Shown: positions 1 to 64,000 of the stretch, one piece after another
Numbering within the stretch: the first letter of the stretch is position 1
How the letters are laid out: the number at the start of each line of letters is the position of its first letter
From: Bacillus cereus
Lineage (GTDB): Bacteria; Bacillota; Bacilli; Bacillales; Bacillaceae_G
DNA: 64,000 nucleotides
Reading direction: 5' to 3'
Assembly: GCF_002584535.1 (NCBI RefSeq)
Contig: NZ_NUOT01000061.1
Coordinates: forward strand, 1-64,000
Made by a program: the position numbers and the translations under genes
Notes under the pieces: model-generated
Database searches by the model: none
Seen by the model: only the letters and a program-made list of their open reading frames with translations
What the model was told of the DNA's origin: nothing

Positions 1-175
1 ATAGAAAAATATCAATGAGTGTTTTTATAGTAAACTCATTAATTATTTTTGTATTTGTAAAAATATATTCGAATTTTAAAAAATGAAATAAATGCACTAA
101 AACACGGATATTTTTGTATTTTTTATATAAAAACGTTAAATTATTTTATGTAAAAATAATTTAATTGAATCCTGG

Positions 176-207
176 ACGGTTCATTCTAAAAATGGGCCGT
201 TTTTTTA
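176..207 (+). terminator. Rho-independent terminator of a gene upstream of the window
   Basis: A 10-bp stem (arms 176-185 and 191-200, two G-T pairs) with a 5-nt loop is followed by seven T. The rest of positions 1-337 is very AT-rich and I see no gene in it, so this probably ends a gene that lies to the left. Confidence 0.75.
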
Positions 208-364
208 TTGTAAAAATATTTTTTAATACGATAACTTGAAAATTAAATTAACATTTATAATATTATTATGTAAACTACTCTGTGGTAAAAAGGAATTCTC
301 CATGTTCAATAGAATTATTTCATAGTTAGGAAATAAAATGAATCTATGTAAGGGGAAGATAACG

Positions 365-838
365 ATGAATCCAATTATAGCAATTACAAATGCTGTAATG
401 AATGGAGAACTAGAGAAGGTAGTGGAATTAATAAATGAAGATCAAAATCTGGTGCATGTTTATAGTGAAGATGGCTGGACACCACTGCATTTAGCAGCTT
501 ATTTTGGTCATAAGGAAATTGCGAGTTTTCTCTTGAAAAAGGGCACTAATTTACATGTGAAAGCGAAGAATCAAAATGAAAATACATCTTTGCAAGCAGC
601 GATTGCAAACAAGAAAATCGAAATGGCTACATTTTTAATTGAGCAGGGGGCAGATGTTAACGCTGTACAAAGTGGCGGTTGGACAGGACTTCACGAAGCG
701 GCTTTATTAGGCGATGAAAAAATAGTAGCATTACTTATTGAAAATGGAGCAGATAAAAGTATTAAGAAAAATGATGGTAAAACAGCATATGATATCGCAT
801 TAGAAAAGGGATATCAGCATCTTCTACATCTTGTATAA
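365..838 (+). CDS. Ankyrin repeat protein
   Basis: Soluble protein of about 157 residues made almost wholly of ankyrin repeats, a protein-protein interaction fold. Repeat signatures of the type G-W-T-P-L-H-L-A-A and G-W-T-G-L-H-E-A-A are visible, with four to five repeats covering the whole length. There is no signal peptide or enzymatic domain. An upstream in-frame ATG at 338 exists, but 365 has the ribosome binding site (AGGGGAAGA, about 5 nt before it) and the natural start M-N-P-I-I. The partner is unknown. It is followed after 40 nt by a PfpI-family gene, so the two may be cotranscribed. Confidence 0.9.
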   Translation: MNPIIAITNAVMNGELEKVVELINEDQNLVHVYSEDGWTPLHLAAYFGHKEIASFLLKKGTNLHVKAKNQNENTSLQAAIANKKIEMATFLIEQGADVNAVQSGGWTGLHEAALLGDEKIVALLIENGADKSIKKNDGKTAYDIALEKGYQHLLHLV

Positions 839-878
839 AGAAAATTTAAAAAATACATATAAAAAGGGAAGAGATTAT

Positions 879-1478
879 ATGATAAACCACTGGCATGTGG
901 GAATTTTTTTATTTGATGAAGTAGAAGTATTGGATTTTACGGGACCATTTGAAGTCTTTTCTGTTACAACAGAAGCAAATGGAGTTCATCCGTTCACTGT
1001 TCATACCGTCAGCCAAGAGGGCCAAATAATAACAGCGAGAAATGGCTTGAAAGTACAACCAGATTTTAGTATTAAAAATTTACCCCCAGTTGATATTTTA
1101 ATCATTCCGGGTGGATTAGGCGTTAGGGAATATGAAATGAAAAATGAGATTATTATAAGTTGGATCAGGCAGCAAATGAAAGAGGTAAAGTTAATGGCTT
1201 CTGTATGTACAGGGGCACTACTTCTTGCGAAAGCAGGTTTACTTGATTCAAGGAAGGCGACTACACATTGGGCGAGTATTGAAAGATTTAGAAATGAATT
1301 TCCAACTGTAGAAGTATTAGAGAATGTAAAGTTTGTTGATGAAGGACACATTATTACTTCTGGAGGAATTTCGGCCGGAATTAATATGTCATTTCATATA
1401 GTAAAAAATTTATTAGGGGTAGAAATTGCAGAAGCAACAGCAAAAAGAATGGAATATGATATTGAGCTGCGCAATTAG
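879..1478 (+). CDS. DJ-1/PfpI family protein (class I glutamine amidotransferase-like)
   Basis: About 199 residues covering one DJ-1/PfpI domain. The nucleophile elbow C110 lies in A-S-V-C-T-G-A, followed by T-T-H-W about 20 residues later, the pattern of the ThiJ/AraC-type amidotransferase-like subfamily. Members include isonitrile hydratases, proteases/glyoxalases and many proteins with no known substrate, so the reaction is not defined. The open frame begins at 831 inside the ankyrin gene, but the AAGGGAAGAG site at 865-874 points to the ATG at 879. A bidirectional terminator follows. Confidence 0.88.
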   Translation: MINHWHVGIFLFDEVEVLDFTGPFEVFSVTTEANGVHPFTVHTVSQEGQIITARNGLKVQPDFSIKNLPPVDILIIPGGLGVREYEMKNEIIISWIRQQMKEVKLMASVCTGALLLAKAGLLDSRKATTHWASIERFRNEFPTVEVLENVKFVDEGHIITSGGISAGINMSFHIVKNLLGVEIAEATAKRMEYDIELRN

Positions 1479-1512
1479 CTGAATATGAAAATCTTATGGA
1501 TGTAATAGGATA

Positions 1513-1550
1513 AAAAAGATCAGTAACAATGAATTGCTACTGATTTTTTT
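1513..1550. terminator. Bidirectional terminator between convergent genes
   Basis: Imperfect 12-bp stem (1519-1530 with 1533-1544) flanked by an A run on the left and a T run on the right. It can end both the PfpI gene and the aldo/keto reductase gene that converges on it. Confidence 0.75.
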
Positions 1551-1552
1551 GT

Positions 1553-2479
1553 TTAAAGCTCTAGTATATATGCTAACTCTTCTTCTAATAGAAGTGGTCG
1601 TACAGAAGCAGCTGCATTTTCGGTGGCTTGATGAGCGGTTTTTGCTCCTGGAATAGCAACAGATACTGCAGGGTGTGATAGTACATAACGAAGAGCCACC
1701 TGTCCTAAAGTTCGGTTAGGATTTGAAAGAGATCTCAATTGTTCAACTTTTTGTAAATCATCTTGAAACCATGTTTCTTTTGGCCAATCTTGTCGTAAAT
1801 CACCATCAGGAAATGTTGTTTGGTTAGTAAACTTTCCAGTTAATATCCCCATTTTTAATGGTCCACGAATGACAGCTCCTAAATTTTTCTCTTGTAAGTA
1901 AGGTAAAATATCATTTTCAGGTGCTCGGTTAAGTATGCTGTAGTCAAGTTGTACAACATCAATTTCACCGTATTGATTAAAATTTTTTATATATTGTAAA
2001 TCATGGGTTGAAACACCAACAGCTCTTACTTTGCCATCACGCTTTAAAATTTCAAATGCGCGAAGAAATGCTTCTGTTTCTTCTTTTTTATCCCACCAAA
2101 TATGACAAAAATAAACATCAATGTAATCTGTTTGCAGGCGAAGTAAGCTAGTTTCGAATACTGCAATTATTTTTTCTGCTGTATCATAGACAGGTTCTCT
2201 ATCAGGATCATAGTGATGACCAATTAAACCTCCTTTTGTGGAAAGGACAATGTCATTTCGATGTTTTTTTATTACTTGTGCCACTAATTTTTCACTATGT
2301 CCTAATCCATACACATCAGCAGTATCGATAAAATTTACTCCATGCTCTATTGCCGTTTTCATAGCAGCAATAGAATGTTCATCATTGACAGGTCCCCATT
2401 CATCACCGCCGATTGCCCATGCTCCAAATCCAATTTCAGAAACAGTTAAACCGGTTTTTCCTAAGTCGCGGTATTTCAT
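1553..2479 (-). CDS. Aldo/keto reductase
   Basis: 308-residue NADPH-dependent oxidoreductase of the AKR superfamily, full length for the family. Visible signatures are G-F-G-A-W-A-I-G-G near the N terminus, D-T-A-D-V-Y-G (catalytic Asp and Tyr), S-T-K-G (catalytic Lys) and a C-H-I-W segment holding the His; the C-terminal G-A-K-T cofactor loop is present. It resembles the B. subtilis YqkF/IolS-type reductases, but its substrate cannot be told. The start has AGGAGG about 7 nt upstream (on the minus strand). Monocistronic. Confidence 0.93.
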   Translation of the reverse strand: MKYRDLGKTGLTVSEIGFGAWAIGGDEWGPVNDEHSIAAMKTAIEHGVNFIDTADVYGLGHSEKLVAQVIKKHRNDIVLSTKGGLIGHHYDPDREPVYDTAEKIIAVFETSLLRLQTDYIDVYFCHIWWDKKEETEAFLRAFEILKRDGKVRAVGVSTHDLQYIKNFNQYGEIDVVQLDYSILNRAPENDILPYLQEKNLGAVIRGPLKMGILTGKFTNQTTFPDGDLRQDWPKETWFQDDLQKVEQLRSLSNPNRTLGQVALRYVLSHPAVSVAIPGAKTAHQATENAAASVRPLLLEEELAYILEL

Positions 2480-2762
2480 TTGTTTACCTCCTTAATAAAA
2501 GGAATTACTAATAAATTATTCACTGAAAAAGCAAATGTGTTTATGAGATCTTTTTGCCTAGCTTAAAAACATAAAACACTAATATATAGCACAAAATATA
2601 AAATTTTCATCTGAAATATAGAGATGTCGTCGAAAGGTATCTCTAATTGGTTAATTTATGAGATTTTTTTATGGAGGAGCTTATTTTACGTGAAGAGAAT
2701 TTAGGTTAGTAAGAAAGTATGCCTGTGGTAGTGAAATAAAATGAGTTAGGGGGATTTAAAAA

Positions 2763-3119
2763 ATGAGGAAACTCAAGAAAGTAAATGTTCCTAATACACT
2801 ACAACAACAAACACAGTATAATGAATACCGAGTTATGAATAAGAGAAAATTGCGTCGGTTTATTTTAGCTTTTATTTTTATTTTTTCAGCAACTTTTTAT
2901 GTTCAATATATTCTTACTAAGCAAGAAGAAATAATTGTAGAAAAGCGAGCTACGATTAAAAATCAACAAAAGCAATTAATTTCTATAAAAAAAGATTCCC
3001 GTTATTTAAAGAGTGAGGTTGCAAATTTGACTGATAATGAAGAAGAGATTTTAAAGTTTGCGAGAAAAGAGTATCAATTCTCTAAGCCGAATGAAACTAT
3101 ATTTGTATTACCTGAGTAG
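2763..3119 (+). CDS. DivIC/FtsB-like septum formation initiator
   Basis: 118-residue bitopic membrane protein. A basic cytoplasmic N terminus of about 46 residues is followed by a single membrane segment (about 50-70) and an extracellular coiled coil (about 75-105) ending in the F-A-R-K-E-Y motif typical of DivIC/FtsL/FtsB proteins, which link early and late divisome parts. The usual Bacillus divIC sits next to the yabP-yabQ genes; here the neighbours are unrelated, so this may be a second paralog. GGGGG ribosome binding site 6-8 nt before the ATG. A strong terminator follows at once, so it is a single-gene unit. Confidence 0.8.
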   Translation: MRKLKKVNVPNTLQQQTQYNEYRVMNKRKLRRFILAFIFIFSATFYVQYILTKQEEIIVEKRATIKNQQKQLISIKKDSRYLKSEVANLTDNEEEILKFARKEYQFSKPNETIFVLPE

Positions 3120-3122
3120 ATA

Positions 3123-3172
3123 GCGTGTGTTAAAAACAGTTAGCAAAGAGCTAACTGTTTTTTTAACACACG
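3123..3172 (+). terminator. Strong hairpin terminator
   Basis: Very long inverted repeat: arms of about 22 nt (from 3123 and back from 3172) with a short loop, containing T7 in the descending arm. Ends the DivIC-like gene. Confidence 0.85.
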
Positions 3173-3295
3173 CTTTGAATGAGTTGGGAGAAGAAAGCAT
3201 AATGTCACTGATTCATTCCCTTTATAAAAAGATATGGATATATCGATAACCGCGAACAGTTTTTGTTGTTATAATTTTCAAAAAGGAGAGGGGAT

Positions 3296-4048
3296 ATGAA
3301 AAAAACAGACTTTATATATGAATTAGAGAAACAAATTAAAAGTATAAATGGAGATGTAAGTGTCATGGTACAAGGGGAAATTATGTATCGGTACAATGAA
3401 CAATTGATTCATCCGTCAGCTAGCCTTATTAAGTTACCTATTCTTTCATGTGCTATAGAAACGATGAAGGAGGGTATTTTACATCCATATGAATTAATTT
3501 CTATTGCATCTCTTGAAAAAACTGGAGGAAGCGGTATAGTTGCTTCATTACGTACACCAAGTATAACGATACAAGATCTTATTACATTGATGATTACAGT
3601 TTCTGATAACACTGCGACGAATTGGCTTATAAATAAGTTGAAAATGAATCATATTCAAAGACATATTGATTCACTACGGTTAAATGGGACGAAACTACAA
3701 CGATATATGATGCAAGCACCTAAGGAACCGGGAAAGGATAATGTCACAACAGCTGAAGATATTGTATCTTTACTAAAGTACTATGAAAACGAAGAACAGT
3801 TTTATAAACCACTTCAAAATCAACAATTTACCTATAAATTATGTGGGAAGTTAGAGAGGGTTAAAGGGCTTTTAACAGCGAACAAAACGGGAGAACTGCA
3901 AACTGTTACACATGATGCTGCAAGACTGAACATAAATAACCGAATAGTATATGTAGCTGTTTTAAGTTCAAATGTTGAATGTGTGCATCATACGAATTAT
4001 ATATTTTCAGAGATTGGAAGTTTAATTGTACAATATTTACTAAAATAA
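3296..4048 (+). CDS. Class A beta-lactamase-like serine hydrolase, no signal peptide
   Basis: 250 residues with the three penicillin-recognising motifs in order: S43-x-x-K46 (S-L-I-K), S-D-N followed by T-A-T-N, and K-T-G. Secreted beta-lactamases carry a signal peptide or lipobox; this protein begins directly with M-K-K-T-D-F and has none, so it should stay in the cytoplasm or leave by another route. An omega-loop glutamate (P-x-x-x-E-P) is not obvious. It could be a small amidase or esterase rather than a resistance enzyme. The GGAGAGGGG site 4-12 nt upstream supports the start. Confidence 0.82.
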   Translation: MKKTDFIYELEKQIKSINGDVSVMVQGEIMYRYNEQLIHPSASLIKLPILSCAIETMKEGILHPYELISIASLEKTGGSGIVASLRTPSITIQDLITLMITVSDNTATNWLINKLKMNHIQRHIDSLRLNGTKLQRYMMQAPKEPGKDNVTTAEDIVSLLKYYENEEQFYKPLQNQQFTYKLCGKLERVKGLLTANKTGELQTVTHDAARLNINNRIVYVAVLSSNVECVHHTNYIFSEIGSLIVQYLLK

Positions 4049-4051
4049 ATA

Positions 4052-4080
4052 TTGTTAAAATTCTGTCAATTGTATATAAT
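4052..4080 (+). promoter_or_regulatory. Sigma-A-type promoter of the DUF3870 gene
   Basis: TTGTTA at 4052-4057, a 17-bp spacer, and TATAAT at 4075-4080. Transcription would begin near 4087, right at the foot of the structured leader. Confidence 0.65.
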
Positions 4081-4088
4081 ATACAGTA

Positions 4089-4150
4089 AACGGATACATT
4101 TCTTAATTAACGATGAGCCGTCAGCCCATGCGCCTGTTAAGAAAACCGTT
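4089..4150 (+). ncRNA. Structured 5' leader of the DUF3870 gene, class not identified
   Basis: The leader folds into a two-part stem: 4089-4093 pairs with 4146-4150 (5 bp), then after an internal loop 4099-4107 pairs with 4136-4144 (9 bp, one G-T). The 28-nt apical loop (4108-4135) is GC-richer than anything around it. Its position right after a promoter and before a ribosome binding site suggests a riboswitch or protein-binding leader. I could not match it to TPP, FMN, SAM, purine, lysine, fluoride or other classes I know. Confidence 0.4.
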
Positions 4151-4177
4151 ATCCTCGTATAGGAAAGGAAGATATAT

Positions 4178-4504
4178 GTGTATGCTTCTAATACGATTTA
4201 TATCGTAGGGGACGCTAAAGCACCTCAAAATAATCCTATTACAGAAAAGTTTAAAAGCTACTTTGTTGCGTTTGTTGTAGAAAAAGATACAGGGAAAATT
4301 GTGGATGCGGATTGTTCAGCAACCATTGCATTAACGAGCCAATTTGTAAAACATTTATTTCTACATAGAAATATGAATGACCCACAATTAGTAGAAGAGA
4401 TTAGAAATCGGTATTTCGGATCTTCTCAAAAAGCATTACTTGTAGCATTAAAAGATGCACAAAAAAAATATAATCAAATCGCTGCTTTGTCTACACATTC
4501 ATAG
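4178..4504 (+). CDS. DUF3870 family protein
   Basis: 108-residue soluble protein of the DUF3870 family (I-Y-I-V-G-D-A-K near the N terminus, D-A-D-C-S-A-T in the centre). Function unknown in the family. The start is a GTG at 4178 with AGGAAAGGAAG 7 nt upstream; an ATG two bases earlier is in another frame and opens only a short reading frame. It has its own promoter, a structured leader and its own terminator, so it is regulated separately from the ykfB gene that follows. Confidence 0.85.
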   Translation: MYASNTIYIVGDAKAPQNNPITEKFKSYFVAFVVEKDTGKIVDADCSATIALTSQFVKHLFLHRNMNDPQLVEEIRNRYFGSSQKALLVALKDAQKKYNQIAALSTHS

Positions 4505-4508
4505 ACAA

Positions 4509-4548
4509 AATCCAGCCATAAGAGTCTTTCTTATGGCTGGATTTTTTT
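4509..4548 (+). terminator. Rho-independent terminator
   Basis: Perfect 12-bp stem around C-C-A-G-C-C (arm from 4512) with a 5-nt loop, then T7. Separates DUF3870 from ykfB. Confidence 0.9.
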
Positions 4549-4566
4549 ATTGGACAGAAAGGATGA

Positions 4567-5622
4567 ATGAAAATGAAAATCATGGATCTAACGTTAAAAC
4601 GGCGCTATATCAAGCTTCATACACCGTTTAAAACAGCATTGCGCACTGTAACTGAAATTGAAAGTATTGATGTTTTTATTCACACAGATGAAGGTATTGT
4701 AGGAAAAGGAGCTGGAGCCGCGACTCCGGTTATTACTGGGGACTTTGCGAGTGGAATGGAAGAGGCTATTTTAGGACCGATTCGCTCTGTATTAATCGGG
4801 AAAGAATTGCAGCACTTTCAAACATTACTGTTACAAATTCAAATGAGCTGTGTAGGAAATACGAGTGCGAAGGCAGCGGTAGATATGGCGTTATATGATG
4901 TATATTGTCAACTTCATAATATGCCATTATATGCGTTACTTGGTGGAAAGAAAGAGATTCGAACAGACATTACAGTAAGTGTTGATGAGCCTTTATTAAT
5001 GGTCAAAGAAGCAAAAAATCATGTGGAAAAAGGATTTCACATATTGAAAATTAAAGTTGGTAAATCAGCCGATCTGGATTTAGAGCGTATTGAAGCAATC
5101 AGAAATAGTGTACCGAAGGATGTTACTTTGCGCTTAGATGCGAATCAAGGTTGGAGTCCAAAAGAAGCTGTCGCGATTATTCGGGAAATGGAAAATAGAA
5201 AATTAAATATAGAATTTGTAGAGCAACCCGTTCATGCGAAAGATTGGGAAGGAATGAAATATGTAAAAGATCATGTACAAACACCAATTATGGCTGATGA
5301 AAGTGTTTTCTCAGCGCAGGACGCTTTAAAGCTTGTTCAAGGACAGTATGCTGATCTATTAAATATTAAATTGATGAAATGCGGCGGGATACGGGAAGCG
5401 TGGAAGATTGCTGATATCGCCGGCGCTGCCGGTGTAAAATGTATGGTTGGTAGCATGATGGAATCATCGCTTTCCGTAACAGCAATTGCACATGTAGCAG
5501 CCGCTCATCCAAATATTCATTACTTTGATCTTGATGCTCCTTTATGGTTAATGGAAGAGCCGAGCGGAATCACATATAACGGACCAAAGGTAAACCTGCA
5601 TCATGCAGTGAATATAAAATAA
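4567..5622 (+). CDS. ykfB: L-Ala-D/L-Glu (dipeptide) epimerase
   Basis: Enolase-superfamily enzyme of the muconate-lactonizing subgroup, 351 residues. It inverts L-Ala-D-Glu released from murein peptides to L-Ala-L-Glu so that ordinary peptidases can use it. Signatures: K-I-K-V-G-K (the K-x-K acid/base pair), metal ligands in D-A-N-Q-G-W, E-Q-P and A-D-E-S, and the opposite lysine in N-I-K-L-M-K-C-G-G. The start at 4567 has GAAAGGA 6 nt upstream; ATG 4573 is also possible. The next gene is ykfC, which makes the dipeptide substrate, so context supports the call. Confidence 0.93.
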   Translation: MKMKIMDLTLKRRYIKLHTPFKTALRTVTEIESIDVFIHTDEGIVGKGAGAATPVITGDFASGMEEAILGPIRSVLIGKELQHFQTLLLQIQMSCVGNTSAKAAVDMALYDVYCQLHNMPLYALLGGKKEIRTDITVSVDEPLLMVKEAKNHVEKGFHILKIKVGKSADLDLERIEAIRNSVPKDVTLRLDANQGWSPKEAVAIIREMENRKLNIEFVEQPVHAKDWEGMKYVKDHVQTPIMADESVFSAQDALKLVQGQYADLLNIKLMKCGGIREAWKIADIAGAAGVKCMVGSMMESSLSVTAIAHVAAAHPNIHYFDLDAPLWLMEEPSGITYNGPKVNLHHAVNIK

Positions 5623-5700
5623 AATTCCAGCAGAAGGGTTTTCTTTGAAGTCACAATTTTTTTGAACAGGGAGAAATATTAATAAAAGGGGGATGTGTTT

Positions 5701-6702
5701 ATGAGGAAAGTCATTACTATGTTTTTTAGTTGCTTGTTAGTATTTTCAACTTTTTCTGTAGCGAATGCTGAAGATGTAAAAGGTAATCAAGCATATGTAG
5801 ATGTAGCGGCTGCAACATTATGGACTGGGCCCAATTTGCTTCGTCCTATTGATGAGCCAAGTGCAACGAATCCTGTTGATTTATGGAAATGGACGAAATC
5901 AATGACGCTTGATGAAAAGCTTTGGTTAACAAGTACAAATAAATTAGAAACACAAGCTTTATTGGGGCAGGAAGTAACAATCATTGATCGGCAAGGTGAG
6001 TGGGCAAAAGTAGTTGTTCATGGTCAGCCAACGCCAAGAAATGAGGCTGGTTATCCAGGATGGGTTCCAGTAAAACAGCTAACCTATAATCAAGAATTTG
6101 CAGAAAAAAAGGAGCAACCATTCGTTCTAATTACAAAGTCGACAGCTATTTTATACATTAATCCATCTGATAAATATAAATCTTTAGAGGTTAGTTATAA
6201 CACACGTTTACCACTAATAAGTGAAGATAATATGTCGTATCGAGTATTATTACCAAACGGACAAAAAGCATGGTTACGGAAAAATGACGGAAAAGTATAT
6301 AAATCACAAAATGACATTCCTATTCCAACAGGTGATGATTTAGTGAATACTGGGAAATTATTTTTAGGGTTACCGTATATATGGGCTGGAACAAGTGGTT
6401 TTGGATTTGATTGTTCGGGCTTCACACATACGATTTACAAATCACATGGTATCACAATTCCGCGGGATTCAGGTCCACAATCAAAAGCGGGGATTACTGT
6501 TGAAAGAGAAAACTTGCAAAAAGGTGATTTAATATTCTTTGCGTACAATCAAGGAAAAGGGAGTGTTCATCACGTGGGCATGTATATTGGAGATGGAAAA
6601 ATGATTCATTCTCCAAATGCAGCAAAAACAGTTGAAATTATTCCTGTAAACACCCCGGGTTACATTGAAGAATATGCAGGAGCACGTCGTTATTTACCTT
6701 AA
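5701..6702 (+). CDS. ykfC: Gamma-D-glutamyl-L-diamino acid endopeptidase (NlpC/P60)
   Basis: Secreted murein-peptide hydrolase that cuts between D-Glu and the diamino acid and frees L-Ala-D-Glu. Signal peptide residues 1-23 (ending V-A-N-A), two SH3b-like domains (about 30-200), then an NlpC/P60 domain. With the ATG at 5701 the protein is 333 residues, and the catalytic residues fall on C238 (F-D-C-S-G), H291 and H303, as in the solved B. cereus YkfC. A GTG two codons upstream (5695) is less likely, because AAAAGGGGG lies 8 nt before 5701. Part of the ykfB-ykfC-peptide-binding protein block. Confidence 0.96.
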   Translation: MRKVITMFFSCLLVFSTFSVANAEDVKGNQAYVDVAAATLWTGPNLLRPIDEPSATNPVDLWKWTKSMTLDEKLWLTSTNKLETQALLGQEVTIIDRQGEWAKVVVHGQPTPRNEAGYPGWVPVKQLTYNQEFAEKKEQPFVLITKSTAILYINPSDKYKSLEVSYNTRLPLISEDNMSYRVLLPNGQKAWLRKNDGKVYKSQNDIPIPTGDDLVNTGKLFLGLPYIWAGTSGFGFDCSGFTHTIYKSHGITIPRDSGPQSKAGITVERENLQKGDLIFFAYNQGKGSVHHVGMYIGDGKMIHSPNAAKTVEIIPVNTPGYIEEYAGARRYLP

Positions 6703-6741
6703 TAAGAGAGTAATAGAACAATAATACAAGGGGGTTTTCGA

Positions 6742-8364
6742 ATGAACAAAGTTGTTCGTTTTTCATTAGTTAGTACGTTACTACTTTCTTCATTTTTAGC
6801 TGGTTGTGGAAAAGAAAAAACGACTACAAAACCAAAAGAAGAGAAGAAAATATTGCAGTTAACTGAGACAGGAGAAATTCCATCATTAAATTCCTTAAAA
6901 GTAACGGACGCTGTTGCATTTAACGTATTAAATAATGTAATGGAAGGATTGTTTAGACTTTCAAAAAACGATGAGGTCATTTCTGGTATTGCGCAAAAGT
7001 ATGAGGTTAGTAAAGATGGAAAAACATATACATTTCATTTACGTGATGCGAAATGGTCTAATGGTGATTCTGTAACAGCACATGATTTTGTATATGCTTG
7101 GAAACAGCTTGTTAATCCCGAAACTGGCTCTGAATATGCATATATCATGTATGACGTGAAAAATGCAGAAAAGATAAACAAGAAGCAAATGGGGCTGGAT
7201 GAATTAGGGATAAAAGCTCAAGATGATAAAACGTTTACTGTAGAGTTAGAACATGCTGTCCCGTATTTTACAAAATTACTTTGTTTACCATCCTTTTATC
7301 CAATTAACGAAAAGTACGCAAAAAAACAAGGAGATAAATATGGTTTGGAAGCGAATACAACTCTATATAACGGGCCATTTACATTGTCAGAATGGAAGCA
7401 TGAAGCAAGTTTCACAATGAAGAAAAACAATCAATATTGGGATAAAAAAGAAGTGAAATTAGATGAAGTAAATTACCAAATTGTTAAAGAAATTTCGACG
7501 GTAGTAAATTTATATCAAACAGATAAAGTAGATCGTGCAGTTATTTCGACAGAATTTGTTGATAAATATAAAAATGATAAAGAGTTAAAGCAATATACTG
7601 ATCCTGTTATGTATTTCTTCCGTTTTAATGAAAATGTACCAATTCTGAAAAATAAAAATGCCCGTCTTGCACTTAGTATGGCTTTTGATAAAAAGGGACT
7701 TGCGACTTCATTTTTAAACGATGGATCAGTACCTGCCAACTACTACGTTCCAAATGGCTTCTTGAAAGGGCCGGATAAAAAAGATTTCAGGGAAACAACG
7801 ACAGAGTTTAATAAAACGAGTGTAAAACAGGCAAAGGAATATTGGGAAAAGGCGAAGCAAGAAACAGGAATGAATGAAGTTACGTTAGAAATGCTAAACT
7901 ATGATTTAGATAACTTTAAAAAAGTAGGAGAATTTATTAAAGAAGAATTGGAGAAAAACTTACCAGGATTAACCGTGAAAGTGAAGTTACAACCACACTC
8001 TCAGAAACTAGCATTAGAGAAAAAGAAAGAATATGAAATGTCATTATCACGTTGGTTACCGGATTATCCAGATCCAATGACGTACTTAGAAGTATTTATT
8101 TCAGAAAGTGGCGTCAATAATACAGGCTATGCCAATCCAGAATATGATTCATTAATTAAAAAGATAAAAATGGAATTAGGAAATGACGAAAAGGCACGTT
8201 GGAAAGCGATGCAAGATGCAGAAAAAATGCTACTTGATGAAGCGGTAATTGCACCGGTGTTCCAGCGAGGATTATCTTATTTACAAAAGTCATATGTAAA
8301 AGATTTATATGTACATCAATTTGGGCCAGCAACTAGCTTGAAATGGGCAGATGTGAAAAAATAA
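6742..8364 (+). CDS. Peptide ABC transporter substrate-binding lipoprotein (OppA/DppE family)
   Basis: 540-residue lipoprotein. Signal peptide with lipobox L-A-G-C at about 22-25, then a solute-binding protein family 5 domain (S-x-N-x-x-K-V-T-D near residue 48, D-x-x-Y-A-W-K-Q-L, P-D-Y-P-D-P near 440). It should capture oligopeptides outside the membrane. It lies 39 nt after ykfC and no permease or ATPase genes follow, so it must borrow a transporter encoded elsewhere. Given its neighbours the likely ligands are murein tri/tetrapeptides, as proposed for the DppE protein of B. subtilis; this is inference. Confidence 0.92.
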   Translation: MNKVVRFSLVSTLLLSSFLAGCGKEKTTTKPKEEKKILQLTETGEIPSLNSLKVTDAVAFNVLNNVMEGLFRLSKNDEVISGIAQKYEVSKDGKTYTFHLRDAKWSNGDSVTAHDFVYAWKQLVNPETGSEYAYIMYDVKNAEKINKKQMGLDELGIKAQDDKTFTVELEHAVPYFTKLLCLPSFYPINEKYAKKQGDKYGLEANTTLYNGPFTLSEWKHEASFTMKKNNQYWDKKEVKLDEVNYQIVKEISTVVNLYQTDKVDRAVISTEFVDKYKNDKELKQYTDPVMYFFRFNENVPILKNKNARLALSMAFDKKGLATSFLNDGSVPANYYVPNGFLKGPDKKDFRETTTEFNKTSVKQAKEYWEKAKQETGMNEVTLEMLNYDLDNFKKVGEFIKEELEKNLPGLTVKVKLQPHSQKLALEKKKEYEMSLSRWLPDYPDPMTYLEVFISESGVNNTGYANPEYDSLIKKIKMELGNDEKARWKAMQDAEKMLLDEAVIAPVFQRGLSYLQKSYVKDLYVHQFGPATSLKWADVKK

Positions 8365-8372
8365 AAATGAAG

Positions 8373-8420
8373 TATAGAAAAAAACAGACTTCGGTTGAAC
8401 GATAGTCTGTTTTTTTCTAT
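8373..8420 (+). terminator. Rho-independent terminator
   Basis: Inverted repeat with arms ending in A-C-A-G-A-C-T and A-G-T-C-T-G-T, preceded by an A run and followed by T7. Ends the ykfB-ykfC-binding protein unit. Confidence 0.85.
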
Positions 8421-8516
8421 AGATGTATATCGTTGTTTTAGGATTTGCAATATAAAATGAAAGAAAATTCATGATATAATTTAACGAAGTAAACTTATTA
8501 TGAAGGGGAAGAGAAT

Positions 8517-9044
8517 ATGTCAATCCAGGTCAATGACAAATCAATTCGTACAGAAAGACTTTTAATGAGAAGACCTACTTTAGAAGATATTGATGCATTC
8601 CATCAAATTGTGAAAAACGATGAAGTTGGTAGATGGCTTGCAGTATCTAGAGGGATGTTAAGGGAAGAAGCCAAGCAGTATGTTGGAAAAATCATAAAAC
8701 ATTGGACTGAAAATGGTTTTGGTGTGTGGTTCCTATTTCATAAAACAACGGGAGAACTAATGGGGCATTGTGGTTTAAGATATATCGATGAAACAAGAGA
8801 TGTGGAGATTATGTACCTTCTTGATCCGAAGTTTTGGGGGAACGGGTTTGCTACAGAGGCTACTCATGCATCGATTCAATATGCATTTCATGATTTGAAG
8901 GTTCAAAAATTAATCGCAAGAATTAAAAGTACAAATGAGAAATCGAAGAATGTTTTAGAAAAGATTGGATTTACATACACGCACGATGTAGATTATGATG
9001 GACGTCAATTATTATATTATGAATTTAAGAATGTATTTCAATAA
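8517..9044 (+). CDS. GNAT family N-acetyltransferase (RimJ/RimL-like)
   Basis: 175 residues. Begins with the R-T-E-R-L-x-M-R-x-P-T-x-E-D signature of RimJ/RimL-type acetyltransferases and has the acetyl-CoA binding stretch W-G-N-G-F-A-T-E-A near residue 100. It transfers acetyl from acetyl-CoA to an amine, perhaps an amino acid N terminus or an antibiotic; the substrate is unknown. AAGGGGAAGAG lies 5 nt before the ATG. Flanked by terminators on both sides, so monocistronic. Confidence 0.92.
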   Translation: MSIQVNDKSIRTERLLMRRPTLEDIDAFHQIVKNDEVGRWLAVSRGMLREEAKQYVGKIIKHWTENGFGVWFLFHKTTGELMGHCGLRYIDETRDVEIMYLLDPKFWGNGFATEATHASIQYAFHDLKVQKLIARIKSTNEKSKNVLEKIGFTYTHDVDYDGRQLLYYEFKNVFQ

Positions 9045-9071
9045 AAATTGATTAGTATGTAGGACAAACAT

Positions 9072-9109
9072 AAAAACAGGAACAGCTTTTTGAAGCTGCT
9101 CCTGTTTTT
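9072..9109. terminator. Bidirectional terminator
   Basis: Hairpin with arms A5-C-A-G-G and C-C-T-G-T5 around an inner C-A-G-C-T-T/A-A-G-C-T-G stem. The stop codon of the minus-strand gene at 9108 overlaps its last bases. Confidence 0.85.
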
Positions 9110-9332
9110 AATATAAAGGGTTTTGTTGTGGACAATTTGGAAAAGGATGTATATCTTGAATTTGTCTAAAATCATAATGTTTCATTGCAAATTGCGCTTG
9201 ATATAAGTATTCATACAAATAAATATGTCCATCGTGTACACCACATAAGACTCCAGATGTTCCTTGACCGTTTACTAAAGAAACTCCGACAGGCTTACCG
9301 ATTAAATATTGAACTTTTTGTTGCCAATGCAT
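9108..9332 (-). CDS. Small conserved protein, possibly spore-associated
   Basis: 74 residues. Begins M-H-W-Q-Q-K-V-Q-Y-L-I-G-K-P-V, then a short beta-rich segment with G-V-L-C-G-V-H-D-G-H-I-Y-L-Y-E-Y and an aromatic, proline-rich tail. The fold looks like the small SH3/Sm-like barrels of some Bacillus coat-associated proteins, but I do not recognise the family. AGGAGG-like site (AAAAGGAGGAATT) just upstream on the minus strand. No cotranscribed neighbour. Confidence 0.7.
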   Translation of the reverse strand: MHWQQKVQYLIGKPVGVSLVNGQGTSGVLCGVHDGHIYLYEYLYQAQFAMKHYDFRQIQDIHPFPNCPQQNPLY

Positions 9333-9491
9333 GTGTAAATTCCTCCTTTTACGATAATATACGAACTTAGGAAAGGAATGGTTGCTTATCCGTTTGCGTT
9401 TACTTAATGCAGGAGGATTTTCTTATACCGTCTAGAATAAGTCGATGTGAATGACATATGGTAATGAAAATTAAAGAACAAGGAGAGGCTC

Positions 9492-9971
9492 ATGAGTAAA
9501 GAATCTATTTTGAAGGAAAAGTTAAGTTTAATAGAATGGTGCAAGGGATTAAAGAGTTTACCTGATGATATATGGTTTAAAGCATTTCGAAATGGTTCCT
9601 GGGGAATTGCAGATGTTATTTCGCATTTTATAATTTGGGACGAGTTTTTAATTCAACATAGGGTATCTTATTTCATACATTTAGAAAGCCTACCGAATGT
9701 TTCAAATGATGTTGAGAAAATGAATAATAGTGCTATTCAATATGCAAGATCTGGTATTTCAAAAGATGGGATAATTAATCAATTCACTCTTACAAGAGAG
9801 CGTTTAGTCAGTCTTATAAAAGAGATTCCTGGTCAAAATTTTAATAATGATTATCAATTCGGAAAAGAAAGTATGAAGTTAAATGATTATTTTTTGATTC
9901 TTGTTCAACATGATTTGAAGCATAAAAAAGAAATCATTGATTTTTTAAAAAGTAACCAGATTCAATTATAA
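9492..9971 (+). CDS. DinB-like four-helix protein
   Basis: 159 residues, all-alpha by composition. W-G-I-A-D-V-I-S-H-F-I-I-W-D-E-F near residue 40 and H-D-L-K-H-K-K-E-I near 140 match the metal-binding histidines of the DinB/YfiT/ClbS superfamily. Members include thiol-S-transferases (bacillithiol or others) and damage-inducible proteins; the reaction here is unknown. Strong AAGGAGAGG site 5 nt before the start. Monocistronic between terminators. Confidence 0.75.
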   Translation: MSKESILKEKLSLIEWCKGLKSLPDDIWFKAFRNGSWGIADVISHFIIWDEFLIQHRVSYFIHLESLPNVSNDVEKMNNSAIQYARSGISKDGIINQFTLTRERLVSLIKEIPGQNFNNDYQFGKESMKLNDYFLILVQHDLKHKKEIIDFLKSNQIQL

Positions 9972-9979
9972 AAGTATAG

Positions 9980-10026
9980 CGACTTAAAAAACACCATCAA
10001 TTCAGTTGATGGTGTTTTTAAGTCGT
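9980..10026. terminator. Bidirectional terminator
   Basis: 11-bp perfect core stem (9990-10000 with 10006-10016) extended by complementary flanks A-G-C-G-A-C-T-T-A and T-A-A-G-T-C-G-T-T. Serves the DinB-like gene and the convergent DedA gene. Confidence 0.9.
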
Positions 10027-10043
10027 TATCTTAAGTGATTCAT

Positions 10044-10649
10044 TTAACCAAGTTTTCTTCGTTTTTTAAACCATATTTTTAAAGTGAAATATAAAACAAT
10101 TAATATGACTCCACCAATAGCGAACGATGTCACATATGGTCCAGCTACTTCGTTAATATTACCCCAATTTTCTCCTAGCTTTTCGCCTAAATAGATAAAG
10201 ATGATAGACCATGGGATAATTGCAAGAGCTGTAAGTGTAATAAAGCGTATAGGTGACATTTTAGTAATTCCGGCAGGGATCGAAATGGCATGGCGAACGA
10301 CTGGAATGAATCGTGCTGTGAAAATAACACCGGTTCCATAACGGTTAAACCATGCTTCTGCGGCATCAATTTGTTTTTTATGGATGAAAATGTATTTACC
10401 ATAGCGCTCTAGTACAGGTCTTCCCCCGTAACGCCCGATCCAATAAATAAAGATTTGGGCGATAACACCACCAATCGTACCAAATACAACGGCTCCTACA
10501 AATGAGATGTTTCCTGAGAATACTAAATAACCTGCATAGGCGAGAACGATTTCGCTTGGGATAATCTCAATCATAAGTCCAAGCATAACGCCCCAATAAC
10601 CAAGGCCTTCTAAAAATGATAATACGGAATGAATAAAACTACCTAACAT
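10044..10649 (-). CDS. DedA family membrane protein
   Basis: 201-residue integral membrane protein with several hydrophobic segments and the DedA/VTT signature F-x-A-R-F-I-P-x-V-R (about residues 112-121) followed by S-I-P-A-G. DedA proteins are lipid scramblases/flippases tied to recycling of undecaprenyl phosphate or to membrane potential. B. cereus-group genomes carry several paralogs, so the exact lipid cannot be assigned. A basic K-K-R-R-K tail ends the protein. Confidence 0.92.
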   Translation of the reverse strand: MLGSFIHSVLSFLEGLGYWGVMLGLMIEIIPSEIVLAYAGYLVFSGNISFVGAVVFGTIGGVIAQIFIYWIGRYGGRPVLERYGKYIFIHKKQIDAAEAWFNRYGTGVIFTARFIPVVRHAISIPAGITKMSPIRFITLTALAIIPWSIIFIYLGEKLGENWGNINEVAGPYVTSFAIGGVILIVLYFTLKIWFKKRRKLG

Positions 10650-10983
10650 GTTGCACCTTCTAGTCCATAAATTTTTAAAAATTGTAAGAGGTGAAATGCC
10701 ACTTACTGTTTAGGGAAATAATATATAATTGATTTCTCATATATAAATTATACAGCAAACGTTTACCGTATAGCTATTTTAAGGTTTTTACGTATTTGTG
10801 AAAGATAGTGTTGTACGATCTTGTTTCTAATCTTTATAGTAAGGTATACAAATTGGAATTTCATGAAGAGACAATAAAAAGTATATTAAAAATTTCTCAT
10901 ACTTAAAGGAGAATGAAGTTTTTAATAAACAGAAAATTCGATATAATATAATAGGAATTTTATTATTTGAGGAGGGGGAAACT
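10650..10983. other. 334-bp intergenic region with promoter of the HD gene
   Basis: AT-rich spacer between divergent genes. TATAAT at 10942-10947 is a likely -10 for the HD-domain gene; the -35 is poor. No open frame or strong hairpin was found. Confidence 0.5.
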
Positions 10984-12114
10984 GTGCAGATTACAGATTC
11001 AATTTATGGAAGGGTTTCGATTCAAGATAGAGATATCATTGAATTAATAAAGACAAAAGCATTTCAAAGATTGGCTCATATTAAACAGCAAGGACATACA
11101 TATTATTTACATCCGAATGCAACACATACAAGGATAGAACATTCTATAGGGGTATATGTACTTGTAAATAAAGTTATAACGCATCTTACTACAATCAGTG
11201 ACATTGATTTGACAGAATATGAGCAGAAAGTTGTTTCTATAGTAGCTCTTCTTCATGATATTGGGCATGGTCCATATTCACATTGCTTCCAACGAATATC
11301 TGGTCAAGATCATGGTGATTGGACGATACAGATTATTCAAGAAGATAGAGATGTACGTACTATCTTAGAACGGACACCTAATTTATTAGAAGATGTAATC
11401 CAAGCCTTGTCAGAAGAAAATAGTTTTCCAATTATCGATGAACTCTTGTTTTGTTCATTGGGTATGGATCAGCTTGATTTTTGGAATCGTGATTTATATT
11501 ATTCATCACTTCAAGTAGAAAGAATTCCAATTGAGAAACTCATTTCTACTATGCGTATGGTGAATCAAAAGCTTGTCATTGAAGAATCTGGAGTACCGTA
11601 TATAGAGCATCTAGTAAAGGTGAAAAGCGCTCTTTATCATAATGGATTTGGTCATCCATTTGTAGTGGGAAAAGATTTATTATTTCAACTTATTTTTCAG
11701 AAGATAAAAGAAGATAACATTTCATTTTATAGCCCACTATTACAAAACTTTTTTCAAAAAAGAGAAAAAGAATTAGAAGTAAAAGATTTTGTCCATTTAG
11801 TTGATGAGGTTATTTTAAATGAAATGAAGTATTTTGCAGTATCGGAACATGAGCAATTAGCAGAGTTAGCTCAATTATATCTTTCAAAATCACGAAGTTT
11901 AGATTGGGAATCGGGATTAGAAGGTGACTTTGCATGTTATAAAAAAGAAGTTCGATATATATCGGAAGTTATGAAGGAAAAGAAAGGGTATAGTTCATAC
12001 ATAGGTGGTATTTATATAAATAAAAATTCGCATTTCATGGATATTTTAGAGCTATCCAAATACATTAAAGAAATGGTCGCTTTGCCAAAAAGAGAGTATA
12101 TGTACTATTTATAA
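10984..12114 (+). CDS. HD-domain phosphohydrolase (dNTPase/SAMHD1-like)
   Basis: 376 residues. The metal-binding signature is complete: H-T-R-I-E-H-S near residue 48-54, H91-D92 in L-L-H-D-I-G-H-G-P-Y-S-H, and the later D in M-D-Q-L-D-F. This arrangement is that of the deoxyguanosinetriphosphate triphosphohydrolase-like/SAMHD1-type group, related to B. subtilis YwfO. Such enzymes cut nucleoside triphosphates in the cytoplasm; the nucleotide preference is unknown. GTG start with GAGGAGGGGG 5 nt before it. Own promoter and terminator. Confidence 0.9.
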   Translation: MQITDSIYGRVSIQDRDIIELIKTKAFQRLAHIKQQGHTYYLHPNATHTRIEHSIGVYVLVNKVITHLTTISDIDLTEYEQKVVSIVALLHDIGHGPYSHCFQRISGQDHGDWTIQIIQEDRDVRTILERTPNLLEDVIQALSEENSFPIIDELLFCSLGMDQLDFWNRDLYYSSLQVERIPIEKLISTMRMVNQKLVIEESGVPYIEHLVKVKSALYHNGFGHPFVVGKDLLFQLIFQKIKEDNISFYSPLLQNFFQKREKELEVKDFVHLVDEVILNEMKYFAVSEHEQLAELAQLYLSKSRSLDWESGLEGDFACYKKEVRYISEVMKEKKGYSSYIGGIYINKNSHFMDILELSKYIKEMVALPKREYMYYL

Positions 12115-12120
12115 TAAGAA

Positions 12121-12157
12121 AGAAAAAAAGAGAAGCGAATTTCGCTCCTCTTTTTTA
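12121..12157. terminator. Bidirectional terminator
   Basis: Hairpin with A-G-A-G-A-A-G-C-G-A-A and T-T-C-G-C-T-C-C-T-C-T arms flanked by A and T runs, between two convergent genes. Confidence 0.8.
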
Positions 12158-12919
12158 TGGTTTCACATCTAAATTTTGTAGAAATAATGTTGCCGATACA
12201 TAGCGTTTTGCCAACATTTGTACATATGCGGTATGTACAGAGAGCGTTGCGATAATAATCGCATTACGAATGGCTTCCCGTTGTTCATTGTTGATTTGGT
12301 CAAATTTACTTGCGATTTTATCCGCTTTTTCTTTTACAATATTTTCAATTGTACGAACGGTATCAGTCGCGTTTAATTGTAAACAACCACCTTGATTCAA
12401 CTCTTCAAATAAAGAGGAGTAAGCAACGTATAGATGAACAGGATTAATTAAATCATCACTTCGATCGGCTGGATCATTTACAATAAGTCTTAATAACTTA
12501 CGTATAGATTCAAAGTCTAGTGCAGTTTTCAAATCTTCTACAATAAATAATAATGCTGCTTGTTCAATTGAATATTTTTTTCCTTTTTGTGGTGAACCGA
12601 TCATTTCTTTTATATCTCGTTTTACCCAGTTTTGCATAGCTGTTACCGAAAAACTGGTGTTTTCAATTTGATTACCAAGCGCAACAATCTCATTTAATGA
12701 AAAACCAATATCTGTATCTTCAATTTTAATTAGTTTTTCAAAAATAGGTGAAAGAGCGGTTGTAATAAAAGCTGTAACACTTTGACCACACTCAATATCT
12801 TTTTTATGTGACTTTGCCCAAGCTTCTTGCAAAATAACGAGAGGCCTTTTTGTATTCCATCCTCTAAGAGAAAGAAGGAGCGTCGCCATTTCGTTTCGTG
12901 TGAGATGAAATGTTTCCAT
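12155..12919 (-). CDS. DUF1836 (YkrK-type) regulator, probably autoregulated
   Basis: 254 residues of the DUF1836 family, whose B. subtilis member YkrK is a DNA-binding repressor of the membrane protease gene htpX. The N-terminal half is helical (M-x-x-W-V-K-R-D-I near residue 100) and the C-terminal half holds long amphipathic helices. It is transcribed away from a two-gene operon of membrane stress-like proteins, and each promoter has the same palindrome just after its -10. So it most likely represses both itself and that operon. GGAGGTGAAAAG precedes the ATG. Confidence 0.8.
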   Translation of the reverse strand: METFHLTRNEMATLLLSLRGWNTKRPLVILQEAWAKSHKKDIECGQSVTAFITTALSPIFEKLIKIEDTDIGFSLNEIVALGNQIENTSFSVTAMQNWVKRDIKEMIGSPQKGKKYSIEQAALLFIVEDLKTALDFESIRKLLRLIVNDPADRSDDLINPVHLYVAYSSLFEELNQGGCLQLNATDTVRTIENIVKEKADKIASKFDQINNEQREAIRNAIIIATLSVHTAYVQMLAKRYVSATLFLQNLDVKP

Positions 12920-12941
12920 CTTTTCACCTCCAAAATTATAA

Positions 12942-12986
12942 AAGTTCTTATGAACTTATATTATGTTTAGTTGCTTGTAAAGTCAA
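12942..12986 (-). promoter_or_regulatory. Promoter and operator of the DUF1836 gene
   Basis: Read on the minus strand: TTGACT (12986-12981), 17-bp spacer, TAATAT (12963-12958), then one base overlap into the 16-bp palindrome AAGTTCATAAGAACTT (12957-12942). A bound dimer would block the start site. Confidence 0.75.
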
Positions 12987-13057
12987 TTCTGTTTTTCTTT
13001 ATTTTTCCTGTTAACTTAAGTTTTTTTAAATTATTAATAAAGTTAAGTAAATAACGC

Positions 13058-13102
13058 TTGCTTATTTCAATAAAAGTTCATATAATAGGTTCATAAGAAC
13101 TT
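13058..13102 (+). promoter_or_regulatory. Promoter and operator of the Tim44-like/YxcD operon
   Basis: TTGCTT (13058-13063), 17-bp spacer, TATAAT (13081-13086), then AGGTTCATAAGAACTT (13087-13102), which differs from the divergent operator by one base and keeps the same spacing to the -10. An extra half site GTTCAT lies just before the -10. Confidence 0.75.
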
Positions 13103-13192
13103 TCTATTTAACTTTAAAATAAATCTATCATTCTTATTTTAGAGAAAGATAGATTTCACATATATCTATAGTAAAAGGAGACTGGATATACT

Positions 13193-13642
13193 ATGTTGAA
13201 AAAACTCGTTACAGTAATGACTGCATTTATGGTTGTTTTTGGAGCTAGCAGTTTTGTTTTCGTAGATCATGCAGCAGCGAAGAGTTACAAATCAGGTAAA
13301 AAATCATTTACACCAAGTTCAGGACAGAATTCGAAAGTGGATTTAAATAAAAAAGATTCTAATGTGAATGCACAGAAAACAAACCCTGATTCAAAAACAA
13401 AAGCATCAAACACAGCACCAAAGAGTAATAAAGGAAGCTTTATGAAAGGTTTATTACTAGGTGGTCTTGGTGGTTTATTAATGGGAAGCTTATTTGCAAA
13501 CATGGGAGCACTTGGTTCTGTGTTAGCGTTCATGGTAAATATGTTAGTAATGGCTGGTATCGTCATGTTAGCGATTCGAGCATTTAAATATTTCAAAAAT
13601 CAACGTAAGAAACAGGCGGAAGAAGCAGTATGGAAACGATAA
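13193..13642 (+). CDS. Tim44-like membrane protein, predicted
   Basis: 149 residues: a signal-like N-terminal hydrophobic stretch (1-29), a polar Ser/Lys/Asn-rich linker (30-80), then two membrane segments with a glycine-rich start (G-L-L-L-G-G-L-G-G-L-L-M-G, about 85-125) and a basic cytoplasmic tail. Bacillus proteins of this layout are often labelled Tim44-like, but the defining C-terminal Tim44 domain is absent here. Its stop overlaps the start of the yxcD-like gene by 13 nt, so the two are translationally coupled. Regulated by the palindrome upstream. Confidence 0.72.
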   Translation: MLKKLVTVMTAFMVVFGASSFVFVDHAAAKSYKSGKKSFTPSSGQNSKVDLNKKDSNVNAQKTNPDSKTKASNTAPKSNKGSFMKGLLLGGLGGLLMGSLFANMGALGSVLAFMVNMLVMAGIVMLAIRAFKYFKNQRKKQAEEAVWKR

Positions 13643-13938
13643 AAATCTCTGAACAAGAGCTTATAAATGCACTATGTGTATATATTGCAGAAAAGCGTCA
13701 AGTTGGTCCAGAAGCAGTTTTAGTTGAATTGATGTATGATGATGACTATGGTTTTTCTGCTGAAGTAGAAGTAAATGGTCGCCAGCAAATTTTAATTCAA
13801 GCAAACTTAATTGAAGCACTTCGCTTATGGCTTGATAGGGAATATAATATCAATCCATTTGCAGCAAGATTACAACTTGAATTAGATGATAATGAAGGTA
13901 TTTTCGCATTAGCGAATTTAAATAACTCGGATGAGTAA
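13630..13938 (+). CDS. YxcD family protein (DUF2653)
   Basis: 102-residue acidic cytoplasmic protein of the YxcD/DUF2653 family (E-Q-E-L-I-N-A-L-C-V-Y-I-A near the start, Y-D-D-D-Y-G-F-S-A-E-V in the middle). Function unknown. It overlaps the preceding membrane protein gene and shares its promoter, so it probably acts with it, perhaps in an envelope-stress answer given the YkrK-type regulator next door. Confidence 0.83.
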   Translation: METIKISEQELINALCVYIAEKRQVGPEAVLVELMYDDDYGFSAEVEVNGRQQILIQANLIEALRLWLDREYNINPFAARLQLELDDNEGIFALANLNNSDE

Positions 13939-13941
13939 TAA

Positions 13942-13979
13942 AGAGGGCTGTTGAGAGTAATCTCGCCAGCTCTTTTTTA
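13942..13979 (+). terminator. Rho-independent terminator
   Basis: Interrupted stem A-G-A-G-G-G-C-T-G / C-A-G-C-T-C-T with an inner G-A-G-A stem, followed by T6. Ends the YxcD operon. Confidence 0.7.
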
Positions 13980-14458
13980 GTATGTATATTTTAAAATGAA
14001 ATAAACCTGGAACTTGAAAGCGGAGAGGATCGAATTCATTTCTTATGCTTATGAACTTTTAGGTATGGTGCAATTATAGATAGGGAAAAGCTTTATTTGG
14101 TATTATACTGTTTTTATCTAAAGATCCAATGGGAAAGGCTACAAATAATTAGTTAGAGCATCTATAAGGAAAGAAAAGAAAGCAAAGGTGAATGCCTTTG
14201 CTTTTTTGATGGAATCTTGGTGATTGAAGGATAGGAAGTATGGCTTAACTTAACTTTCTTGCAATTTTACTTTTAACAAAATCTGCTTAAAAAATGTTGA
14301 AGGATTATGAAAGTCAGAAAAAAGCAGGATGTGAAGGCATTGAATTTTGGGAAGAAAAATGTAAAGAACTAGAAAGAAATAGTGCTAAGGAAAAAGTTAC
14401 GATTGATCAAAGTGTAAAGTTTTGATTCTGAAAATCCCTTCTGTTTTAAAATATATTA
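13980..14458. other. Gene-poor stretch with an orphan terminator and a short frame
   Basis: Holds a terminator-like hairpin (14181-14207, GCAAAGG/CCTTTGC stem then T6) with no clear gene in front of it, and a 43-codon open frame after it. This looks like the site of a lost gene. Confidence 0.45.
14294..14425 (+). CDS. Short open frame, possible gene remnant
   Basis: 43 codons, strongly charged (M-L-K-D-Y-E-S-Q-K-K, then many Glu/Lys), with codon use like a real coding region but no ribosome binding site. More likely the tail of a decayed gene than a functional peptide. I do not recognise it. Confidence 0.25.
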   Translation: MLKDYESQKKAGCEGIEFWEEKCKELERNSAKEKVTIDQSVKF

Positions 14459-15265
14459 TTATAAAAGTGATTGGAAGAAAGAATGAAGCACATTGTTAAA
14501 ATGATCAGTTTCTTCTAGAAATGGACAATGACAGCTGTTTTCGAAAATAACAAGCTTAGAATTATGGATATGTTCATGCAGATGTTCGCCCGCAGCTACT
14601 GGAATTAATTTTTCTTCTCTACCAAAGCAAAGTAAAGTTGGTTTGGTAATTGACTTTAATTCTTCACGGTAATCAACAACAGATTGATCAAACAAAATAG
14701 CACTCGCAATAGAAGCTGGAACTTTTGTTACTTCTTCAAGCATCCAAGTTGCATCTTTTGTAGAAAGGGGATTTTTAAACATGAGAGGGATAAACCCCTT
14801 TAGAAACTCCGCTTGATTTGTTTGAACTTCTCTCATGAAGTGAATGAGTGTTGCGAAATCAAAGGCACCAATAGGGAAATCAGGCCATTTAAAATCAGAC
14901 GCTAATTCATCTATAATAACAGAACCTTTAATATTTTGTTCTCCAAATTGCTTTATATATTCCCATACAACAAATGCTCCCATCGACCAACCTACTAAGA
15001 TGACATCTTTTAATGATAAGCTTTCTATAAAAGCGTGTACATCATGGGCATAGTTTGCAATCGTATGTCCAGTTTCAATATGAGGAGAGCGCCCATGACT
15101 TCGTAGATCAATCGAGATCGCACGATATTTTTCACTGAAAAAAGGAATTTGTTTATGAAAAAAACGGCTGCTCATCCAAACACCGTGGAGAAAAAGAATA
15201 GGTGTACCTTTTCCTTGTTCTTCGTAATATAATTCCACACCATTTTCAAGCTTTATAATAGGCAT
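14459..15265 (-). CDS. Alpha/beta hydrolase
   Basis: 268 residues of the alpha/beta-hydrolase fold: oxyanion H-G-V-W, nucleophile S94 in G-W-S-M-G-A, acid in the L-L-C-F-G-R-E-E segment, and the catalytic His in N-S-C-H-C-P-F. Residues E-E-L are in the place of the usual Asp-containing loop. Substrate unknown (esterase or lactonase-like). The frame extends 7 codons upstream, but AGGAGG at 15274-15279 points to the ATG at 15265. Confidence 0.9.
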   Translation of the reverse strand: MPIIKLENGVELYYEEQGKGTPILFLHGVWMSSRFFHKQIPFFSEKYRAISIDLRSHGRSPHIETGHTIANYAHDVHAFIESLSLKDVILVGWSMGAFVVWEYIKQFGEQNIKGSVIIDELASDFKWPDFPIGAFDFATLIHFMREVQTNQAEFLKGFIPLMFKNPLSTKDATWMLEEVTKVPASIASAILFDQSVVDYREELKSITKPTLLCFGREEKLIPVAAGEHLHEHIHNSKLVIFENSCHCPFLEETDHFNNVLHSFFQSLL

Positions 15266-15446
15266 AATAATAAACCTCCTTTTCATGATTTTATTCGTTT
15301 TTCCAAATTTTTTTCCTTTTAATATAGGAGAAGAGGGATGTTTTTTGTGAATATGATAAAAACTTGATTTTATTTATAAAAAATGTGTTTAAAATATTGT
15401 CATATTTGCTTCTTTAAGATATCCTTTTCATGAAGAGGTGGAAATC

Positions 15447-16379
15447 ATGGAAAAAGTACTAGTTTTCGGGCATAAAAACCCAGACACAGATGCAATTTGT
15501 TCTGCAATTGCTTATGCAGAGCTAAAAAAAGAATTAGGAATGAATGCTGAGCCTGTACGTTTAGGTGAAATCAGCGGTGAAACTCAATTTGCGTTAGATC
15601 ATTTTAAAGTAGAAGGAACGCGTTTTGTTGAGACAGTAGCAAACGAAGTGGACAACGTTATTTTAGTTGACCATAATGAACGTCAACAAAGTGCTAACGA
15701 TATCGAATCTGTTCGTGTGTTAGAAGTTATCGATCATCACCGTATTGCAAACTTTGAGACAAGCGATCCTTTATACTATCGTTGTGAGCCAGTTGGTTGT
15801 ACAGCTACAATCTTAAACAAAATGTACAAAGAAAATGGCGTTGCAATTCGTAAAGAGGTTGCAGGTTTAATGTTATCTGCAATTATCTCAGATTCTTTAC
15901 TATTCAAATCTCCAACTTGCACAGAACAGGACGTAGCGGCAGCTCGTGAATTAGCAGAAATCGCTGGTGTTGACGCAGAAAGCTATGGCTTAGAAATGTT
16001 AAAGGCTGGTGCAGATTTAAGCGGTAAAACAATGGAGCAATTAATTTCACTTGACGCAAAAGAATTCCAAATGGGCGATGCAAAAGTTGAAATTGCACAA
16101 GTAAACGCTGTTGATACAAACGACGTTCTTGTACACCAAGCGGAATTAGAAAAGGTAATTTCTGCAGTAGTAGAAGAAAAAGGGTTAGACCTATTCTTAT
16201 TCGTTGTAACTGATATCTTAACGAACGATTCAGTTGGTCTTGCAATCGGTAAAGCAGTGAATGTTGTTGAGAAAGCATACAACGTAACGTTAGAAAACAA
16301 TACAGCAACTTTAAAAGGTGTTGTGTCTCGTAAAAAACAAATCGTTCCTGTATTAACAGAAACGTTCCAAGCTCTATAA
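15447..16379 (+). CDS. ppaC: Manganese-dependent inorganic pyrophosphatase
   Basis: Family II pyrophosphatase, about 310 residues, cytoplasmic. It hydrolyses PPi from biosynthesis to phosphate. DHH-superfamily motifs: G-H-K-N-P-D-T-D (metal ligands) at 8-15, D-H-N-E, D-H-H-R near 97-100, and the C-terminal S-R-K-K-Q substrate motif. An upstream in-frame GTG (15438) is part of the ribosome-binding region GAAGAGGTGG, so the ATG at 15447 is the start. Highly expressed-type codon use. Monocistronic with a strong terminator. Confidence 0.97.
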
Positions 16380-16395
16380 GAGTACTTCGGATGTA

Positions 16396-16432
16396 AAAGA
16401 ACAAGCAGATATACAGTCTGCTTGTTCTTTTT
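16396..16432 (+). terminator. Terminator of ppaC
   Basis: Perfect 14-bp stem (A-A-A-G-A-A-C-A-A-G-C-A-G-A arm) with a 7-nt loop and T6. Confidence 0.92.
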
Positions 16433-16619
16433 TGTTTTTAGGAAGGATAAAATTTCGGATATCAAGGTCTATTCTTTTCCTATTTCATTTAGAAAAAATA
16501 AACCTTGGTCAGGAAGAAAAGAAAAACCTACTATTTTTATCCGTGAATGAAAAATGCTATGATTTTATTATGAAGTAGATTTTATGGGATTGAAAGAGAA
16601 GAGGGGAAAGAACGTAATA

Positions 16620-17069
16620 ATGACAAGACTATGCATAATTCCATGTGGGAAAAAGAAGATTTGGGATAAGTACCCTGATAAGGGACCAACAGAAGCGAAG
16701 GGTGTATACATTAGTCCATTCGGAAAAGCATGCCAAGCATATGCTTCTCAATTTTTTACACACTGGGTTATTTTATCAGCTAAACATGGATTTTTATTGC
16801 CAACTGATATAATAGAAAAAAACTATGATCTTGCTTTTGATTCAAAAAGCGATGAAATTATTTGTATAGAACAATTAAAAAAACAGATGATTGATAAAGA
16901 GCTGCTAAATTTTGATGAAATTGTCCTGCTTGCAGGAAAGAAACATAAAAAAGTAGTAACAAAATTATATCCAGAAGAGATTATTTCTTACCCGCTAGAG
17001 GGATGTAAAGGGATTGGATATATGTTGCAGAGGTTGAAATGTGCGGTTGAAAATCATAACGAGATTTAG
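16620..17069 (+). CDS. DUF6884-type protein
   Basis: About 149 residues. C-I-I-P-C-G-K-K-K-I-W at the N terminus and V-I-L-S-A-K-H-G-F-L-L-P in the middle are the marks of DUF6884 proteins, a family found on phages and chromosomes and related in layout to queuosine-type transglycosylase/YaaA-like proteins; function unknown. The frame starts at 16584, but conserved sequence begins at the ATG at 16620; the ribosome binding site (GAAGAGGGGAAAG) lies between them, at a distance that leaves the start open. Confidence 0.7.
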   Translation: MTRLCIIPCGKKKIWDKYPDKGPTEAKGVYISPFGKACQAYASQFFTHWVILSAKHGFLLPTDIIEKNYDLAFDSKSDEIICIEQLKKQMIDKELLNFDEIVLLAGKKHKKVVTKLYPEEIISYPLEGCKGIGYMLQRLKCAVENHNEI

Positions 17070-17168
17070 TAAAAGTTAAAGAAATCGATTGATACTGTAT
17101 AAAAAAGTGTTGTGTATCGTTAGAAATACAGGCTTATAAGCTGAGAAGTTGGATGGGGAGATGTTAAA

Positions 17169-17552
17169 ATGTCCTACAAGAATGAAATTGATAAGTTGCT
17201 ATGTATGCTCGATCGGTTAGAAAATCAAGAGGTAGAAATTTTAGATATTACAGAAGAAATGTTGCCTGTTTATCTATTTTCTAGAGCTGATTTTGAAGAA
17301 GGACAATTAGGTTATCGTGTAGGAGGGTTAGAAAATGAATCTCTTATTGGAAACGAAAAAGGGGATTGGAAAGAAAGCTGGTTTGTTATTGGATATGAGG
17401 AATTAATGGGAGATCCATTTTTTGTTGATGTAAAAGATATTGATTTTCCAGTGTATACAGCTGAACATGGCATGGGTGAGTGGGAGCCACTTTTACATAG
17501 TGATTCACTAAAAGAATTTTTATCTGTATTAACATATCGAGATGAAGATTAA
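17169..17552 (+). CDS. SMI1/KNR4 (SUKH) family protein
   Basis: 127 residues with the SUKH layout: I-T-E-E-M-L-P near the N terminus, G-D-W-K-E-S-W-F-V-I-G-Y in the centre, D-P-F-F-V-D, and a W-E-P aromatic stretch before the last helix. SUKH proteins are common immunity proteins for secreted toxins, though many are orphan. No toxin gene adjoins. GGGGAGATG ribosome binding site 7 nt before the start. Confidence 0.75.
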   Translation: MSYKNEIDKLLCMLDRLENQEVEILDITEEMLPVYLFSRADFEEGQLGYRVGGLENESLIGNEKGDWKESWFVIGYEELMGDPFFVDVKDIDFPVYTAEHGMGEWEPLLHSDSLKEFLSVLTYRDED

Positions 17553-17644
17553 TCATTCATAGAAAAAAGGGATGTAGAAATCCCCTTTATCATATTTAGC
17601 GAGAAGACCCCTACCTCAAGCGTGTAACGGTAGGTGGGGGTAGT

Positions 17645-18058
17645 TCAATTGTAATTGATTACTTCCTCCATAAGGCTTCTTATTTCTTTAACTGGTGGTT
17701 TTTTATTATACACATCAACATATGAAAAATAATAATTTAAATTTCTAACAAGACCTTTTCCTATTTTTGAACTAAGGAAAGGAAATACTTGTCCAGTGTA
17801 GTCTTCGAGAGATTTACAATAGTATTTTTCATCCAAATAAATACTGTATTTACATGTTAGCTCTACTAGTGGGATGCCTTCAGAATCATACACATCTTTA
17901 GATTCAAAAATGTCTATTAGTGCAAATCTATCATTAAGATAAACTTTTCTCTTCTTTTCAGGCTTATTAGAAAGAATAAAAGCGATACCTACTGCGTTAA
18001 TCAATATTTTTCCTCCTATAAATATAAATAAGGATATTAATAAAATATCTCTATACAT
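17645..18058 (-). CDS. Membrane-anchored hypothetical protein
   Basis: 137 residues, unrecognised. One N-terminal membrane segment (about 5-28) is followed by a basic K-P-E-K-K-R-K-V stretch and a soluble domain rich in Tyr. The minus-strand ribosome binding site is weak (no clear AGGAGG). A GC-rich inverted repeat at about 17606-17640 just after the stop may be its terminator. Confidence 0.6.
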   Translation of the reverse strand: MYRDILLISLFIFIGGKILINAVGIAFILSNKPEKKRKVYLNDRFALIDIFESKDVYDSEGIPLVELTCKYSIYLDEKYYCKSLEDYTGQVFPFLSSKIGKGLVRNLNYYFSYVDVYNKKPPVKEIRSLMEEVINYN

Positions 18059-18170
18059 GTTAAATGTAAAGAGATAAGGTGGTTGGTAATAATTATGTAA
18101 AGGAATTTACGAGTTGATAGGGAGAAAAAGTTTAATAGATATCGATTCAAAAATGAATCGGTATCTTCTG

Positions 18171-18365
18171 TTATTGAAAAACTTGAGGGAATTGTTTTAC
18201 GATCGCTGCTGTAATAGCGTCAGCCATTTCTAAAGCTCCTTTCTCTATTTTGTCATACAATTTAAAACTGGATTGATAATCTTTATTTAAAATAGATACA
18301 GCCTCTGATTTTGTTAGTGCTAGATGTTCATAAAACATTTGAGCAATTAGATGAAATAAGAGCAT
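18171..18365 (-). CDS. Small hypothetical protein, possibly truncated
   Basis: 64 residues, helical (A-L-T-K-S-E-A-V-S-I-L-N-K-D-Y, then A-D-A-I-T-A-A-I-V-K-Q-F). No ribosome binding site precedes the ATG. A second minus-strand open stretch (18373-18561) lies directly upstream, separated by one stop, so this may be the end of a longer broken gene. Not recognised. Confidence 0.45.
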   Translation of the reverse strand: MLLFHLIAQMFYEHLALTKSEAVSILNKDYQSSFKLYDKIEKGALEMADAITAAIVKQFPQVFQ

Positions 18366-18665
18366 GTTTTGATTAATCTTTTTTTAAACATGCTCTTTCT
18401 ATTTGTCTTTTATCAGCGTCATTCTCATTAATTTGATCAAACTTTATTTTAAAGCTACACCTGTGATTCCGATCGAGGTGCTTCCGCTTTTCTAAAGAAG
18501 TTAGGCGGGAGATTAACTGTCCGTAAAAGCTCGATTGGTGAGGGCTAATAATCAGTTTCACTTTATAAAGAGATGTGGGAATTTATATGGATCTTAAAGG
18601 GGATTTTTTAAGTCAATTGTAGGAAAGTAAATTGAAGATGTTAATAAGGGGGATATAAAAGAAAT

Positions 18666-18864
18666 GAAGCCCTGCAAGGGAAGTTACAGGGCTTCGTAAG
18701 GGTATATTGCCGAGAATGTCGGGCTCGACAAAGTAAGCATAACATGAATTTCTTGGAAATAGTGCTGGTAAATGCGTCCAAATGAAGAGAGGCCTAGTGC
18801 GGAGGCTATAAGAAATCTTTCAAACAAAGTCAAAGAGACCTACTTCCCGCGGGCAGGTCTCTTT
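18666..18864. other. About 200-bp structured intergenic element
   Basis: Bounded by two perfect hairpins: 18666-18695 (9-bp stem G-A-A-G-C-C-C-T-G, 12-nt loop) and 18832-18864 (10-bp stem A-A-A-G-A-G-A-C-C-T, 13-nt GC-rich loop). The interior is GC-richer than its surroundings and has smaller C-C-G-A/T-C-G-G stems. It has no open frame with a ribosome binding site. It could be a small RNA or one of the dispersed bcr-type repeats of the B. cereus group. A related but smaller hairpin lies at 19033-19055. The rest of 18562-19150 holds nothing I can name. Confidence 0.4.
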
Positions 18865-19150
18865 GGCTAGATAATGTTGATGAGTAATAACCCATCTGGA
18901 GTATCTTTATAGTAACAAACAGAATGGGGTTTGTGTATTGAGAAAAAATTTTAGCTGTCATCAATAGTTACTTTATACGTGTCACAATTTCATGCTTTTG
19001 TTACATTTATAGGGTCATGGGGGAATAAAAAAGGCCTGCAAATAAAAGGCAGGTCGTAAGAAGGGACTTTAATCCAATAGATTTATTAAATATTAACAAT
19101 TAGGATGAATGAAGTCCATGGGTCGCGCATTGAGAAATGTTGTATGAATG

Positions 19151-19312
19151 CTATTCATGTTTTTTCTCATTAAAAAAGATGTTAAAAAGCTTTTTGTAGG
19201 AAAATAAAGGTCGATATTTATAAATATATTCATATTTCCAGGCATCATTATTAGAGACTTTGAGTTGTTTATCCGAAGAGCGAAAGGCAATTAGATTATT
19301 GTTGCGTTTCAT
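19151..19312 (-). CDS. 53-residue basic protein
   Basis: Short gene with a consensus ribosome binding site (AAAGGAGG, 7 nt before the ATG on the minus strand). It encodes M-K-R-N-N-N-L-I-A-F and then a Lys/Tyr/Phe-rich chain (Y-K-Y-R-P-L-F, L-F-N-I-F-F-N) ending K-K-H-E. No membrane segment or known motif. The frame at 19093-19290 in the same strand is its shadow. Function unknown. Confidence 0.6.
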   Translation of the reverse strand: MKRNNNLIAFRSSDKQLKVSNNDAWKYEYIYKYRPLFSYKKLFNIFFNEKKHE

Positions 19313-19405
19313 AAATAAACCTCCTTTAATTTGATGCGGTTATATTATGGAAATGAATGTGTGATTTGTGTGAGAAATAGTTCAAATGAGAATCTTTTCT
19401 TTTCA

Positions 19406-20668
19406 TTATCTTATTGAAATTTCCTTTTCATAAGGTTTTGGTCTGTTTTTGAAGTACTGTAATCCATAGAAAGCAACTAGTATTCCGATACTCATTAAAA
19501 TCCAGATGGAAGAGAAAGAGAGAATGATAAAGAAACAGACAATTAAACTTAAAGAGAGAATTTTGTTAAATAAACCTGGTAATAATTTATATGCTGCAAA
19601 GATTCCGCATATGGTATTACAGATAAAGAAAGCATTTGCAATGGCTACGATTTGTTCAACTGTAATGAGATGGTTATATAGGCAGATAAATACGGCAGTA
19701 TGTATACTTACTAATAACAGTAAAGAAAAGATTGGTACATTCGATTTCGTACGATAGGAAAGTTTAGATAATTTCTTTATATATTTCGCCTCAGAAGCGA
19801 TAAGACGTGAGACACCGCCAACAACCAATAAATATGTACTCATGCAAAGAACAGTAGTAATAAAGGCAATAAGAGGAATAGCAAACTCACCAAATAAAGT
19901 AGCTAATATGACTGTTATTCGTAAATTTTCTTGATTTGAACTTGGAATTTCAATCCATTGTGTAGCGCCTGCTACGACAAGACAAACAACCGTTACAGTA
20001 AATGTGCTTATCGCAATTGCTTGCGGAATCGTTTTCTTTCGATTTTTGACCTCCATACTGTAATTCCCAATAATCTCCCAACCTACTAAAGCCCAAAAGA
20101 GCAGTAAAATACTATATCCAAAATTACCAAAAGAAAAAGATGTTTGAAATAGATGTTCTGATCGAAGATGAGGAATAGAACTGATTCCTCCACTTAATAA
20201 AAGAACGGTTGCAGCTGTTGAAAATACAAATGATATTTTTCCAATAGATGATATATCTAATAATAAAATGAATATACAAACGCTCATTAAAAGAAAACCA
20301 ATTCCCTCTAACGGAAATTTAAAGTTTGAAAATAAAGCTGCTATATATTGACTAGCTGTCATCAGAACAGCTGTTGGTCCTAGACAACCTGCTATGATAA
20401 AGAGAATAGAAGTTAATTGTTTTATAGAAGGTCCAAAAGCTTGATCGACTGCATGTGCAATTCCAGATTCACTGGGGAAGCGAATGCTTAACTTACCAAA
20501 CAATGAAGCAAAAAGAAATCCAACTCCCATAATAAATAGCCAAGCAATAATGGCATAATCTCCAGTTGTTTTGTAAATAAGTGGGGGAAGTAAAATGATT
20601 CCCGATCCTAAAATGGGACCAATAATTAAGCCGCTGAGAAGTAATGGCCCTAATTTTTTCTTTCTCAT
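19406..20668 (-). CDS. Amino acid permease/exporter (APC superfamily, YjeH-like)
   Basis: About 420 residues with 11-12 membrane segments. Signature G-P-I-L-G-S-G-I-I-L-L-P-P in the first segment marks the APC superfamily; overall layout resembles E. coli YjeH, a methionine/branched-chain amino acid exporter. Divergent from a LysR regulator (20802) as expected for such exporters. The frame begins at 20680 (M-Y-V-H), but that ATG touches the AAAGGAG site, so the next ATG at 20668 is more likely. Direction of transport and substrate are inference. Confidence 0.85.
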   Translation of the reverse strand: MRKKKLGPLLLSGLIIGPILGSGIILLPPLIYKTTGDYAIIAWLFIMGVGFLFASLFGKLSIRFPSESGIAHAVDQAFGPSIKQLTSILFIIAGCLGPTAVLMTASQYIAALFSNFKFPLEGIGFLLMSVCIFILLLDISSIGKISFVFSTAATVLLLSGGISSIPHLRSEHLFQTSFSFGNFGYSILLLFWALVGWEIIGNYSMEVKNRKKTIPQAIAISTFTVTVVCLVVAGATQWIEIPSSNQENLRITVILATLFGEFAIPLIAFITTVLCMSTYLLVVGGVSRLIASEAKYIKKLSKLSYRTKSNVPIFSLLLLVSIHTAVFICLYNHLITVEQIVAIANAFFICNTICGIFAAYKLLPGLFNKILSLSLIVCFFIILSFSSIWILMSIGILVAFYGLQYFKNRPKPYEKEISIR

Positions 20669-20801
20669 ATGTACATACATCTCCTTTTGAAAAATTAAAA
20701 AAATTTGTTTCTTTTATTGTAAATCGGGTTTATTTATCAGTAAAATAGATATATATGAAGTTAATTATCGGAAATTATGATGTTAGAATGGGGATATTGA
20801 A

Positions 20802-21716
20802 ATGGAGATTCGGCATTTAAAAACATTTAAAACAATTGTTGAGTTAGGAGGATACACACGGGCAGCAGACTATTTAGGGTATGCGCAATCTACTGTAACA
20901 GGACATATTCAAGCAATTGAACAAGAAATGGGACAGCCTTTATTCAATCGGTTAGGGAAAAAAATGGTGTTAACAGATGTAGGGAAGCATTTACTGCCTT
21001 ATGCCAATGAAATGATTGCTTTGTCCGAGAAAGTAAAACAAATCCCAAGCATGGATAATGAGATTACTGGAAAAATTGTAATTGGTGCTCCAGAATCATT
21101 AACAATTTACCGATTGCCCTCTATTCTTCACGAATATAAAAAGAAGTATCCAAAAGTAAAGATCACATTAAAAGCTTCAACTTGTTGGGAATTACGAAAT
21201 GATTTAAAGAGCGGGAATATAGATATTGCTTTTCTCTTAGACACAGAGCGTCATGAAGAGGACTTACATATCGAACCACTTGTCATGGAGCAAATGGCGT
21301 TTGTTTTTCCTAAAGACTATATTGTGAGACAAACAGATTCACAAGTTGTCCAATTTTCTCAAGAGGAAACCTTTTTGTATACGGAACGTGATTGCAGTTA
21401 CCGAGCGTTTTTTGAACATTATTTACAAAGACAAGGAATTCAACATGAAAGTACATTCGAATTTTGGAGTATTGAGGCCATAAAACAATGTGTAATGTGC
21501 GGATTAGGGATTTCTTTATTACCAATTATTACGGTCCAGCAAGAGTGGAAAGATAAGAGATTACACGCTGTTATTGCAAATGAAACAAAGTTTGCGACAC
21601 AACTTGCGTATCATAAAAATAAATGGTTTTCTCCAGCTTTGCATGAGTTTGTAACGATTATTCGTAAGCATGCGAAGCGATGGAGAGAAGTAGAGGGTAC
21701 AATGATTTTCGAGTAA
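20802..21716 (+). CDS. LysR family transcriptional regulator
   Basis: 304 residues, full length. N-terminal winged helix-turn-helix (1-60; L-K-T-F-x-x-I-V-E-L-G-G-Y-T-R-A-A, then S-T-V-T-G-H-I) and a periplasmic-binding-protein-like effector domain (about 90-295). It is divergent from the YjeH-like permease gene with a 133-bp shared region, and most likely controls it in answer to an amino acid. The start context is weak (GGGGATATTGAA). Confidence 0.92.
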   Translation: MEIRHLKTFKTIVELGGYTRAADYLGYAQSTVTGHIQAIEQEMGQPLFNRLGKKMVLTDVGKHLLPYANEMIALSEKVKQIPSMDNEITGKIVIGAPESLTIYRLPSILHEYKKKYPKVKITLKASTCWELRNDLKSGNIDIAFLLDTERHEEDLHIEPLVMEQMAFVFPKDYIVRQTDSQVVQFSQEETFLYTERDCSYRAFFEHYLQRQGIQHESTFEFWSIEAIKQCVMCGLGISLLPIITVQQEWKDKRLHAVIANETKFATQLAYHKNKWFSPALHEFVTIIRKHAKRWREVEGTMIFE

Positions 21717-21765
21717 TGATATAATATTACTAGATGAAAGACTAAGAAAAGCAGGTGAATCTTTT

Positions 21766-23883
21766 TTGTTTACAAAAGCACAAGAACTTTTAGCGTCCTA
21801 TTTTGGTTACAAGTCATTCCGCAGAGGGCAAGATGAGACAATTAAAAATGTATTGGATGGTAAAGATACCGTTTGTATTATGCCAACAGGCGGTGGTAAA
21901 TCGATTTGTTATCAAATTCCGGCATTAGTATTTGAGGGGACGACATTAGTTATATCGCCGCTTATTTCACTTATGAAGGACCAAGTAGATACGTTAGTAC
22001 AAAATGGAATTTCAGCTACATACATTAATAGTTCTATTTCAATTACAGAAGCAAACCAACGAATCCAATTAGCGAAACAAGGTCATTATAAGTTGCTATA
22101 TGTAGCGCCAGAGCGTCTAGATTCAATGGAATTTGTGGATCAATTAATTGATATGAAGATACCGATGATTGCAATTGACGAAGCACACTGTATTTCGCAG
22201 TGGGGACATGATTTCCGCCCAAGTTATTTACATATACATCGTATATTAGACTATCTTCCAGAAAAGCCGCTTGTATTAGCGTTAACTGCGACTGCAACAC
22301 CGCAAGTGCGAGAAGATATTTGTCGCGCGCTAGAAATTGATCAAAAAAATACAATTATGACAACGTTTGAACGGGAAAATTTATCGTTCTCAGTAATCAA
22401 GGGACAGGATCGAAATGCATATTTAGCGGACTATATTCGTCAAAATAAAAAGGAATCTGGAATTATTTATGCAGCGACAAGAAAAGTTGTTGATCAGTTG
22501 TATGAAGATTTATATAAAGCAGGGGTTTCAGTTGCTCGTTATCATGCCGGAATGAATGATCATGATCGTAATGGACAGCAAGAGCGATTTTTACGTGATG
22601 AAGTGAGCGTAATGGTAGCGACATCTGCATTTGGTATGGGGATCGATAAATCAAACATTCGTTATGTTATTCATTATCAACTCCCGAAGAATATGGAAAG
22701 TTATTATCAAGAAGCAGGACGTGCTGGCCGTGACGGATTAGATAGTGAATGTATTTTGTTATATTCTTCTCAGGATGTACAAGTACAGCGCTTTTTAATT
22801 GATCAATCCACTGGAGAATCACGTTTCTCAAATGAACTTGAAAAATTGCAGTATATGACAGATTACTGCCATACAGAACAATGTTTACAATCATTTATTC
22901 TAGAGTACTTTGGTGAAGAACCAAAAGAAGATTGTGGACGCTGTGGGAATTGTACAGATGAACGTGAGAGCGTCGACGTTACGAGAGAATCACAAATGGT
23001 TTTATCATGTATGATTCGAACAAACCAGCGATTTGGAAAGCAAATGATTGCACAAGTATTGACCGGATCAAAAAATAAAAAAGTAGTTGAATTCAATTTC
23101 CATACATTACCTACTTACGGTCTTTTATCGAATCGTAGCGTAAAAGAAGTAAGTGAGTTTATTGAGTTTTTAATTTCAGAAGAATTAATTGCGGTGGAAC
23201 ACGGGACGTATCCAACCTTAAAGGTAACAGAAAAAGGGAAAGAAGTATTGCTTGGAAATGAAAATGTGTTACGTAAAGAAAGAGTGGCAACAAGACAAAT
23301 TGTACAGGATCATCCATTGTTTGAGATATTACGTGAAGTTCGGAAAGAAATCGCGCAAGGGGAAGGCGTACCACCATTTGTTATCTTCTCTGATCAAACG
23401 CTAAAAGATATGTGTGCGAAAATGCCACAAAGCGATGCAGAACTTTTACAAGTTAAAGGGATTGGAGAACATAAACTTGCGAAGTATGGTTCGCACTTTT
23501 TACAAGCAGTCATTCATTTTATTGAAGAAAATCCAGATTACGCAGATACGATTAAGACAGAAGTTGTTACGGAACGCAAGAAACCTGGAAAATCATCGAC
23601 AGATTCTCACTTAGAAACGTATGAAATGTATAAACAAGGAACGGAGTTAAGTATAATCGCAAAAGAACGAGGCTTATCAAGTCAAACTGTCGAAAACCAC
23701 TTAATTCGCTGTTATGAAGAAGGAATGGAAGTGGATTGGCATAGTTTCGTTCCAGCAGAATATGAATCTCTTATTGAAACAGCAATGCAACATGCAGAAG
23801 GCGGATTAAAGTCGATTAAAGAACTGCTTCCTGCTGAAGTGAGTTACTTTATGATTCGTGCTTATTTACAAATAAGAAAATAG
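21766..23883 (+). CDS. recQ: ATP-dependent DNA helicase RecQ
   Basis: 705-residue 3'-5' DNA helicase used in recombination and fork repair. Walker A M-P-T-G-G-G-K-S (39-46), D-E-A-H near 138, motif with S-Q-W-G-H-D-F-R-P, arginine finger region Q-E-x-G-R-A-G-R-D-G, zinc cysteines in C-H-T-E-Q-C and C-G-R-C-G-N-C (about 370-405), winged-helix domain, HRDC domain (about 510-590) and a C-terminal helix-turn-helix extension. TTG start with GCAGGTGA upstream. B. cereus-group genomes also have a shorter RecQ paralog (RecS type). Confidence 0.95.
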   Translation: MFTKAQELLASYFGYKSFRRGQDETIKNVLDGKDTVCIMPTGGGKSICYQIPALVFEGTTLVISPLISLMKDQVDTLVQNGISATYINSSISITEANQRIQLAKQGHYKLLYVAPERLDSMEFVDQLIDMKIPMIAIDEAHCISQWGHDFRPSYLHIHRILDYLPEKPLVLALTATATPQVREDICRALEIDQKNTIMTTFERENLSFSVIKGQDRNAYLADYIRQNKKESGIIYAATRKVVDQLYEDLYKAGVSVARYHAGMNDHDRNGQQERFLRDEVSVMVATSAFGMGIDKSNIRYVIHYQLPKNMESYYQEAGRAGRDGLDSECILLYSSQDVQVQRFLIDQSTGESRFSNELEKLQYMTDYCHTEQCLQSFILEYFGEEPKEDCGRCGNCTDERESVDVTRESQMVLSCMIRTNQRFGKQMIAQVLTGSKNKKVVEFNFHTLPTYGLLSNRSVKEVSEFIEFLISEELIAVEHGTYPTLKVTEKGKEVLLGNENVLRKERVATRQIVQDHPLFEILREVRKEIAQGEGVPPFVIFSDQTLKDMCAKMPQSDAELLQVKGIGEHKLAKYGSHFLQAVIHFIEENPDYADTIKTEVVTERKKPGKSSTDSHLETYEMYKQGTELSIIAKERGLSSQTVENHLIRCYEEGMEVDWHSFVPAEYESLIETAMQHAEGGLKSIKELLPAEVSYFMIRAYLQIRK

Positions 23884-23906
23884 AGAAGTACAAAGGGGAT
23901 AAGGAA

Positions 23907-24287
23907 ATGCATTATGTTTTTGTTTACGGCACTTTAAGAAAACAACAATCAAATGCTCATTACTTACATAGGGCAACGTGTATAGCTGAAGAAGCATGGA
24001 CTCATGGGAAACTTTTTGATACAAATGAAGGCTATCCTGCAATGATTCGATCGAAAGAGGATAAAGTGTATGGCGAAGTATATGAAGTAGATGATGAGAT
24101 TTTAAAAAAGTTAGATGAACTGGAAGTGTATACAGGTAATCCAGAACAAGATTTATATGATCGTATTATACAGACTATCTATTTTGGAGATCATAATAGG
24201 GATGCATATGTTTATGTTGCGCAGAATGACGAAATGTTACAAAAACCCATTTCTTCTGGCGATTGGACACGTTACCAAAAAATATAG
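23907..24287 (+). CDS. Gamma-glutamylcyclotransferase-like protein
   Basis: 126 residues of the GGCT/AIG2 fold. Substrate loop V-Y-G-T-L-R near the N terminus and the catalytic Glu in the V-Y-E-V-D-D-E / L-D-E-L-E-V-Y region. Such enzymes cyclise gamma-glutamyl amines or peptides to 5-oxoproline; the actual substrate is unknown. Starts 23 nt after recQ with AAGGGGATAAGG as ribosome binding site, so it is probably cotranscribed with it. Confidence 0.87.
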   Translation: MHYVFVYGTLRKQQSNAHYLHRATCIAEEAWTHGKLFDTNEGYPAMIRSKEDKVYGEVYEVDDEILKKLDELEVYTGNPEQDLYDRIIQTIYFGDHNRDAYVYVAQNDEMLQKPISSGDWTRYQKI

Positions 24288-24433
24288 CTAGGACAAATTA
24301 AGTTTTTTAGGAATTATGCAACATGTCCTTAGCTCAAGTTCTAGAGAATTGGTCAAAATTGCAGATTTACAGATAAACTATTTGGGAAATCAATTTAGAA
24401 TGTTACTTATCTATTTAATTTAATAGAGCAGGC

Positions 24434-24475
24434 AAACAAAAAGACGGAGGGCGTAAACCCTTTGTCTGTTTTTAT
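24434..24475 (+). terminator. Rho-independent terminator
   Basis: Stem A-G-A-C-x-x-A-G-G-G / C-C-C-T-x-x-G-T-C-T with 6-nt loop and T-rich tail. Ends the recQ unit; the rest of 24288-24577 shows no gene. Confidence 0.7.
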
Positions 24476-24577
24476 TTTTTGGAAAATTCTTACTCGATCT
24501 ATTGACTTTGTAAACGTATTTTTTATACAATTGTATTTCGACTGAAATTTTCGAACGGACAGGAGGGAATCATCACA

Positions 24578-26674
24578 ATGAGTATTATATTTGAAGAAGA
24601 ATTCCAGCGGATGAAAGAGACTTTAGCTACAATGGATGAGCAATTAGAGAAATTGGAAAAGATCCCAGTTTATTATGGAGAAGATTTTAAAGAGCAAATC
24701 CTTGAAAGTATGAGGGAATCAAGTCGGAGAAACTTACGTGTTGGTGTACAAGAACCATACTTTGGACGACTAGATTTTCAGGAGGATGGACAATTAGAAC
24801 CAAATCCAATTTATATTGGTAAAGTAGGTGTTTCAGATGAAGAAACGATGAAACCAATTGTTATTGACTGGCGTGCACCTGTTGCGAGCATGTTTTATTC
24901 ATTTACTGGTGGTGAAGAATCGGCTTTTTATCATTCACCAGACGGACTAGTAGAAGGAGATGTGTATTTAAAAAGAAATATCGCCATTCGCAAAAGAGAA
25001 CTAGAACGTGTGGTTGATACATATACAAAAGGAAGTGAAGATGTATCTCTTGCGGATGATTTTCTTCTATATCGATTAGGTGAAAATAAAGATAATAAAT
25101 TAAAAGATATCGTTTCGACGATACAATCCGAACAAAATGATATTATTCGTGCAGAGAAAAACATGCCACTATTGATTCAAGGGGTTGCAGGAAGCGGAAA
25201 AACAACAATCGCTTTACATCGCCTTGCTTTTTTAATTTATGAATATCGTGAACAGCTAGAGGCAGAGAGAATGATTGTATTTGCACCAAACAGTTTGTTT
25301 TTAGATTATATTTCTAGTGTACTTCCTGAGCTTGGCGTCGGAAATATTAGGCAAACAACATTTCAAGATTGGGCGCTACGTACGTTAGATGATGCGGTGA
25401 AAGTAAAAAATACAGAAGAAAAACTGAAACAAGCTTTTGCAATAAATCGTGATGATAGCAAGGTTATGCTTGGTAAATTAAAAGGAACGCTGAAGTTTAA
25501 GTCATTTATTGAAAAAAGTATTGCTCAATTTGAAGAGAATTTAGTACCAGTAAAAGATTTTGAAGCGTGGGATAAAGCTGCTATTACAGTAGAAGAGGTT
25601 AAAAAATGGATGCAAGTGGAATATAAACACTATCCATTAATGAAGCGTAGAGAAAGATTGGTTGGCCGAATAAAACGCTGGATTGAGATTGAACTTAAAA
25701 AGTTTGAAGGAACAAATGAGAAAAAAGTATTAAAAAAAGAAGCTACAAAGAGATTAAATGCCTATATGAAATTTTGGCCTAAAATGAGCCCGTTATCATT
25801 TTATAGTTCGATGATGCAGCGAAAAGAAATATTGGAACTTTTGCCTGAAGAACTTGTTCAAGACACAGAAAAAAGTTGCCGTAAAAAAGAAGTGTATGTA
25901 GAAGATTTAGCACCTCTTATTCATATTCACCATAAATTAGCGGGTATTGAAATCGGGCAAAAATTCCACCATGTTGTTATAGATGAAGCGCAAGACTTTT
26001 CACCATTCCAAATTTATATATTAAAAGAAATTACAATAGGTAATTCCTTTACGATTTTAGGTGATCTATCGCAAGCTATATATGATTATCAAGGAATTGA
26101 AGACTGGAATGACTTTAAAGAAGTGTTTCAAGAAACGGGTTATTTTGAACTGACGAGAAGTTATCGTTCTACAAAAGAAATTATTGAGTTTGCAAATGAA
26201 GTGATTAAAAATGCTGAAGTTCCAGTAGGATTCGCAACCCCTGTTTTCCGCAGTGGTGAGAAAGTAAAAGTTATTTCGACTGACGACCAATTTGCCGCAA
26301 TTGTAAAGACTCTACAACATATGCAGAATGAAAATGTGAAAACGATCGCTGTTATAGGAAGAACAGATGAGGAATGCCGCGATTTATATGAGAAGTTAAC
26401 AGCTGAAGGAATCACTGTTAATGTCATCGAAGCAAACCAAAATAAATATGAAGGCGGCATTTCAGTTGTGCCTGTGTATTTAGCAAAAGGATTAGAATTT
26501 GATGCGGTACTTCTTATCGATGTTGATGAAGTGCATTATAAAGGTACAAAGCATGATGCAAAATTATTATATGTTGGATGTACAAGAGCTCTCCATGACT
26601 TACGAATCTTCTATTCTGGAGAAGCATCACCTTTAATTCGAGGAATACAAGAAGAGTTATATGAAAGTAAATAA
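24578..26674 (+). CDS. helD: HelD-like UvrD-type ATPase
   Basis: 698 residues, superfamily 1 helicase core with a long N-terminal coiled coil (about 5-30) as in HelD, the factor that binds RNA polymerase, removes nucleic acid and recycles stalled enzyme. Walker A G-V-A-G-S-G-K-T-T (202-210), DE-box D-E-A-Q-D-F-S near 475, then G-D-L-S-Q-A-I-Y-D-Y-Q-G, S-Y-R-S-T and L-Y-V-G-C-T-R-A-L motifs. B. subtilis HelD is about 770 residues; this one is a little shorter. A role as a RecB-like DNA helicase cannot be excluded. Strong AGGAGGGAATC site. Confidence 0.85.
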   Translation: MSIIFEEEFQRMKETLATMDEQLEKLEKIPVYYGEDFKEQILESMRESSRRNLRVGVQEPYFGRLDFQEDGQLEPNPIYIGKVGVSDEETMKPIVIDWRAPVASMFYSFTGGEESAFYHSPDGLVEGDVYLKRNIAIRKRELERVVDTYTKGSEDVSLADDFLLYRLGENKDNKLKDIVSTIQSEQNDIIRAEKNMPLLIQGVAGSGKTTIALHRLAFLIYEYREQLEAERMIVFAPNSLFLDYISSVLPELGVGNIRQTTFQDWALRTLDDAVKVKNTEEKLKQAFAINRDDSKVMLGKLKGTLKFKSFIEKSIAQFEENLVPVKDFEAWDKAAITVEEVKKWMQVEYKHYPLMKRRERLVGRIKRWIEIELKKFEGTNEKKVLKKEATKRLNAYMKFWPKMSPLSFYSSMMQRKEILELLPEELVQDTEKSCRKKEVYVEDLAPLIHIHHKLAGIEIGQKFHHVVIDEAQDFSPFQIYILKEITIGNSFTILGDLSQAIYDYQGIEDWNDFKEVFQETGYFELTRSYRSTKEIIEFANEVIKNAEVPVGFATPVFRSGEKVKVISTDDQFAAIVKTLQHMQNENVKTIAVIGRTDEECRDLYEKLTAEGITVNVIEANQNKYEGGISVVPVYLAKGLEFDAVLLIDVDEVHYKGTKHDAKLLYVGCTRALHDLRIFYSGEASPLIRGIQEELYESK

Positions 26675-26686
26675 TAGATGTTTAAA

Positions 26687-26729
26687 GAGGATTTTCAAGT
26701 GACTAGCGGGAAAATCCTCTTGTTTTTTC
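26687..26729 (+). terminator. Rho-independent terminator of helD
   Basis: Perfect 10-bp stem G-A-G-G-A-T-T-T-T-C (26687-26696 with 26710-26719) and T-rich tail. Confidence 0.88.
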
Positions 26730-26754
26730 TATAACTAAGAAGGGAAGAAGGAAA

Positions 26755-27093
26755 ATGACTATGATTACAAAGATAATGAAAAAAAGAGAATGGGAAGTAG
26801 CAAAAGCAAAAGGAAATATAATTGAAGCTTCACTAATGCAAGAAGGATTTATTCATTGTTCTTTTTTAGAACAATCTCTTCAAGTGGCAGAAAAACATTT
26901 TAGCAGGGAAATGGAGTTAGTACTACTTCTAATTGATTCGTCATTAGTTGATGCGGAGATAAAATATGAATTGGCTTCTAATGGTCAAAACTATCCACAT
27001 ATATACGGAACTGTAAATACTCATGCTGTTGTGAAAGTAGTAGAACTTCAGAAAGAAAATGGCGTCTATGTTTTACCAGTAGAGTTGGAATAA
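26755..27093 (+). CDS. DUF952 family protein
   Basis: 112 residues. The DUF952 signature E-G-F-I-H-C-S near residue 39 and F-P/Y-P-H-I-Y-G near the C terminus are present. The family has a small ADP-ribosyltransferase-like fold and unknown function. GAAGGGAAGAAGG ribosome binding site. Followed after 100 bp by a serine hydrolase gene. Confidence 0.88.
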   Translation: MTMITKIMKKREWEVAKAKGNIIEASLMQEGFIHCSFLEQSLQVAEKHFSREMELVLLLIDSSLVDAEIKYELASNGQNYPHIYGTVNTHAVVKVVELQKENGVYVLPVELE

Positions 27094-27194
27094 AAATAGT
27101 AGAATACCTATTTGTTAACCTCATAAAAGGATTTTTGATTTGTATTATCGAAATACTGAAAGGGATAAAAACGAAATCGAGAAGAGGCGTACAA

Positions 27195-27959
27195 ATGGAG
27201 GAAGTAATCAAGAAAATAAAAGAAATAAAATCGGGTCACGTAGGTATCGTTGTTTATTCACCAGAAAGCCAAAATATTATCGCTTTATATAATGATGATA
27301 TATTGGTTCCACTAGCGTCTGCCGCAAAAGTGGCAATTGGATTTGTGGTAGCTAAAATGGTTGAAGAGAATCAAGTTCGCTGGAGTGATGAAATCGCAAA
27401 TATCGTATTTAATCCGAAAGAAGATAGTAAAGAAATATATCCACATCTACAAAAAAGAACTGTATTAACATTAAGAAATGCTGTGGAAGTAATGATTGCA
27501 TGTCATGACAATTGTATTGCACAATCTGTTGTGAACTTTTGCGGTGGATGGGAAGAAGTAAATAAGAGAATTCAATGTTCCTTTTCAAAGATTAATGTTA
27601 CGAAAGACCCAAGGGATGTGAAAAACGTTGGGAAATTAAAACAAGTTCTTAAACTTTTAATTCATATATTCCAAGGATATGAATCGGATCCAGTGTTATG
27701 GGAACCCATTATAAATGGAATGGTAAGACAACAAGGGAAATATGAGGGAATACGAAGTTACCACTTGGCACATATGACAGGTGGATTGTCTACAGCTGTT
27801 ATGAATATTGGTATACTAGGAACATTTCATGAAAATCCATTGCTTTATGTAATTGGTGGAATGGAGTTACCAAATCGGTATGAGAATCAAGAAGCTGATA
27901 TGAAAATAATAGAAACATTACAATGTTTGTATAAAGAGTATACAGGATGCTATTTATAA
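27195..27959 (+). CDS. Beta-lactamase-like serine hydrolase, no signal peptide
   Basis: 254 residues. Active-site S-A-A-K motif near residue 40 in L-A-S-A-A-K-V, C-H-D-N in place of S-D-N near 105, and H-M-T-G-G in place of K-T-G near 196: a degenerate class A beta-lactamase fold. No export signal. Altered second and third motifs make true beta-lactam hydrolysis doubtful. The open frame begins at 27135 but protein-like sequence starts at the ATG at 27195, preceded by AGAAGAGGCG. It forms a tight group with the two acetyltransferase genes that follow. Confidence 0.78.
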   Translation: MEEVIKKIKEIKSGHVGIVVYSPESQNIIALYNDDILVPLASAAKVAIGFVVAKMVEENQVRWSDEIANIVFNPKEDSKEIYPHLQKRTVLTLRNAVEVMIACHDNCIAQSVVNFCGGWEEVNKRIQCSFSKINVTKDPRDVKNVGKLKQVLKLLIHIFQGYESDPVLWEPIINGMVRQQGKYEGIRSYHLAHMTGGLSTAVMNIGILGTFHENPLLYVIGGMELPNRYENQEADMKIIETLQCLYKEYTGCYL

Positions 27960-27980
27960 TGAAGAGAAAGGAGAATAGAC

Positions 27981-28403
27981 TTGGAAATTACACAACAAAA
28001 CAATTCAAAAGACAGCGAGTACATTAAAAATAAAGTAATCCAATACAATATGTCTGTACTACCAGATGAAGTAAAAAGTCCACTAGAACATGTAAGTTTT
28101 CTATTAAAAGACAATGCTGGCAAAATATTTGGAGGCATAACAGGCACAATATATTTTTATCACCTCCATATCGATTTTTTATGGGTGGATGAGTCAGTAC
28201 GTCATGGAGGATATGGTAGTCAACTATTAAATAAAATTGAAGAAATTGCCAAAGAGAAAAACTGTAGGCTTATACTACTTGATTCATTTAGTTTTCAAGC
28301 ACCTGAATTTTATAAGAAACATGGTTACAGGGAGTTTGGCGTAGTGGAAGATCATCCTAAAGGGTATAGTCAACATTTTTTAGAAAAGCAATTAAAATTG
28401 TGA
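27981..28403 (+). CDS. GNAT family acetyltransferase
   Basis: 140 residues. Acetyl-CoA site V-R-H-G-G-Y-G-S-Q-L-L near residue 75 and the C-terminal F-Y-K-K-H-G-Y motif. TTG start with AAAGGAGAA 7 nt upstream. It lies 21 nt after the serine hydrolase gene and 42 nt before another GNAT gene, so all three may be one transcript. Substrate unknown. Confidence 0.88.
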   Translation: MEITQQNNSKDSEYIKNKVIQYNMSVLPDEVKSPLEHVSFLLKDNAGKIFGGITGTIYFYHLHIDFLWVDESVRHGGYGSQLLNKIEEIAKEKNCRLILLDSFSFQAPEFYKKHGYREFGVVEDHPKGYSQHFLEKQLKL

Positions 28404-28445
28404 AATAATTATATTATGTAAATTGAATATTGGGAGGTAAATAGA

Positions 28446-28847
28446 ATGTACAATTATACATTTCATCATAAACAACCTATTACTGCAAAAAAAGTGAAGC
28501 TACTGTACAATTCTGTTGGTTGGTGGCCTGAAAGAGATGAAGAAGATATTTCTAAAATGTTAGAGAATAGTATAGCGATTGGTGTATGGAAAGAGAAGCA
28601 ATTAATAGGATTTGCAAGAGCAGTAACTGATGGTGTGTTTCGAGCGTATATTGAAGATGTTGTAGTACATAATAGTGTAAGGAATAAGGAAATTGGTGAG
28701 AAAATGATGACAATCTTGCTTCATGAGCTTGCTCATATAGATATTGTAAGTCTATTTTGTGAAGAAAAATTAATAAAATTCTATGGAAAACAACAATTCA
28801 AAGCAACGAGGCAAATAGTCATGCATCGTAATCAGCTTACAAGATAA
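28446..28847 (+). CDS. GNAT family acetyltransferase
   Basis: 133 residues, compact GNAT fold: G-V-W-K-E-K-Q-L-I-G-F-A-R-A-V-T-D-G and I-E-D-V-V-V are the acceptor-side strands, followed by a diverged pyrophosphate loop (R-N-K-E-I-G-E-K-M-M) and F-Y-G-K-Q-Q-F. GGGAGG ribosome binding site. Similar to small acetyltransferases of unknown target in many Bacillus genomes. The 200 bp after it hold open but startless codons, perhaps the tail of a lost gene. Confidence 0.85.
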   Translation: MYNYTFHHKQPITAKKVKLLYNSVGWWPERDEEDISKMLENSIAIGVWKEKQLIGFARAVTDGVFRAYIEDVVVHNSVRNKEIGEKMMTILLHELAHIDIVSLFCEEKLIKFYGKQQFKATRQIVMHRNQLTR

Positions 28848-29081
28848 GAGAATACGAGGTGGGAAGGGATCAAAGGAAGCAACACGTACATACTGCTTTT
28901 CAAAAAGAAAAGTAACGAAGATTCTCTAGACGGATGGAATGCTACATGTATGAGAATTCATAATAAAATATTTGTAATTGATACACTGATGAATCAAGTA
29001 CCTGAAACAAATTATTCTTTGCGGACAAGAGTGATGGAAATTATATAATATAGTCTGATGAAGACCAATAGGAGACAGGCC

Positions 29082-29675
29082 ATGAAAGAGAACGAATTGT
29101 ATGTTTATCACATCGTTACTAGGAAAAAAATGATTCTTGGGCAGATAATTAACTTTGATAAGAACCAAAATAATACCTTATATCGCTTCTTTTTTGAGAG
29201 AGAACAATTGAATTCAAAAGGTGAAGACTTTATTCAGATTATACAAGATCATTATACAAATACAGGATTGAACATGAATAAAGAAAATGCCGAAGTAGCG
29301 ATTAAGTATGTAGACCAAACAATCAGAGCAATTAGAGAAGTGATAGTAGAAATGGTTAGACTACAAGAATATCCTGAATATCCTTCAAGATTGTCTTGCT
29401 TATACGCTGCGAAAAGTTATGAAGATGCTTTGAAATGGAAAAAATTATTTGATTCTTATAGTCGGAAAGTTTTGCAGATTGTTAAGCTTCGAGTTATGGG
29501 GAATTCTTTTGAGGGTGATGGAAACCTTTTACCAAAGGAAGATGGTGTTCCTTTCTCTCGAAAAATTGAACAAGCTAAAGAATATTGGAAGGGTAATGTA
29601 AAAAATGAGCTTCCAGAGCTTTTAATTAATGGGAAAATTGAAGTGGTGGAAATTATTGATGATTTCTCAGCTTAA
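29082..29675 (+). CDS. DUF2441 family protein
   Basis: About 197 residues. Y-H-I-V-T-R-K-K-M-x-L-G-Q at the N terminus and the [12 protein letters not shown] motif in the centre mark DUF2441, a family with a likely ADP-ribosyltransferase-like fold of unknown function. The frame begins at 29058, but AGGAGACAGG just before 29082 sets the start. The DUF4241 gene follows 48 nt later. Confidence 0.83.
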
Positions 29676-29722
29676 ATTCTAGGAAAGTCTATGAATAAAT
29701 GAACGAGAGGAAGAAAAATAGT

Positions 29723-30337
29723 ATGTCAAAGTTATTACATGAATTATCTAAATTGAATAGTGAAATATTACGTTCTGAAGTATTAGATCATTTAAAAGTT
29801 ACTTCAGGAAAATTGGTTGCTTGTGATCCTCTTATTTTTAATAAAAATCACTTCGAACAAACAATTAAGCTAGGTACATATCCAATTATTGCTTGGTGGA
29901 ACGAGGAAGATGGTGTAATTGCTGGTGCTGAATTGAAAGTATCGGAATCAAAAGCGGTAGAGTGGAAGATGGCAACAAAGCCAGGGCAGAATGTAAGTGA
30001 ACTAGAGGAAGGCTACATTTTTGGCTATCCAGTTGATACGGGACTAGGGTGTTTTGCAGATGTAGAAGCAATTGATAAGTTAGAAGAAGTAGAAGATAGA
30101 CTACAACAAGAACTAGGAGACGAATTTATTAGTTTGTATGATGATCTAATAGATGACGTACTAACAGAACATGATGATGAGTGGGGAAATTGTGTAGTGT
30201 GTGAGGAAACGGGGAGTAATATTATTATGTTCCGTTCGGGTTATGGTGATGGTTTTTATCCTTCCTATTGGGGGATTGATGAGAAGGGAAATATAGTTTC
30301 ACTTGTAACTGATTTTCAAGTATTGCATGAGGAATAA
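29723..30337 (+). CDS. DUF4241 family protein
   Basis: About 204 residues. G-K-L-V-A-C-D-P-L near 30, G-Y-P-V-D-T-G-L-G-C-F-A-D in the middle and F-R-S-G-Y-G-D-G-F-Y-P-S-Y-W-G near the C terminus identify DUF4241. Family members are often found near polymorphic toxin or immunity genes, but no toxin is nearby here. AGAGGAAG ribosome binding site before the ATG at 29723. Confidence 0.85.
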   Translation: MSKLLHELSKLNSEILRSEVLDHLKVTSGKLVACDPLIFNKNHFEQTIKLGTYPIIAWWNEEDGVIAGAELKVSESKAVEWKMATKPGQNVSELEEGYIFGYPVDTGLGCFADVEAIDKLEEVEDRLQQELGDEFISLYDDLIDDVLTEHDDEWGNCVVCEETGSNIIMFRSGYGDGFYPSYWGIDEKGNIVSLVTDFQVLHEE

Positions 30338-30432
30338 ATGAATAATGGTATAGGGGCTTTGAACAGTAGAGTAGAATGAGATGTGGAAATCAGAAATACA
30401 CGCTTAGACGCTGTACATAGATAGAACAATGA

Positions 30433-30552
30433 GGAGTTTCAATTAGATTATATATCGGAAATCGTGCTGAAAGGGAACATGCACATCACTTTTATAAAAA
30501 TATGGGGTACAGGTTTTGTGAAAGGTTTGGTGTGATGAGAGAGGATTTAAGA
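30433..30552 (+). pseudogene. C-terminal remnant of a GNAT acetyltransferase
   Basis: A startless frame reads I-R-L-Y-I-G-N-R-A-E-R-E and then H-H-F-Y-K-N-M-G-Y-R-F, which is the typical last helix-strand of a GNAT enzyme. The rest of the gene is missing. It runs in frame into the DUF2809 gene, so the older start at 30502 gives a chimeric N terminus. Confidence 0.65.
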
Positions 30553-30939
30553 ATGGAATATAAACGAAATAGGGTACTGTATGCGGCACTAACCATAATA
30601 GTAATTATCTTTGGATTGGGATCAAGAAAGTTCGCGTATGTTTTACCAGATTTATTAAATGCCTATTTAGGAGATGCACTATGGGCGCTGATGATTTTCA
30701 TTGGAGTTGGATTTCTTTTTCATAAAATGGAGACTAAAAAGATTGCATTTTTAAGTTTACTATTTTGCTATGGGATTGAAATGAGTCAATTATATCATGC
30801 GGAATGGATAGATAGTATACGGGCAACGACATTAGGTGGACTTATATTAGGATATGGTTTTTTGTGGAGTGATTTATTAGCGTATACAATTGGAGTTGGA
30901 ATAGGTATGCTTTTTGAATTCATATTTCGAAAAGTATAA
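30553..30939 (+). CDS. DUF2809 membrane protein
   Basis: About 128 residues with four membrane segments. G-L-G-S-R-K at the end of the first segment and Q-L-Y-H-A-E-W-I-D-x-I-R-x-T-x-x-G fit the DUF2809 family, found also in antibiotic-production neighbourhoods; function unknown. GAGAGGA at 30538-30544 supports the ATG at 30553. The upstream in-frame codons belong to a GNAT remnant. Confidence 0.82.
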   Translation: MEYKRNRVLYAALTIIVIIFGLGSRKFAYVLPDLLNAYLGDALWALMIFIGVGFLFHKMETKKIAFLSLLFCYGIEMSQLYHAEWIDSIRATTLGGLILGYGFLWSDLLAYTIGVGIGMLFEFIFRKV

Positions 30940-31118
30940 AAGGCTTCGGATTTCATAAAGGGGTATATGTACAATGGAACACATATTAGATATTACAAAT
31001 TTTTGGTTTCAAGACGAGCAAGTAACAGTAGAAACGACCCAACTGAAAGTAACGAAGATTATAGGGAATAAGTAAAATTATATATTAAAAGAAAAAGTTC
31101 AAAAGGCAGTTGTTGGCT

Positions 31119-31265
31119 GAAAGAAAAGTATTAAATCAATTTGCACAACGTTGGATGAACGACAATGTGCTCACTGCTATCTAGAATCTCAAATCCATCG
31201 CACAAGAGATTGATCTTACCCTCGCTCAACTCGCAGTAGCTTGGGTACTACAAAACCAGGACGTT
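31119..31265 (+). pseudogene. Aldo/keto reductase remnant
   Basis: A frame with one internal TAG reads E-R-K-V-L-N-Q-F, then L-K-S-I-A-Q-E-I-D-L-T-L-A-Q and A-W-V-L-Q-N-Q-D-V, the conserved late helix and cofactor region of aldo/keto reductases. Both ends are lost. It stops where a LysR remnant on the other strand begins. Confidence 0.65.
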
Positions 31266-31680
31266 TATAACTTTCCACCGACGATGGAACGACAGAAACA
31301 CCCATTCCTGTTGCGACTAAATTAACAATAGTTTGCATTTGAATAGCTTCTTGAACAACATTTAAACTTACACCATAATCCAAAAAGTAGCTAACAATTA
31401 AATCATAAAAATTTGGACCAAAATGACGTGGAAACAAAATAAATGGTTCATCAATTAACAATTGGAGTGGAATTTCGGGTAATGAGGCGAAAGGGTGATC
31501 TTGATGTAAAACCAATCTTAAAGATTCTTCAGCACAAACTTCAGAAGATAGTATCTCATTGTTCTGTTTAGAACGAAAAAATCCAATATGAATTTGTTTT
31601 TCATAGAGTGCTTTTAGTTGCTGCTCCGTTGTCATTTCACGTAATATAAGATGGATTTTATGAAATATCGTATTTTCCTA
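31216..31680 (-). pseudogene. LysR regulator fragment (effector domain only)
   Basis: The minus strand encodes most of a LysR effector-binding domain (F-R-S-K-Q-N, V-L-H-Q-D-H-P-F-A, G-M-G-V-S-V-V-P-S-S) but no helix-turn-helix. Coding similarity continues upstream of the first ATG (K-I-H-L-I-L-R-E), so the gene has lost its 5' part. Its last 12 or so codons lie antisense to the aldo/keto reductase remnant, marking a rearrangement joint near 31260. Confidence 0.7.
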
Positions 31681-31931
31681 ATGTCCATTTTGATCCATCC
31701 CTTCTGCTAAAATCCAATAAGGACTTCTCATTTATTATCAAACTCATATAGGTACCTAGTATTTTCGTAGTCATGATTTTTATGTTTTACGGCTCTTTGG
31801 TATTAGGGAGAGGAGATGTTTTAGGGTTTATCGACCTGTTCTATAGAATAAGGAAAAAATACCTTTCTTCAAATAACCTGTCAGCTAGTTAAGTAATTAC
31901 ACAAACCCATTTTAACATAAATATCCAACAT

Positions 31932-31969
31932 AAAAATCACCTCAAAGAATAACTAAAGAGGTGATTTTT
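31932..31969 (+). terminator. Hairpin terminator
   Basis: Perfect 12-bp stem (arms 31932-31943 and 31958-31969), ending in T5. The stretch 31690-31931 before it shows no intact gene. Confidence 0.7.
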
Positions 31970-32113
31970 ATCAATCTTTATGATAAACAAGCATACAGGA
32001 CATAATGTCTCATATGTTGCATATATTGCAATGAAAACAGTACAAGAAAATTTTGTTCCTTGGTTAGCTTCATAAACTGATATGTTAGCAGAAGATTGGG
32101 AGGTTATAGAGTT

Positions 32114-32374
32114 ATGGAAAATACGGTAACTCAACAGGATATTGATAATATTTTAGAAAAAACGAAATGGACAGTGGAAGAATTTCATGGTAAATGTACA
32201 GTCGTGGTTGCGAAATTGCCAAATGGATTTATTTTAACCGAATCCAGCTCATGTACTAATCCTGCTGATTATGATGTGAATATTGGTATTGAATGTTGTA
32301 AAGAACGTATTGTAAATAAAATTTGGGAATTAGAAGGATATAGATTGCAATGTGAGTTAGCTAAATTCGTTTAG
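32114..32374 (+). CDS. Phage Gp49-like family protein
   Basis: 86 residues with the phage Gp49/66 signature: V-T-Q-Q-D-I-D near the start, C-T-V-V-V-A-K-L-P-N-G-F, then N-P-A-D-Y-D-x-x-I-G-x-x-x-C-K-x-R-I-x-x-K-I-W-E-L-E-G-Y. Found in many phages and phage remnants; function unknown. GGGAGG at 32098-32103 supports the ATG at 32114. No other phage genes adjoin, so it is a lone remnant or adopted gene. Confidence 0.85.
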   Translation: MENTVTQQDIDNILEKTKWTVEEFHGKCTVVVAKLPNGFILTESSSCTNPADYDVNIGIECCKERIVNKIWELEGYRLQCELAKFV

Positions 32375-32393
32375 TTAGCCACTATTAGTGAAG

Positions 32394-32480
32394 TGTCCTA
32401 AAAAGTTAGACGATTCCTTCCTTAGGTAACTTCTTGGGCATGAACTCGGTATTGTACCGGGCTCATGCCCTTTAGTTTTG
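32394..32480 (-). mobile_element. IS3-family transposase 3' remnant
   Basis: The minus strand reads K-L-K-G-M-S-P-V-Q-Y-R, the conserved C terminus of IS3/IS150-type OrfB transposases, followed by a stop at 32422 and a terminal sequence starting TGTCCTAAAAAGTTAGAC. Only about 90 bp remain. The remnant starts directly after the rpiA stop codon. Confidence 0.75.
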
Positions 32481-33146
32481 TCATAATACTTTTATTCCTT
32501 TTTCAGTTGCAATAATTGTTTTATCTACCATGTTAATAAATAGACCAGTTTCAATTACACCCGTTATCATTTTTAACTGCTGATGAGTTTCGAGTGGATT
32601 GGCTATTTGATTTGGAAAAATACAATCTAAGATCATATTTCCATTGTCTGTTTTAAATGGTTTATTGTTTTGGATACGTAAAATTGTCTGGCAGCCAAAT
32701 GATTGAATTCGTTTTGCAGTTTGCTCCCAAGCGAAAGGTACTATTTCAATAGGAAGAGGAAAAATACCTAAATTCGTTACAAGTTTCGATTCATCAGCGA
32801 CTATGATAAGTTTCTGGGAAGACACAGCAACTATTTTTTCGCGAAGAAGTGCACCACCGCCCCCTTTAATTAACTGTAAATCCGGGTTAATCTCATCTGC
32901 ACCATCAATGGTGAGATCAAGATAATCTACGTCATTTAAAGAGATTAAGGGGATAGACAGTTGCTCTGCTAATTTTTGAGTTTCTATTGATGTTGGTACA
33001 GCTTGAATAGATAAACCTTCATTTACTAGCTGTCCCAATTTTTGTATTGTCCAATATACAGTGGAACCAGTACCAAGGCCGATTTTCATCCCATCTTTTA
33101 CAAAATCACTAGCATATTCACCAACTAAGCGTTTTAAATGTTTCAT
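32481..33146 (-). CDS. rpiA: Ribose-5-phosphate isomerase A
   Basis: 221-residue enzyme of the pentose phosphate pathway that interconverts ribose 5-phosphate and ribulose 5-phosphate. G-L-G-T-G-S-T near residue 21, D-G-A-D-E in the middle, and the K-G-G-G-G-A-L-L-R-E-K signature are complete. Full length. It lies 12 nt after the ferredoxin gene on the same strand, so the two are probably cotranscribed. Its end is flanked by an IS3 remnant that may have removed the original downstream region. Confidence 0.95.
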   Translation of the reverse strand: MKHLKRLVGEYASDFVKDGMKIGLGTGSTVYWTIQKLGQLVNEGLSIQAVPTSIETQKLAEQLSIPLISLNDVDYLDLTIDGADEINPDLQLIKGGGGALLREKIVAVSSQKLIIVADESKLVTNLGIFPLPIEIVPFAWEQTAKRIQSFGCQTILRIQNNKPFKTDNGNMILDCIFPNQIANPLETHQQLKMITGVIETGLFINMVDKTIIATEKGIKVL

Positions 33147-33158
33147 TCTGTTGCCTTT

Positions 33159-33479
33159 TCATTCCACAGGACGCGGCCCAGCATCTAATCCAGAATTTTC
33201 AACAGTCAATATTGGGCGAACGGTTAAATCAGTCTGTACACGCATTTGACATGACAATCGCAAATGATCTTCAATTCCTTTTTCGGTAATAGCATTCTTC
33301 TCAATATGTGTAGGCTCGTAGAAGTCTCCAGATACGATTTCTACACGGCAAGTCGTACAACGTGCTTTCCCGCCGCAGCGATGAAGAATATGGATATCAT
33401 TATCTTCGAGTGCTAGTACTAACTTTGTTCCTTCTTTTACATCAAATGTGCCATTACCTACAACAGTTAATTTTGGCAT
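33159..33479 (-). CDS. 2Fe-2S ferredoxin
   Basis: 106 residues. Plant/adrenodoxin-type iron-sulfur domain with ligands C35, C41, C44 and C77 (C-G-G-K-A-R-C-T-T-C, then C after 32 residues). A small electron carrier; redox partner unknown. AGGAGG ribosome binding site on the minus strand. First gene of a probable ferredoxin-rpiA unit. Confidence 0.9.
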   Translation of the reverse strand: MPKLTVVGNGTFDVKEGTKLVLALEDNDIHILHRCGGKARCTTCRVEIVSGDFYEPTHIEKNAITEKGIEDHLRLSCQMRVQTDLTVRPILTVENSGLDAGPRPVE

Positions 33480-33623
33480 ATTCCAGCCTCCTCGTGTAAA
33501 ATTCTACATAACATATTTATGACCGCACAATTACAAACATAAACATGATTTTTTTTATTTGACCCGTAACTTTTTCATTTGTTCAATCGTTAATTAAGTA
33601 AGCGCTGAAAAGGAGTGGTTATT

Positions 33624-34313
33624 TTGTGCACAAAAGTAACTCAGATGTTAAGAAATCCTATCGATATGAATCATTCAAATAAAAACTTTTTAATTGAAAA
33701 TTACGCAGAGTTAAAAAGGTACTGTACATTTTTAACCAAAAGTAAATGGGATGGAGAAGATCTTGCCCAAGAAACGGTTTGTAAAGTACTTCAAAAATAT
33801 GTGGAGAAAGATATTTGTATTACGCTTCTATATAAAATTGCTCGAAATAAATGGCTAGATCAACTAAAAACAAAATCAGTTCAAGAGAAATTAGAGCAGG
33901 AGGTTCCATTTGAAGAACCGCATGGTAAAATTGCTGATTTGCATGAGATGGCAGAGAAAGTCTTGTCTTTATTAAATATACAGCAATCCGTTATCTTCTT
34001 GTTAAAAGATGTTTTTCAATACAGCTTATCAGATATTGCGGAAATATGTTCAATCTCAGAAGGTGCAGTGAAGGCTTCCTTGTTTCGTAGTAGAAATAGA
34101 TTGAAAACGGTAAGTGAAGAAGAGAAGATTGAATTAGCCGGGCAGGATGATGACGTTGAAGTAATTGTAACAGCTATTCGTGAACAAAAACCACAATTGT
34201 TAACAAAACTTCTTCCGACAATACAGTTTGAACACGTATCACCTAAGCAGCCTGTACTATTATTCAATACAAAAGCACCTTCTTCTTACGGTTATATGCT
34301 ATGTGCAGCTTAA
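33624..34313 (+). CDS. ECF-like RNA polymerase sigma factor
   Basis: About 229 residues. Sigma region 2 (Y-A-E-L-K-R-Y-C-T-F-L, then E-D-L-A-Q-E-T-V-C-K-V) and region 4 (L-L-N-I-Q-Q-S-V-I-F-L-L-K, S-L-S-D-I-A-E-I, then S-E-G-A-V-K-A-S-L-F-R-S-R) are clear, plus a C-terminal extension of about 70 residues. The frame starts with GTG at 33615 but that overlaps the AAAGGAG site; TTG at 33624 fits better. No anti-sigma gene is adjacent; a clpP gene follows after 21 nt and is likely its cotranscript. Confidence 0.85.
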   Translation: MCTKVTQMLRNPIDMNHSNKNFLIENYAELKRYCTFLTKSKWDGEDLAQETVCKVLQKYVEKDICITLLYKIARNKWLDQLKTKSVQEKLEQEVPFEEPHGKIADLHEMAEKVLSLLNIQQSVIFLLKDVFQYSLSDIAEICSISEGAVKASLFRSRNRLKTVSEEEKIELAGQDDDVEVIVTAIREQKPQLLTKLLPTIQFEHVSPKQPVLLFNTKAPSSYGYMLCAA

Positions 34314-34334
34314 AAAGTAGATGGAGGGATTATA

Positions 34335-34916
34335 ATGAATGCAATTCCGTATGTTGTAGAACAAACAAAATTAGGAGAACGCTCCTATGATATATATTCA
34401 AGGTTGTTAAAAGACCGTATTGTCATGATCGGATCAGAAATTAATGATCAAGTAGCAAGCAGTATCGTGGCACAGTTATTATTTTTAGAGGCAGAAGATG
34501 CGGAGAAGGATATTTTTCTTTATATCAATAGTCCAGGAGGCTCAACTACAGCGGGATTTGCGATATTAGATACAATGAATTTGATTAAACCCGATGTTCA
34601 AACACTTTGTATGGGATTCGCAGCGTCATTTGGAGCCTTATTGTTACTCGCTGGAGCAAAAGGAAAAAGGTTTGCGCTTCCAAATAGTGAAATTATGATT
34701 CATCAGCCACTTGGCGGAGTAAAAGGGCAAGCGACGGAGATTGAAATAACTGCAAAACGAATATTAAAGTTAAAACATGATATTAATAAAATTATATCGG
34801 ATCGAACAGGTCAACCAGTTGAAAAGGTAGCGGAGGATACAGAAAGAGATTACTTTATGACTGCAGAAGAAGCGAAAGTATATGGTATTGTTGACGCTGT
34901 TATTGAAAAAAAATAA
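34335..34916 (+). CDS. clpP: ATP-dependent Clp protease proteolytic subunit (paralog)
   Basis: 193 residues. Catalytic triad S98 (G-F-A-A-S-F-G), H123 (M-I-H-Q-P) and D172 (R-D-Y-F-M). Forms the barrel chamber that degrades proteins fed by ClpX/ClpC. The variant motif around S98 and its place beside a sigma factor gene distinguish it from the usual housekeeping ClpP; B. cereus-group strains are known to have two ClpP proteins. No CtsR heptad operator was seen upstream. Confidence 0.93.
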
Positions 34917-34921
34917 CTTAA

Positions 34922-34961
34922 AATAGGCCAGAGAATATATGATTCTCCGGCCTATTTTTAT
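34922..34961. terminator. Bidirectional terminator
   Basis: Stem A-T-A-G-G-C-C-x-G-A-G-A-A-T with its complement, followed by T5, between convergent clpP and the glycine betaine binding protein gene. Confidence 0.88.
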
Positions 34962-34969
34962 GCCATAAA

Positions 34970-35827
34970 TCAATCTTTTGTCCATTCATCAACTAATGCT
35001 TGATTCTGTTTAATCCATTTTCGTGCAGCTTCTTCAGGGTCCTTTGTTTTATTTAACATCACCATTAAAGTACCAAGTTGTTCGTCATTCATTTTCCATC
35101 TATCGAAATATTTCACAATCTCTGGATAATCTTTTTCAAAACCTTTTCGTACAGAGTAATAAATGTCGTCTTTTTCACCATATACTTTTTTAGGGTCTTT
35201 TAAATATTTCAAATCAAATTCTGAAAAGCCCCAGTGTGGATTCCAAAGCGTTACAGCGATTGGTTTCTTTTGCGTATAAGCCTTTTTTAGCTCACTCATC
35301 ATTGCCGCTTCCGAAGATTGGACAAGTTTTAGCTTGATATCATATTCTTTCATTGCTTTATCCGTTAAGTTCATAAGGCTACTACCAGGTTCAATCCCTA
35401 CAATTTTGTTGTTCAATTCATCCTTATGGGCGTTTAAATCTTCGATGCTGTTAATATCTTTCATATAAGAAGGAACAACCAATCCAAGTCCAGTGCCCTC
35501 ATACCATTTCGATTTTAACACAATGTCATTTTTATACCGATCATTTAAGGGCTTATCGGTAACCGGAAGCCATACTTCTAAATTTGCATCAACATCGCCG
35601 CGAGCGACACCAGTCCAAATGGCTGCTTTTTCTAAATACATGAGTTCAACTTTATAGCCTTTTTGTTCTAATAAAACTTTCCACATATTTGCAGCCGCAA
35701 TATTTTCCTTCCAACTTGTTACACCAAGTTTAATTTTCCCTTTCGTATTTGCATTTGTAGCATTACAAGAGGCAATAATCATACTAATAAATAACAAAAT
35801 ACTTATAAGCCATATTTTCCGTTTCAT
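34970..35827 (-). CDS. Glycine betaine/proline-type ABC substrate-binding lipoprotein (OpuAC-like)
   Basis: 285-residue lipoprotein with signal peptide and lipobox I-A-S-C near residue 20, then an OpuAC domain (G-V-T-S-W-K-E-N near 40, conserved Trp residues for quaternary-ammonium binding such as W-T-G-V and W-N-P-H-W). Captures compatible solutes. GGGAGG just before the ATG at 35827 shows that the earlier ATG (35845) is not the start. It is divergent from the ATPase and permease genes of the same system, an unusual split. Confidence 0.92.
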   Translation of the reverse strand: MKRKIWLISILLFISMIIASCNATNANTKGKIKLGVTSWKENIAAANMWKVLLEQKGYKVELMYLEKAAIWTGVARGDVDANLEVWLPVTDKPLNDRYKNDIVLKSKWYEGTGLGLVVPSYMKDINSIEDLNAHKDELNNKIVGIEPGSSLMNLTDKAMKEYDIKLKLVQSSEAAMMSELKKAYTQKKPIAVTLWNPHWGFSEFDLKYLKDPKKVYGEKDDIYYSVRKGFEKDYPEIVKYFDRWKMNDEQLGTLMVMLNKTKDPEEAARKWIKQNQALVDEWTKD

Positions 35828-36016
35828 TGAATCCTCCCGTTTCATAAATAGAAATTTTCATTTCGTTTTGGATCGCGTTGTTAGTAGGAATAAATCTATA
35901 AGTGAACCTTCTTATTATGAACGGAAACAAGAATTTTAAAAAAATCCTCTTTATGTAATATTTCTGTTTAAAATCGTTACACTATGTGAATAGATAGGCA
36001 GAAAAGGAGTCGTTTT

Positions 36017-37222
36017 ATGGAAAATACAAAAGTACGTGTAGAAAACGTAACAAAAGTATTTGGAAAAAATCCTCAAAGAGCAGTCGCCTTATTAAAAGAA
36101 GGAAAAAGTAAATCAGAAATATTGAAAGAAACAGGAATGAACGTTGGGGTGAAAAAGGCAACGTTTGAAGTATATACCGGAGAAATTTTTGTCATTATGG
36201 GGCTATCTGGGAGCGGAAAATCAACTCTTGTTCGTATGCTCAATCAGCTTATAAGGCCAACAGCAGGGCACATATACATAGACGGGGAAGATATCGCAAC
36301 AATGGGGAAAGAAGCGCTTAGGAAAGTCAGAAGAACGAAAATGAGTATGGTTTTTCAAAAGTTTGCACTGTTCCCACATCGTACCGTCTTACAAAATGTT
36401 GCCTATGGATTAGAAATACAAGGGGTTCCAGTAGAAGAAAGAGAAGCAAAGGCACTAGAATCACTTAAATTAGTAGGATTAGATCATCATAAAAATAGTT
36501 ATCCAGGGCAACTAAGTGGTGGAATGCAGCAGCGCGTTGGAATTGCCAGAGCTCTTACAAATGATCCAGATGTTCTACTTATGGACGAGTCATTTAGCGC
36601 ATTAGACCCACTCATTCGAAAAGAGATGCAAGATGAATTGTTAGAGCTGCAAGATAAGATGGAAAAAACGATTATTTTTATTACACATGATTTAGATGAA
36701 GCGCTACGAATTGGGGATCGTATCGCATTAATGAAAGACGGAGAAATTGTGCAAATTGGTACTCCAGAAGAAATTATGATAAGCCCAGCCAATGAATTCG
36801 TAGAGAAATTCGTTGCTGATGTGAATTTAGGGAAAGTGATTACTGCTGAATCTATTTTGAAAAGACCAGAAACATTACTAATTGACCGCGGACCACGTGT
36901 AGCACTACAAATTATGAGAAATGCAGGTGTGTCCACTGTATATGTTGTAAATAAAAAACATGAATTTTTAGGTATTTTAACGGCTGATGATGCCAGTAAA
37001 GCTGTTCAAAAACAATGGCCAATCGCAGATTTACTCTTGAAGGATATTCCGCATGTTTATTTAGATACATTATTGGAAGAAACATATGCAAAAATGGCGG
37101 AAATGAAGCTGCCGTTACCAGTAATTGATGAAAAGAAAAGGTTAAGAGGCATAATAAAACGGGAAAGTGTCATTCAAGCCCTCGCAGGAAATATTGAAGA
37201 AGAGGTGAATGACGGTGAATAG
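36017..37222 (+). CDS. Glycine betaine ABC transporter ATPase (OpuAA-like)
   Basis: 401 residues. Walker A G-L-S-G-S-G-K-S-T (62-70), signature L-S-G-G-M-Q-Q-R, Walker B L-L-M-D-E-S-F, H-loop, then two C-terminal CBS domains (about 275-395), which in OpuA sense ionic strength. It powers uptake of osmoprotectants. AAAAGGAG ribosome binding site. Its stop codon lies beyond the start of the permease gene (14-bp overlap), so translation is coupled. Confidence 0.95.
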   Translation: MENTKVRVENVTKVFGKNPQRAVALLKEGKSKSEILKETGMNVGVKKATFEVYTGEIFVIMGLSGSGKSTLVRMLNQLIRPTAGHIYIDGEDIATMGKEALRKVRRTKMSMVFQKFALFPHRTVLQNVAYGLEIQGVPVEEREAKALESLKLVGLDHHKNSYPGQLSGGMQQRVGIARALTNDPDVLLMDESFSALDPLIRKEMQDELLELQDKMEKTIIFITHDLDEALRIGDRIALMKDGEIVQIGTPEEIMISPANEFVEKFVADVNLGKVITAESILKRPETLLIDRGPRVALQIMRNAGVSTVYVVNKKHEFLGILTADDASKAVQKQWPIADLLLKDIPHVYLDTLLEETYAKMAEMKLPLPVIDEKKRLRGIIKRESVIQALAGNIEEEVNDGE

Positions 37223-38054
37223 TATTCCGCGTATTCCTTTAGGTGAATGGGTTGATGCATTCGTTGCTAGTTTATATGCGAATTTTGAAGGACTGTTTAG
37301 AGGGTTTTCATATGTCATTGGTGGTTTTGTTGATTTACTTACAAATTTCTTAACATTGATTCCAGCATTTTTAATGATTATAATCGTATGTTTTCTCGTT
37401 TGGTATACAACAAGGAAAATATCTTTAGTGGTATTTGCGTTAATCGGCTTATTATTTATTCTAAACATTAACTATTGGGGACAAACGATGCAAACATTGG
37501 CGCTTGTTCTCACATCAGTCATTATTTCCATTATTGTCGGGATTCCAATAGGTGTGTTAGCATCCCAAAATGAACGGTTTTCAAAAATATTAAAACCAAC
37601 ATTAGACTTTATGCAAACAATGCCGGCGTTCGTATACTTGATTCCAGCGATTACATTTTTCGGAGTAGGCGTTGTTCCTGGTATTATCGCTTCTGTTATT
37701 TTTGCAATGCCACCGACAATTCGTTTTACGGATTTAGGAATTAGACAAGTACCAGAAGATTTAATTGAAGCTGCAAATGCATTTGGTTCAACTACATCGC
37801 AAAAGTTATTTAAAGTTCAGTTACCTCTCGCAACGGGAACTATAATGGCTGGTGTAAACCAAAGTATCATGCTGTCCTTATCAATGGTTGTTACAGCTTC
37901 ACTTGTAGGAGCACCGGGGCTTGGTGTAGATGTATATCGTTCTGTAACGCAAGTTAACATTGGAATGGGGTTTGAAGCTGGACTAGCTATTGTAGTCATT
38001 GCGATTGTATTAGATCGGATTACGCAAGGGTTTCACCGGAAAAGAAAAGGTTAA
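37209..38054 (+). CDS. Glycine betaine ABC transporter permease (OpuAB-like)
   Basis: 281 residues, about six to seven membrane segments, with the permease EAA loop E-A-A-N-A-F-G near residue 190 and the Q-T-M-P-A-F-V-Y-L-I-P motif. Overlaps the ATPase gene. GAAGAGGTG site upstream. Completes an OpuA-type osmoprotectant importer with the divergent binding protein. Confidence 0.94.
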   Translation: MTVNSIPRIPLGEWVDAFVASLYANFEGLFRGFSYVIGGFVDLLTNFLTLIPAFLMIIIVCFLVWYTTRKISLVVFALIGLLFILNINYWGQTMQTLALVLTSVIISIIVGIPIGVLASQNERFSKILKPTLDFMQTMPAFVYLIPAITFFGVGVVPGIIASVIFAMPPTIRFTDLGIRQVPEDLIEAANAFGSTTSQKLFKVQLPLATGTIMAGVNQSIMLSLSMVVTASLVGAPGLGVDVYRSVTQVNIGMGFEAGLAIVVIAIVLDRITQGFHRKRKG

Positions 38055-38055
38055 A

Positions 38056-38106
38056 TAAAAACACGCATCATAATGGATCTTCTCATATACGATGCGTGCT
38101 TTTTAT
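38056..38106 (+). terminator. Rho-independent terminator of the opuA operon
   Basis: Stem A-C-A-C-G-C-A-T-C / G-A-T-G-C-G-T-G with a long loop and T5. Confidence 0.75.
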
Positions 38107-38128
38107 TGTGATGAAAGATCGGAAAAGA

Positions 38129-38373
38129 TTACATACGAACAATTACCGAACCTCCACCCGGGGCACAAACTTGATTTTGTTGTTGTTCCATCGATTTGAT
38201 TAATTGGTTGTTTTTTTCATTAACGCGATTAATTTTGCTAATTGATTTTCAAGATTCGTCATTTGCTGCTTCATATAATAAGAATCGTTAGGAAGCGGTG
38301 GTGTAGTTCGTACAGCTTGGTTTTGATGGGGGATAGGTAGGTGATTGAAATGTGAATTCATATAGGGGTGCAT
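38129..38373 (-). pseudogene. Small coiled-coil protein gene with a frameshift in an A7 run
   Basis: A strong AAGGAGG site precedes the ATG at 38373 (M-H-P-Y-M-N-S-H-F). The reading frame stops at 38200, but just past an A7 run (38211-38217 on the plus strand as T7) the other frame continues without break as N-N-Q-L-I-K-S-M-E-Q-Q-Q and ends C-A-P-G-G-G-S-V-I-V-R-M at 38129. With eight A in the run the product would be 81 residues with one continuous coiled coil. Either a real slippage mutation, a read error, or a homopolymer switch. Function unknown; the layout hints at a spore-associated protein. Confidence 0.65.
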
Positions 38374-38543
38374 GGGATTTCTTCCTCCTTCAGTAAAAGA
38401 TGGCTTTCTATAGTAAATGCCTATATACGTGTAAAGGTGACTTGTGAAAAATAAGGTAATAAGTGCGAAATACGAGATCATTTTGATTTTCATTTCTGTA
38501 AATGAATAACCAAAAAAAATCTGATATTTAGGAAAAATCTAAC

Positions 38544-38571
38544 TTGTATTCCGTTTTTATGATATTATAAA
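38544..38571 (+). promoter_or_regulatory. Promoter of the HIT gene
   Basis: TTGTAT at 38544-38549, 16-bp spacer, TATAAA at 38566-38571, about 25 bp before the start codon. Confidence 0.55.
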
Positions 38572-38595
38572 ATATAAATTTAAGGAATGTGAGGG

Positions 38596-39081
38596 ATGCA
38601 TATGTCTATTCAAAACTTCTCTGAAGAAAGCTGTTTCATTTGTCAAAAACATAACGGAAATATTCAAGTACCTGGTGGGACAATTTATGAAGATAACCTT
38701 GTATATGTAGGACATGTCTATTGGGAAGAGGACAAGACGTATCTCGGATATGTAATGATTGATATAAAAAGACATACGCCAGGATTAGCTGAATTAACAG
38801 AAGAAGAAGCGAAAGCTTTTGGTTTAATTACGAGCAGAGTAAGCCGTGCATTAAAAGAATGCGAGGGTGCAGAACATATTTATGCTTTCGTTTCTGGTAA
38901 TGGAGTAAATCATATGCACATGCATATAATTCCACGTTATCCAAATACACCAAAGGAATTTTGGTCACCAACTAAGGTAGCAAATTGGGAAGGTGCACCA
39001 TATGGACAAGAAGAACAAATACAAAAACTATGTGAAAGAATACGAACATATATGGTGAATGAGTATGCATACAACAAATAA
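38596..39081 (+). CDS. HIT family protein (nucleotide hydrolase/transferase)
   Basis: 161 residues. Catalytic histidine triad H-M-H-M-H-I-I-P near residue 113-120 and an N-terminal C-F-I-C-Q-K zinc-like pair (C16/C19 area). HIT proteins cut nucleoside phosphoramidates or dinucleotides. Start may be 38596 or the ATG two codons later (38602). Its end overlaps the following PP2C-like gene by 23 nt, so they are coupled. Confidence 0.9.
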   Translation: MHMSIQNFSEESCFICQKHNGNIQVPGGTIYEDNLVYVGHVYWEEDKTYLGYVMIDIKRHTPGLAELTEEEAKAFGLITSRVSRALKECEGAEHIYAFVSGNGVNHMHMHIIPRYPNTPKEFWSPTKVANWEGAPYGQEEQIQKLCERIRTYMVNEYAYNK

Positions 39082-39925
39082 TACACAATATTCATGGGTT
39101 GGTAGTGACGAAATGTATTTAGGGGAAATTTCAGTTCAGCAACATGGTGAGATAGTGCTTGGCAGATATGGTGGGAATAAGAGTGCAGGCGCAAAGAAGA
39201 ATGAAGACGGTGCTTTCGTTTGGTCAAATGGAAACTGGGAATTTGCGATGATATTAGATGGTCACAATAGTGCAGAAAGTGTTGCTTTAGTAGTACATAC
39301 AATAAAAAATGAATATGAAAATATAAAAGCTTTATTAGAAAAGCCTGTTGAAACGGTATTTCGATCTGTTGAAAATCATTTACTCGCACTTTTTCAATCA
39401 AATTCATTTAAACAGTCGTGCCAGCAAGTAAAAGGTGAAACAGCTTGCTTAATATGTGTAAGAAAAGAAAATTATATTTGGTGGTTTTCTATAGGAGACT
39501 GCCTCGTTTATGTATTTCATGAAGAATTACATAAGTTAGGACAATATATGCTGAACCAACGTCATTTTTATGAATGGATTGGGCATGTGAATACATTTTC
39601 TTTACCAGTCCCGTGTTATTCTTCTGGTATTCGAGAACTACGTACAGGAAGAAATAGAATCATAATGGTAACAGATGGTGTACTAGAATGCGGAGAACGC
39701 CGTTATGAAAATCCATTTTATTTGTATAAAGATATGTATGAAAATAAACCAGAATTAACAAAATGTGTTCAAGATGTCTTAGAACATGTTCATCATCAAC
39801 TTGGACGAGATAGTGCCACGATAATGAGTTGGGATTATGATAATCGTGTGTATGCTACTTATCCGAGCGATCAACCGGAGAAAATCCGATCTGTAAATTC
39901 AGTACAACAGAGAGAGGAAAAATGA
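39059..39925 (+). CDS. PP2C-type Ser/Thr phosphatase-like protein
   Basis: 288 residues. PP2C metal motifs appear in weak form: E-D-G-A-F-V near 50, I-L-D-G-H-N-S near 67, G-D-C-L-V-Y-V near 150 and M-V-T-D-G-V-L-E near 203. It may dephosphorylate proteins or be a regulatory pseudo-phosphatase. Begins inside the HIT gene. Its stop overlaps the ATG of a broken NUDIX gene (ATGA), so it was once a three-gene operon. Confidence 0.82.
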   Translation: MSMHTTNNTQYSWVGSDEMYLGEISVQQHGEIVLGRYGGNKSAGAKKNEDGAFVWSNGNWEFAMILDGHNSAESVALVVHTIKNEYENIKALLEKPVETVFRSVENHLLALFQSNSFKQSCQQVKGETACLICVRKENYIWWFSIGDCLVYVFHEELHKLGQYMLNQRHFYEWIGHVNTFSLPVPCYSSGIRELRTGRNRIIMVTDGVLECGERRYENPFYLYKDMYENKPELTKCVQDVLEHVHHQLGRDSATIMSWDYDNRVYATYPSDQPEKIRSVNSVQQREEK

Positions 39926-40080
39926 AAAGGCTGTTATTACGTTCAGAAGCGATTATTATGAATGGAGATCATTCTAAAGTTCTTGTTTAGTGTGACAAGC
40001 AAGAAACATTTTATCGCTTTCCGGGTGGATCGATTGAATTCAGTGAAACAGCATGTGAAGTGATTATAGTAAATTACAGG
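39922..40080 (+). pseudogene. NUDIX hydrolase gene, broken
   Basis: Starts with an ATGA overlap and AGAGAGGAAA site, reads M-K-R-L-L-L-R-S-E-A, then hits TAG after 22 codons. Past the stop the same frame goes on with F-Y-R-F-P-G-G-S-I-E-F-S-E-T-A, the first half of the NUDIX box, then decays. The E-x-x-E-E-x half that binds metal is gone, so no activity is expected. Confidence 0.75.
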
Positions 40081-40094
40081 GAAGTGGAGAATGG

Positions 40095-40202
40095 ATGTCT
40101 CTCACTAAAGTGATTGTGTTGACTCTACTTGTATTCTTGTTTTGTTTAATTATTACATTATTTCATGATATATGTATTCCAACCTGTTGGTTAAAAGAGT
40201 AA
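40095..40202 (+). CDS. 35-residue single-span membrane peptide
   Basis: M-S-L-T-K-V-I-V-L-T start, one hydrophobic helix (about 5-22), then H-D-I-C-I-P-T-C-W with two Cys, ending in K-E. GTGGAGA site 5 nt before the ATG and a strong terminator after it. Function unknown. Small single-span peptides of this type are frequent in the B. cereus group. Confidence 0.6.
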   Translation: MSLTKVIVLTLLVFLFCLIITLFHDICIPTCWLKE

Positions 40203-40205
40203 AAT

Positions 40206-40252
40206 AATAAGAGTCGTTATCACAATTTCAATGTGTATAACGACTCTTATTT
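40206..40252. terminator. Bidirectional terminator
   Basis: Perfect 15-bp stem (40206-40220 with 40238-40252) with A and T flanks, between the peptide gene and the convergent SDR gene. Confidence 0.92.
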
Positions 40253-40269
40253 ATTAGTAGTCCTCTGCA

Positions 40270-41112
40270 TTACATCTTCTTAAGACTTCTCAAAACAAGA
40301 AACTCCCACACTCTCCACGGAAGAAATTTTTTCGCAACCATCATCAATTTTACACCTTTTCCAATTGGATATCGTAATGTTGCCGTTTTTGTTTCAGCAA
40401 TTGCTACAATCTTTTGAGCAACATCTATCGGATCGCCAAATGTTTCACTGCTACTATTCATATGATTCTGTATTTTATCCATATATTCTTTATAGGGAGA
40501 GGTTGTTTCTACATAATTTTCTGCAAGTTCTTTACCAACTTCCCATATGTTTGTGTTATAGGAACCGGGTTCGATTAATGAAACATCTATTCCATACGGT
40601 TTTACCTCTAGGCGCAGGGATTCACTCCAACCTTCTAATGCATATTTGGAGGAAACGTAAGGAGATAAACCAGGAAAACCAACTTGGCCACTAATACTAC
40701 TTACATTAATAATTTTTCCACTTTTTTGTTTTCGCATATACGGTAATACAATTTGAGATATTGATATTGCTCCAAACACATTCGTTTCAAATTGTTTGCG
40801 ATATTCTTCTATTGGAATTTCCTCTATAAATCCACTGCTCGCATATCCCGCGTTATTAACGAGAAGATCTACTTGATTTAATTCTTTTAAAAACAATTGA
40901 AATGCCTGTATAGATTTTTGATCTGTAACATCTAATTGATGAATTTTGATATTTTGTTTTAAATGTAATGCAGTAGCTTGAGATAATAATTCTGCTCGTT
41001 TATCAAGGTTACGCATTGTAGCGATGACGAAATAGTCTTTCTTTGCAAGTTCAAGGGTAGTTAAAAGGCCAAATCCACTGGATGCACCTGTAATAATCGC
41101 GATTTTACTCAT
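40270..41112 (-). CDS. Short-chain dehydrogenase/reductase (SDR)
   Basis: 280 residues, classical SDR. NAD(P) loop T-G-A-S-S-G-F-G (8-15), N-N-A-G at 86-89, catalytic S139, Y152 and K156 (Y-V-S-S-K). Oxidoreductase with unknown substrate. The divergently placed TetR gene at 41.3 kb is decayed, so the SDR has probably lost its own repressor. Confidence 0.92.
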   Translation of the reverse strand: MSKIAIITGASSGFGLLTTLELAKKDYFVIATMRNLDKRAELLSQATALHLKQNIKIHQLDVTDQKSIQAFQLFLKELNQVDLLVNNAGYASSGFIEEIPIEEYRKQFETNVFGAISISQIVLPYMRKQKSGKIINVSSISGQVGFPGLSPYVSSKYALEGWSESLRLEVKPYGIDVSLIEPGSYNTNIWEVGKELAENYVETTSPYKEYMDKIQNHMNSSSETFGDPIDVAQKIVAIAETKTATLRYPIGKGVKLMMVAKKFLPWRVWEFLVLRSLKKM

Positions 41113-41260
41113 TTTTCGCTCACTTTCTTTTTTCTTACATCATAACGATTTACGTGTAGAAAATCTATCATTCTCTTACATCACATCGTCAAGCATAGAT
41201 ATTGTTTCTTTACATACATTTGTTATTGATTACTATATAGCTTGCCAGTCCTTTATTTGT

Positions 41261-41612
41261 CCGCAAATTGAAACTCAAATGTCCCCAAAAAGAATGCTTC
41301 AAAGATATATTGAATCCAATCTGAAATTTATAGATGAAAATTGAAAACATATATTCGCTGTTATAGAAATTGTTTCGAATGAAAGAACAGATGAAGGGAA
41401 ACTTCGGTTTGCAGCAGACCATACTAAAACTATTTTTCTTCCTATTGGAAATATTCTACGTTTGGGCATGCAGAAGGAGGGTTTCGAGAGTTTTTCACAT
41501 CGTCCTTAAGGGTGATGGCGTTAGCCTAGAGCTAATGAGAAATTCCGATCTTAACGTTAAAGATTACACGAAAGAACTTATCAAGATCTTTGAGCGGGCA
41601 ATTCAAAAGTAA
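41261..41612 (+). pseudogene. TetR-type regulator, decayed
   Basis: Reading in two frames gives a TetR effector domain: E-T-Q-M-S-P-K-R-M-L-Q-R-Y-I, then F-I-D-E-N stop, H-I-F-A-V-I-E-I-V-S-N-E-R, and after a frame change G-D-G-V-S-L-E-L-M near the C terminus ending E-R-A-I-Q-K. The DNA-binding domain is missing. At least one nonsense and one frameshift change. The uninterrupted frame from 41370 is thus only partly real. Confidence 0.7.
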
Positions 41613-41639
41613 CGTATTACCTTAAGGAGGGGGAAGGAC

Positions 41640-41804
41640 ATGATATTTTATGAGGTTATTTGTTTTTGTTGTAAAAATGTATTTCGGGTATATGAAGGAA
41701 CTGAAAAATATAAGAAATTCAAGGAAGACCAGAAAGGTAAATATTGCTGTGACGAATGTAATCATAAAATACAGCTTGAAGCAATAAAACATTTTTTTAG
41801 ATAG
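41640..41804 (+). CDS. Small zinc-ribbon protein (YlaI/DUF2197-like)
   Basis: 54 residues with two cysteine pairs, C-F-C-C near residue 8-11 and C-C-D-E-C near 36-40, plus Y-K-K-F-K between them, as in the DUF2197/YlaI zinc ribbons. AAGGAGGGGGAAGG directly before the ATG. Function unknown; cytoplasmic. Confidence 0.65.
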   Translation: MIFYEVICFCCKNVFRVYEGTEKYKKFKEDQKGKYCCDECNHKIQLEAIKHFFR

Positions 41805-41989
41805 TGATAATAGCTACTTATTCTTAACTGATGGAACCTATGATAAACTGAGATTATCAAGATTTACCATTTAGGACAATATCTTATCGAACAAATTGGT
41901 GGGGGGTATTTAGCTAGAATTGCAGTAAATTATTAAGGGCTTTAGCTGTTTTATTTTTCTAAATCAACTTAATGTAAAAGGGGTATATT

Positions 41990-42538
41990 ATGATTATTAG
42001 CAAACAAGAGTTTGACGTAAATGGGATAATGTATACTATTAGATCTGCAATGGATAAAGATGCAAAAGACTTATCAGAGTTAAGATTACAGATTGATGGA
42101 GAGACTGAAAATTTGGATAGAGAAAAAGGAGAGGGATTCATAGATACAAAGGGGTTTGAAGAGATTATACAAACAGACACTGAAAGTCCAAGAAACCTAT
42201 TTTTAGTTGCTGTAGTGAATAACAGGATTGTTGGTTTTTCAAGGTGTGAGGGAGTGAATTTAAAGCGATTCTCGCATAAGGTAGAATTTGGAGTATGTGT
42301 ATTAAAAGAGTTTTGGGGATATGGTATCGGTAAAAACCTTTTAAAAGAATCTATCTCTTGGGCTGACAGCAACGGGATCAAAAAGATTGCTTTGAATGTT
42401 TTAGAAACAAACGGTAAAGCAATTAAATTGTATGAAAAACTTGGTTTTGAAATAGAAGGAATATTAAAAAATGATAAAAGGCTTGCTGATGGTAAATACT
42501 ATAATACTATTATTATGGGAAGATTTAATGGAGAATAG
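41990..42538 (+). CDS. GNAT family acetyltransferase
   Basis: 182 residues. Y-T-I-R-S-A at the N terminus, acetyl-CoA loop G-Y-G-I-G-K-N-L-L near 107, and late motif N-G-K-A-I-K-L-Y-E-K-L-G-F-E-I-E-G, typical of RimI/PhnO-like enzymes. Substrate unknown. Monocistronic with an AAAAGGGG site. Confidence 0.92.
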   Translation: MIISKQEFDVNGIMYTIRSAMDKDAKDLSELRLQIDGETENLDREKGEGFIDTKGFEEIIQTDTESPRNLFLVAVVNNRIVGFSRCEGVNLKRFSHKVEFGVCVLKEFWGYGIGKNLLKESISWADSNGIKKIALNVLETNGKAIKLYEKLGFEIEGILKNDKRLADGKYYNTIIMGRFNGE

Positions 42539-42612
42539 CTTATGGAATTACATATAGACGTTTCTAAGCGAGTAAAATAAAGTAGAAACATAGGCGAAAA
42601 GGAGTGAGAATC

Positions 42613-42786
42613 TTGCAACTAGGAACAAAATTATGCATTAGTATCGTGTCCACTGTTTTGTTCATTATAGCAAGCACAATATTTTTTCTAAATAATCATC
42701 CGATGAAATGGTTATGGATTTTTATTGCAGTGAGTTCTATTGCGCAAAATGTAGTGATATATAGAAAATACAAAAGTATTCATTAA
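42613..42786 (+). CDS. Small two-span membrane protein
   Basis: 57 residues with two hydrophobic segments (about 8-24 and 32-47) and a basic end (Y-R-K-Y-K). The frame starts with GTG at 42604, which is part of the AAAAGGAG site, so the TTG at 42613 is the more likely start. Unknown function. Confidence 0.6.
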   Translation: MQLGTKLCISIVSTVLFIIASTIFFLNNHPMKWLWIFIAVSSIAQNVVIYRKYKSIH

Positions 42787-42994
42787 AATATTGGAATTGT
42801 TAACATGTTTGTGTCATCTTCCTGATTTTATTGGAAACGTTTTTATGGGGTTTTATAATAAAATTATATTTCCTCGCACGAGCTCCTAAAAATGAATCTC
42901 CAACAATGAAGAAAAGGGAGATGATTTATTACAGTACGGATTTAGAGGCCAGATGGAGGTACCTAGATATAATTAGGATGGATGCTAGGGAAAT

Positions 42995-43069
42995 GTATCA
43001 CCTGTGGCAAAGTTATTAGATGTTCCGTCTAGTACGTTTTATAAACGAATGCAACGGTTCCAATTGTAA
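42995..43069 (+). pseudogene. Helix-turn-helix C-terminal remnant
   Basis: A startless 24-codon frame reads V-A-K-L-L-D-V-P-S-S-T-F-Y-K-R-M, the recognition helix region of a Fis-like or resolvase-type helix-turn-helix, then a stop and a terminator. The body of the gene is missing. Confidence 0.5.
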
Positions 43070-43070
43070 A

Positions 43071-43100
43071 GAAGTAGATGTCGGTAAATCTACTTCTTTT
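43071..43100 (+). terminator. Rho-independent terminator
   Basis: Perfect 9-bp stem G-A-A-G-T-A-G-A-T with 8-nt loop and T4. Confidence 0.75.
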
Positions 43101-43128
43101 GTATGTAGATGCATGTTCTGTCGGAATA

Positions 43129-43153
43129 TGCGCTTACCGGGGAAATAGTAGAA
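43129..43153 (+). repeat. 25-bp direct repeat, copy 1
   Basis: TGCGCTTACCGGGGAAATAG followed by TAGAA; copy 2 at 43892-43916 differs by one base. The copies lie on either side of the DUF218 gene. Confidence 0.6.
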
Positions 43154-43223
43154 TGAAATGATTTCTATAGAGAGGGGAAATCTTTTAAGTTGGTCAACGC
43201 GATAAAGTCTACTACTTTACGGT

Positions 43224-43775
43224 TTAATGATAGTTTTCTTTAAGAAACTTTGAAATCATATGGTATTCATTCCATACTCGTTTCCTACCGATATCTGTTA
43301 AGTACCATGTTTCTTTCGTAAGATTTCTATGATCTTGTAAAGGAAGAACATCGATAGTCATGTCATTTGTAGCAAACGCGGTCGCTATAAGCAAGAATCT
43401 TTTCATAAAAAAAGTTTTTCCCGCTAATAAAATATTTTTGTTTTCGGTTGTTTTTGATAGAAGAAGCATTGCGTTTTTTATAACATCATTAGCAGTATTA
43501 GCTTCTCCTGTTATTGGAATAACGAGTTCTTCAGGAATTCCTGATTGAACTAGGACTTCTTTATGAAAAGTAAACTCATTTGCATTTAAAAATGTATTAT
43601 GTACACTGGGAATCATAATGGTTTTAAAGCTTTCCTCATGAAATAATGTGATAATTTGTTCATTTAATTCAGTGTAATGACCAGGATGATAGAGAACAGC
43701 ATCTGGATTAGGAAATTTATATTGTCTTTCTATAAAAATCATTTCACTTAATAGAGTAGTAAATTGGTTATTCAT
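43224..43775 (-). CDS. DUF218/YdcF-ElyC-SanA family protein
   Basis: 183 residues with the DUF218 layout: D-A-V-L-Y-H-P-G-H near 25, I-P-S-V-H-N-T, G-E-A-N-T-A-N-D near 90, and N-I-L-L-A-G-K-T-F-F-M-K-R near 115. Family members act on the cell envelope (ElyC, SanA) but this one has no membrane segment. ATG 43784 is also possible. Role unknown. Confidence 0.75.
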   Translation of the reverse strand: MNNQFTTLLSEMIFIERQYKFPNPDAVLYHPGHYTELNEQIITLFHEESFKTIMIPSVHNTFLNANEFTFHKEVLVQSGIPEELVIPITGEANTANDVIKNAMLLLSKTTENKNILLAGKTFFMKRFLLIATAFATNDMTIDVLPLQDHRNLTKETWYLTDIGRKRVWNEYHMISKFLKENYH

Positions 43776-43891
43776 AATATACATACCTTTCTTAAGAAAT
43801 ATTTATATACCTTTGAGTTATTCGGTGCCATAAATATTTTTCCTTTAGCTCACATAAATAAAGAAAAAATAAAGGAGAATCTGTCAAAACG

Positions 43892-43916
43892 TGCGCTTAC
43901 CAGGGAAATAGTAGAA
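43892..43916 (+). repeat. 25-bp direct repeat, copy 2
   Basis: Twenty-four of 25 bases match the copy at 43129-43153. It lies about 50 bp before the DUF3977 start codon. Confidence 0.6.
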
Positions 43917-43964
43917 GTGTTTATAATGAAATTTCCTAGAAGTAATGCGAAAGGAGCGTTATAA

Positions 43965-44204
43965 ATGAAGTATATAGAGGTTGGAATCGGAAATAGATGG
44001 TTTATTCGAACAGAAATAGAACGAGAAGATGGGACTGAATTTGAGCAAAAAGGAGTTGTGAAACCTATTTGTTTTGAATCATGCTATTTACGAGTTTGGT
44101 TTCGAAAAAATTGTTTTATATTAGACTCAAAAGAAGGATTTAAGAAATCAAAAAAGAAGCGGGATGAATATAAGTTTATTTTGGGAATTGTGAGTAGGAT
44201 ATAA
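43965..44204 (+). CDS. DUF3977 family protein
   Basis: 79 residues. M-K-Y-I-E-V-G-I-G-N-R-W-F-I-R-T-E-I-E and the E-F-E-Q-K-G-V-V-K-P-I stretch mark DUF3977, a small Bacillus family of unknown role; beta-rich N half, lysine-rich C half. GAAAGGAGCG 7 nt upstream of the ATG. Confidence 0.85.
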   Translation: MKYIEVGIGNRWFIRTEIEREDGTEFEQKGVVKPICFESCYLRVWFRKNCFILDSKEGFKKSKKKRDEYKFILGIVSRI

Positions 44205-44436
44205 TAAAAAAGATGTCTAATTGAAGTTTTTTTTTGAAATAGGAGGTTAAGATGCAAATAATTCATAGAATCCTTGTAAATTAAGGGTTCTTTTTTAATA
44301 GATAGGGAATATTACAAGCTTCCATACTTTAAAATAAATGAAATACCACAGTTAGCTTTGTTATATCTTAAAAAATATCTTATGATTATAATTGAATTTA
44401 AAAATAACTAAGATTTACAATTTAGGGAGAATTAAT

Positions 44437-45414
44437 ATGATTATATGGAAAATGATAGAACAATTTGCTTTATATGATTTACACAAGAAAAAAAGTAAGG
44501 ATTTACAATTTGATCGAAATTTTCCTAAACTAGAAGGTGAAAAGAGGATAGAGGAGTTTTATAAATTATATCCAGCTGCTATTGCCTTTAATTCGCATGA
44601 ATTACAGTACGGAAGATATGAAATAGGGGAATTTAAATATGAAAGTGCTATTCAATCTGACCATTTAAATAATGATATTGTAAAGGGAGAGGCCTATTTA
44701 AATACAAATAAAGAAGTTCCTAATGTTATTTTTGTTCATGGTTGGCGAATGGAATCAAATGACCGAGTTAAAAATATTTTTCATAAACGAATTATGGATT
44801 TAGGATGGAATATGTATTATTTTACACTTCCATATCACTTTGAAAGAAAACCCGAGGAATCTCTATACAGTGGCGAATATATGATTAGCGCAAATATTCA
44901 ACGAACCATTCAATCGGTCCAACAAGCTGTAGTTGATTTAAGAGCATTAATCGACTGGATAAAAAGGAATAAGAAAGGACAAATAGTATTAATAGGTATT
45001 AGTTTAGGTGGGTTTATAACAAATTTAACGGCTCTTGTTGAGAGTAACATTGATGTATTAGCTTCTATACTCTATGCTAACCAATTGTCCTATTCAATAT
45101 GGAATACAAGTCCTGGGAAATTCATTAAAGCTGATTTACAACATCATGGTGTCACATACGAACAATTAATCCAATATTGGAAGGTTACGGAGCCTAGTCA
45201 AGCGCTACCAAAGGTGAATAAAGAAAACATTCTATTACTATCAGCAAAATATGATCAATATGTACATTTTCAGGATACTGAGTATTTATGGACTTCTTGG
45301 GATAAGCCAACTAGATATATTTATAATTCTGGTCACGCAGGAATTGTACTTAATCGTAATAAAATTGCTACTGATACACTGGGATTTATTTGTAGTCGAA
45401 TAATGAGAAAGTAG
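44437..45414 (+). CDS. Alpha/beta hydrolase (Abhydrolase_18-like)
   Basis: 325 residues. Oxyanion region F-V-H-G-W-R, nucleophile in I-G-I-S-L-G-G near residue 200, late D-x-Y-V-H and H-A-G-I (catalytic His) near the C terminus. Cytoplasmic esterase-like protein of unknown substrate. The frame opens at 44392, but AGGGAGAATTAAT before 44437 fixes the start. Confidence 0.85.
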   Translation: MIIWKMIEQFALYDLHKKKSKDLQFDRNFPKLEGEKRIEEFYKLYPAAIAFNSHELQYGRYEIGEFKYESAIQSDHLNNDIVKGEAYLNTNKEVPNVIFVHGWRMESNDRVKNIFHKRIMDLGWNMYYFTLPYHFERKPEESLYSGEYMISANIQRTIQSVQQAVVDLRALIDWIKRNKKGQIVLIGISLGGFITNLTALVESNIDVLASILYANQLSYSIWNTSPGKFIKADLQHHGVTYEQLIQYWKVTEPSQALPKVNKENILLLSAKYDQYVHFQDTEYLWTSWDKPTRYIYNSGHAGIVLNRNKIATDTLGFICSRIMRK

Positions 45415-45500
45415 TGTGATCGTATTTGTAACATTAAGATGGATAATGATTCATTCATTATAAACAAAAAAATGCGCGCTTACTCTTAATATGAGAAAAA

Positions 45501-46127
45501 TTAAGATTTCTTATATAGTCCTGAGGTATACATCTCTGTTAGTGTAAATACAATTTCCTCTACATCTATTTCCTTCTCATTTCGAACAATTTCCCATAGA
45601 AACATTTCGTTCATAGAGAACCAACCACGTGCTACTATTGCTTTATTTAATTCATTTCGTGCCAATCCATTTTCCTGAGAATAGGTGATATCTTGCATAA
45701 TTCGATTTATAAAACGTTCTTGAATATCATTCCACTTTCGTTGAATTTCTTTTGACGCACCGATAGCCTCTTCAACGACTTGTAATATATTTCTTTCTTC
45801 TTCAGTTATTTGTAAAAAAGCTCGCGTTTGATTTTGTATCATACTGTGAGCTTCTTTTTTTGTTTTAGGCGAAAAGGAACGTTCGGCAATTTGATAAAAG
45901 CGGTTCATAATATCTTCCATAAGGATAATAAGGAGCTCATCTTTATTTTTAAAATATACATATGCCGTACCATAACCAGTTTCAGCATGTTTAATAATTT
46001 GAGAGATTGTTGTTTTGTGAAATCCGTTTTCTAAAAAAACATTGCGGGCAGATTTTAATAATTTATTTCTCGTTTCTATAGATCGCTGTTGTCTTGTTGA
46101 AAGAAGACCTTTTTCCAAACTGGACAC
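45501..46127 (-). CDS. TetR/AcrR regulator, probable repressor of the kyn operon
   Basis: 208 residues. N-terminal helix-turn-helix (T-R-N-K-L-L-K-S-A, G-F-H-K-T-T-I-S-Q-I, A-Y-V-Y-F-K-N-K-D-E-L) and a helical ligand domain. It is divergent from kynU; the shared 150-bp region contains an inverted repeat overlapping the promoters. So it probably represses tryptophan degradation until tryptophan or kynurenine binds it. Ligand is inference. Confidence 0.88.
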   Translation of the reverse strand: MSSLEKGLLSTRQQRSIETRNKLLKSARNVFLENGFHKTTISQIIKHAETGYGTAYVYFKNKDELLIILMEDIMNRFYQIAERSFSPKTKKEAHSMIQNQTRAFLQITEEERNILQVVEEAIGASKEIQRKWNDIQERFINRIMQDITYSQENGLARNELNKAIVARGWFSMNEMFLWEIVRNEKEIDVEEIVFTLTEMYTSGLYKKS

Positions 46128-46186
46128 TCCTTTATACTGAAATATCTGAAAATATATTTTTATTCTAGTTGAATCGAGTACAAAAA

Positions 46187-46234
46187 GTCAACTGACATAA
46201 TATCATTGACGTTATGTCAATTTTGATGTTATAT
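46187..46234. promoter_or_regulatory. Divergent promoters and operator between tetR and kynU
   Basis: Plus strand: TTGACG (46206-46211), 17-bp spacer, TTATAT (46229-46234) for kynU. Minus strand: TTGACT (46192-46187) for the tetR gene with TAGAAT 18 bp on. Between the -35 boxes is the inverted repeat TGACATA (46194-46200) / TATGTCA (46213-46219), a likely TetR-type operator. Confidence 0.65.
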
Positions 46235-46278
46235 TTCAATTAGTTGGAATAAAAAGAAAATTAAGAGAAGGTGAAAGA

Positions 46279-47565
46279 ATGTATCGAGAGCCATTTGAAC
46301 CATCTTGCGACTATGCGATTGAATGTGATAAATATGATGAACTTGCTAATTTTCAAAAAGAATTTTATAAGAAAGTAGATACAATATATTTAGATGGTAA
46401 TTCATTAGGATTACTTTCAAAAAGAGCGGAAAAATCTTTACTTACTATGCTAGATTCATGGAAAGAGTATGGTATTGATGGGTGGACAGAAGGAGAACAT
46501 CCTTGGTTTTTTCTCTCTGAACAATTAGGTGAATTAACTGCTCCTCTTGTTGGTGCTTTACCTGAAGAGGTAATTGTAACCGGTTCCACGACAACGAATA
46601 TTCATCAAGTCATTGCGACGTTTTATGAACCGAAAGGAATTCGCACAAAAATTCTTGCAGATGAATTGACATTCCCATCAGATATTTATGCGTTGCAAAG
46701 CCAAATCCGTTTAAAAGGATTAAATCCAGATGAACATCTTGTACGAGTGAAGAGCAGGGATGGTAGGATGCTTCAAGAGGAAGATATTATTGAGGCGATG
46801 ACTGATGATATTGCGTTAATTTTATTGCCTGCAGTGCTATATCGAAGTGGGCAAATTCTTGATATGAAGCGATTAACAGCTGAAGCGCACAAACGTGGTA
46901 TCCATATTGGTTTTGATTTATGCCATTCCATCGGTTCAATCCCGCATGACTTTAAGGGATGGGATGTTGATTTCGCAGTATGGTGTAATTATAAATATTT
47001 AAACGCAGGGCCTGGTGGTGTTGCTGGATTATATGTAAACAAGAAACATTTTGATCGTCTTCCTGGGCTTTCTGGCTGGTTTAGTTCGAGAAAAGATAAG
47101 CAATTCGATATGGAACATACATTAATGGCAGCTGAACACGCCGGGGCATATCAAATTGGTACACCTCATGTGTTAAGTACAGCGCCGCTAATTGGTTCTC
47201 TTGAGATTTTCAAAGAAGCTGGCATTGAAAGATTACGAGAAAAATCATTACACATTACTCGTTATATGCTAGATTTAATCAACTATGAACTGAATGGGCT
47301 TGGATTCACAATTGGAAATCCATTAGAGGACGAGAAACGCGGGGGACATATTTATTTAGAGCATCCCGAAGCTACGCGTATATGTAAAGCATTAAAAGCA
47401 AATGGAGTTATTCCTGATTTCCGTGCACCAAATGGAGTTCGCCTTGCGCCGGTTGCTTTATATAACACGTATGAAGAAGTGTGGAAGTCTGTGCAAATTT
47501 TGAAGAAAATCATGAAAGATGAAGAATATAAAAAATTTGAAAATAAGCGAGAGGTTGTGGCATAA
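46279..47565 (+). CDS. kynU: Kynureninase
   Basis: 428-residue PLP enzyme that splits L-kynurenine to anthranilate and L-alanine. PLP lysine K239 in [17 protein letters not shown] cofactor aspartate near 213, Y-L-D-G-N-S-L-G at the N terminus. Length and sequence fit the B. cereus/anthracis enzyme. First gene of kynU-kynB-kynA; kynB begins 3 nt later. GAAGGTGAAAG ribosome binding site. Confidence 0.97.
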
Positions 47566-47568
47566 GCG

Positions 47569-48198
47569 ATGAAAGAATCTGATTGGATTGATATTTCACA
47601 ACCATTAAATAATGATATCGCGACATGGCCAGGAGATACGCCATTTTCATACGAAGTCTCATGGTCAAAAGAACAAAGCGGATCTGTTAATGTTGGAAAA
47701 TTAACGATGAGTATTCATACAGGTACGCATATTGATGCGCCATTTCATTTTGATAATAACGGAAAAAGAGTACTAGATTTAGATGTTAACGTCTATGTTG
47801 GTAAAGCTCGAATTATAGATGTATCAGGTATCGAAAGTATTGGCGCAAAAGAATTAAAAAAATTCCCTTTAGATGGAATAGAGAGGTTATTACTTCGGAC
47901 TTCTTCACATGGAAATGCACAGGAGTTCCCGCAAGTAATTCCGTATTTACGTGCTGATATTGCACCATTTCTTTCGAAAAAAGGCATTCGATTAATCGGG
48001 GTAGATGTACCTTCTGTGGACCCATTAGATGATAAAGAATTAGCAACCCATCATCAATTATTTAAACACGGTATTCATATCTTAGAAAATGTTGTATTAG
48101 ACCATGTACAAGACGGAGATTATGAACTGATTGCCTTGCCACTTGCATTGACAGATGCGGATGGTAGTCCGGTTCGTGCAGTTTTAAGACCACTATAA
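47569..48198 (+). CDS. kynB: Kynurenine formamidase
   Basis: 209 residues, metal-dependent cyclase fold. Hydrolyses N-formylkynurenine to kynurenine and formate. Metal-binding signature H50-x-G-T-H54-x-D-A-P-F-H60. Located between kynU and kynA, 3 nt after kynU. Confidence 0.97.
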   Translation: MKESDWIDISQPLNNDIATWPGDTPFSYEVSWSKEQSGSVNVGKLTMSIHTGTHIDAPFHFDNNGKRVLDLDVNVYVGKARIIDVSGIESIGAKELKKFPLDGIERLLLRTSSHGNAQEFPQVIPYLRADIAPFLSKKGIRLIGVDVPSVDPLDDKELATHHQLFKHGIHILENVVLDHVQDGDYELIALPLALTDADGSPVRAVLRPL

Positions 48199-48236
48199 GA
48201 GCAAGCAGATGATGCATAGAAGGGGTGTTCATTTTT

Positions 48237-49076
48237 ATGAAAGAAAATGAAAAAGTAATTATGGAAAAGGGAATTCATACGGATTTTAAAGAAAATATGA
48301 CATACGGAGAGTATTTACAATTAGATAGTTTGTTAGGAAGTCAAAAAAGATTATCTGATCACCATGATGAAATGTTGTTTATTATTATTCACCAGGCAAG
48401 TGAACTGTGGATGAAACTCATTTTACATGAACTTAACGCAGCGATTGAATCGATTCAAAATGAAAGGTTAGCACCGGCATTTAAAATGCTTGCACGCGTT
48501 TCAAAAATTCAATCGCAAATTATTCAATCTTGGGATATTCTTGCAACGCTTACGCCATCTGAATATATTGAGTTTCGTGATTCACTCGGTCAAGCATCGG
48601 GATTTCAGTCCTATCAATACCGTATGATTGAATATGCACTTGGTTATAAAACGCCTCATGCATTAAAAATTTATGAAAAAGATCCAGAGTTACATGCTCG
48701 TTTGCATAAAGCGCTTCATTCAGCAAGTCTTTACGATGTTGCAATTCAGGCGCTTGTAAAAGAGGGATTCCCAATCAATCCAAATGTTTTAAATCGTGAT
48801 ATTACACAGCCTTATGAAGAAGATGCGACAGTTGAAGCTGCATGGTTAGAAGTGTATGCAGATGTAAAAAAATATTGGGATTTATATCAACTGGCTGAAA
48901 AGTTAATCGACATTGAAGATTGGTTACAGCAGTGGCGATTCCGCCATATGAAAACAGTAGAACGTATTATTGGACATAAAATGGGAACAGGTGGATCATC
49001 TGGTGTTTCTTATTTAAAACGTGTTCTTGATCAACGCTTTTTCCCAGAGCTTTGGAATGTGAGAACGAAATTGTAA
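48237..49076 (+). CDS. kynA: Tryptophan 2,3-dioxygenase
   Basis: 279 residues, heme enzyme that opens the indole ring of L-tryptophan to N-formylkynurenine, the first step of the pathway. M-T-Y-G-E-Y-L near 20, heme and substrate segments [11 protein letters not shown] (about 44-54) and R-F-R-H-M near 240, and G-T-G-G-S-S-G-V-S near the C terminus. The GTG at 48225 lies in the ribosome binding site, so the ATG at 48237 is used; this gives the known B. cereus-group length. Together the operon turns tryptophan into anthranilate. Confidence 0.97.
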
Positions 49077-49122
49077 AAAAGTAGCAAAAAGATGATCGAA
49101 AGAACATAACCATTAAGTTAAC

Positions 49123-49162
49123 AAAAATGAGCCCGATACTGAAAGCATCGGGCTTATTTTTG
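49123..49162 (+). terminator. Terminator of the kyn operon
   Basis: Stem A-G-C-C-C-G-A-T / A-T-C-G-G-G-C-T with A5 before and T5 after. Confidence 0.88.
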
Positions 49163-49472
49163 TTAGATATAGAATACAAGCTTTTACATTTGGTATACTC
49201 AAATAAGACTTTAATTTATGTGATTTTTTAAGAGTTGTATGGAAGGGAATTTTGATATTTTTGAGTGATATCAAATGGTAACTATTTGGTATACAGGTGT
49301 ATTTTTAACCATTTTATGATAGGTCTTGAAAAATCTTACAAAAATAAAAATCATATTTCTACATGATGTAAACAATAAGTTGTATATATTTGGAAAATAA
49401 GTATATGTGATACACGTTGCAATTAATTCATGCTATAATCTGTTACACATCTCACAATTAAAGGAGTATTCT
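49163..49472. other. AT-rich intergenic region with an extended -10 promoter
   Basis: No open frame of note. TGCTATAAT at 49431-49439 is an extended -10 site for the tiny gene that follows. The short motif A-T-T-T-G-G-T-A-T-A-C occurs twice (near 49187 and 49283). Confidence 0.45.
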
Positions 49473-49547
49473 ATGAATAATTTCCCTAAAAGTTTATTGG
49501 TTTTATTTCTAATCGTAATATGTAGTTGTATTCTTTTAGGTATGTAA
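49473..49547 (+). CDS. 24-residue hydrophobic peptide in its own transcription unit
   Basis: Extended -10 promoter, a consensus AAAGGAG site 6 nt before the ATG, 24 codons (M-N-N-F-P-K-S-L-L-V then all hydrophobic with C-S-C-I near the end) and a strong terminator. The whole unit fits in about 165 bp, which argues that the peptide is really made. It would sit in the membrane. Function unknown; could be a leader or a type I-toxin-like peptide, though no antisense RNA gene is visible. Confidence 0.55.
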   Translation: MNNFPKSLLVLFLIVICSCILLGM

Positions 49548-49553
49548 ACATAG

Positions 49554-49592
49554 AAAAAAGGAAGTAAATTTTAATCATTTACTTCCTTTTTT
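49554..49592 (+). terminator. Rho-independent terminator
   Basis: Perfect stem A-A-A-A-A-A-G-G-A-A-G-T-A-A-A-T with its complement, 7-nt loop, T6. Confidence 0.9.
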
Positions 49593-49807
49593 CTGTAGGG
49601 AAACTATCGTGTTCATAAGCTGTTTAGTACATCAAAAGATACTATAGCATTCATCTTTTTTATTACATCCCTAGAGCAAAGCAATTAGTAACGTTAAATT
49701 AATCAACAAAAAAATTAAAAAATACCATTAAAGAAAAAAAGGTTCACTATTTCACAGTAGAATAGTAAAGACTATTAGAAGAAAGCAAGTGTTTGGAGGA
49801 ACGAATA

Positions 49808-50725
49808 TTGGATTTTTACATGCTAGAAAATATGTTTAAAAGTAAGAAAGTAAATACATTTCTCGTTTATCAACAAGGTGAGTTAACAACCAAATATTAT
49901 AAAACAAAAGAATGTGCAAACAATTTATATAAAATTAATTCTATTACTAAAAGTATCGTGTCGATTTTAATCGGTATAGCAATAGATAAAGGATACATAA
50001 GTGATATACATACTTCTATAGCAAAGTGGATTCCACATGTACCGAAAGAAAAGAAGGGATTAACCATTTATCACTTGCTGACAATGACAACTGGTGAAGA
50101 ATGGAAGGAGTTTGGTAATGGAGTTGTATTTCCAAACGATTTTGTGGAATCAGACAATTGGATAAAATACATTTTACAGAAACCATTAATAGAAGAGATA
50201 GGAACGAAAATGAATTATAATTCAGGTTCTTCCCATTTGTTAAGCTATATCCTACAAGTTGCAACTGGAAAGACAACGGAGCTGTTTGCAAAGGAATATC
50301 TATTTAATCCTTTACAAATTACCGAATATGAGTGGCAACAAGATCCACAAAATATTTATGTTGGTGGATTTGGTGTGAAAATGAAAGGGGAGGATTTGTT
50401 AAAAATAGGATTATTATGTCTACAGAATGGATTTTGGAGCGGAGAAAAGATTGTATCCTCAAGTTGGATTGAACAATCGAGTAAGCCGCGTTTTTTAACA
50501 TACGAGCATGTTGGGGCATATGGCTATCACTGGTGGATATTAGACAATGAAAGATTTCACATACCGTATTATATATTTTTTGCAATGGGATATGGTGGGC
50601 AATATATTATCATTGTTCCGCAGTTAGAACTTGTGGCAGTAATAAGTAGTCAAATGCCAAAGCGCGGATTAGTACCACTTAAATTATTTATCGAGTATTT
50701 AGAAGAGATACATAAACATACATAA
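49808..50725 (+). CDS. Serine hydrolase, class C beta-lactamase/DD-peptidase-like
   Basis: About 305 residues. S-I-T-K active-site motif near residue 45, Y-N-S-G in place of Y-A-N near 135, and a late G-Y-G-G-Q-Y segment in place of the K-T-G motif: the 6-aminohexanoate hydrolase/esterase-like branch of the family. No signal peptide. The frame opens with TTG at 49793, but this overlaps the GGAGGA site; TTG at 49808 fits the spacing. Confidence 0.85.
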   Translation: MDFYMLENMFKSKKVNTFLVYQQGELTTKYYKTKECANNLYKINSITKSIVSILIGIAIDKGYISDIHTSIAKWIPHVPKEKKGLTIYHLLTMTTGEEWKEFGNGVVFPNDFVESDNWIKYILQKPLIEEIGTKMNYNSGSSHLLSYILQVATGKTTELFAKEYLFNPLQITEYEWQQDPQNIYVGGFGVKMKGEDLLKIGLLCLQNGFWSGEKIVSSSWIEQSSKPRFLTYEHVGAYGYHWWILDNERFHIPYYIFFAMGYGGQYIIIVPQLELVAVISSQMPKRGLVPLKLFIEYLEEIHKHT

Positions 50726-50764
50726 ATTTTAGATTGGGCTTTAAATCCCATACCCATCAAGTTA

Positions 50765-50956
50765 ATGGTGAGTTTGAAATTTATGGCTCAAATCTTCGGT
50801 CTTTCTCATTTAGTTGGTGCTGTAATACTGTTTGTTTTATATATAACTAACAAGAATTCTATGATACGAGTAGAATACGTACTAGGCTATGTAATGGTAG
50901 TTGTTTTCTTTACTATGATGTTTGGCTTGAGAATCGTAAAGAGATTTGATCAGTAA
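50765..50956 (+). CDS. Small two-span membrane protein
   Basis: 63 residues, two hydrophobic segments (about 12-28 and 38-55) and a basic tail R-I-V-K-R-F. ATG at 50765, or 50783 with GGTGAG in front. Not recognised. Lies 40 nt after the serine hydrolase gene. Confidence 0.6.
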   Translation: MVSLKFMAQIFGLSHLVGAVILFVLYITNKNSMIRVEYVLGYVMVVVFFTMMFGLRIVKRFDQ

Positions 50957-51058
50957 TTGGGGTACAGCCGAGATACGTGTAAAAATAGGTCATAGACTTA
51001 CTTTTATTTCTAATTTCATTTGAAATCGGATTTTTTGTTTTTTATAAAAAGGAGTAAA

Positions 51059-51130
51059 ATGGTGAAGGTTAAAGAGAATAGAAAATTTAGGCGATCTTTT
51101 AAAACAATGTTGAAATTATATAACTTTTAA
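51059..51130 (+). CDS. 23-residue basic peptide, doubtful
   Basis: AAAAAGGAG directly before the ATG, then M-V-K-V-K-E-N-R-K-F-R-R-S and a short amphipathic end. The ribosome binding site is excellent, but there is no terminator or promoter to support it and it may be the start of a lost gene. Confidence 0.3.
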   Translation: MVKVKENRKFRRSFKTMLKLYNF

Positions 51131-51201
51131 GGGAAGACATTTTGACTTCCCTTAATTCGCTTTTAAAGAAGATTATACATCAATCATTTTTTATTTTATT
51201 A

Positions 51202-51912
51202 TCATTTAACGTATATATGACTTTTCAGCCATTGTCTGAAATACTGCAACTGTTCCTCAGTATGGAAATAGTGTTCTCCATTCTCCATTACTTGCAAATT
51301 ACAGTTAAAACGTTTATTAAATTCAGATACAACGTCAAACTCACATAAGTTATCTTCTGAACCATAGAGAATTGAAGTTGGATTATTCCAAGCAACAATA
51401 GGATGTTCTTTCACATAACAGTAGTAATCCCAATAGAGAGTTTGTCCAATAGGTGTAGAAATTTCTTTCTCTATTTTTAGTCTACTCTCACTTACGTTAA
51501 ACCATGTCATCATATTATTTATGATACGTTCCATATTTACCACAGGAGAGAGAAACAAGCACTGCTTCAACGGCTCATGACTATATTCTAATAGACTAAA
51601 ATACGCTCCCATGCTACAAGCAAAAATGCTTATATTATTTGATAACGATTTTGCATAGGTCATAATTGTATTAAGGTCTTGGACACAGTTTTGAACTTTG
51701 TAAAGATAGGTATCATCCTTACGGTCACCATGTTGAGGTAAATCAAAACTAAGCACTTGATAACCTACTGCTGTTGCTTCTTCTGCAAATACAATAATTG
51801 AGTTATCTGCCTTGTTTGACATGTTACCATGCACCACCACAAATAACTTATCTGATTTGTCACCCCACAAAACCGCTGGAATATTTTCTATTTTAAAATT
51901 ATTTTTCATCAT
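51202..51912 (-). CDS. Alpha/beta hydrolase
   Basis: 236 residues. H-G-N-M-S near 32 (oxyanion), nucleophile in A-C-S-M-G-A near 110, Y-G-S-E-D-N acid loop near 190 and G-E-H-Y-F-H (catalytic His) near the C terminus. Small cytoplasmic hydrolase of unknown substrate. GGAGGATAAATTGTA before the ATG. Confidence 0.87.
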   Translation of the reverse strand: MMKNNFKIENIPAVLWGDKSDKLFVVVHGNMSNKADNSIIVFAEEATAVGYQVLSFDLPQHGDRKDDTYLYKVQNCVQDLNTIMTYAKSLSNNISIFACSMGAYFSLLEYSHEPLKQCLFLSPVVNMERIINNMMTWFNVSESRLKIEKEISTPIGQTLYWDYYCYVKEHPIVAWNNPTSILYGSEDNLCEFDVVSEFNKRFNCNLQVMENGEHYFHTEEQLQYFRQWLKSHIYVK

Positions 51913-51974
51913 TACAATTTATCCTCCATGAAATACAAATAATTCGTCATTCCTAATATTACAAATGTATATAC

Positions 51975-52741
51975 CTAAATAAATATTGGCTCTCTTTCTT
52001 TAAAATCTGTTATTCTTGTATAAGCATGGGCTACATTGCATTGAACCATAAAGTTCTTGATTTTAACAACTTCTTTGTCAGTTTCAAATAATTGTAGCCA
52101 TTTAAACCAATACAAATAGTTGCTGATATATTTAGTTGCAACACCATTAAACTTATTCATCCACTTTTTTAATTTGCTGTGTACAGCATTAATGTGTTGA
52201 ATATGGTAAATTCCTTCTTTATGTTTTCCTCTTTTATGAGATTTTCTCGGCGTTTTAGAAGGTTTTGTACCTTTGAAACTCTCTGCAAAGAATACTTCAT
52301 CAGCCTCAATTACACCCTCAACAGAGCCTACACCCAAAAATGACCTTATACAATCAAGTATTTTGTGTCTCCAAAAGAAACTTGTTGCAATATTAATCTC
52401 TACAATTGTAGCACTCTTTCTAATGGAAAAACCTGCAATCATACATTTAGCGTATTTAAGCCAATTATCTAATGTTTTCTTGCTTTTGTAAGTGGCAGAG
52501 TTTGTGAAGTCAGTAAAATTCTTATTACAGGATTTACAAATATATCGTTGCTTCCCTTTATACTTGCCGTTTCTTGATACAGTTTCAGCATTTGTGGGCA
52601 GATTTTTCCCTTGGCAAATCTAAATCCCTTGACTTCTTGTGTTACTTGACCTACTTGTGTACCTAATACAAGTAGGTCTTCTAAATAGGAAAGTAACTGT
52701 TCTTGTTGAGATACTGATAGTTTTTGAATATCTGAAATCAA
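51975..52741 (-). pseudogene. IS1595-type (ISXO2-like) transposase, broken
   Basis: Two frames join near 52605: the first ends in a wrong-frame tail, the other continues with N-G-K-Y-K-G-K-Q-R-Y-I-C-K-S-C (zinc ribbon), K-C-M-I-A-G-F-S-I, and the catalytic I-E-A-D-E-V-F. After K-R-G-K-H-K-E-G-I the sequence jumps straight to Y-H-I-Q-H-I-N, so the part carrying the second catalytic Asp has been deleted. Clear terminal repeats were not found. Not able to move by itself. Confidence 0.82.
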
Positions 52742-52863
52742 AGAATTAACACTTGTCGTAATAATACCTCCAAACCTGTATGTATATGGCTTAATTATAG
52801 TATATCTACTATTAATATATTAATTTTCAACATCTATTTAAAACATAGCCAAAATTTAAAAAA

Positions 52864-52897
52864 TACTGCCTTCTTTCAGGAGACAGTACTTTTTTCC
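52864..52897 (-). terminator. Terminator of the aminopeptidase gene
   Basis: On the minus strand, an A-G-T-A-C-T-G / C-A-G-T-A-T-T stem with a T run after it. Confidence 0.65.
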
Positions 52898-52907
52898 TGA
52901 CTTATTA

Positions 52908-54137
52908 TTAAAACGCCCAGTTTCCTTTACAGAAAATTGGTTCATGTGTGCCATCTGCTGTAATGCCGTCAATATTAAGTTTGGCAGAACCAATCATAAA
53001 GTCTTCGTGTATAATACTAGAGTTTGCCCCATTTTCTGCAAGTTCTTCTTTTGTCATTGTCTTACCACCGATTAAGTTAGTTGCATGGGCATGCCCAATT
53101 GCTAAATGGCAAGATGCATTTTCATCAAATAACATATTATAGAATAAAATATTTGTATTAGAAATTGGTGAATCATGAGGTACTAATGCAACCTCTCCTA
53201 AGAAATGAGAACCCTCATCTGTCTCAACTAAATGTTTTAATGCTTCTTCACCAATATCAGCTTTATATTCTACAATGCGTCCATTTTCAAATGTAAGTGT
53301 AAAGTTATCGATAATGTTACCTGCAAATGCTAATGGTTTTGTACTTGATACTTGCCCATTTACACCTGTTTTTAATGGCAATGTAAATACTTCTTCTGTT
53401 GGAATGTTAGCCATAAATGGTACATTTTTTTCATTTAAGCTACTAGCTCCAGCCCATACATGTTTTTCTGGAAGTTCAATTGTTAAATCTGTTCCAGGAC
53501 CTGTATAATGAAGCGCCTTATAATGTTTTTCATTTAAATAATCTACTTTTTTATGTAATGTTTCATCATGTTTTTTCCATGATTCCACAGGATTCTCTAG
53601 ATTTGCACGAGTTGCTTGGAAAATTGCATCCCATAGCTTCTCTTCTTGCTTTTCTAATGTAACATCAGGGAACACCTTTGCTGCCCATTCTTTCGTAGGA
53701 ACAGAGATCACGCACCAACTTACTTTATCTGCTTGTAAATAACCGCGGTATACTTCCATTGCTTCTCCAGCAACCTTATGAGAACTTGCAATTCGCTTTG
53801 CATCTACACCTTTTAATAGATCTGGATTCTCTGCATAGATAGACATAAATGCAGCGCCTTCTTTTGCAAGCTCTTCACGTGCATGCGCCTTCCAAGCAGG
53901 GAATTCTGAGAATGCTTCTTCAGGAGCTAAGTCAAATTTTAAACGTGTTAATACTTCATCGTTCCAATCTACATATACATGCTTTGCGCCTGATTTATAT
54001 GCTTTTTCTGTAACAAGGCGGACAAATGGAGCTGCCTCAAGTGGCGCATTAATAGATAATATTTGTCCAGGCTGAATATTAACACCGACATTTACTGCAA
54101 GAGTAGCATACTTTTCTAATGTTTGTTCAAATGACAT
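52908..54137 (-). CDS. M29 family aminopeptidase (AmpS/PepS-like)
   Basis: About 409 residues, full length for the thermophilic aminopeptidase M29 family. Metal-site motifs are visible: E-V-A-L-V-P-H-D-S-P-I near 330, H-L-A-I-G-H-A near 365 and H-E-D-F-M-I-G near 385, with the conserved S-E-F-P-A-W in the N domain. Cytoplasmic, removes N-terminal residues from peptides. The frame extends to 54185, but AAAGGAGATTATACCT precedes the ATG at 54137. Confidence 0.93.
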   Translation of the reverse strand: MSFEQTLEKYATLAVNVGVNIQPGQILSINAPLEAAPFVRLVTEKAYKSGAKHVYVDWNDEVLTRLKFDLAPEEAFSEFPAWKAHAREELAKEGAAFMSIYAENPDLLKGVDAKRIASSHKVAGEAMEVYRGYLQADKVSWCVISVPTKEWAAKVFPDVTLEKQEEKLWDAIFQATRANLENPVESWKKHDETLHKKVDYLNEKHYKALHYTGPGTDLTIELPEKHVWAGASSLNEKNVPFMANIPTEEVFTLPLKTGVNGQVSSTKPLAFAGNIIDNFTLTFENGRIVEYKADIGEEALKHLVETDEGSHFLGEVALVPHDSPISNTNILFYNMLFDENASCHLAIGHAHATNLIGGKTMTKEELAENGANSSIIHEDFMIGSAKLNIDGITADGTHEPIFCKGNWAF

Positions 54138-54248
54138 AGGTATAATCTCCTTTGTGTGAAAGAATTTATTATAAACATAATACACAAAATATTCAAAAAT
54201 ACGACCTGTAATCTCTAATCTTACAAAAATGTAAGATTTCTGGTTAGC

Positions 54249-54515
54249 TTGATGGGCATGGCTCTAAATCCCCAAACGAAAGAAATTAAATGGCAACATG
54301 CGGTAAGTTGGCTATTATTTCCGCTATTATATGTAATTTATAGTTTAATACGAGGAGCTCTTATTAATTGGCACTCATATTCGTTCTTGGATCCAAGAAT
54401 AAATGGTTACGGAAGTGTCTTTTTATATAGTGTAGGAATCGGGATCGCAATTGGATTCATTTGTGTACTTGTAAAAACCCTAGGAAATCGATCTTTAAGA
54501 TTCCAAAAAATTTAA
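54249..54515 (+). pseudogene. Pr6Pr-family membrane protein, C-terminal fragment
   Basis: 88 codons with three hydrophobic segments and the conserved W-L-L-F-P-L-L-Y-V-I-Y-S-L-I-R-G-A motif plus F-L-D-P-R-I-N-G-Y-G of Pr6Pr/FAR-17a-like proteins, which are normally about 200 residues. The N-terminal half is missing and no ribosome binding site precedes the ATG at 54249. Confidence 0.7.
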
Positions 54516-54531
54516 TATGTCTATTCTAAAA

Positions 54532-54575
54532 GTAAAAACCCCTCTGTTTAACATTTGTCAACAGAGGGGTTTTTA
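54532..54575. terminator. Bidirectional terminator
   Basis: Perfect stem with arms G-T-A-A-A-A-A-C-C-C-C-T-C-T-G-T-T and its complement. Confidence 0.92.
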
Positions 54576-54599
54576 CTTTTGATTGAAAGCCAATGCATG

Positions 54600-54932
54600 T
54601 TATCTACTGGTTTTCTGAAATATAATCTTCAAAAATTTCTCTGTTTTTGTATCAAACTCTACATCAACAAAAACGCCATATTCCTTTCCATCTTCACGCA
54701 GCCATAATTTAAATTTTTCTGTTGTTACATTTACTGTCTTTGGTTTTCTTCCAATATGAAGGTAATCAATAATTTGCGCTTTTGGATATTTTTCTTTCGT
54801 TTTTTCTACCGCAAGTTTACCCCATTTTGCATATGGTGGTTGAGCGTGAACAACTGATGAGTGCATATATATATTGCAATATGTTGTAGCAAATACAATT
54901 CCTAATACGAAACATGTAAAAATACGCTTCAT
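54600..54932 (-). CDS. DUF3889 family secreted protein
   Basis: 110 residues. Signal peptide (1-30, ending V-H-A) then the DUF3889 domain: Y-A-K-W-G-K-L-A-V-E-K-T-K-E-K-Y-P-x-A-x-I-x-D-Y. Exported small protein of unknown function, common in Bacillus. AAAAGGAG before the ATG on the minus strand. Confidence 0.88.
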   Translation of the reverse strand: MKRIFTCFVLGIVFATTYCNIYMHSSVVHAQPPYAKWGKLAVEKTKEKYPKAQIIDYLHIGRKPKTVNVTTEKFKLWLREDGKEYGVFVDVEFDTKTEKFLKIIFQKTSR

Positions 54933-55076
54933 AATAAACTCCTTTTAGCCGTTTTTCTTATTGTGTACATGCTGTCTAAATCATATAAGTTTGGATTTTT
55001 TGTCTTCATTACATAAAAGAGTTTTATTTACAAAACATAACCATGAAATCATCACTGCAAATAAGGAGGGAATTAT

Positions 55077-55835
55077 ATGCGTTCTACCGCAATTTTTAAA
55101 ATACTGATTTTATTTGTATTAATCGGTATATCTGTAATTGTAAGTAGTGGGCAAACAAGAAATGTGCAAGCTTTTTCTAATCAAGTAATTCAAAGAGGTG
55201 CCTCTGGAGAAGATGTCATTGAATTACAGTCGCGATTAAAATCTAACGGGTTTTATAAAGGAAAAGTAGATGGTGTGTTTGGCTGGGGTACATATTGGGC
55301 ACTACGAAATTTCCAGCAAAAGTTTGGTTTACCTGTAGATGGCTTAGCGGGAGCGAAGACGAAGCAAATGCTTGCGAAAGCAACAAAGTACGAGAAATCG
55401 ACTGCTAATAAAGGAAACACAGGTGGTGGACAAGGTAGCAAGCCAACTCAAAATAAAGGTACAAATGTGCCAAATGGTTACTCACAAAATGATATTCAAT
55501 TAATGGCGAACGCAGTATATGGTGAATCTCGTGGTGAACCATATTTAGGACAAGTTGCAGTAGCGGCAGTTATTTTGAATCGTGTAACGAGTCCATCATT
55601 CCCAAATACAGTATCTGGGGTGATTTTTGAACCACGTGCCTTTACAGCAGTTGCTGATGGTCAAATTTATTTAACACCGAATGAAACTGCGAAAAAAGCT
55701 GTATTAGATGCGATTAATGGCTGGGATCCTACTGGAAATGCACTTTATTATTTCAATCCAGATACTGCAACGAGTAAATGGATTTGGAGTCGACCACAAA
55801 TTAAAAAAATCGGCAAACATATTTTCTGTAAATAG
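55077..55835 (+). CDS. sleB: Spore cortex-lytic enzyme SleB
   Basis: 252 residues. Signal peptide (1-32), peptidoglycan-binding domain (about 38-102, G-A-S-G-E-D-V-I-E-L-Q-S-R-L), linker rich in Gly/Asn, and hydrolase_2 domain with catalytic E150 (A-V-Y-G-E-S-R-G-E). A lytic transglycosylase laid down in the forespore and active on muramic-delta-lactam cortex during germination. First gene of sleB-ypeB-ylaJ; expected to be sigma-G dependent, though I could not pick out a convincing sigma-G box. AAGGAGGG site. Confidence 0.97.
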   Translation: MRSTAIFKILILFVLIGISVIVSSGQTRNVQAFSNQVIQRGASGEDVIELQSRLKSNGFYKGKVDGVFGWGTYWALRNFQQKFGLPVDGLAGAKTKQMLAKATKYEKSTANKGNTGGGQGSKPTQNKGTNVPNGYSQNDIQLMANAVYGESRGEPYLGQVAVAAVILNRVTSPSFPNTVSGVIFEPRAFTAVADGQIYLTPNETAKKAVLDAINGWDPTGNALYYFNPDTATSKWIWSRPQIKKIGKHIFCK

Positions 55836-55850
55836 AGTGGAGGTGAAGAA

Positions 55851-57191
55851 ATGTTAAGAGGTATCATAATTGTATTGTTAACAATCGGCGTAGTTGGAAC
55901 TGGGTATTGGGGCTATAAAGAACACCAAGAAAAGAATGCGGTTTTAATCCGGGCAGAAAACAGCTATCAGCGTGCTTTTCATGATCTAGCATATGAGGTT
56001 GATTTATTACACGATAAAATTGGAACAACACTCGCAATGAATTCGCGAACATCGTTATCACCGGCATTAGCTGATGTATGGCGTTTAACATCAGAAGCCC
56101 GTTCTGATGTAGGACAACTCCCTTTAACATTAATGCCGTTTAATAAAACAGAAGAATTTCTCGCGAATATTGGTGATTTTAGTTATCGTACTGCAATTCG
56201 TGATTTAGAGAAAGAGCCTTTAAACGATCAAGAATATAAAGCATTGCAAGGTTTATATTCTAATGCAGCTGATATTCAAGACGAACTTCGGAAAGTACAA
56301 CATCTTGTCTTAAAAAATAATTTACGTTGGATGGATGTAGAACTTGCGCTTGCTTCAGATAAAGATCCAGCGGATAACACGATTATTGACGGGCTTAAGA
56401 CGGTTGAGAAAAATGTAACATCCTATTCTTCAGATAATTTTGGTCCAACTTTCACAAGTATGCAAAAGGTGAAAAAAGGCGGCTTTGAAGCAACAGGCAA
56501 AGCGATTTCAAAAGATGAAGCGGCAAAAATTGCAAAATCATTTTTAAATTTAAAAGGCGATGAAAAAGTAGAAGTTGAGAAAAGTGGTAAAGGTGCGAAA
56601 GAATCATTTTATAGTGTAAAGATTCAAGATCCTAAAACAAAGAATGAATTTTATATGGATATTACCGAAAAAGGTGGATATCCAATATGGGTAATGAATA
56701 ACCGTGAAATTAAGGAACAAAAAATCAGTTTACATGACGCAGGAAGTAAAGGATTAACCTTTTTAAAGGACCATAAGTTTACTAATATGGAGCTCTTCGA
56801 TAGTTCACAATATGATAATATTGGTGTGTTTACGTACGTTGTGAATGAGAATGATGTGCGTATTTATCCAGAAGCGATTCAAATGAAAATTGCCTTAGAT
56901 GATGGATCGATTGTTGGTTTTTCGGCAAAAGAATATTTAGCATCTCATCAAAAACGGACCATTCCAGCTGCAAAATTAACAGCTGCTGATGCGAGAAAGA
57001 AAATCAATCCAGATGTGAAAGTAATGGAAGAACGTAAAGCGATTATTGTGAATGCTACTCATAAAGAAGTTTTATGTTATGAGTTTGTTGGAACATTAGG
57101 AAAAGATACGTATCAAATTTTTATTAATGCAAATGACGGAACGGAAGAAAAAGTGAAAAAGATGCAGGCTGTAGAAAAAGTTTATGACTAA
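55851..57191 (+). CDS. ypeB: Germination protein YpeB
   Basis: 446 residues. N-terminal membrane anchor (about 4-20), helical region, then three PepSY-like domains (from about 210). YpeB keeps SleB stable and inactive in the dormant spore. It begins 15 nt after sleB with a GAGGTGAAGAA site. Confidence 0.97.
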   Translation: MLRGIIIVLLTIGVVGTGYWGYKEHQEKNAVLIRAENSYQRAFHDLAYEVDLLHDKIGTTLAMNSRTSLSPALADVWRLTSEARSDVGQLPLTLMPFNKTEEFLANIGDFSYRTAIRDLEKEPLNDQEYKALQGLYSNAADIQDELRKVQHLVLKNNLRWMDVELALASDKDPADNTIIDGLKTVEKNVTSYSSDNFGPTFTSMQKVKKGGFEATGKAISKDEAAKIAKSFLNLKGDEKVEVEKSGKGAKESFYSVKIQDPKTKNEFYMDITEKGGYPIWVMNNREIKEQKISLHDAGSKGLTFLKDHKFTNMELFDSSQYDNIGVFTYVVNENDVRIYPEAIQMKIALDDGSIVGFSAKEYLASHQKRTIPAAKLTAADARKKINPDVKVMEERKAIIVNATHKEVLCYEFVGTLGKDTYQIFINANDGTEEKVKKMQAVEKVYD

Positions 57192-57217
57192 ACATCAATG
57201 ATAAAGTGGTGAAAATA

Positions 57218-57814
57218 ATGAAAATTCTTATATACATGCTTATGATTTGTCTAGCTGTTACAGGATGTAGCATCGGGAAGCAAAATAATGCTCAAGAAAA
57301 ACCAGAGCAAAAAAATATTTCCATGAGAAATGTTAATTATCAGGCAAATAATAATAAACCCAATGAAAAGGTTGCAGATCATTTAGCATCTTTAGCCTCT
57401 AGTATACCAGGGGTGAAAGATGCAACTGCGGTAGTTATAGGGAAATACGCTGTTGTTGGTATAGATGTAAAAGCGAAATTGGATCGCTCTCGCGTAGAGT
57501 CCATCAAATATTCTGTAGCTGAAAGCTTAAAACATGATCCAAATGGTGCAAATGCAGTTGTTGTGGCTGATATTGATACGTATGAACGATTAAAGCAAAT
57601 GGGGAATCAAATTAAGCGTGGAAATACTGGCGAAGGAATTCTTGAAGAACTTGCTGCAATTGTTGGACGTGTTATGCCACAAGTACCAAATGATTTGATA
57701 GAAAATAAGGAAACAAATCCGATTAAAGCTAATGATAAACAATTACCGAAGGATGAAGAAAATGAATTAAGAAAAGAACAAGAGGATCAATCGAATAATC
57801 ATCTGAAAAGGTAA
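57218..57814 (+). CDS. ylaJ: YhcN/YlaJ family sporulation lipoprotein
   Basis: About 198 residues. Lipobox V-T-G-C near 17, then a YhcN/YlaJ domain with the conserved I-P-G-V-K-D-A-T-A-V-V-I-G. Spore inner-membrane lipoproteins of this family help germination; in the B. cereus group the gene follows sleB-ypeB. The frame opens at 57206 but AAGTGGTG lies before the ATG at 57218. Acidic, Asn-rich end. Confidence 0.9.
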   Translation: MKILIYMLMICLAVTGCSIGKQNNAQEKPEQKNISMRNVNYQANNNKPNEKVADHLASLASSIPGVKDATAVVIGKYAVVGIDVKAKLDRSRVESIKYSVAESLKHDPNGANAVVVADIDTYERLKQMGNQIKRGNTGEGILEELAAIVGRVMPQVPNDLIENKETNPIKANDKQLPKDEENELRKEQEDQSNNHLKR

Positions 57815-57815
57815 G

Positions 57816-57850
57816 AAACACCCCGTGTTATAGGAACACGGGGTGTTTTT
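57816..57850 (+). terminator. Terminator of sleB-ypeB-ylaJ
   Basis: Perfect 13-bp stem A-A-C-A-C-C-C-C-G-T-G-T-T with 4-nt loop and T5. Confidence 0.93.
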
Positions 57851-57926
57851 GTTGATTGTTAATATTCAGCTTATTGAAAGCGGAATATATGATGTAATAA
57901 TATTTAAGAGGGGGATAGTTGCAATT

Positions 57927-58043
57927 ATGAAAAAGAAAATCGTATGTATAGTTTATAGTCATAGTCTTTGCTTAAGCTTAATCGTTGGCTGTGAACAAAA
58001 GAAAGAAGAAAAAACGCCTTCTCTTTTTATTTACATTTATTGA
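57927..58043 (+). CDS. Short lipoprotein, probably truncated
   Basis: 38 residues: K-K-K-I-V-C-I-V start, lipobox-like I-V-G-C near 22-25, then E-Q-K-K-E-E-K-T and an early stop. AAGAGGGGGAT before the ATG. It looks like the signal region of a longer lipoprotein whose body is gone. It overlaps the convergent membrane protein gene by 7 nt. Confidence 0.4.
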   Translation: MKKKIVCIVYSHSLCLSLIVGCEQKKEEKTPSLFIYIY

Positions 58044-58441
58044 TATCGTTTTGAAACAATAAATTCTACTAGTGGAATAACAATGAATGAAGAACAAAGT
58101 GCAATAAATAAAGGGAGATTTTGAATATTATCAAGTGAATATAAGGTCGAAAATCCTTCTGAATAAATCAATAAAATAAACATAATAATGACTAATACAA
58201 AATATCCAATTTTGAAACTTTTATATGTAATTTGTTGTCCCATTTCATCTTGACTTTCTTTTGAAACGCCGTTTGGATCGCCCCATGTAATATGATTGAT
58301 TAAATAACTAAGTATTAAAGAAGCTCCCCAAATCGTTCCTCCTAAAATCGCTCCCTCAGTTATATATTTATATGTACCATGTATGAATACCCCAAGCAAT
58401 GATAGTACAGAAATTAGAAAAATAAACTTCTTCTGATTCAA
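58037..58441 (-). CDS. Four-span membrane protein, unknown
   Basis: 134 residues with about four hydrophobic segments and a central polar loop N-G-V-S-K-E-S-Q-D-E-M-G. Similar in layout to small Bacillus integral membrane proteins of unknown role. GGAGGGACTAT on the minus strand before the ATG. Confidence 0.68.
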   Translation of the reverse strand: MNQKKFIFLISVLSLLGVFIHGTYKYITEGAILGGTIWGASLILSYLINHITWGDPNGVSKESQDEMGQQITYKSFKIGYFVLVIIMFILLIYSEGFSTLYSLDNIQNLPLFIALCSSFIVIPLVEFIVSKRYQ

Positions 58442-58674
58442 TATAGTCCCTCCTTACTCACTAACTGTAAAAAACTCTTTACAAATTAATAGTATAAAAT
58501 TGGTAGAGGATAATGTCAAATACATTTTACACAAAGATGGAATTTATGGTGATTCTTTATATTATAATTTAGTAATGTATTAGAAGCTAAAAAAAGATTT
58601 CACTCTAATTTGAATGTAAAAGTTAATGTTCGCATATATTTGGAAGGGATGTCAGATAAAATCAGGGGGTATAT

Positions 58675-59844
58675 ATGTCCACACTGTTAAAAGCTGGTGC
58701 AGATGCTGGAAATAACGGATTGAAACTAATGGTGAAAGGGCAACAGCCGATTTATATTCCAAGTATTTATTCACTATATATTGGGGAGCCTACAGGTTTA
58801 TTAGACGAAGAGGATGTACCGATTTCTGAAATTGAAAAACATATTGATGTAACAATTTGTTCCCCATCCCTTATGTTAAACAACGTGCGTTATATTGTGG
58901 GGCAGAAAGTGATTAATGATCAGCTAAAAGGAACAGAGATTGAGAAAAAATCTGATAAATCTACAGATGAATTAATGGTATTAACGATTTTATCAGGTTT
59001 AGCAATTAGTGCTATGCGTCATAGTCCCAAATTGGATCATATTAATATTCGTTACGATTTATCAGTTGCTCTTCCGATGCAAATTATTACACAAGAAATT
59101 GCATCGGAAAACGCTAACCGTTATATGGGAAATCATAAAGTTATTTTTCATTATCCGAACGGAAGAGATGTAACGGTAAATGTCTCCATTGAGTTTTGCA
59201 AATGTTTACCTGAAGGTGCATCTGGTACTTGGGGGATTATATACGATGAAGATGGAAATGTCTTAAAACATAAAGTGGAAGGTGAAAAAAGTTCAACGAC
59301 TGAGATAGATTTCGTTGACAAAACATTATTATCATTTGATATAGGAGCGGGGACAACCGAAGAAGTCGTTTCGTTTGGAGTGAATTTTAGACCGCAATTA
59401 AGTAAAGGGCTGTCATACGGTGTGAAAGAAACCTTATTACAAATAATTACGAGATGGAATCGGAAGTATCCAACAAAAACAATAGATAGTATTACAGAGT
59501 TCAATCAAATTTATTTATATGAGAAACACCCAAGGCATGCACTATTAGTAGCAGAATCCCAACAAGCACTTCTAGGCTTAGCTGCACGGGTTGCGACAGA
59601 TATTATTAATAAAATTGATGATATGAAAGATGATCCATATGTATTTATCTATGGTGGAGGCGCGGTTATCATTAAAAATAGTTTGGAACTTATTTTAAAA
59701 CAAAAAGGCCGTTTAAAAAATGTGATATTTGTAGATAATCCTCTTTTTACAAATGCACGCGGATTACTAGTTTATACATGTTCACCGCGATATAGAGAAC
59801 ATAAACAAAAAGAATTAGGATTTACAAACTTAACAATTAGTTAG
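58675..59844 (+). CDS. ParM/StbA-like actin family protein
   Basis: 389 residues. Actin-fold phosphate loops: G-A-D-A-G-N-N-G-L-K (phosphate 1, residues 7-16) and L-S-F-D-I-G-A-G-T-T-E (phosphate 2, near 222), and the adenosine motif Y-G-G-G-A near 325. Such ATPases form filaments that move plasmids apart; chromosomal copies exist in the B. cereus group. It is followed by a 112-residue gene in the place of a DNA-binding adaptor. A plasmid origin is possible. Confidence 0.85.
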   Translation: MSTLLKAGADAGNNGLKLMVKGQQPIYIPSIYSLYIGEPTGLLDEEDVPISEIEKHIDVTICSPSLMLNNVRYIVGQKVINDQLKGTEIEKKSDKSTDELMVLTILSGLAISAMRHSPKLDHINIRYDLSVALPMQIITQEIASENANRYMGNHKVIFHYPNGRDVTVNVSIEFCKCLPEGASGTWGIIYDEDGNVLKHKVEGEKSSTTEIDFVDKTLLSFDIGAGTTEEVVSFGVNFRPQLSKGLSYGVKETLLQIITRWNRKYPTKTIDSITEFNQIYLYEKHPRHALLVAESQQALLGLAARVATDIINKIDDMKDDPYVFIYGGGAVIIKNSLELILKQKGRLKNVIFVDNPLFTNARGLLVYTCSPRYREHKQKELGFTNLTIS

Positions 59845-59855
59845 CTGGTGTGAGT

Positions 59856-60191
59856 ATGCGGTGTAAGAGGTATAAATGTGGCGATCGGGTAAAAGTATAT
59901 TTAAATAAATCTGTATCTCCTGAGATGCTAGCTTGGATTAATAAGCAATCTGATATAACGAGATTTTTTTTATATGGCGCCGAGCAATTGTTTAAACAAG
60001 TAGGAGATATTGATGTATCTAAAACTTTACCAATTGATCATGTTTTTTTTACGTATGTTGAACCTACTTCTATGTTTAAAATCGAAGTAAATCCTTTAAG
60101 AAACGTAATCAGGAGAAAGAACAAAAATACCGAATGTGTAGAAAATACACCTTGGGAGTCAATTAATGAGTTGGATTGTCCATACTTTTAA
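59856..60191 (+). CDS. Possible adaptor partner of the ParM-like protein
   Basis: 111-113 residues (ATG 59856 or GTG 59850). Basic, Cys-bearing start (M-R-C-K-R-Y-K-C-G-D), then S-P-E-M-L-A-W-I-N-K-Q, a segment typical of the small proteins coded behind StbA/AlfA actins. No clear ribbon-helix-helix. It lies 5-11 nt after the actin gene. Role as DNA adaptor is inference from position and charge. Confidence 0.6.
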   Translation: MRCKRYKCGDRVKVYLNKSVSPEMLAWINKQSDITRFFLYGAEQLFKQVGDIDVSKTLPIDHVFFTYVEPTSMFKIEVNPLRNVIRRKNKNTECVENTPWESINELDCPYF

Positions 60192-60209
60192 AGTAAATCA
60201 AAATAGATT

Positions 60210-60249
60210 GCCCACCACTTTACATATGAAATTAGGGGTGGGCTTTTTT
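60210..60249 (+). terminator. Rho-independent terminator
   Basis: Perfect 7-bp G-C-C-C-A-C-C stem, 20-nt loop, T6. Confidence 0.8.
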
Positions 60250-60309
60250 GTTGATTACAGTTTTGAACAATAAGGGGGTATAGCAACGATCCATTCTTTT
60301 GGGGTCACT

Positions 60310-60353
60310 AAAAATAGCCACAATCTGTTTTAGAAAAGATTGTGGCTATTTTT
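60310..60353. terminator. Orphan hairpin terminator
   Basis: Perfect 17-bp stem (A5 and T5 ends, core T-A-G-C-C-A-C-A-A-T-C-T). Only about 60 bp follow the previous terminator, so a gene in front of it has been lost or it ends a small RNA. Confidence 0.7.
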
Positions 60354-60515
60354 AATCTAATTTGCAACTTTTAATCGCAATAAGGGGTGAAAATTTTTAA
60401 TTTTTTTTACAAATAACTCACAAAAGTAACATATTTTTATCTTACTTTATATATAAGGATTATTTGGTAAGTATTATTACTCAAAATAGTTACTACATAT
60501 AAGGGAGACTACAAA

Positions 60516-61364
60516 ATGGATATGGATTCATATTATTGGGAAATGGTCAAGAAGAATATTGGTGTATATTCTGAACAGGAACAAGAATGTCTTCGAAATA
60601 AGAAGGTCATTATTTTTGGATTAGGTGGGGTAGGAGGATATGAAGCAATTCTCTTCTCTCGGATGGGGGTTGGACATATTACTGGTGTTGATCCAGATGA
60701 ATTTGAAGTCTCTAATATTAACAGACAAATGTTAGCGCTTTCTAGTGTTGTAGGTGAACCAAAAGCAAAAGTTGCAGAACAGGTAGTGAAAGATATACAT
60801 CCCTATATATCAACAAACTTCTTACAAACAAAAGTAGATGAAGATAATGTAACCGAACTTATAAAAGGGCACGATATTGTAGTAGAAGCTGTTGATGATA
60901 TGCCTTCAAGAGTTATTATTCATAGAACTGCTAGAGAATTAGGTATACCAAGTGTAGGGATGTCAGGTAGTCCTCCTACAAGAGGGTTTGTTTCTACATT
61001 CTTCCCAACAGGAGTTCCTTATGAAGAAGCATTGAATGTATCAATTGTAGGACATAAATTAACAAATCCAGAATTAAGACAACAAGTTGCGGATATAAAG
61101 AAAAGTCGTGCTTGGTATTCTGTAGAAAAAGGGGCACCAAAAAAGTGGGCACAAGATTTTTGTGATGGAAAAGTGGGATGGATCATTACACCAATGCGTG
61201 CTCATCTATTATCCCTATTTAGTTTTCATGAAGCAATACAAGTATTAACTGGTCGTGAACCTCTAGCTAGAGCCCCTAAAGGAATTGTTATTGATATGGA
61301 TAGTCATATCCCTGTTCAAGTAAAAGAAGCCCCAAAGGATGGTTGGGATTATAAAACGCTGTAG
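60516..61364 (+). CDS. E1/ThiF-like adenylating enzyme, paralog 1
   Basis: 282 residues. Nucleotide loop G35-L-G-G-V-G-G, V-D-P-D near 58-61, arginine finger N-I-N-R-Q (68-71) and a V-D-D motif near 127 show a ThiF/MoeB/E1-type adenylation domain. Only two Cys (25 and 216), so the C-x-x-C zinc pairs and the usual catalytic thiol are missing. It should activate a carboxylate with ATP without zinc. Ends in W-D-Y-K-T-L, a tail shared with paralog 2. AAGGGAGA site; first gene of the operon. Confidence 0.88.
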   Translation: MDMDSYYWEMVKKNIGVYSEQEQECLRNKKVIIFGLGGVGGYEAILFSRMGVGHITGVDPDEFEVSNINRQMLALSSVVGEPKAKVAEQVVKDIHPYISTNFLQTKVDEDNVTELIKGHDIVVEAVDDMPSRVIIHRTARELGIPSVGMSGSPPTRGFVSTFFPTGVPYEEALNVSIVGHKLTNPELRQQVADIKKSRAWYSVEKGAPKKWAQDFCDGKVGWIITPMRAHLLSLFSFHEAIQVLTGREPLARAPKGIVIDMDSHIPVQVKEAPKDGWDYKTL

Positions 61365-61376
61365 GAGGAAAATAAT

Positions 61377-62243
61377 ATGTTAACCAAAAATAAAGATACG
61401 CAAAAGATGTATGAAGAAAGTTTCACGCGAAATATTGGTGTTATTTCTGTAGAAGAGCAAGAAAAATTAAAAAATGCTCGCGTTACTGTAGTTGGAGCAG
61501 GGGGGGTAGGAGGAATTACACTCATCCAACTGGCAAGAATGGGCGTAAGTTCTCTACATGTAATTGACCAAGATGTATTTGAAACAAGCAATATCAATCG
61601 ACAAATGCTAAGTTCTATTAGTAGATTAGGAAAATCTAAAGCAGACGTCGCTTTAGAAGTTTTAAAGGACATTAATCCCTTATTACAAGTAGACGTAACA
61701 AAAGAATTTGTTACCGAAGAGAATGCGTTAGAGCTTCTGAAAAATACAGATCTCATTATAGATGCAACTGATAATTTAGTAGCGAGAGTCATTATCCATC
61801 GTACAGCCAGGATATTAGGGATTCCTTCTATATGGATTGCAGTTACACCTCCTTTTAGAGGTGGCGTGATGTCTTTAGCTCCTGACTCTGTGCCCTATGA
61901 AATTGCATTAGGATATCCATCTTATCAGCAAGAGCTAACACCAGAAATGAAAAATATAATTCATGAATTAAAAGATGGACGTGCTCTTCATTCTGTCAAG
62001 CATGGTGCGGATGAGAAATGGGCAAATAGTTACGTACAAAAAGATCTTCCATGGACTGTACTGTCTCCTGTTGCAAATATTGTAGGTATTCTAGCAAGCT
62101 TTGAAGCATTTAAATTTATAATAAATCGAGAAGATTTAAAACCTGTCATAAGTCCAAATCTAATACAAATTAATCTTTCCAATCAAAATATGGTACATGT
62201 ATCTGCACCTGAAAATGATAGTTGGGATTATACAACATTATAG
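61377..62243 (+). CDS. E1/ThiF-like adenylating enzyme, paralog 2
   Basis: 288 residues. G40-A-G-G-V-G-G loop, I-D-Q-D near 63-66, N-I-N-R-Q at 72-76 and D-A-T-D-N near 131. It contains no cysteine at all, so neither thioester chemistry nor a zinc site is possible; it may adenylate only, or pair with paralog 1 as a heterodimer, as split eukaryotic E1 enzymes do. C terminus W-D-Y-T-T-L echoes paralog 1. Starts 12 nt after it with TAGGAGGAAA. Confidence 0.88.
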   Translation: MLTKNKDTQKMYEESFTRNIGVISVEEQEKLKNARVTVVGAGGVGGITLIQLARMGVSSLHVIDQDVFETSNINRQMLSSISRLGKSKADVALEVLKDINPLLQVDVTKEFVTEENALELLKNTDLIIDATDNLVARVIIHRTARILGIPSIWIAVTPPFRGGVMSLAPDSVPYEIALGYPSYQQELTPEMKNIIHELKDGRALHSVKHGADEKWANSYVQKDLPWTVLSPVANIVGILASFEAFKFIINREDLKPVISPNLIQINLSNQNMVHVSAPENDSWDYTTL

Positions 62244-62258
62244 ATGAGGTAAGAGAAT

Positions 62259-62696
62259 ATGCTTCCTTTTTTGTTACTTGGAATTATTGTTATACTTTCT
62301 CTGCTTGTAAAGGATTATGTGCTAGCTGGTGTAGCTTGTTTATTAGGCGTTTTACTTGCTGTTGGACAAAGAACTTTATTACATCTTATTCAACAATATT
62401 CTTTTCCAATTGGTATTTTCTTTCTCATGCTCTTCCTTTTAGTGCCAATTACATCTGGAAAGATTACAAGTGAAAGCGTAATAAAATTAATTACTTCTCC
62501 TATCGGCTTAGGTTCCATTCTAGCAGGTTTTACTGTGTCATACATAGGAGGAAAAGGAGTAGGAGTTTTAACTATGAACCCTACGATTTTGTTAGGTGTC
62601 TTAGTAGGGACTCTTGTTGCCGTATTATTTACAAAAGGGTTACCGGCAGGATTAATTATTGCTGCTGGAATAATAGCTATCGTTTCTATGAAATGA
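62259..62696 (+). CDS. DUF441 family membrane protein
   Basis: 145 residues, about four membrane segments. G-K-I-T after the second helix, G-K-G-V-G-V-L-T-M-N-P and P-A-G-L-I-I-A-A-G mark DUF441 (YtwI-like). A possible transporter or exporter; function unproven. Fifteen nt after the second ThiF-like gene, so it may export or import the pathway product. Confidence 0.87.
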   Translation: MLPFLLLGIIVILSLLVKDYVLAGVACLLGVLLAVGQRTLLHLIQQYSFPIGIFFLMLFLLVPITSGKITSESVIKLITSPIGLGSILAGFTVSYIGGKGVGVLTMNPTILLGVLVGTLVAVLFTKGLPAGLIIAAGIIAIVSMK

Positions 62697-62710
62697 AAGG
62701 AACATTCTAA

Positions 62711-63775
62711 ATGAAGATAAAATGGACACATATTAGTTTAGTAGGTTTATTTTTGATAATTCTTATGTCGGGTTGCTCTAATAGTACAGAAACTTCTCAA
62801 AACGCTCAAACTTCTAAAGTGGTAAAAGAAAAATTAGAAATTCAGCAAGGAGAAGAAAAATTACATTTACTTCATAAAAACTTAAATAATAAAAAACAGT
62901 ATACATCCGATGAAGTAATCTTATTTTTAGAACCATTTAGTGTACCGACTGCTCAAGCATTTGATGTACCAAAATATTCGTGGATGGATGAGTATGCTAG
63001 AAAAGGGTATGATACTTGGGCTATGGATTTCAGAGGGTTTGGTCATTCTTCTCACCCTCAAGAAATGTCAGAACCTCCTTCCAAAAATCGCCCGGTTATT
63101 CATTTGAATGATGCGACAAAGGATCTAGAAACAATCGTAACTTGGATCAAAAAGAAGAGAAATGTGAAAAAAATTCATATCGTTGGATGGTCATATGGAG
63201 GCGTTGTTGCTGGTAATTATGCGATAACCCATCCTCAAGACATTAATAAAATCATTCTATACGGATATATGCATGGATTCGAGCTACCTATGATGACAAA
63301 ACCTCTTGAAAATCCATTACAACCTAATCAATTTAATCCTGAGGCATCAGCCTATCAAATGGTGGACTTTGATAAAGGAATGCATCATTGGCATATGATG
63401 ATGGGAAATAAAAAAATCGTTACAAATGAAGCGATGGATGCCGTAAAACAAGTATTTATCAATTCGGATCCTATGAGTGAGAAAAACAATCAAATGATCC
63501 GTCGACCAGTTGGTCCACTAGAAGATTTATATTCTATTTGGAATAATCGTCCTTTATATGATGTATCTAAGATTACTGCTCCAGTACTTGTCATTTATGG
63601 AGAAGATGATCTATTTGCAGATCGAAATATGATGTCAAAATTAACAGGCGCAAAACAAAAAAAAGAAGTTGTCATCCCTGATGCAACACACTGGGCTGTT
63701 TATGAAAAAAATCATTCCATCCTATTTGAACAAGTATTAAACTTTATAGAAATGAAAGAAGGAAAAAAGAAATGA
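62711..63775 (+). CDS. Alpha/beta-hydrolase lipoprotein
   Basis: 354 residues. Signal peptide with lipobox M-S-G-C22, then an alpha/beta-hydrolase domain: nucleophile S161 in G-W-S-Y-G-G, acid in Y-G-E-D-D, His in A-T-H-W. It acts outside the membrane, which is odd in an operon of cytoplasmic biosynthetic enzymes; it may unmask or degrade the product or its exogenous form. Stop overlaps the next start (ATGA). Confidence 0.88.
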   Translation: MKIKWTHISLVGLFLIILMSGCSNSTETSQNAQTSKVVKEKLEIQQGEEKLHLLHKNLNNKKQYTSDEVILFLEPFSVPTAQAFDVPKYSWMDEYARKGYDTWAMDFRGFGHSSHPQEMSEPPSKNRPVIHLNDATKDLETIVTWIKKKRNVKKIHIVGWSYGGVVAGNYAITHPQDINKIILYGYMHGFELPMMTKPLENPLQPNQFNPEASAYQMVDFDKGMHHWHMMMGNKKIVTNEAMDAVKQVFINSDPMSEKNNQMIRRPVGPLEDLYSIWNNRPLYDVSKITAPVLVIYGEDDLFADRNMMSKLTGAKQKKEVVIPDATHWAVYEKNHSILFEQVLNFIEMKEGKKK

Positions 63776-64000
63776 ACAAGCACATAACAATATTAGATGC
63801 AACTTTACGTGAAGGGGAACAACAATGTGGTGTTCGTTTTTCTAAGGAAGACAAAATTACACTACTTCATATGTTGGAAAATTTCGGAGTACCCCTTATT
63901 GAGGTTGGACATCCAGGCATTTCTAAAGAAGAAGAAGAAATTTGCAGAGAAGTTGCCGCCTCTGCAAAGCAAGCTGACATATTGATGCATGCTCGTGCGA
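63772..64000 (+). CDS. Homocitrate/isopropylmalate/citramalate synthase-like enzyme (partial)
   Basis: Only the first 76 codons lie in the window. I-L-D-A-T-L-R-E-G-E-Q-Q-C-G (residues 7-20) is the metal and substrate signature of the HMGL/DRE-TIM family, with V-G-H-P-G following at about 48. It condenses acetyl-CoA (or a homologue) with an oxoacid. Overlaps the lipoprotein gene by 4 nt (ATGA). The exact oxoacid cannot be told, and the gene runs off the window. Confidence 0.88.
   Translation, partial: MNKHITILDATLREGEQQCGVRFSKEDKITLLHMLENFGVPLIEVGHPGISKEEEEICREVAASAKQADILMHARA

Follow-up and report, generated by a model that had tools for sequence, protein, structure and literature searches.

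Five plus-strand genes at positions 60516–64000 of the window (the whole 64,000-nucleotide stretch of DNA that was analysed) encode, in order, two E1/ThiF-like enzymes (here ThiFa and ThiFb), a membrane protein of the DUF441 family, a lipoprotein of the alpha/beta-hydrolase type and the first part of an HMGL-type synthase. Our favored reading, held at a little short of even confidence, is that they constitute a self-contained, apparently mobile cassette for a small, acid-derived metabolite that is secreted or handled at the cell surface.

The genes are tightly packed, with intergenic spacings of 12, 15, 14 and −4 nt from ThiFa through to the HMGL gene, as a sequence-only reading of this DNA had described. 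The same ThiFa-ThiFb-DUF441-hydrolase-HMGL order is repeated in 12 loci besides the window, found in Oscillatoria (Cyanobacteria) and in Bacilli including Thermoactinomycetaceae, and an actinomycete MAG (L007) carries a rearranged version of the block. Named relatives with the five genes include Baia soyae DSM 46831 and Thermoactinomyces sp. DSM 45892. The 12 loci bear out the earlier reading of the genes as an operon and show that the block is kept together in more than one phylum; a lack of joint conservation in other genomes had been named beforehand as what would refute that reading, and the loci we found did not refute it. Pairwise identities for the five genes correlate at 0.92–0.99 (66 pairs, 12 loci) and all 30 dN/dS values calculated from six close pairs fall between 0.03 and 0.32, indicative of purifying selection. 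With flanking genes that vary from group to group, close pairs under purifying selection and parallel divergence of its members, the block is a real and apparently mobile unit. We found neither a description of the block nor a matching pathway in the open-access literature, in keeping with the earlier remark that this mix resembles no familiar Bacillus pathway.

Gene presence, co-inheritance, selection, the domain make-up of relatives and conserved active-site residues are the observed part of the cassette model; its steps would be as follows. The HMGL synthase, fused in relatives to a cupin, would condense acetyl-CoA with a 2-oxo acid bearing a distal acidic group (2-oxoglutarate-like) to give a homocitrate-type hydroxy acid, and the cupin might condition either the substrate or the product, perhaps through epimerisation of a centre beside the keto group. 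ThiFa and ThiFb, probably as a heterodimer, would adenylate one carboxylate of this acid, the acyl group may pass to Cys216 of ThiFa in thioester linkage, and closure or coupling of the activated acid would yield an amide, lactone or thioacid; no amine- or sulfur-partner gene of an obvious kind lies in the block. The DUF441 protein, at a guess, helps the product cross the membrane, and the anchored lipoprotein hydrolase may open it outside, for release or self-protection. With distinctly less confidence, we propose that the cassette is a minimal assembly line lacking both NRPS and precursor peptide, in which a heterodimeric E1 of one Cys-bearing and one Cys-free subunit activates the homocitrate-type acid of the synthase-cupin as an acyl-adenylate or thioester on the way to a new class of secreted metabolite, and that the cluster containing PA1217 uses a related block with NRPS-type activation. 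Eukaryotic E1 pairs comprise one Cys-bearing and one Cys-free subunit, and E1-like enzymes activate Ubl proteins, sulfur carriers, a tRNA base and peptides; the superfamily was reportedly surveyed in 2009 by Burroughs and colleagues. If the model is correct, an E1 pair reserved for a small homocitrate-type acid would extend the E1 substrate range and would offer a prokaryotic model of Cys-bearing and Cys-free E1 partners arising via duplication. Since the block is short and complete, its product should be directly testable.

ThiFa (282 aa, 60516..61364; Pfam ThiF, 2.9e-37) and its paralogue ThiFb (288 aa, 61377..62243; Pfam ThiF, 1e-45) are 41% identical to each other and share 65–71% and 51–71% identity, respectively, with their counterparts in six relatives. 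Both end in WDYxTL and neither contains a CxxC, so that the tandem pair, its W-D-Y-x-T-L tail and the missing zinc pairs are all as first described. The description of the enzymes as Cys-poor (two Cys in ThiFa, none in ThiFb) hides the single invariant Cys of ThiFa, and the absence of Cys from the second enzyme, true of the ThiFb in the window, does not extend to the family: five of eight aligned ThiFb proteins have Cys, at varying positions. The invariant residue, Cys216 (codon 61161..61163), is present in every ThiFa of two alignments (9/9 and 8/8, the window included), whereas none of eight ThiFb proteins has Cys in that column. It lies in the crossover loop in which MoeB and ThiF bear their Cys, although its column differs from that of the MoeB Cys in all three alignment modes; ThiFb lacks this residue. 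When aligned with E. coli MoeB, both cassette proteins retain the positions of R73, K86 and D130, which we take to be the adenylation residues, and the proposal that a carboxylate is adenylated is consistent with this conservation. Against the model, no Arg in either protein aligns with MoeB Arg14, another functional residue. The cassette enzymes differ from MoeB and ThiF, with which they share the Pfam ThiF domain, in lacking the two zinc CxxC pairs, in occurring as paired paralogues, in having the WDYxTL tail and a PPxRG motif (the latter absent from MoeB) and in the lack of a ThiS/MoaD gene from their block. For each ThiF protein, the 25 listed of 26 NCBIfam models score under their cut-offs, and the best among those listed is for both NF006077 (PRK08223, 'hypothetical protein').

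Cys216 also bears on the most credible alternative, which we nonetheless consider unlikely: a sulfur or thioacid pathway, in which Cys216 is the site of a thioester or persulfide, and ThiFa and ThiFb work with a ThiS/MoaD-type carrier of the host to produce a thiocarboxylate. Its invariance and its place in the MoeB/ThiF Cys loop favor such a pathway, as does an F-C-E-G motif common to all three Chloroflexi ThiFs (L010–L012). On the other side, carrier-protein, rhodanese and cysteine-desulfurase genes are absent from the five-gene block, and neither enzyme has the zinc Cys pairs found in MoeB. Among the flanking ORFs listed (in part only those of at least 90 aa), no ThiS/MoaD-like carrier gene was seen by eye.

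The acid to be activated in the cassette model would come from the HMGL-type synthase, whose homocitrate-synthase-like N-terminal 76 aa (63772..64000; HMGL-like, 2.4e-17) are open at the window end and share 62–64% identity over 72–76 aa with the proteins of L002–L006. Full-length relatives (456–475 aa) consist of a homocitrate-synthase-type barrel fused to a C-terminal cupin, with homocitrate synthase 6ktq as the best PDB match (1e-63). The motifs DxTLREGEQ and HxHND are invariant in 10 relatives, and the window fragment reaches only the first; all 10 aligned HMGL-cupins have Arg134. As the window copy is cut before both Arg134 and the cupin, we infer these from the relatives. The Arg at this position, presumably the residue for the distal carboxylate of 2-oxoglutarate, is also found in LysS, whereas Glu takes its place in a LeuA and in an archaeal CimA. 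The corresponding residue of a Nostoc NifV, annotated as a homocitrate synthase, is Ser, and Arg134 therefore does not settle the substrate. The DRE-TIM synthase recognised earlier keeps its place in the condensing-enzyme group, with the correction that the relatives have Arg, like lysine-type homocitrate synthases, where LeuA and CimA have Glu, and that they end in a cupin. The LeuA-type C-terminal domain of 2-isopropylmalate synthase was not detected by Pfam in L002, L004 or L006. The likeness to LysS-type homocitrate synthase (TIGR02146) in DRE-TIM barrel, best PDB matches and Arg134 has its limits, in that a cupin replaces the C-terminal part and the HMGLs of L002, L006, L038 and L044 all score (277–296) below the family cut-off of 413.55. 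The separate HMGL of the rearranged L007 locus, which is placed outside the cassette HMGL clade, scores 417.7. The cupin part matches the small PDB cupins 6j4b (2.3e-6), which we take to be the maremycin epimerase MarH, and 7eqk (1.5e-4), from which it differs in being fused to a synthase.

A homocitrate-type synthase alongside carboxylate-activating enzymes would also suit a metal chelator, a reading we judge slightly less probable than the sulfur pathway: homocitrate-type acids would be amidated to a metallophore from which the surface hydrolase frees the metal. Homocitrate is indeed a metal ligand of the FeMo-cofactor. However, the block has no metal-uptake gene or regulator, and a second line of evidence comes from Pseudomonas aeruginosa. 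A search of 72,556 plasmid records gave one full-length HMGL-cupin match, in a P. aeruginosa cluster that fits PA1211–PA1221, described in the portion of the source available as of unknown function; from gene order and the products given in papers we infer that this locus (L059) corresponds to PA1221–PA1215. PA1217 is 42% identical to the cassette HMGL-cupin over 99% of its length, and the cluster also contains a hydrolase and carboxylate-activating enzymes. It differs in its NRPS-type AMP-binding activation and its additional methyltransferase and dioxygenase, and neither ThiF nor DUF441 is annotated there. Homology between the two hydrolases was considered and rejected, the single match being weak and 45 residues long. 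The common HMGL-cupin ties the cassette to this cluster, and solving either product would help with the other. According to the accessible part of one report, four proteins of the cluster, including PA1217, decrease rather than increase under metal-withholding calprotectin (PMC8557868), which argues against a chelator.

The E1-like core is shared as well with MccB and PaaA, and the cassette ThiFs match PaaA (5ff5; 2.3e-18 and 1.4e-17) and MccB (3h5n; 1.1e-13 and 1.8e-14). ThiF-like enzymes serve several peptide pathways, as stated in the available part of a published account (PMC12250964), and a ribosomal peptide pathway, in which the ThiFs modify a short peptide encoded elsewhere (compare microcin C and pantocin) and the HMGL supplies an unusual acyl part, is to us marginally less probable again than a chelator. 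We compared by eye the ORFs of 15–90 codons in about 800 nt 5′ of ThiFa in the window and 12 relatives. In five of five loci of one genus (L039–L042, L045) ThiFa is preceded by an ORF of 16 codons that has a ribosome-site-like stretch, and L004 and L005 have a 45-codon minus-strand ORF; both are absent from the other groups, and no short upstream ORF common to different groups was found in these 13 loci, in agreement with the earlier remark that no precursor peptide gene precedes the first gene. In addition, the ThiF match begins at residue 14–17 of proteins of 282–288 aa and therefore leaves little space for an N-terminal peptide-binding domain. In place of a group-wide upstream precursor, the cassette has a condensing synthase in the operon.

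Upstream of ThiFa there is one promoter-like site (9/12) at 60406–60435. Promoter-like sites number 9 as against 18.0 in shuffles, and terminator-like sites 5 as against 2.1. A search for RNA families in 59800–64000 gave five weak matches, none reaching its own gathering score. Among nine relatives' loci scanned, a cobalamin riboswitch (L039) and a SAM riboswitch (L038) lie past the end of HMGL, outside the block.

The two remaining genes encode a 145 aa DUF441 membrane protein with hydrophobic segments (62259..62696; PF04284, 1.4e-26), 38–52% identical to 11 relatives, and a 354 aa alpha/beta-hydrolase (62711..63775; Abhydrolase_1, 1.9e-24). Its lipobox-type signal MSGC, with Cys22 as the lipobox Cys, agrees with the outer hydrolase lipoprotein predicted previously, and Cys22 and the Ser161, Asp300, His327 triad are unchanged in all ten aligned proteins (window included). 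Each of the 12 complete same-order loci has both the lipoprotein hydrolase and the membrane protein, which would fit an envelope modification, with the product joined to a wall or surface polymer instead of being released and edited there by the anchored hydrolase, and in L005 the block adjoins sugar-nucleotide-type genes (read by eye). We give this reading a lower chance than the peptide pathway: the flanks vary by group, sugar-nucleotide-type genes are not common to the groups, and the block contains neither a glycosyltransferase nor an acyltransferase gene. Least credible by far is that unrelated genes are adjacent by chance, for although one genome (G084) carries ThiFa-ThiFb-DUF441 and HMGL-cupin on separate contigs, with no cassette-type hydrolase adjoining either piece, the identical five-gene order in twelve further loci of Cyanobacteria and Bacilli excludes chance adjacency, and correlated divergence and purifying selection argue against it as well.

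Finally, an exact-peptide scan of genome and viral contigs with ThiFb gave no match, and none of eight HMGL matches in phage records covers 80% of the query. A ParM-like gene hinted at a plasmid origin and gave the only match when positions 58600–64000 were compared with the plasmid collection; such an origin seems unlikely, given the genes of chromosomal appearance that accompany it (cell-wall hydrolase/YpeB, RecQ, kynureninase and M29 peptidase).

The cassette, a block of five genes on the + strand of the window (60516–64000), is real and under selection. The five open reading frames are found where the sequence-only reading had placed them, with gaps of 12, 15, 14 and −4 nt, and their products match, in order, the Pfam families ThiF, ThiF, DUF441, Abhydrolase_1 and HMGL-like; the HMGL gene runs for 76 codons before the window ends. 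The five genes have correlated pairwise identities (0.92–0.99 over 66 pairs, 12 loci), in part simply a consequence of host relatedness, and dN/dS lies between 0.03 and 0.32 in all 30 values from six close pairs.

The same neighbourhood was sought in other genomes, and the genes are indeed conserved together, with 12 loci besides the window sharing one five-gene order. A genome_contigs scan with an alignment of the two ThiF proteins (ThiFa and ThiFb) returned 13 loci, six of which (L002–L007) match ThiFa at 66–71% while the other seven are distant ThiFs (28–37%). L002–L006 keep the gene order of the window and come from two Oscillatoria, Baia soyae, Croceifilum oryzae and one Thermoactinomyces, Baia and Croceifilum being Thermoactinomycetaceae of the class Bacilli. 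In L007, from an actinomycete MAG, these families occur in another arrangement: HMGL and cupin are encoded separately, and the start of the contig truncates the hydrolase. Whole-genome searching across the class that includes the Baia genome detected ThiFa (E 1e-60 or better) in 10 of 398 genomes (centre counted), each with a second match adjoining it. Eight of the nine wider loci taken (L038–L046) have all five genes in this order; L046, whose HMGL is identical to that of L006, appears to duplicate that locus and was left out of the 12. The ninth, genome G084, carries ThiFa-ThiFb-DUF441 on a contig of 6 kb and its HMGL-cupin on another, where the other cassette genes are absent from the 11.7 kb read.

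The distribution of the block is patchy, mainly in Bacilli among the genomes examined, with rare copies far away. The centre genome was the sole match in both the Oscillatoria phylum (1/292) and the actinomycete phylum (1/296); with centres counted, 5 of 23 genomes match in the family of relative G002 and 5 of 26 in the genus of relative G217. Flanks differ from group to group and are common within the G217 genus. The patchy spread and changing flanks are compatible with mobility of the cassette, for which no transfer machinery was identified. By eye, the region upstream of the cassette in Thermoactinomyces (L006, 1–2803) contains phage genes of tail-like and amidase-like type.

GC content is 33.8% for the window and 34–40% for the five genes. 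The ten larger window proteins scanned include a cell-wall hydrolase, YpeB, RecQ, kynureninase and an M29 peptidase, genes that suggest a Bacillus-type chromosome; the closest YpeB located elsewhere shares 69% identity. Directly before the cassette, a gene for a ParM/ALP-like actin and a small partner gene (58675–60191) stand in surroundings that look chromosomal; a plasmid of Bacillus arachidis carries a similar ParM gene. Two hairpins followed by T runs were seen by eye between this pair and the cassette (60200–60365), and a terminator-type scan did not list them, perhaps owing to their longer loops. No RNA family reached gathering score near the block in the window. The sequence-only reading saw no precursor peptide gene before the first gene, and no short upstream ORF is common to different groups. 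An ORF of 16 codons, with a stretch resembling a ribosome site, precedes ThiFa in all five loci of the G217 genus (L039–L042, L045), a recurrence that may reflect close kinship only.

ThiFa and ThiFb are 41% identical, share the WDYxTL tail and lack CxxC in the window. Their best solved relatives, over the core only, are MoeB (1jw9) for ThiFa and ThiF (1zfn) for ThiFb. Both keep the positions of E. coli MoeB R73, K86 and D130, which we take to be catalytic; no Arg aligns to MoeB Arg14. Cys216 is invariant in ThiFa (9/9 in one alignment, 8/8 in another) and is the only Cys common to all eight. It closely precedes a conserved IITP stretch; MoeB and ThiF have a Cys in this loop too, ahead of their matching stretch, and the two Cys never fell into one column in the three alignment modes tried. 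None of eight ThiFb has Cys at that place; the claim that ThiFb is devoid of Cys holds for the window copy, but five of the eight aligned have Cys at other places. We infer a possible division of labour between the two proteins. The F-C-E-G motif also occurs in Chloroflexi ThiFs (L010 9962–10897, L011 5661–6596, L012 9986–10921), which adjoin a 677 aa protein resembling, by eye, aldehyde ferredoxin oxidoreductase.

Full-length relatives of the synthase (456–475 aa) begin with an HMGL barrel, followed by a portion of the homocitrate-synthase second domain and then by some 140 aa in which HxH and PAGxxH motifs occur. Among solved structures, homocitrate synthases match the barrel best (6ktq, 1e-63). 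At the substrate-type position, presumably the site binding the distal carboxylate of 2-oxoglutarate, all ten HMGL-cupins have Arg, as does LysS; because a Nostoc NifV has Ser there, and LeuA and an archaeal CimA have Glu, the Arg is a hint, not proof, of a 2-oxoglutarate-type substrate. The C-terminal part matches cupins 6j4b (presumably the maremycin epimerase MarH) and 7eqk, and Pfam Cupin_2 matches weakly in six of eight members (best E 0.02). A 14-barrel tree unites the seven cassette HMGL-cupins in a single clade, joins the P. aeruginosa enzyme to that of Cereibacter with weak support (61) and places the L007 HMGL with lysS/nifV/leuA/cimA (99). As for the remaining two proteins, hydrolase residues Ser161, Asp300, His327 and Cys22 are kept in 10/10 aligned, with a strict lipobox in 8 of 13 copies and LVQGC in the other five (G217 genus), and DUF441 is hydrophobic over much of its length.

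The gene mix had been said to match no familiar Bacillus pathway, and the cassette is undescribed in the open-access papers searched. Its most economical reading is a short biosynthetic line, in which an acyl-CoA and a 2-oxo acid would be the starting materials, E1-type activation would come next and the product would then be handled at the surface.

The cupin part had one match in 72,556 plasmid records, and that P. aeruginosa record alone matches at least 80% of the full HMGL-cupin (42% identity over 99%). It holds a plasmid copy of an NRPS-type cluster (L059, 10439–17926) encoding an AMP-binding plus carrier protein, a 420 aa protein that matches no Pfam family, a hydrolase, a phytanoyl-CoA dioxygenase, the HMGL-cupin synthase, a methyltransferase and a short AMP-binding piece, where the cluster ends and phage-type genes (Mor, GemA, Gam) follow. 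Gene order and products fit PA1221–PA1215 as laid out in PMC3325935 and PMC9866376, a locus called one of unknown functions in PMC3510237. The decrease of PA1214, PA1216, PA1217 and PA1218 under calprotectin, reported in PMC8557868, argues against a metallophore role for this cluster. Other HMGL-cupin contexts may exist; the whole-genome search for these proteins covered G084. A Cereibacter sphaeroides plasmid (L060, 9775–17332) carries radical SAM, methyltransferase, PLP-enzyme and asparagine-synthase-like genes with an HMGL lacking the cupin, a set that looks like a metabolite cluster.
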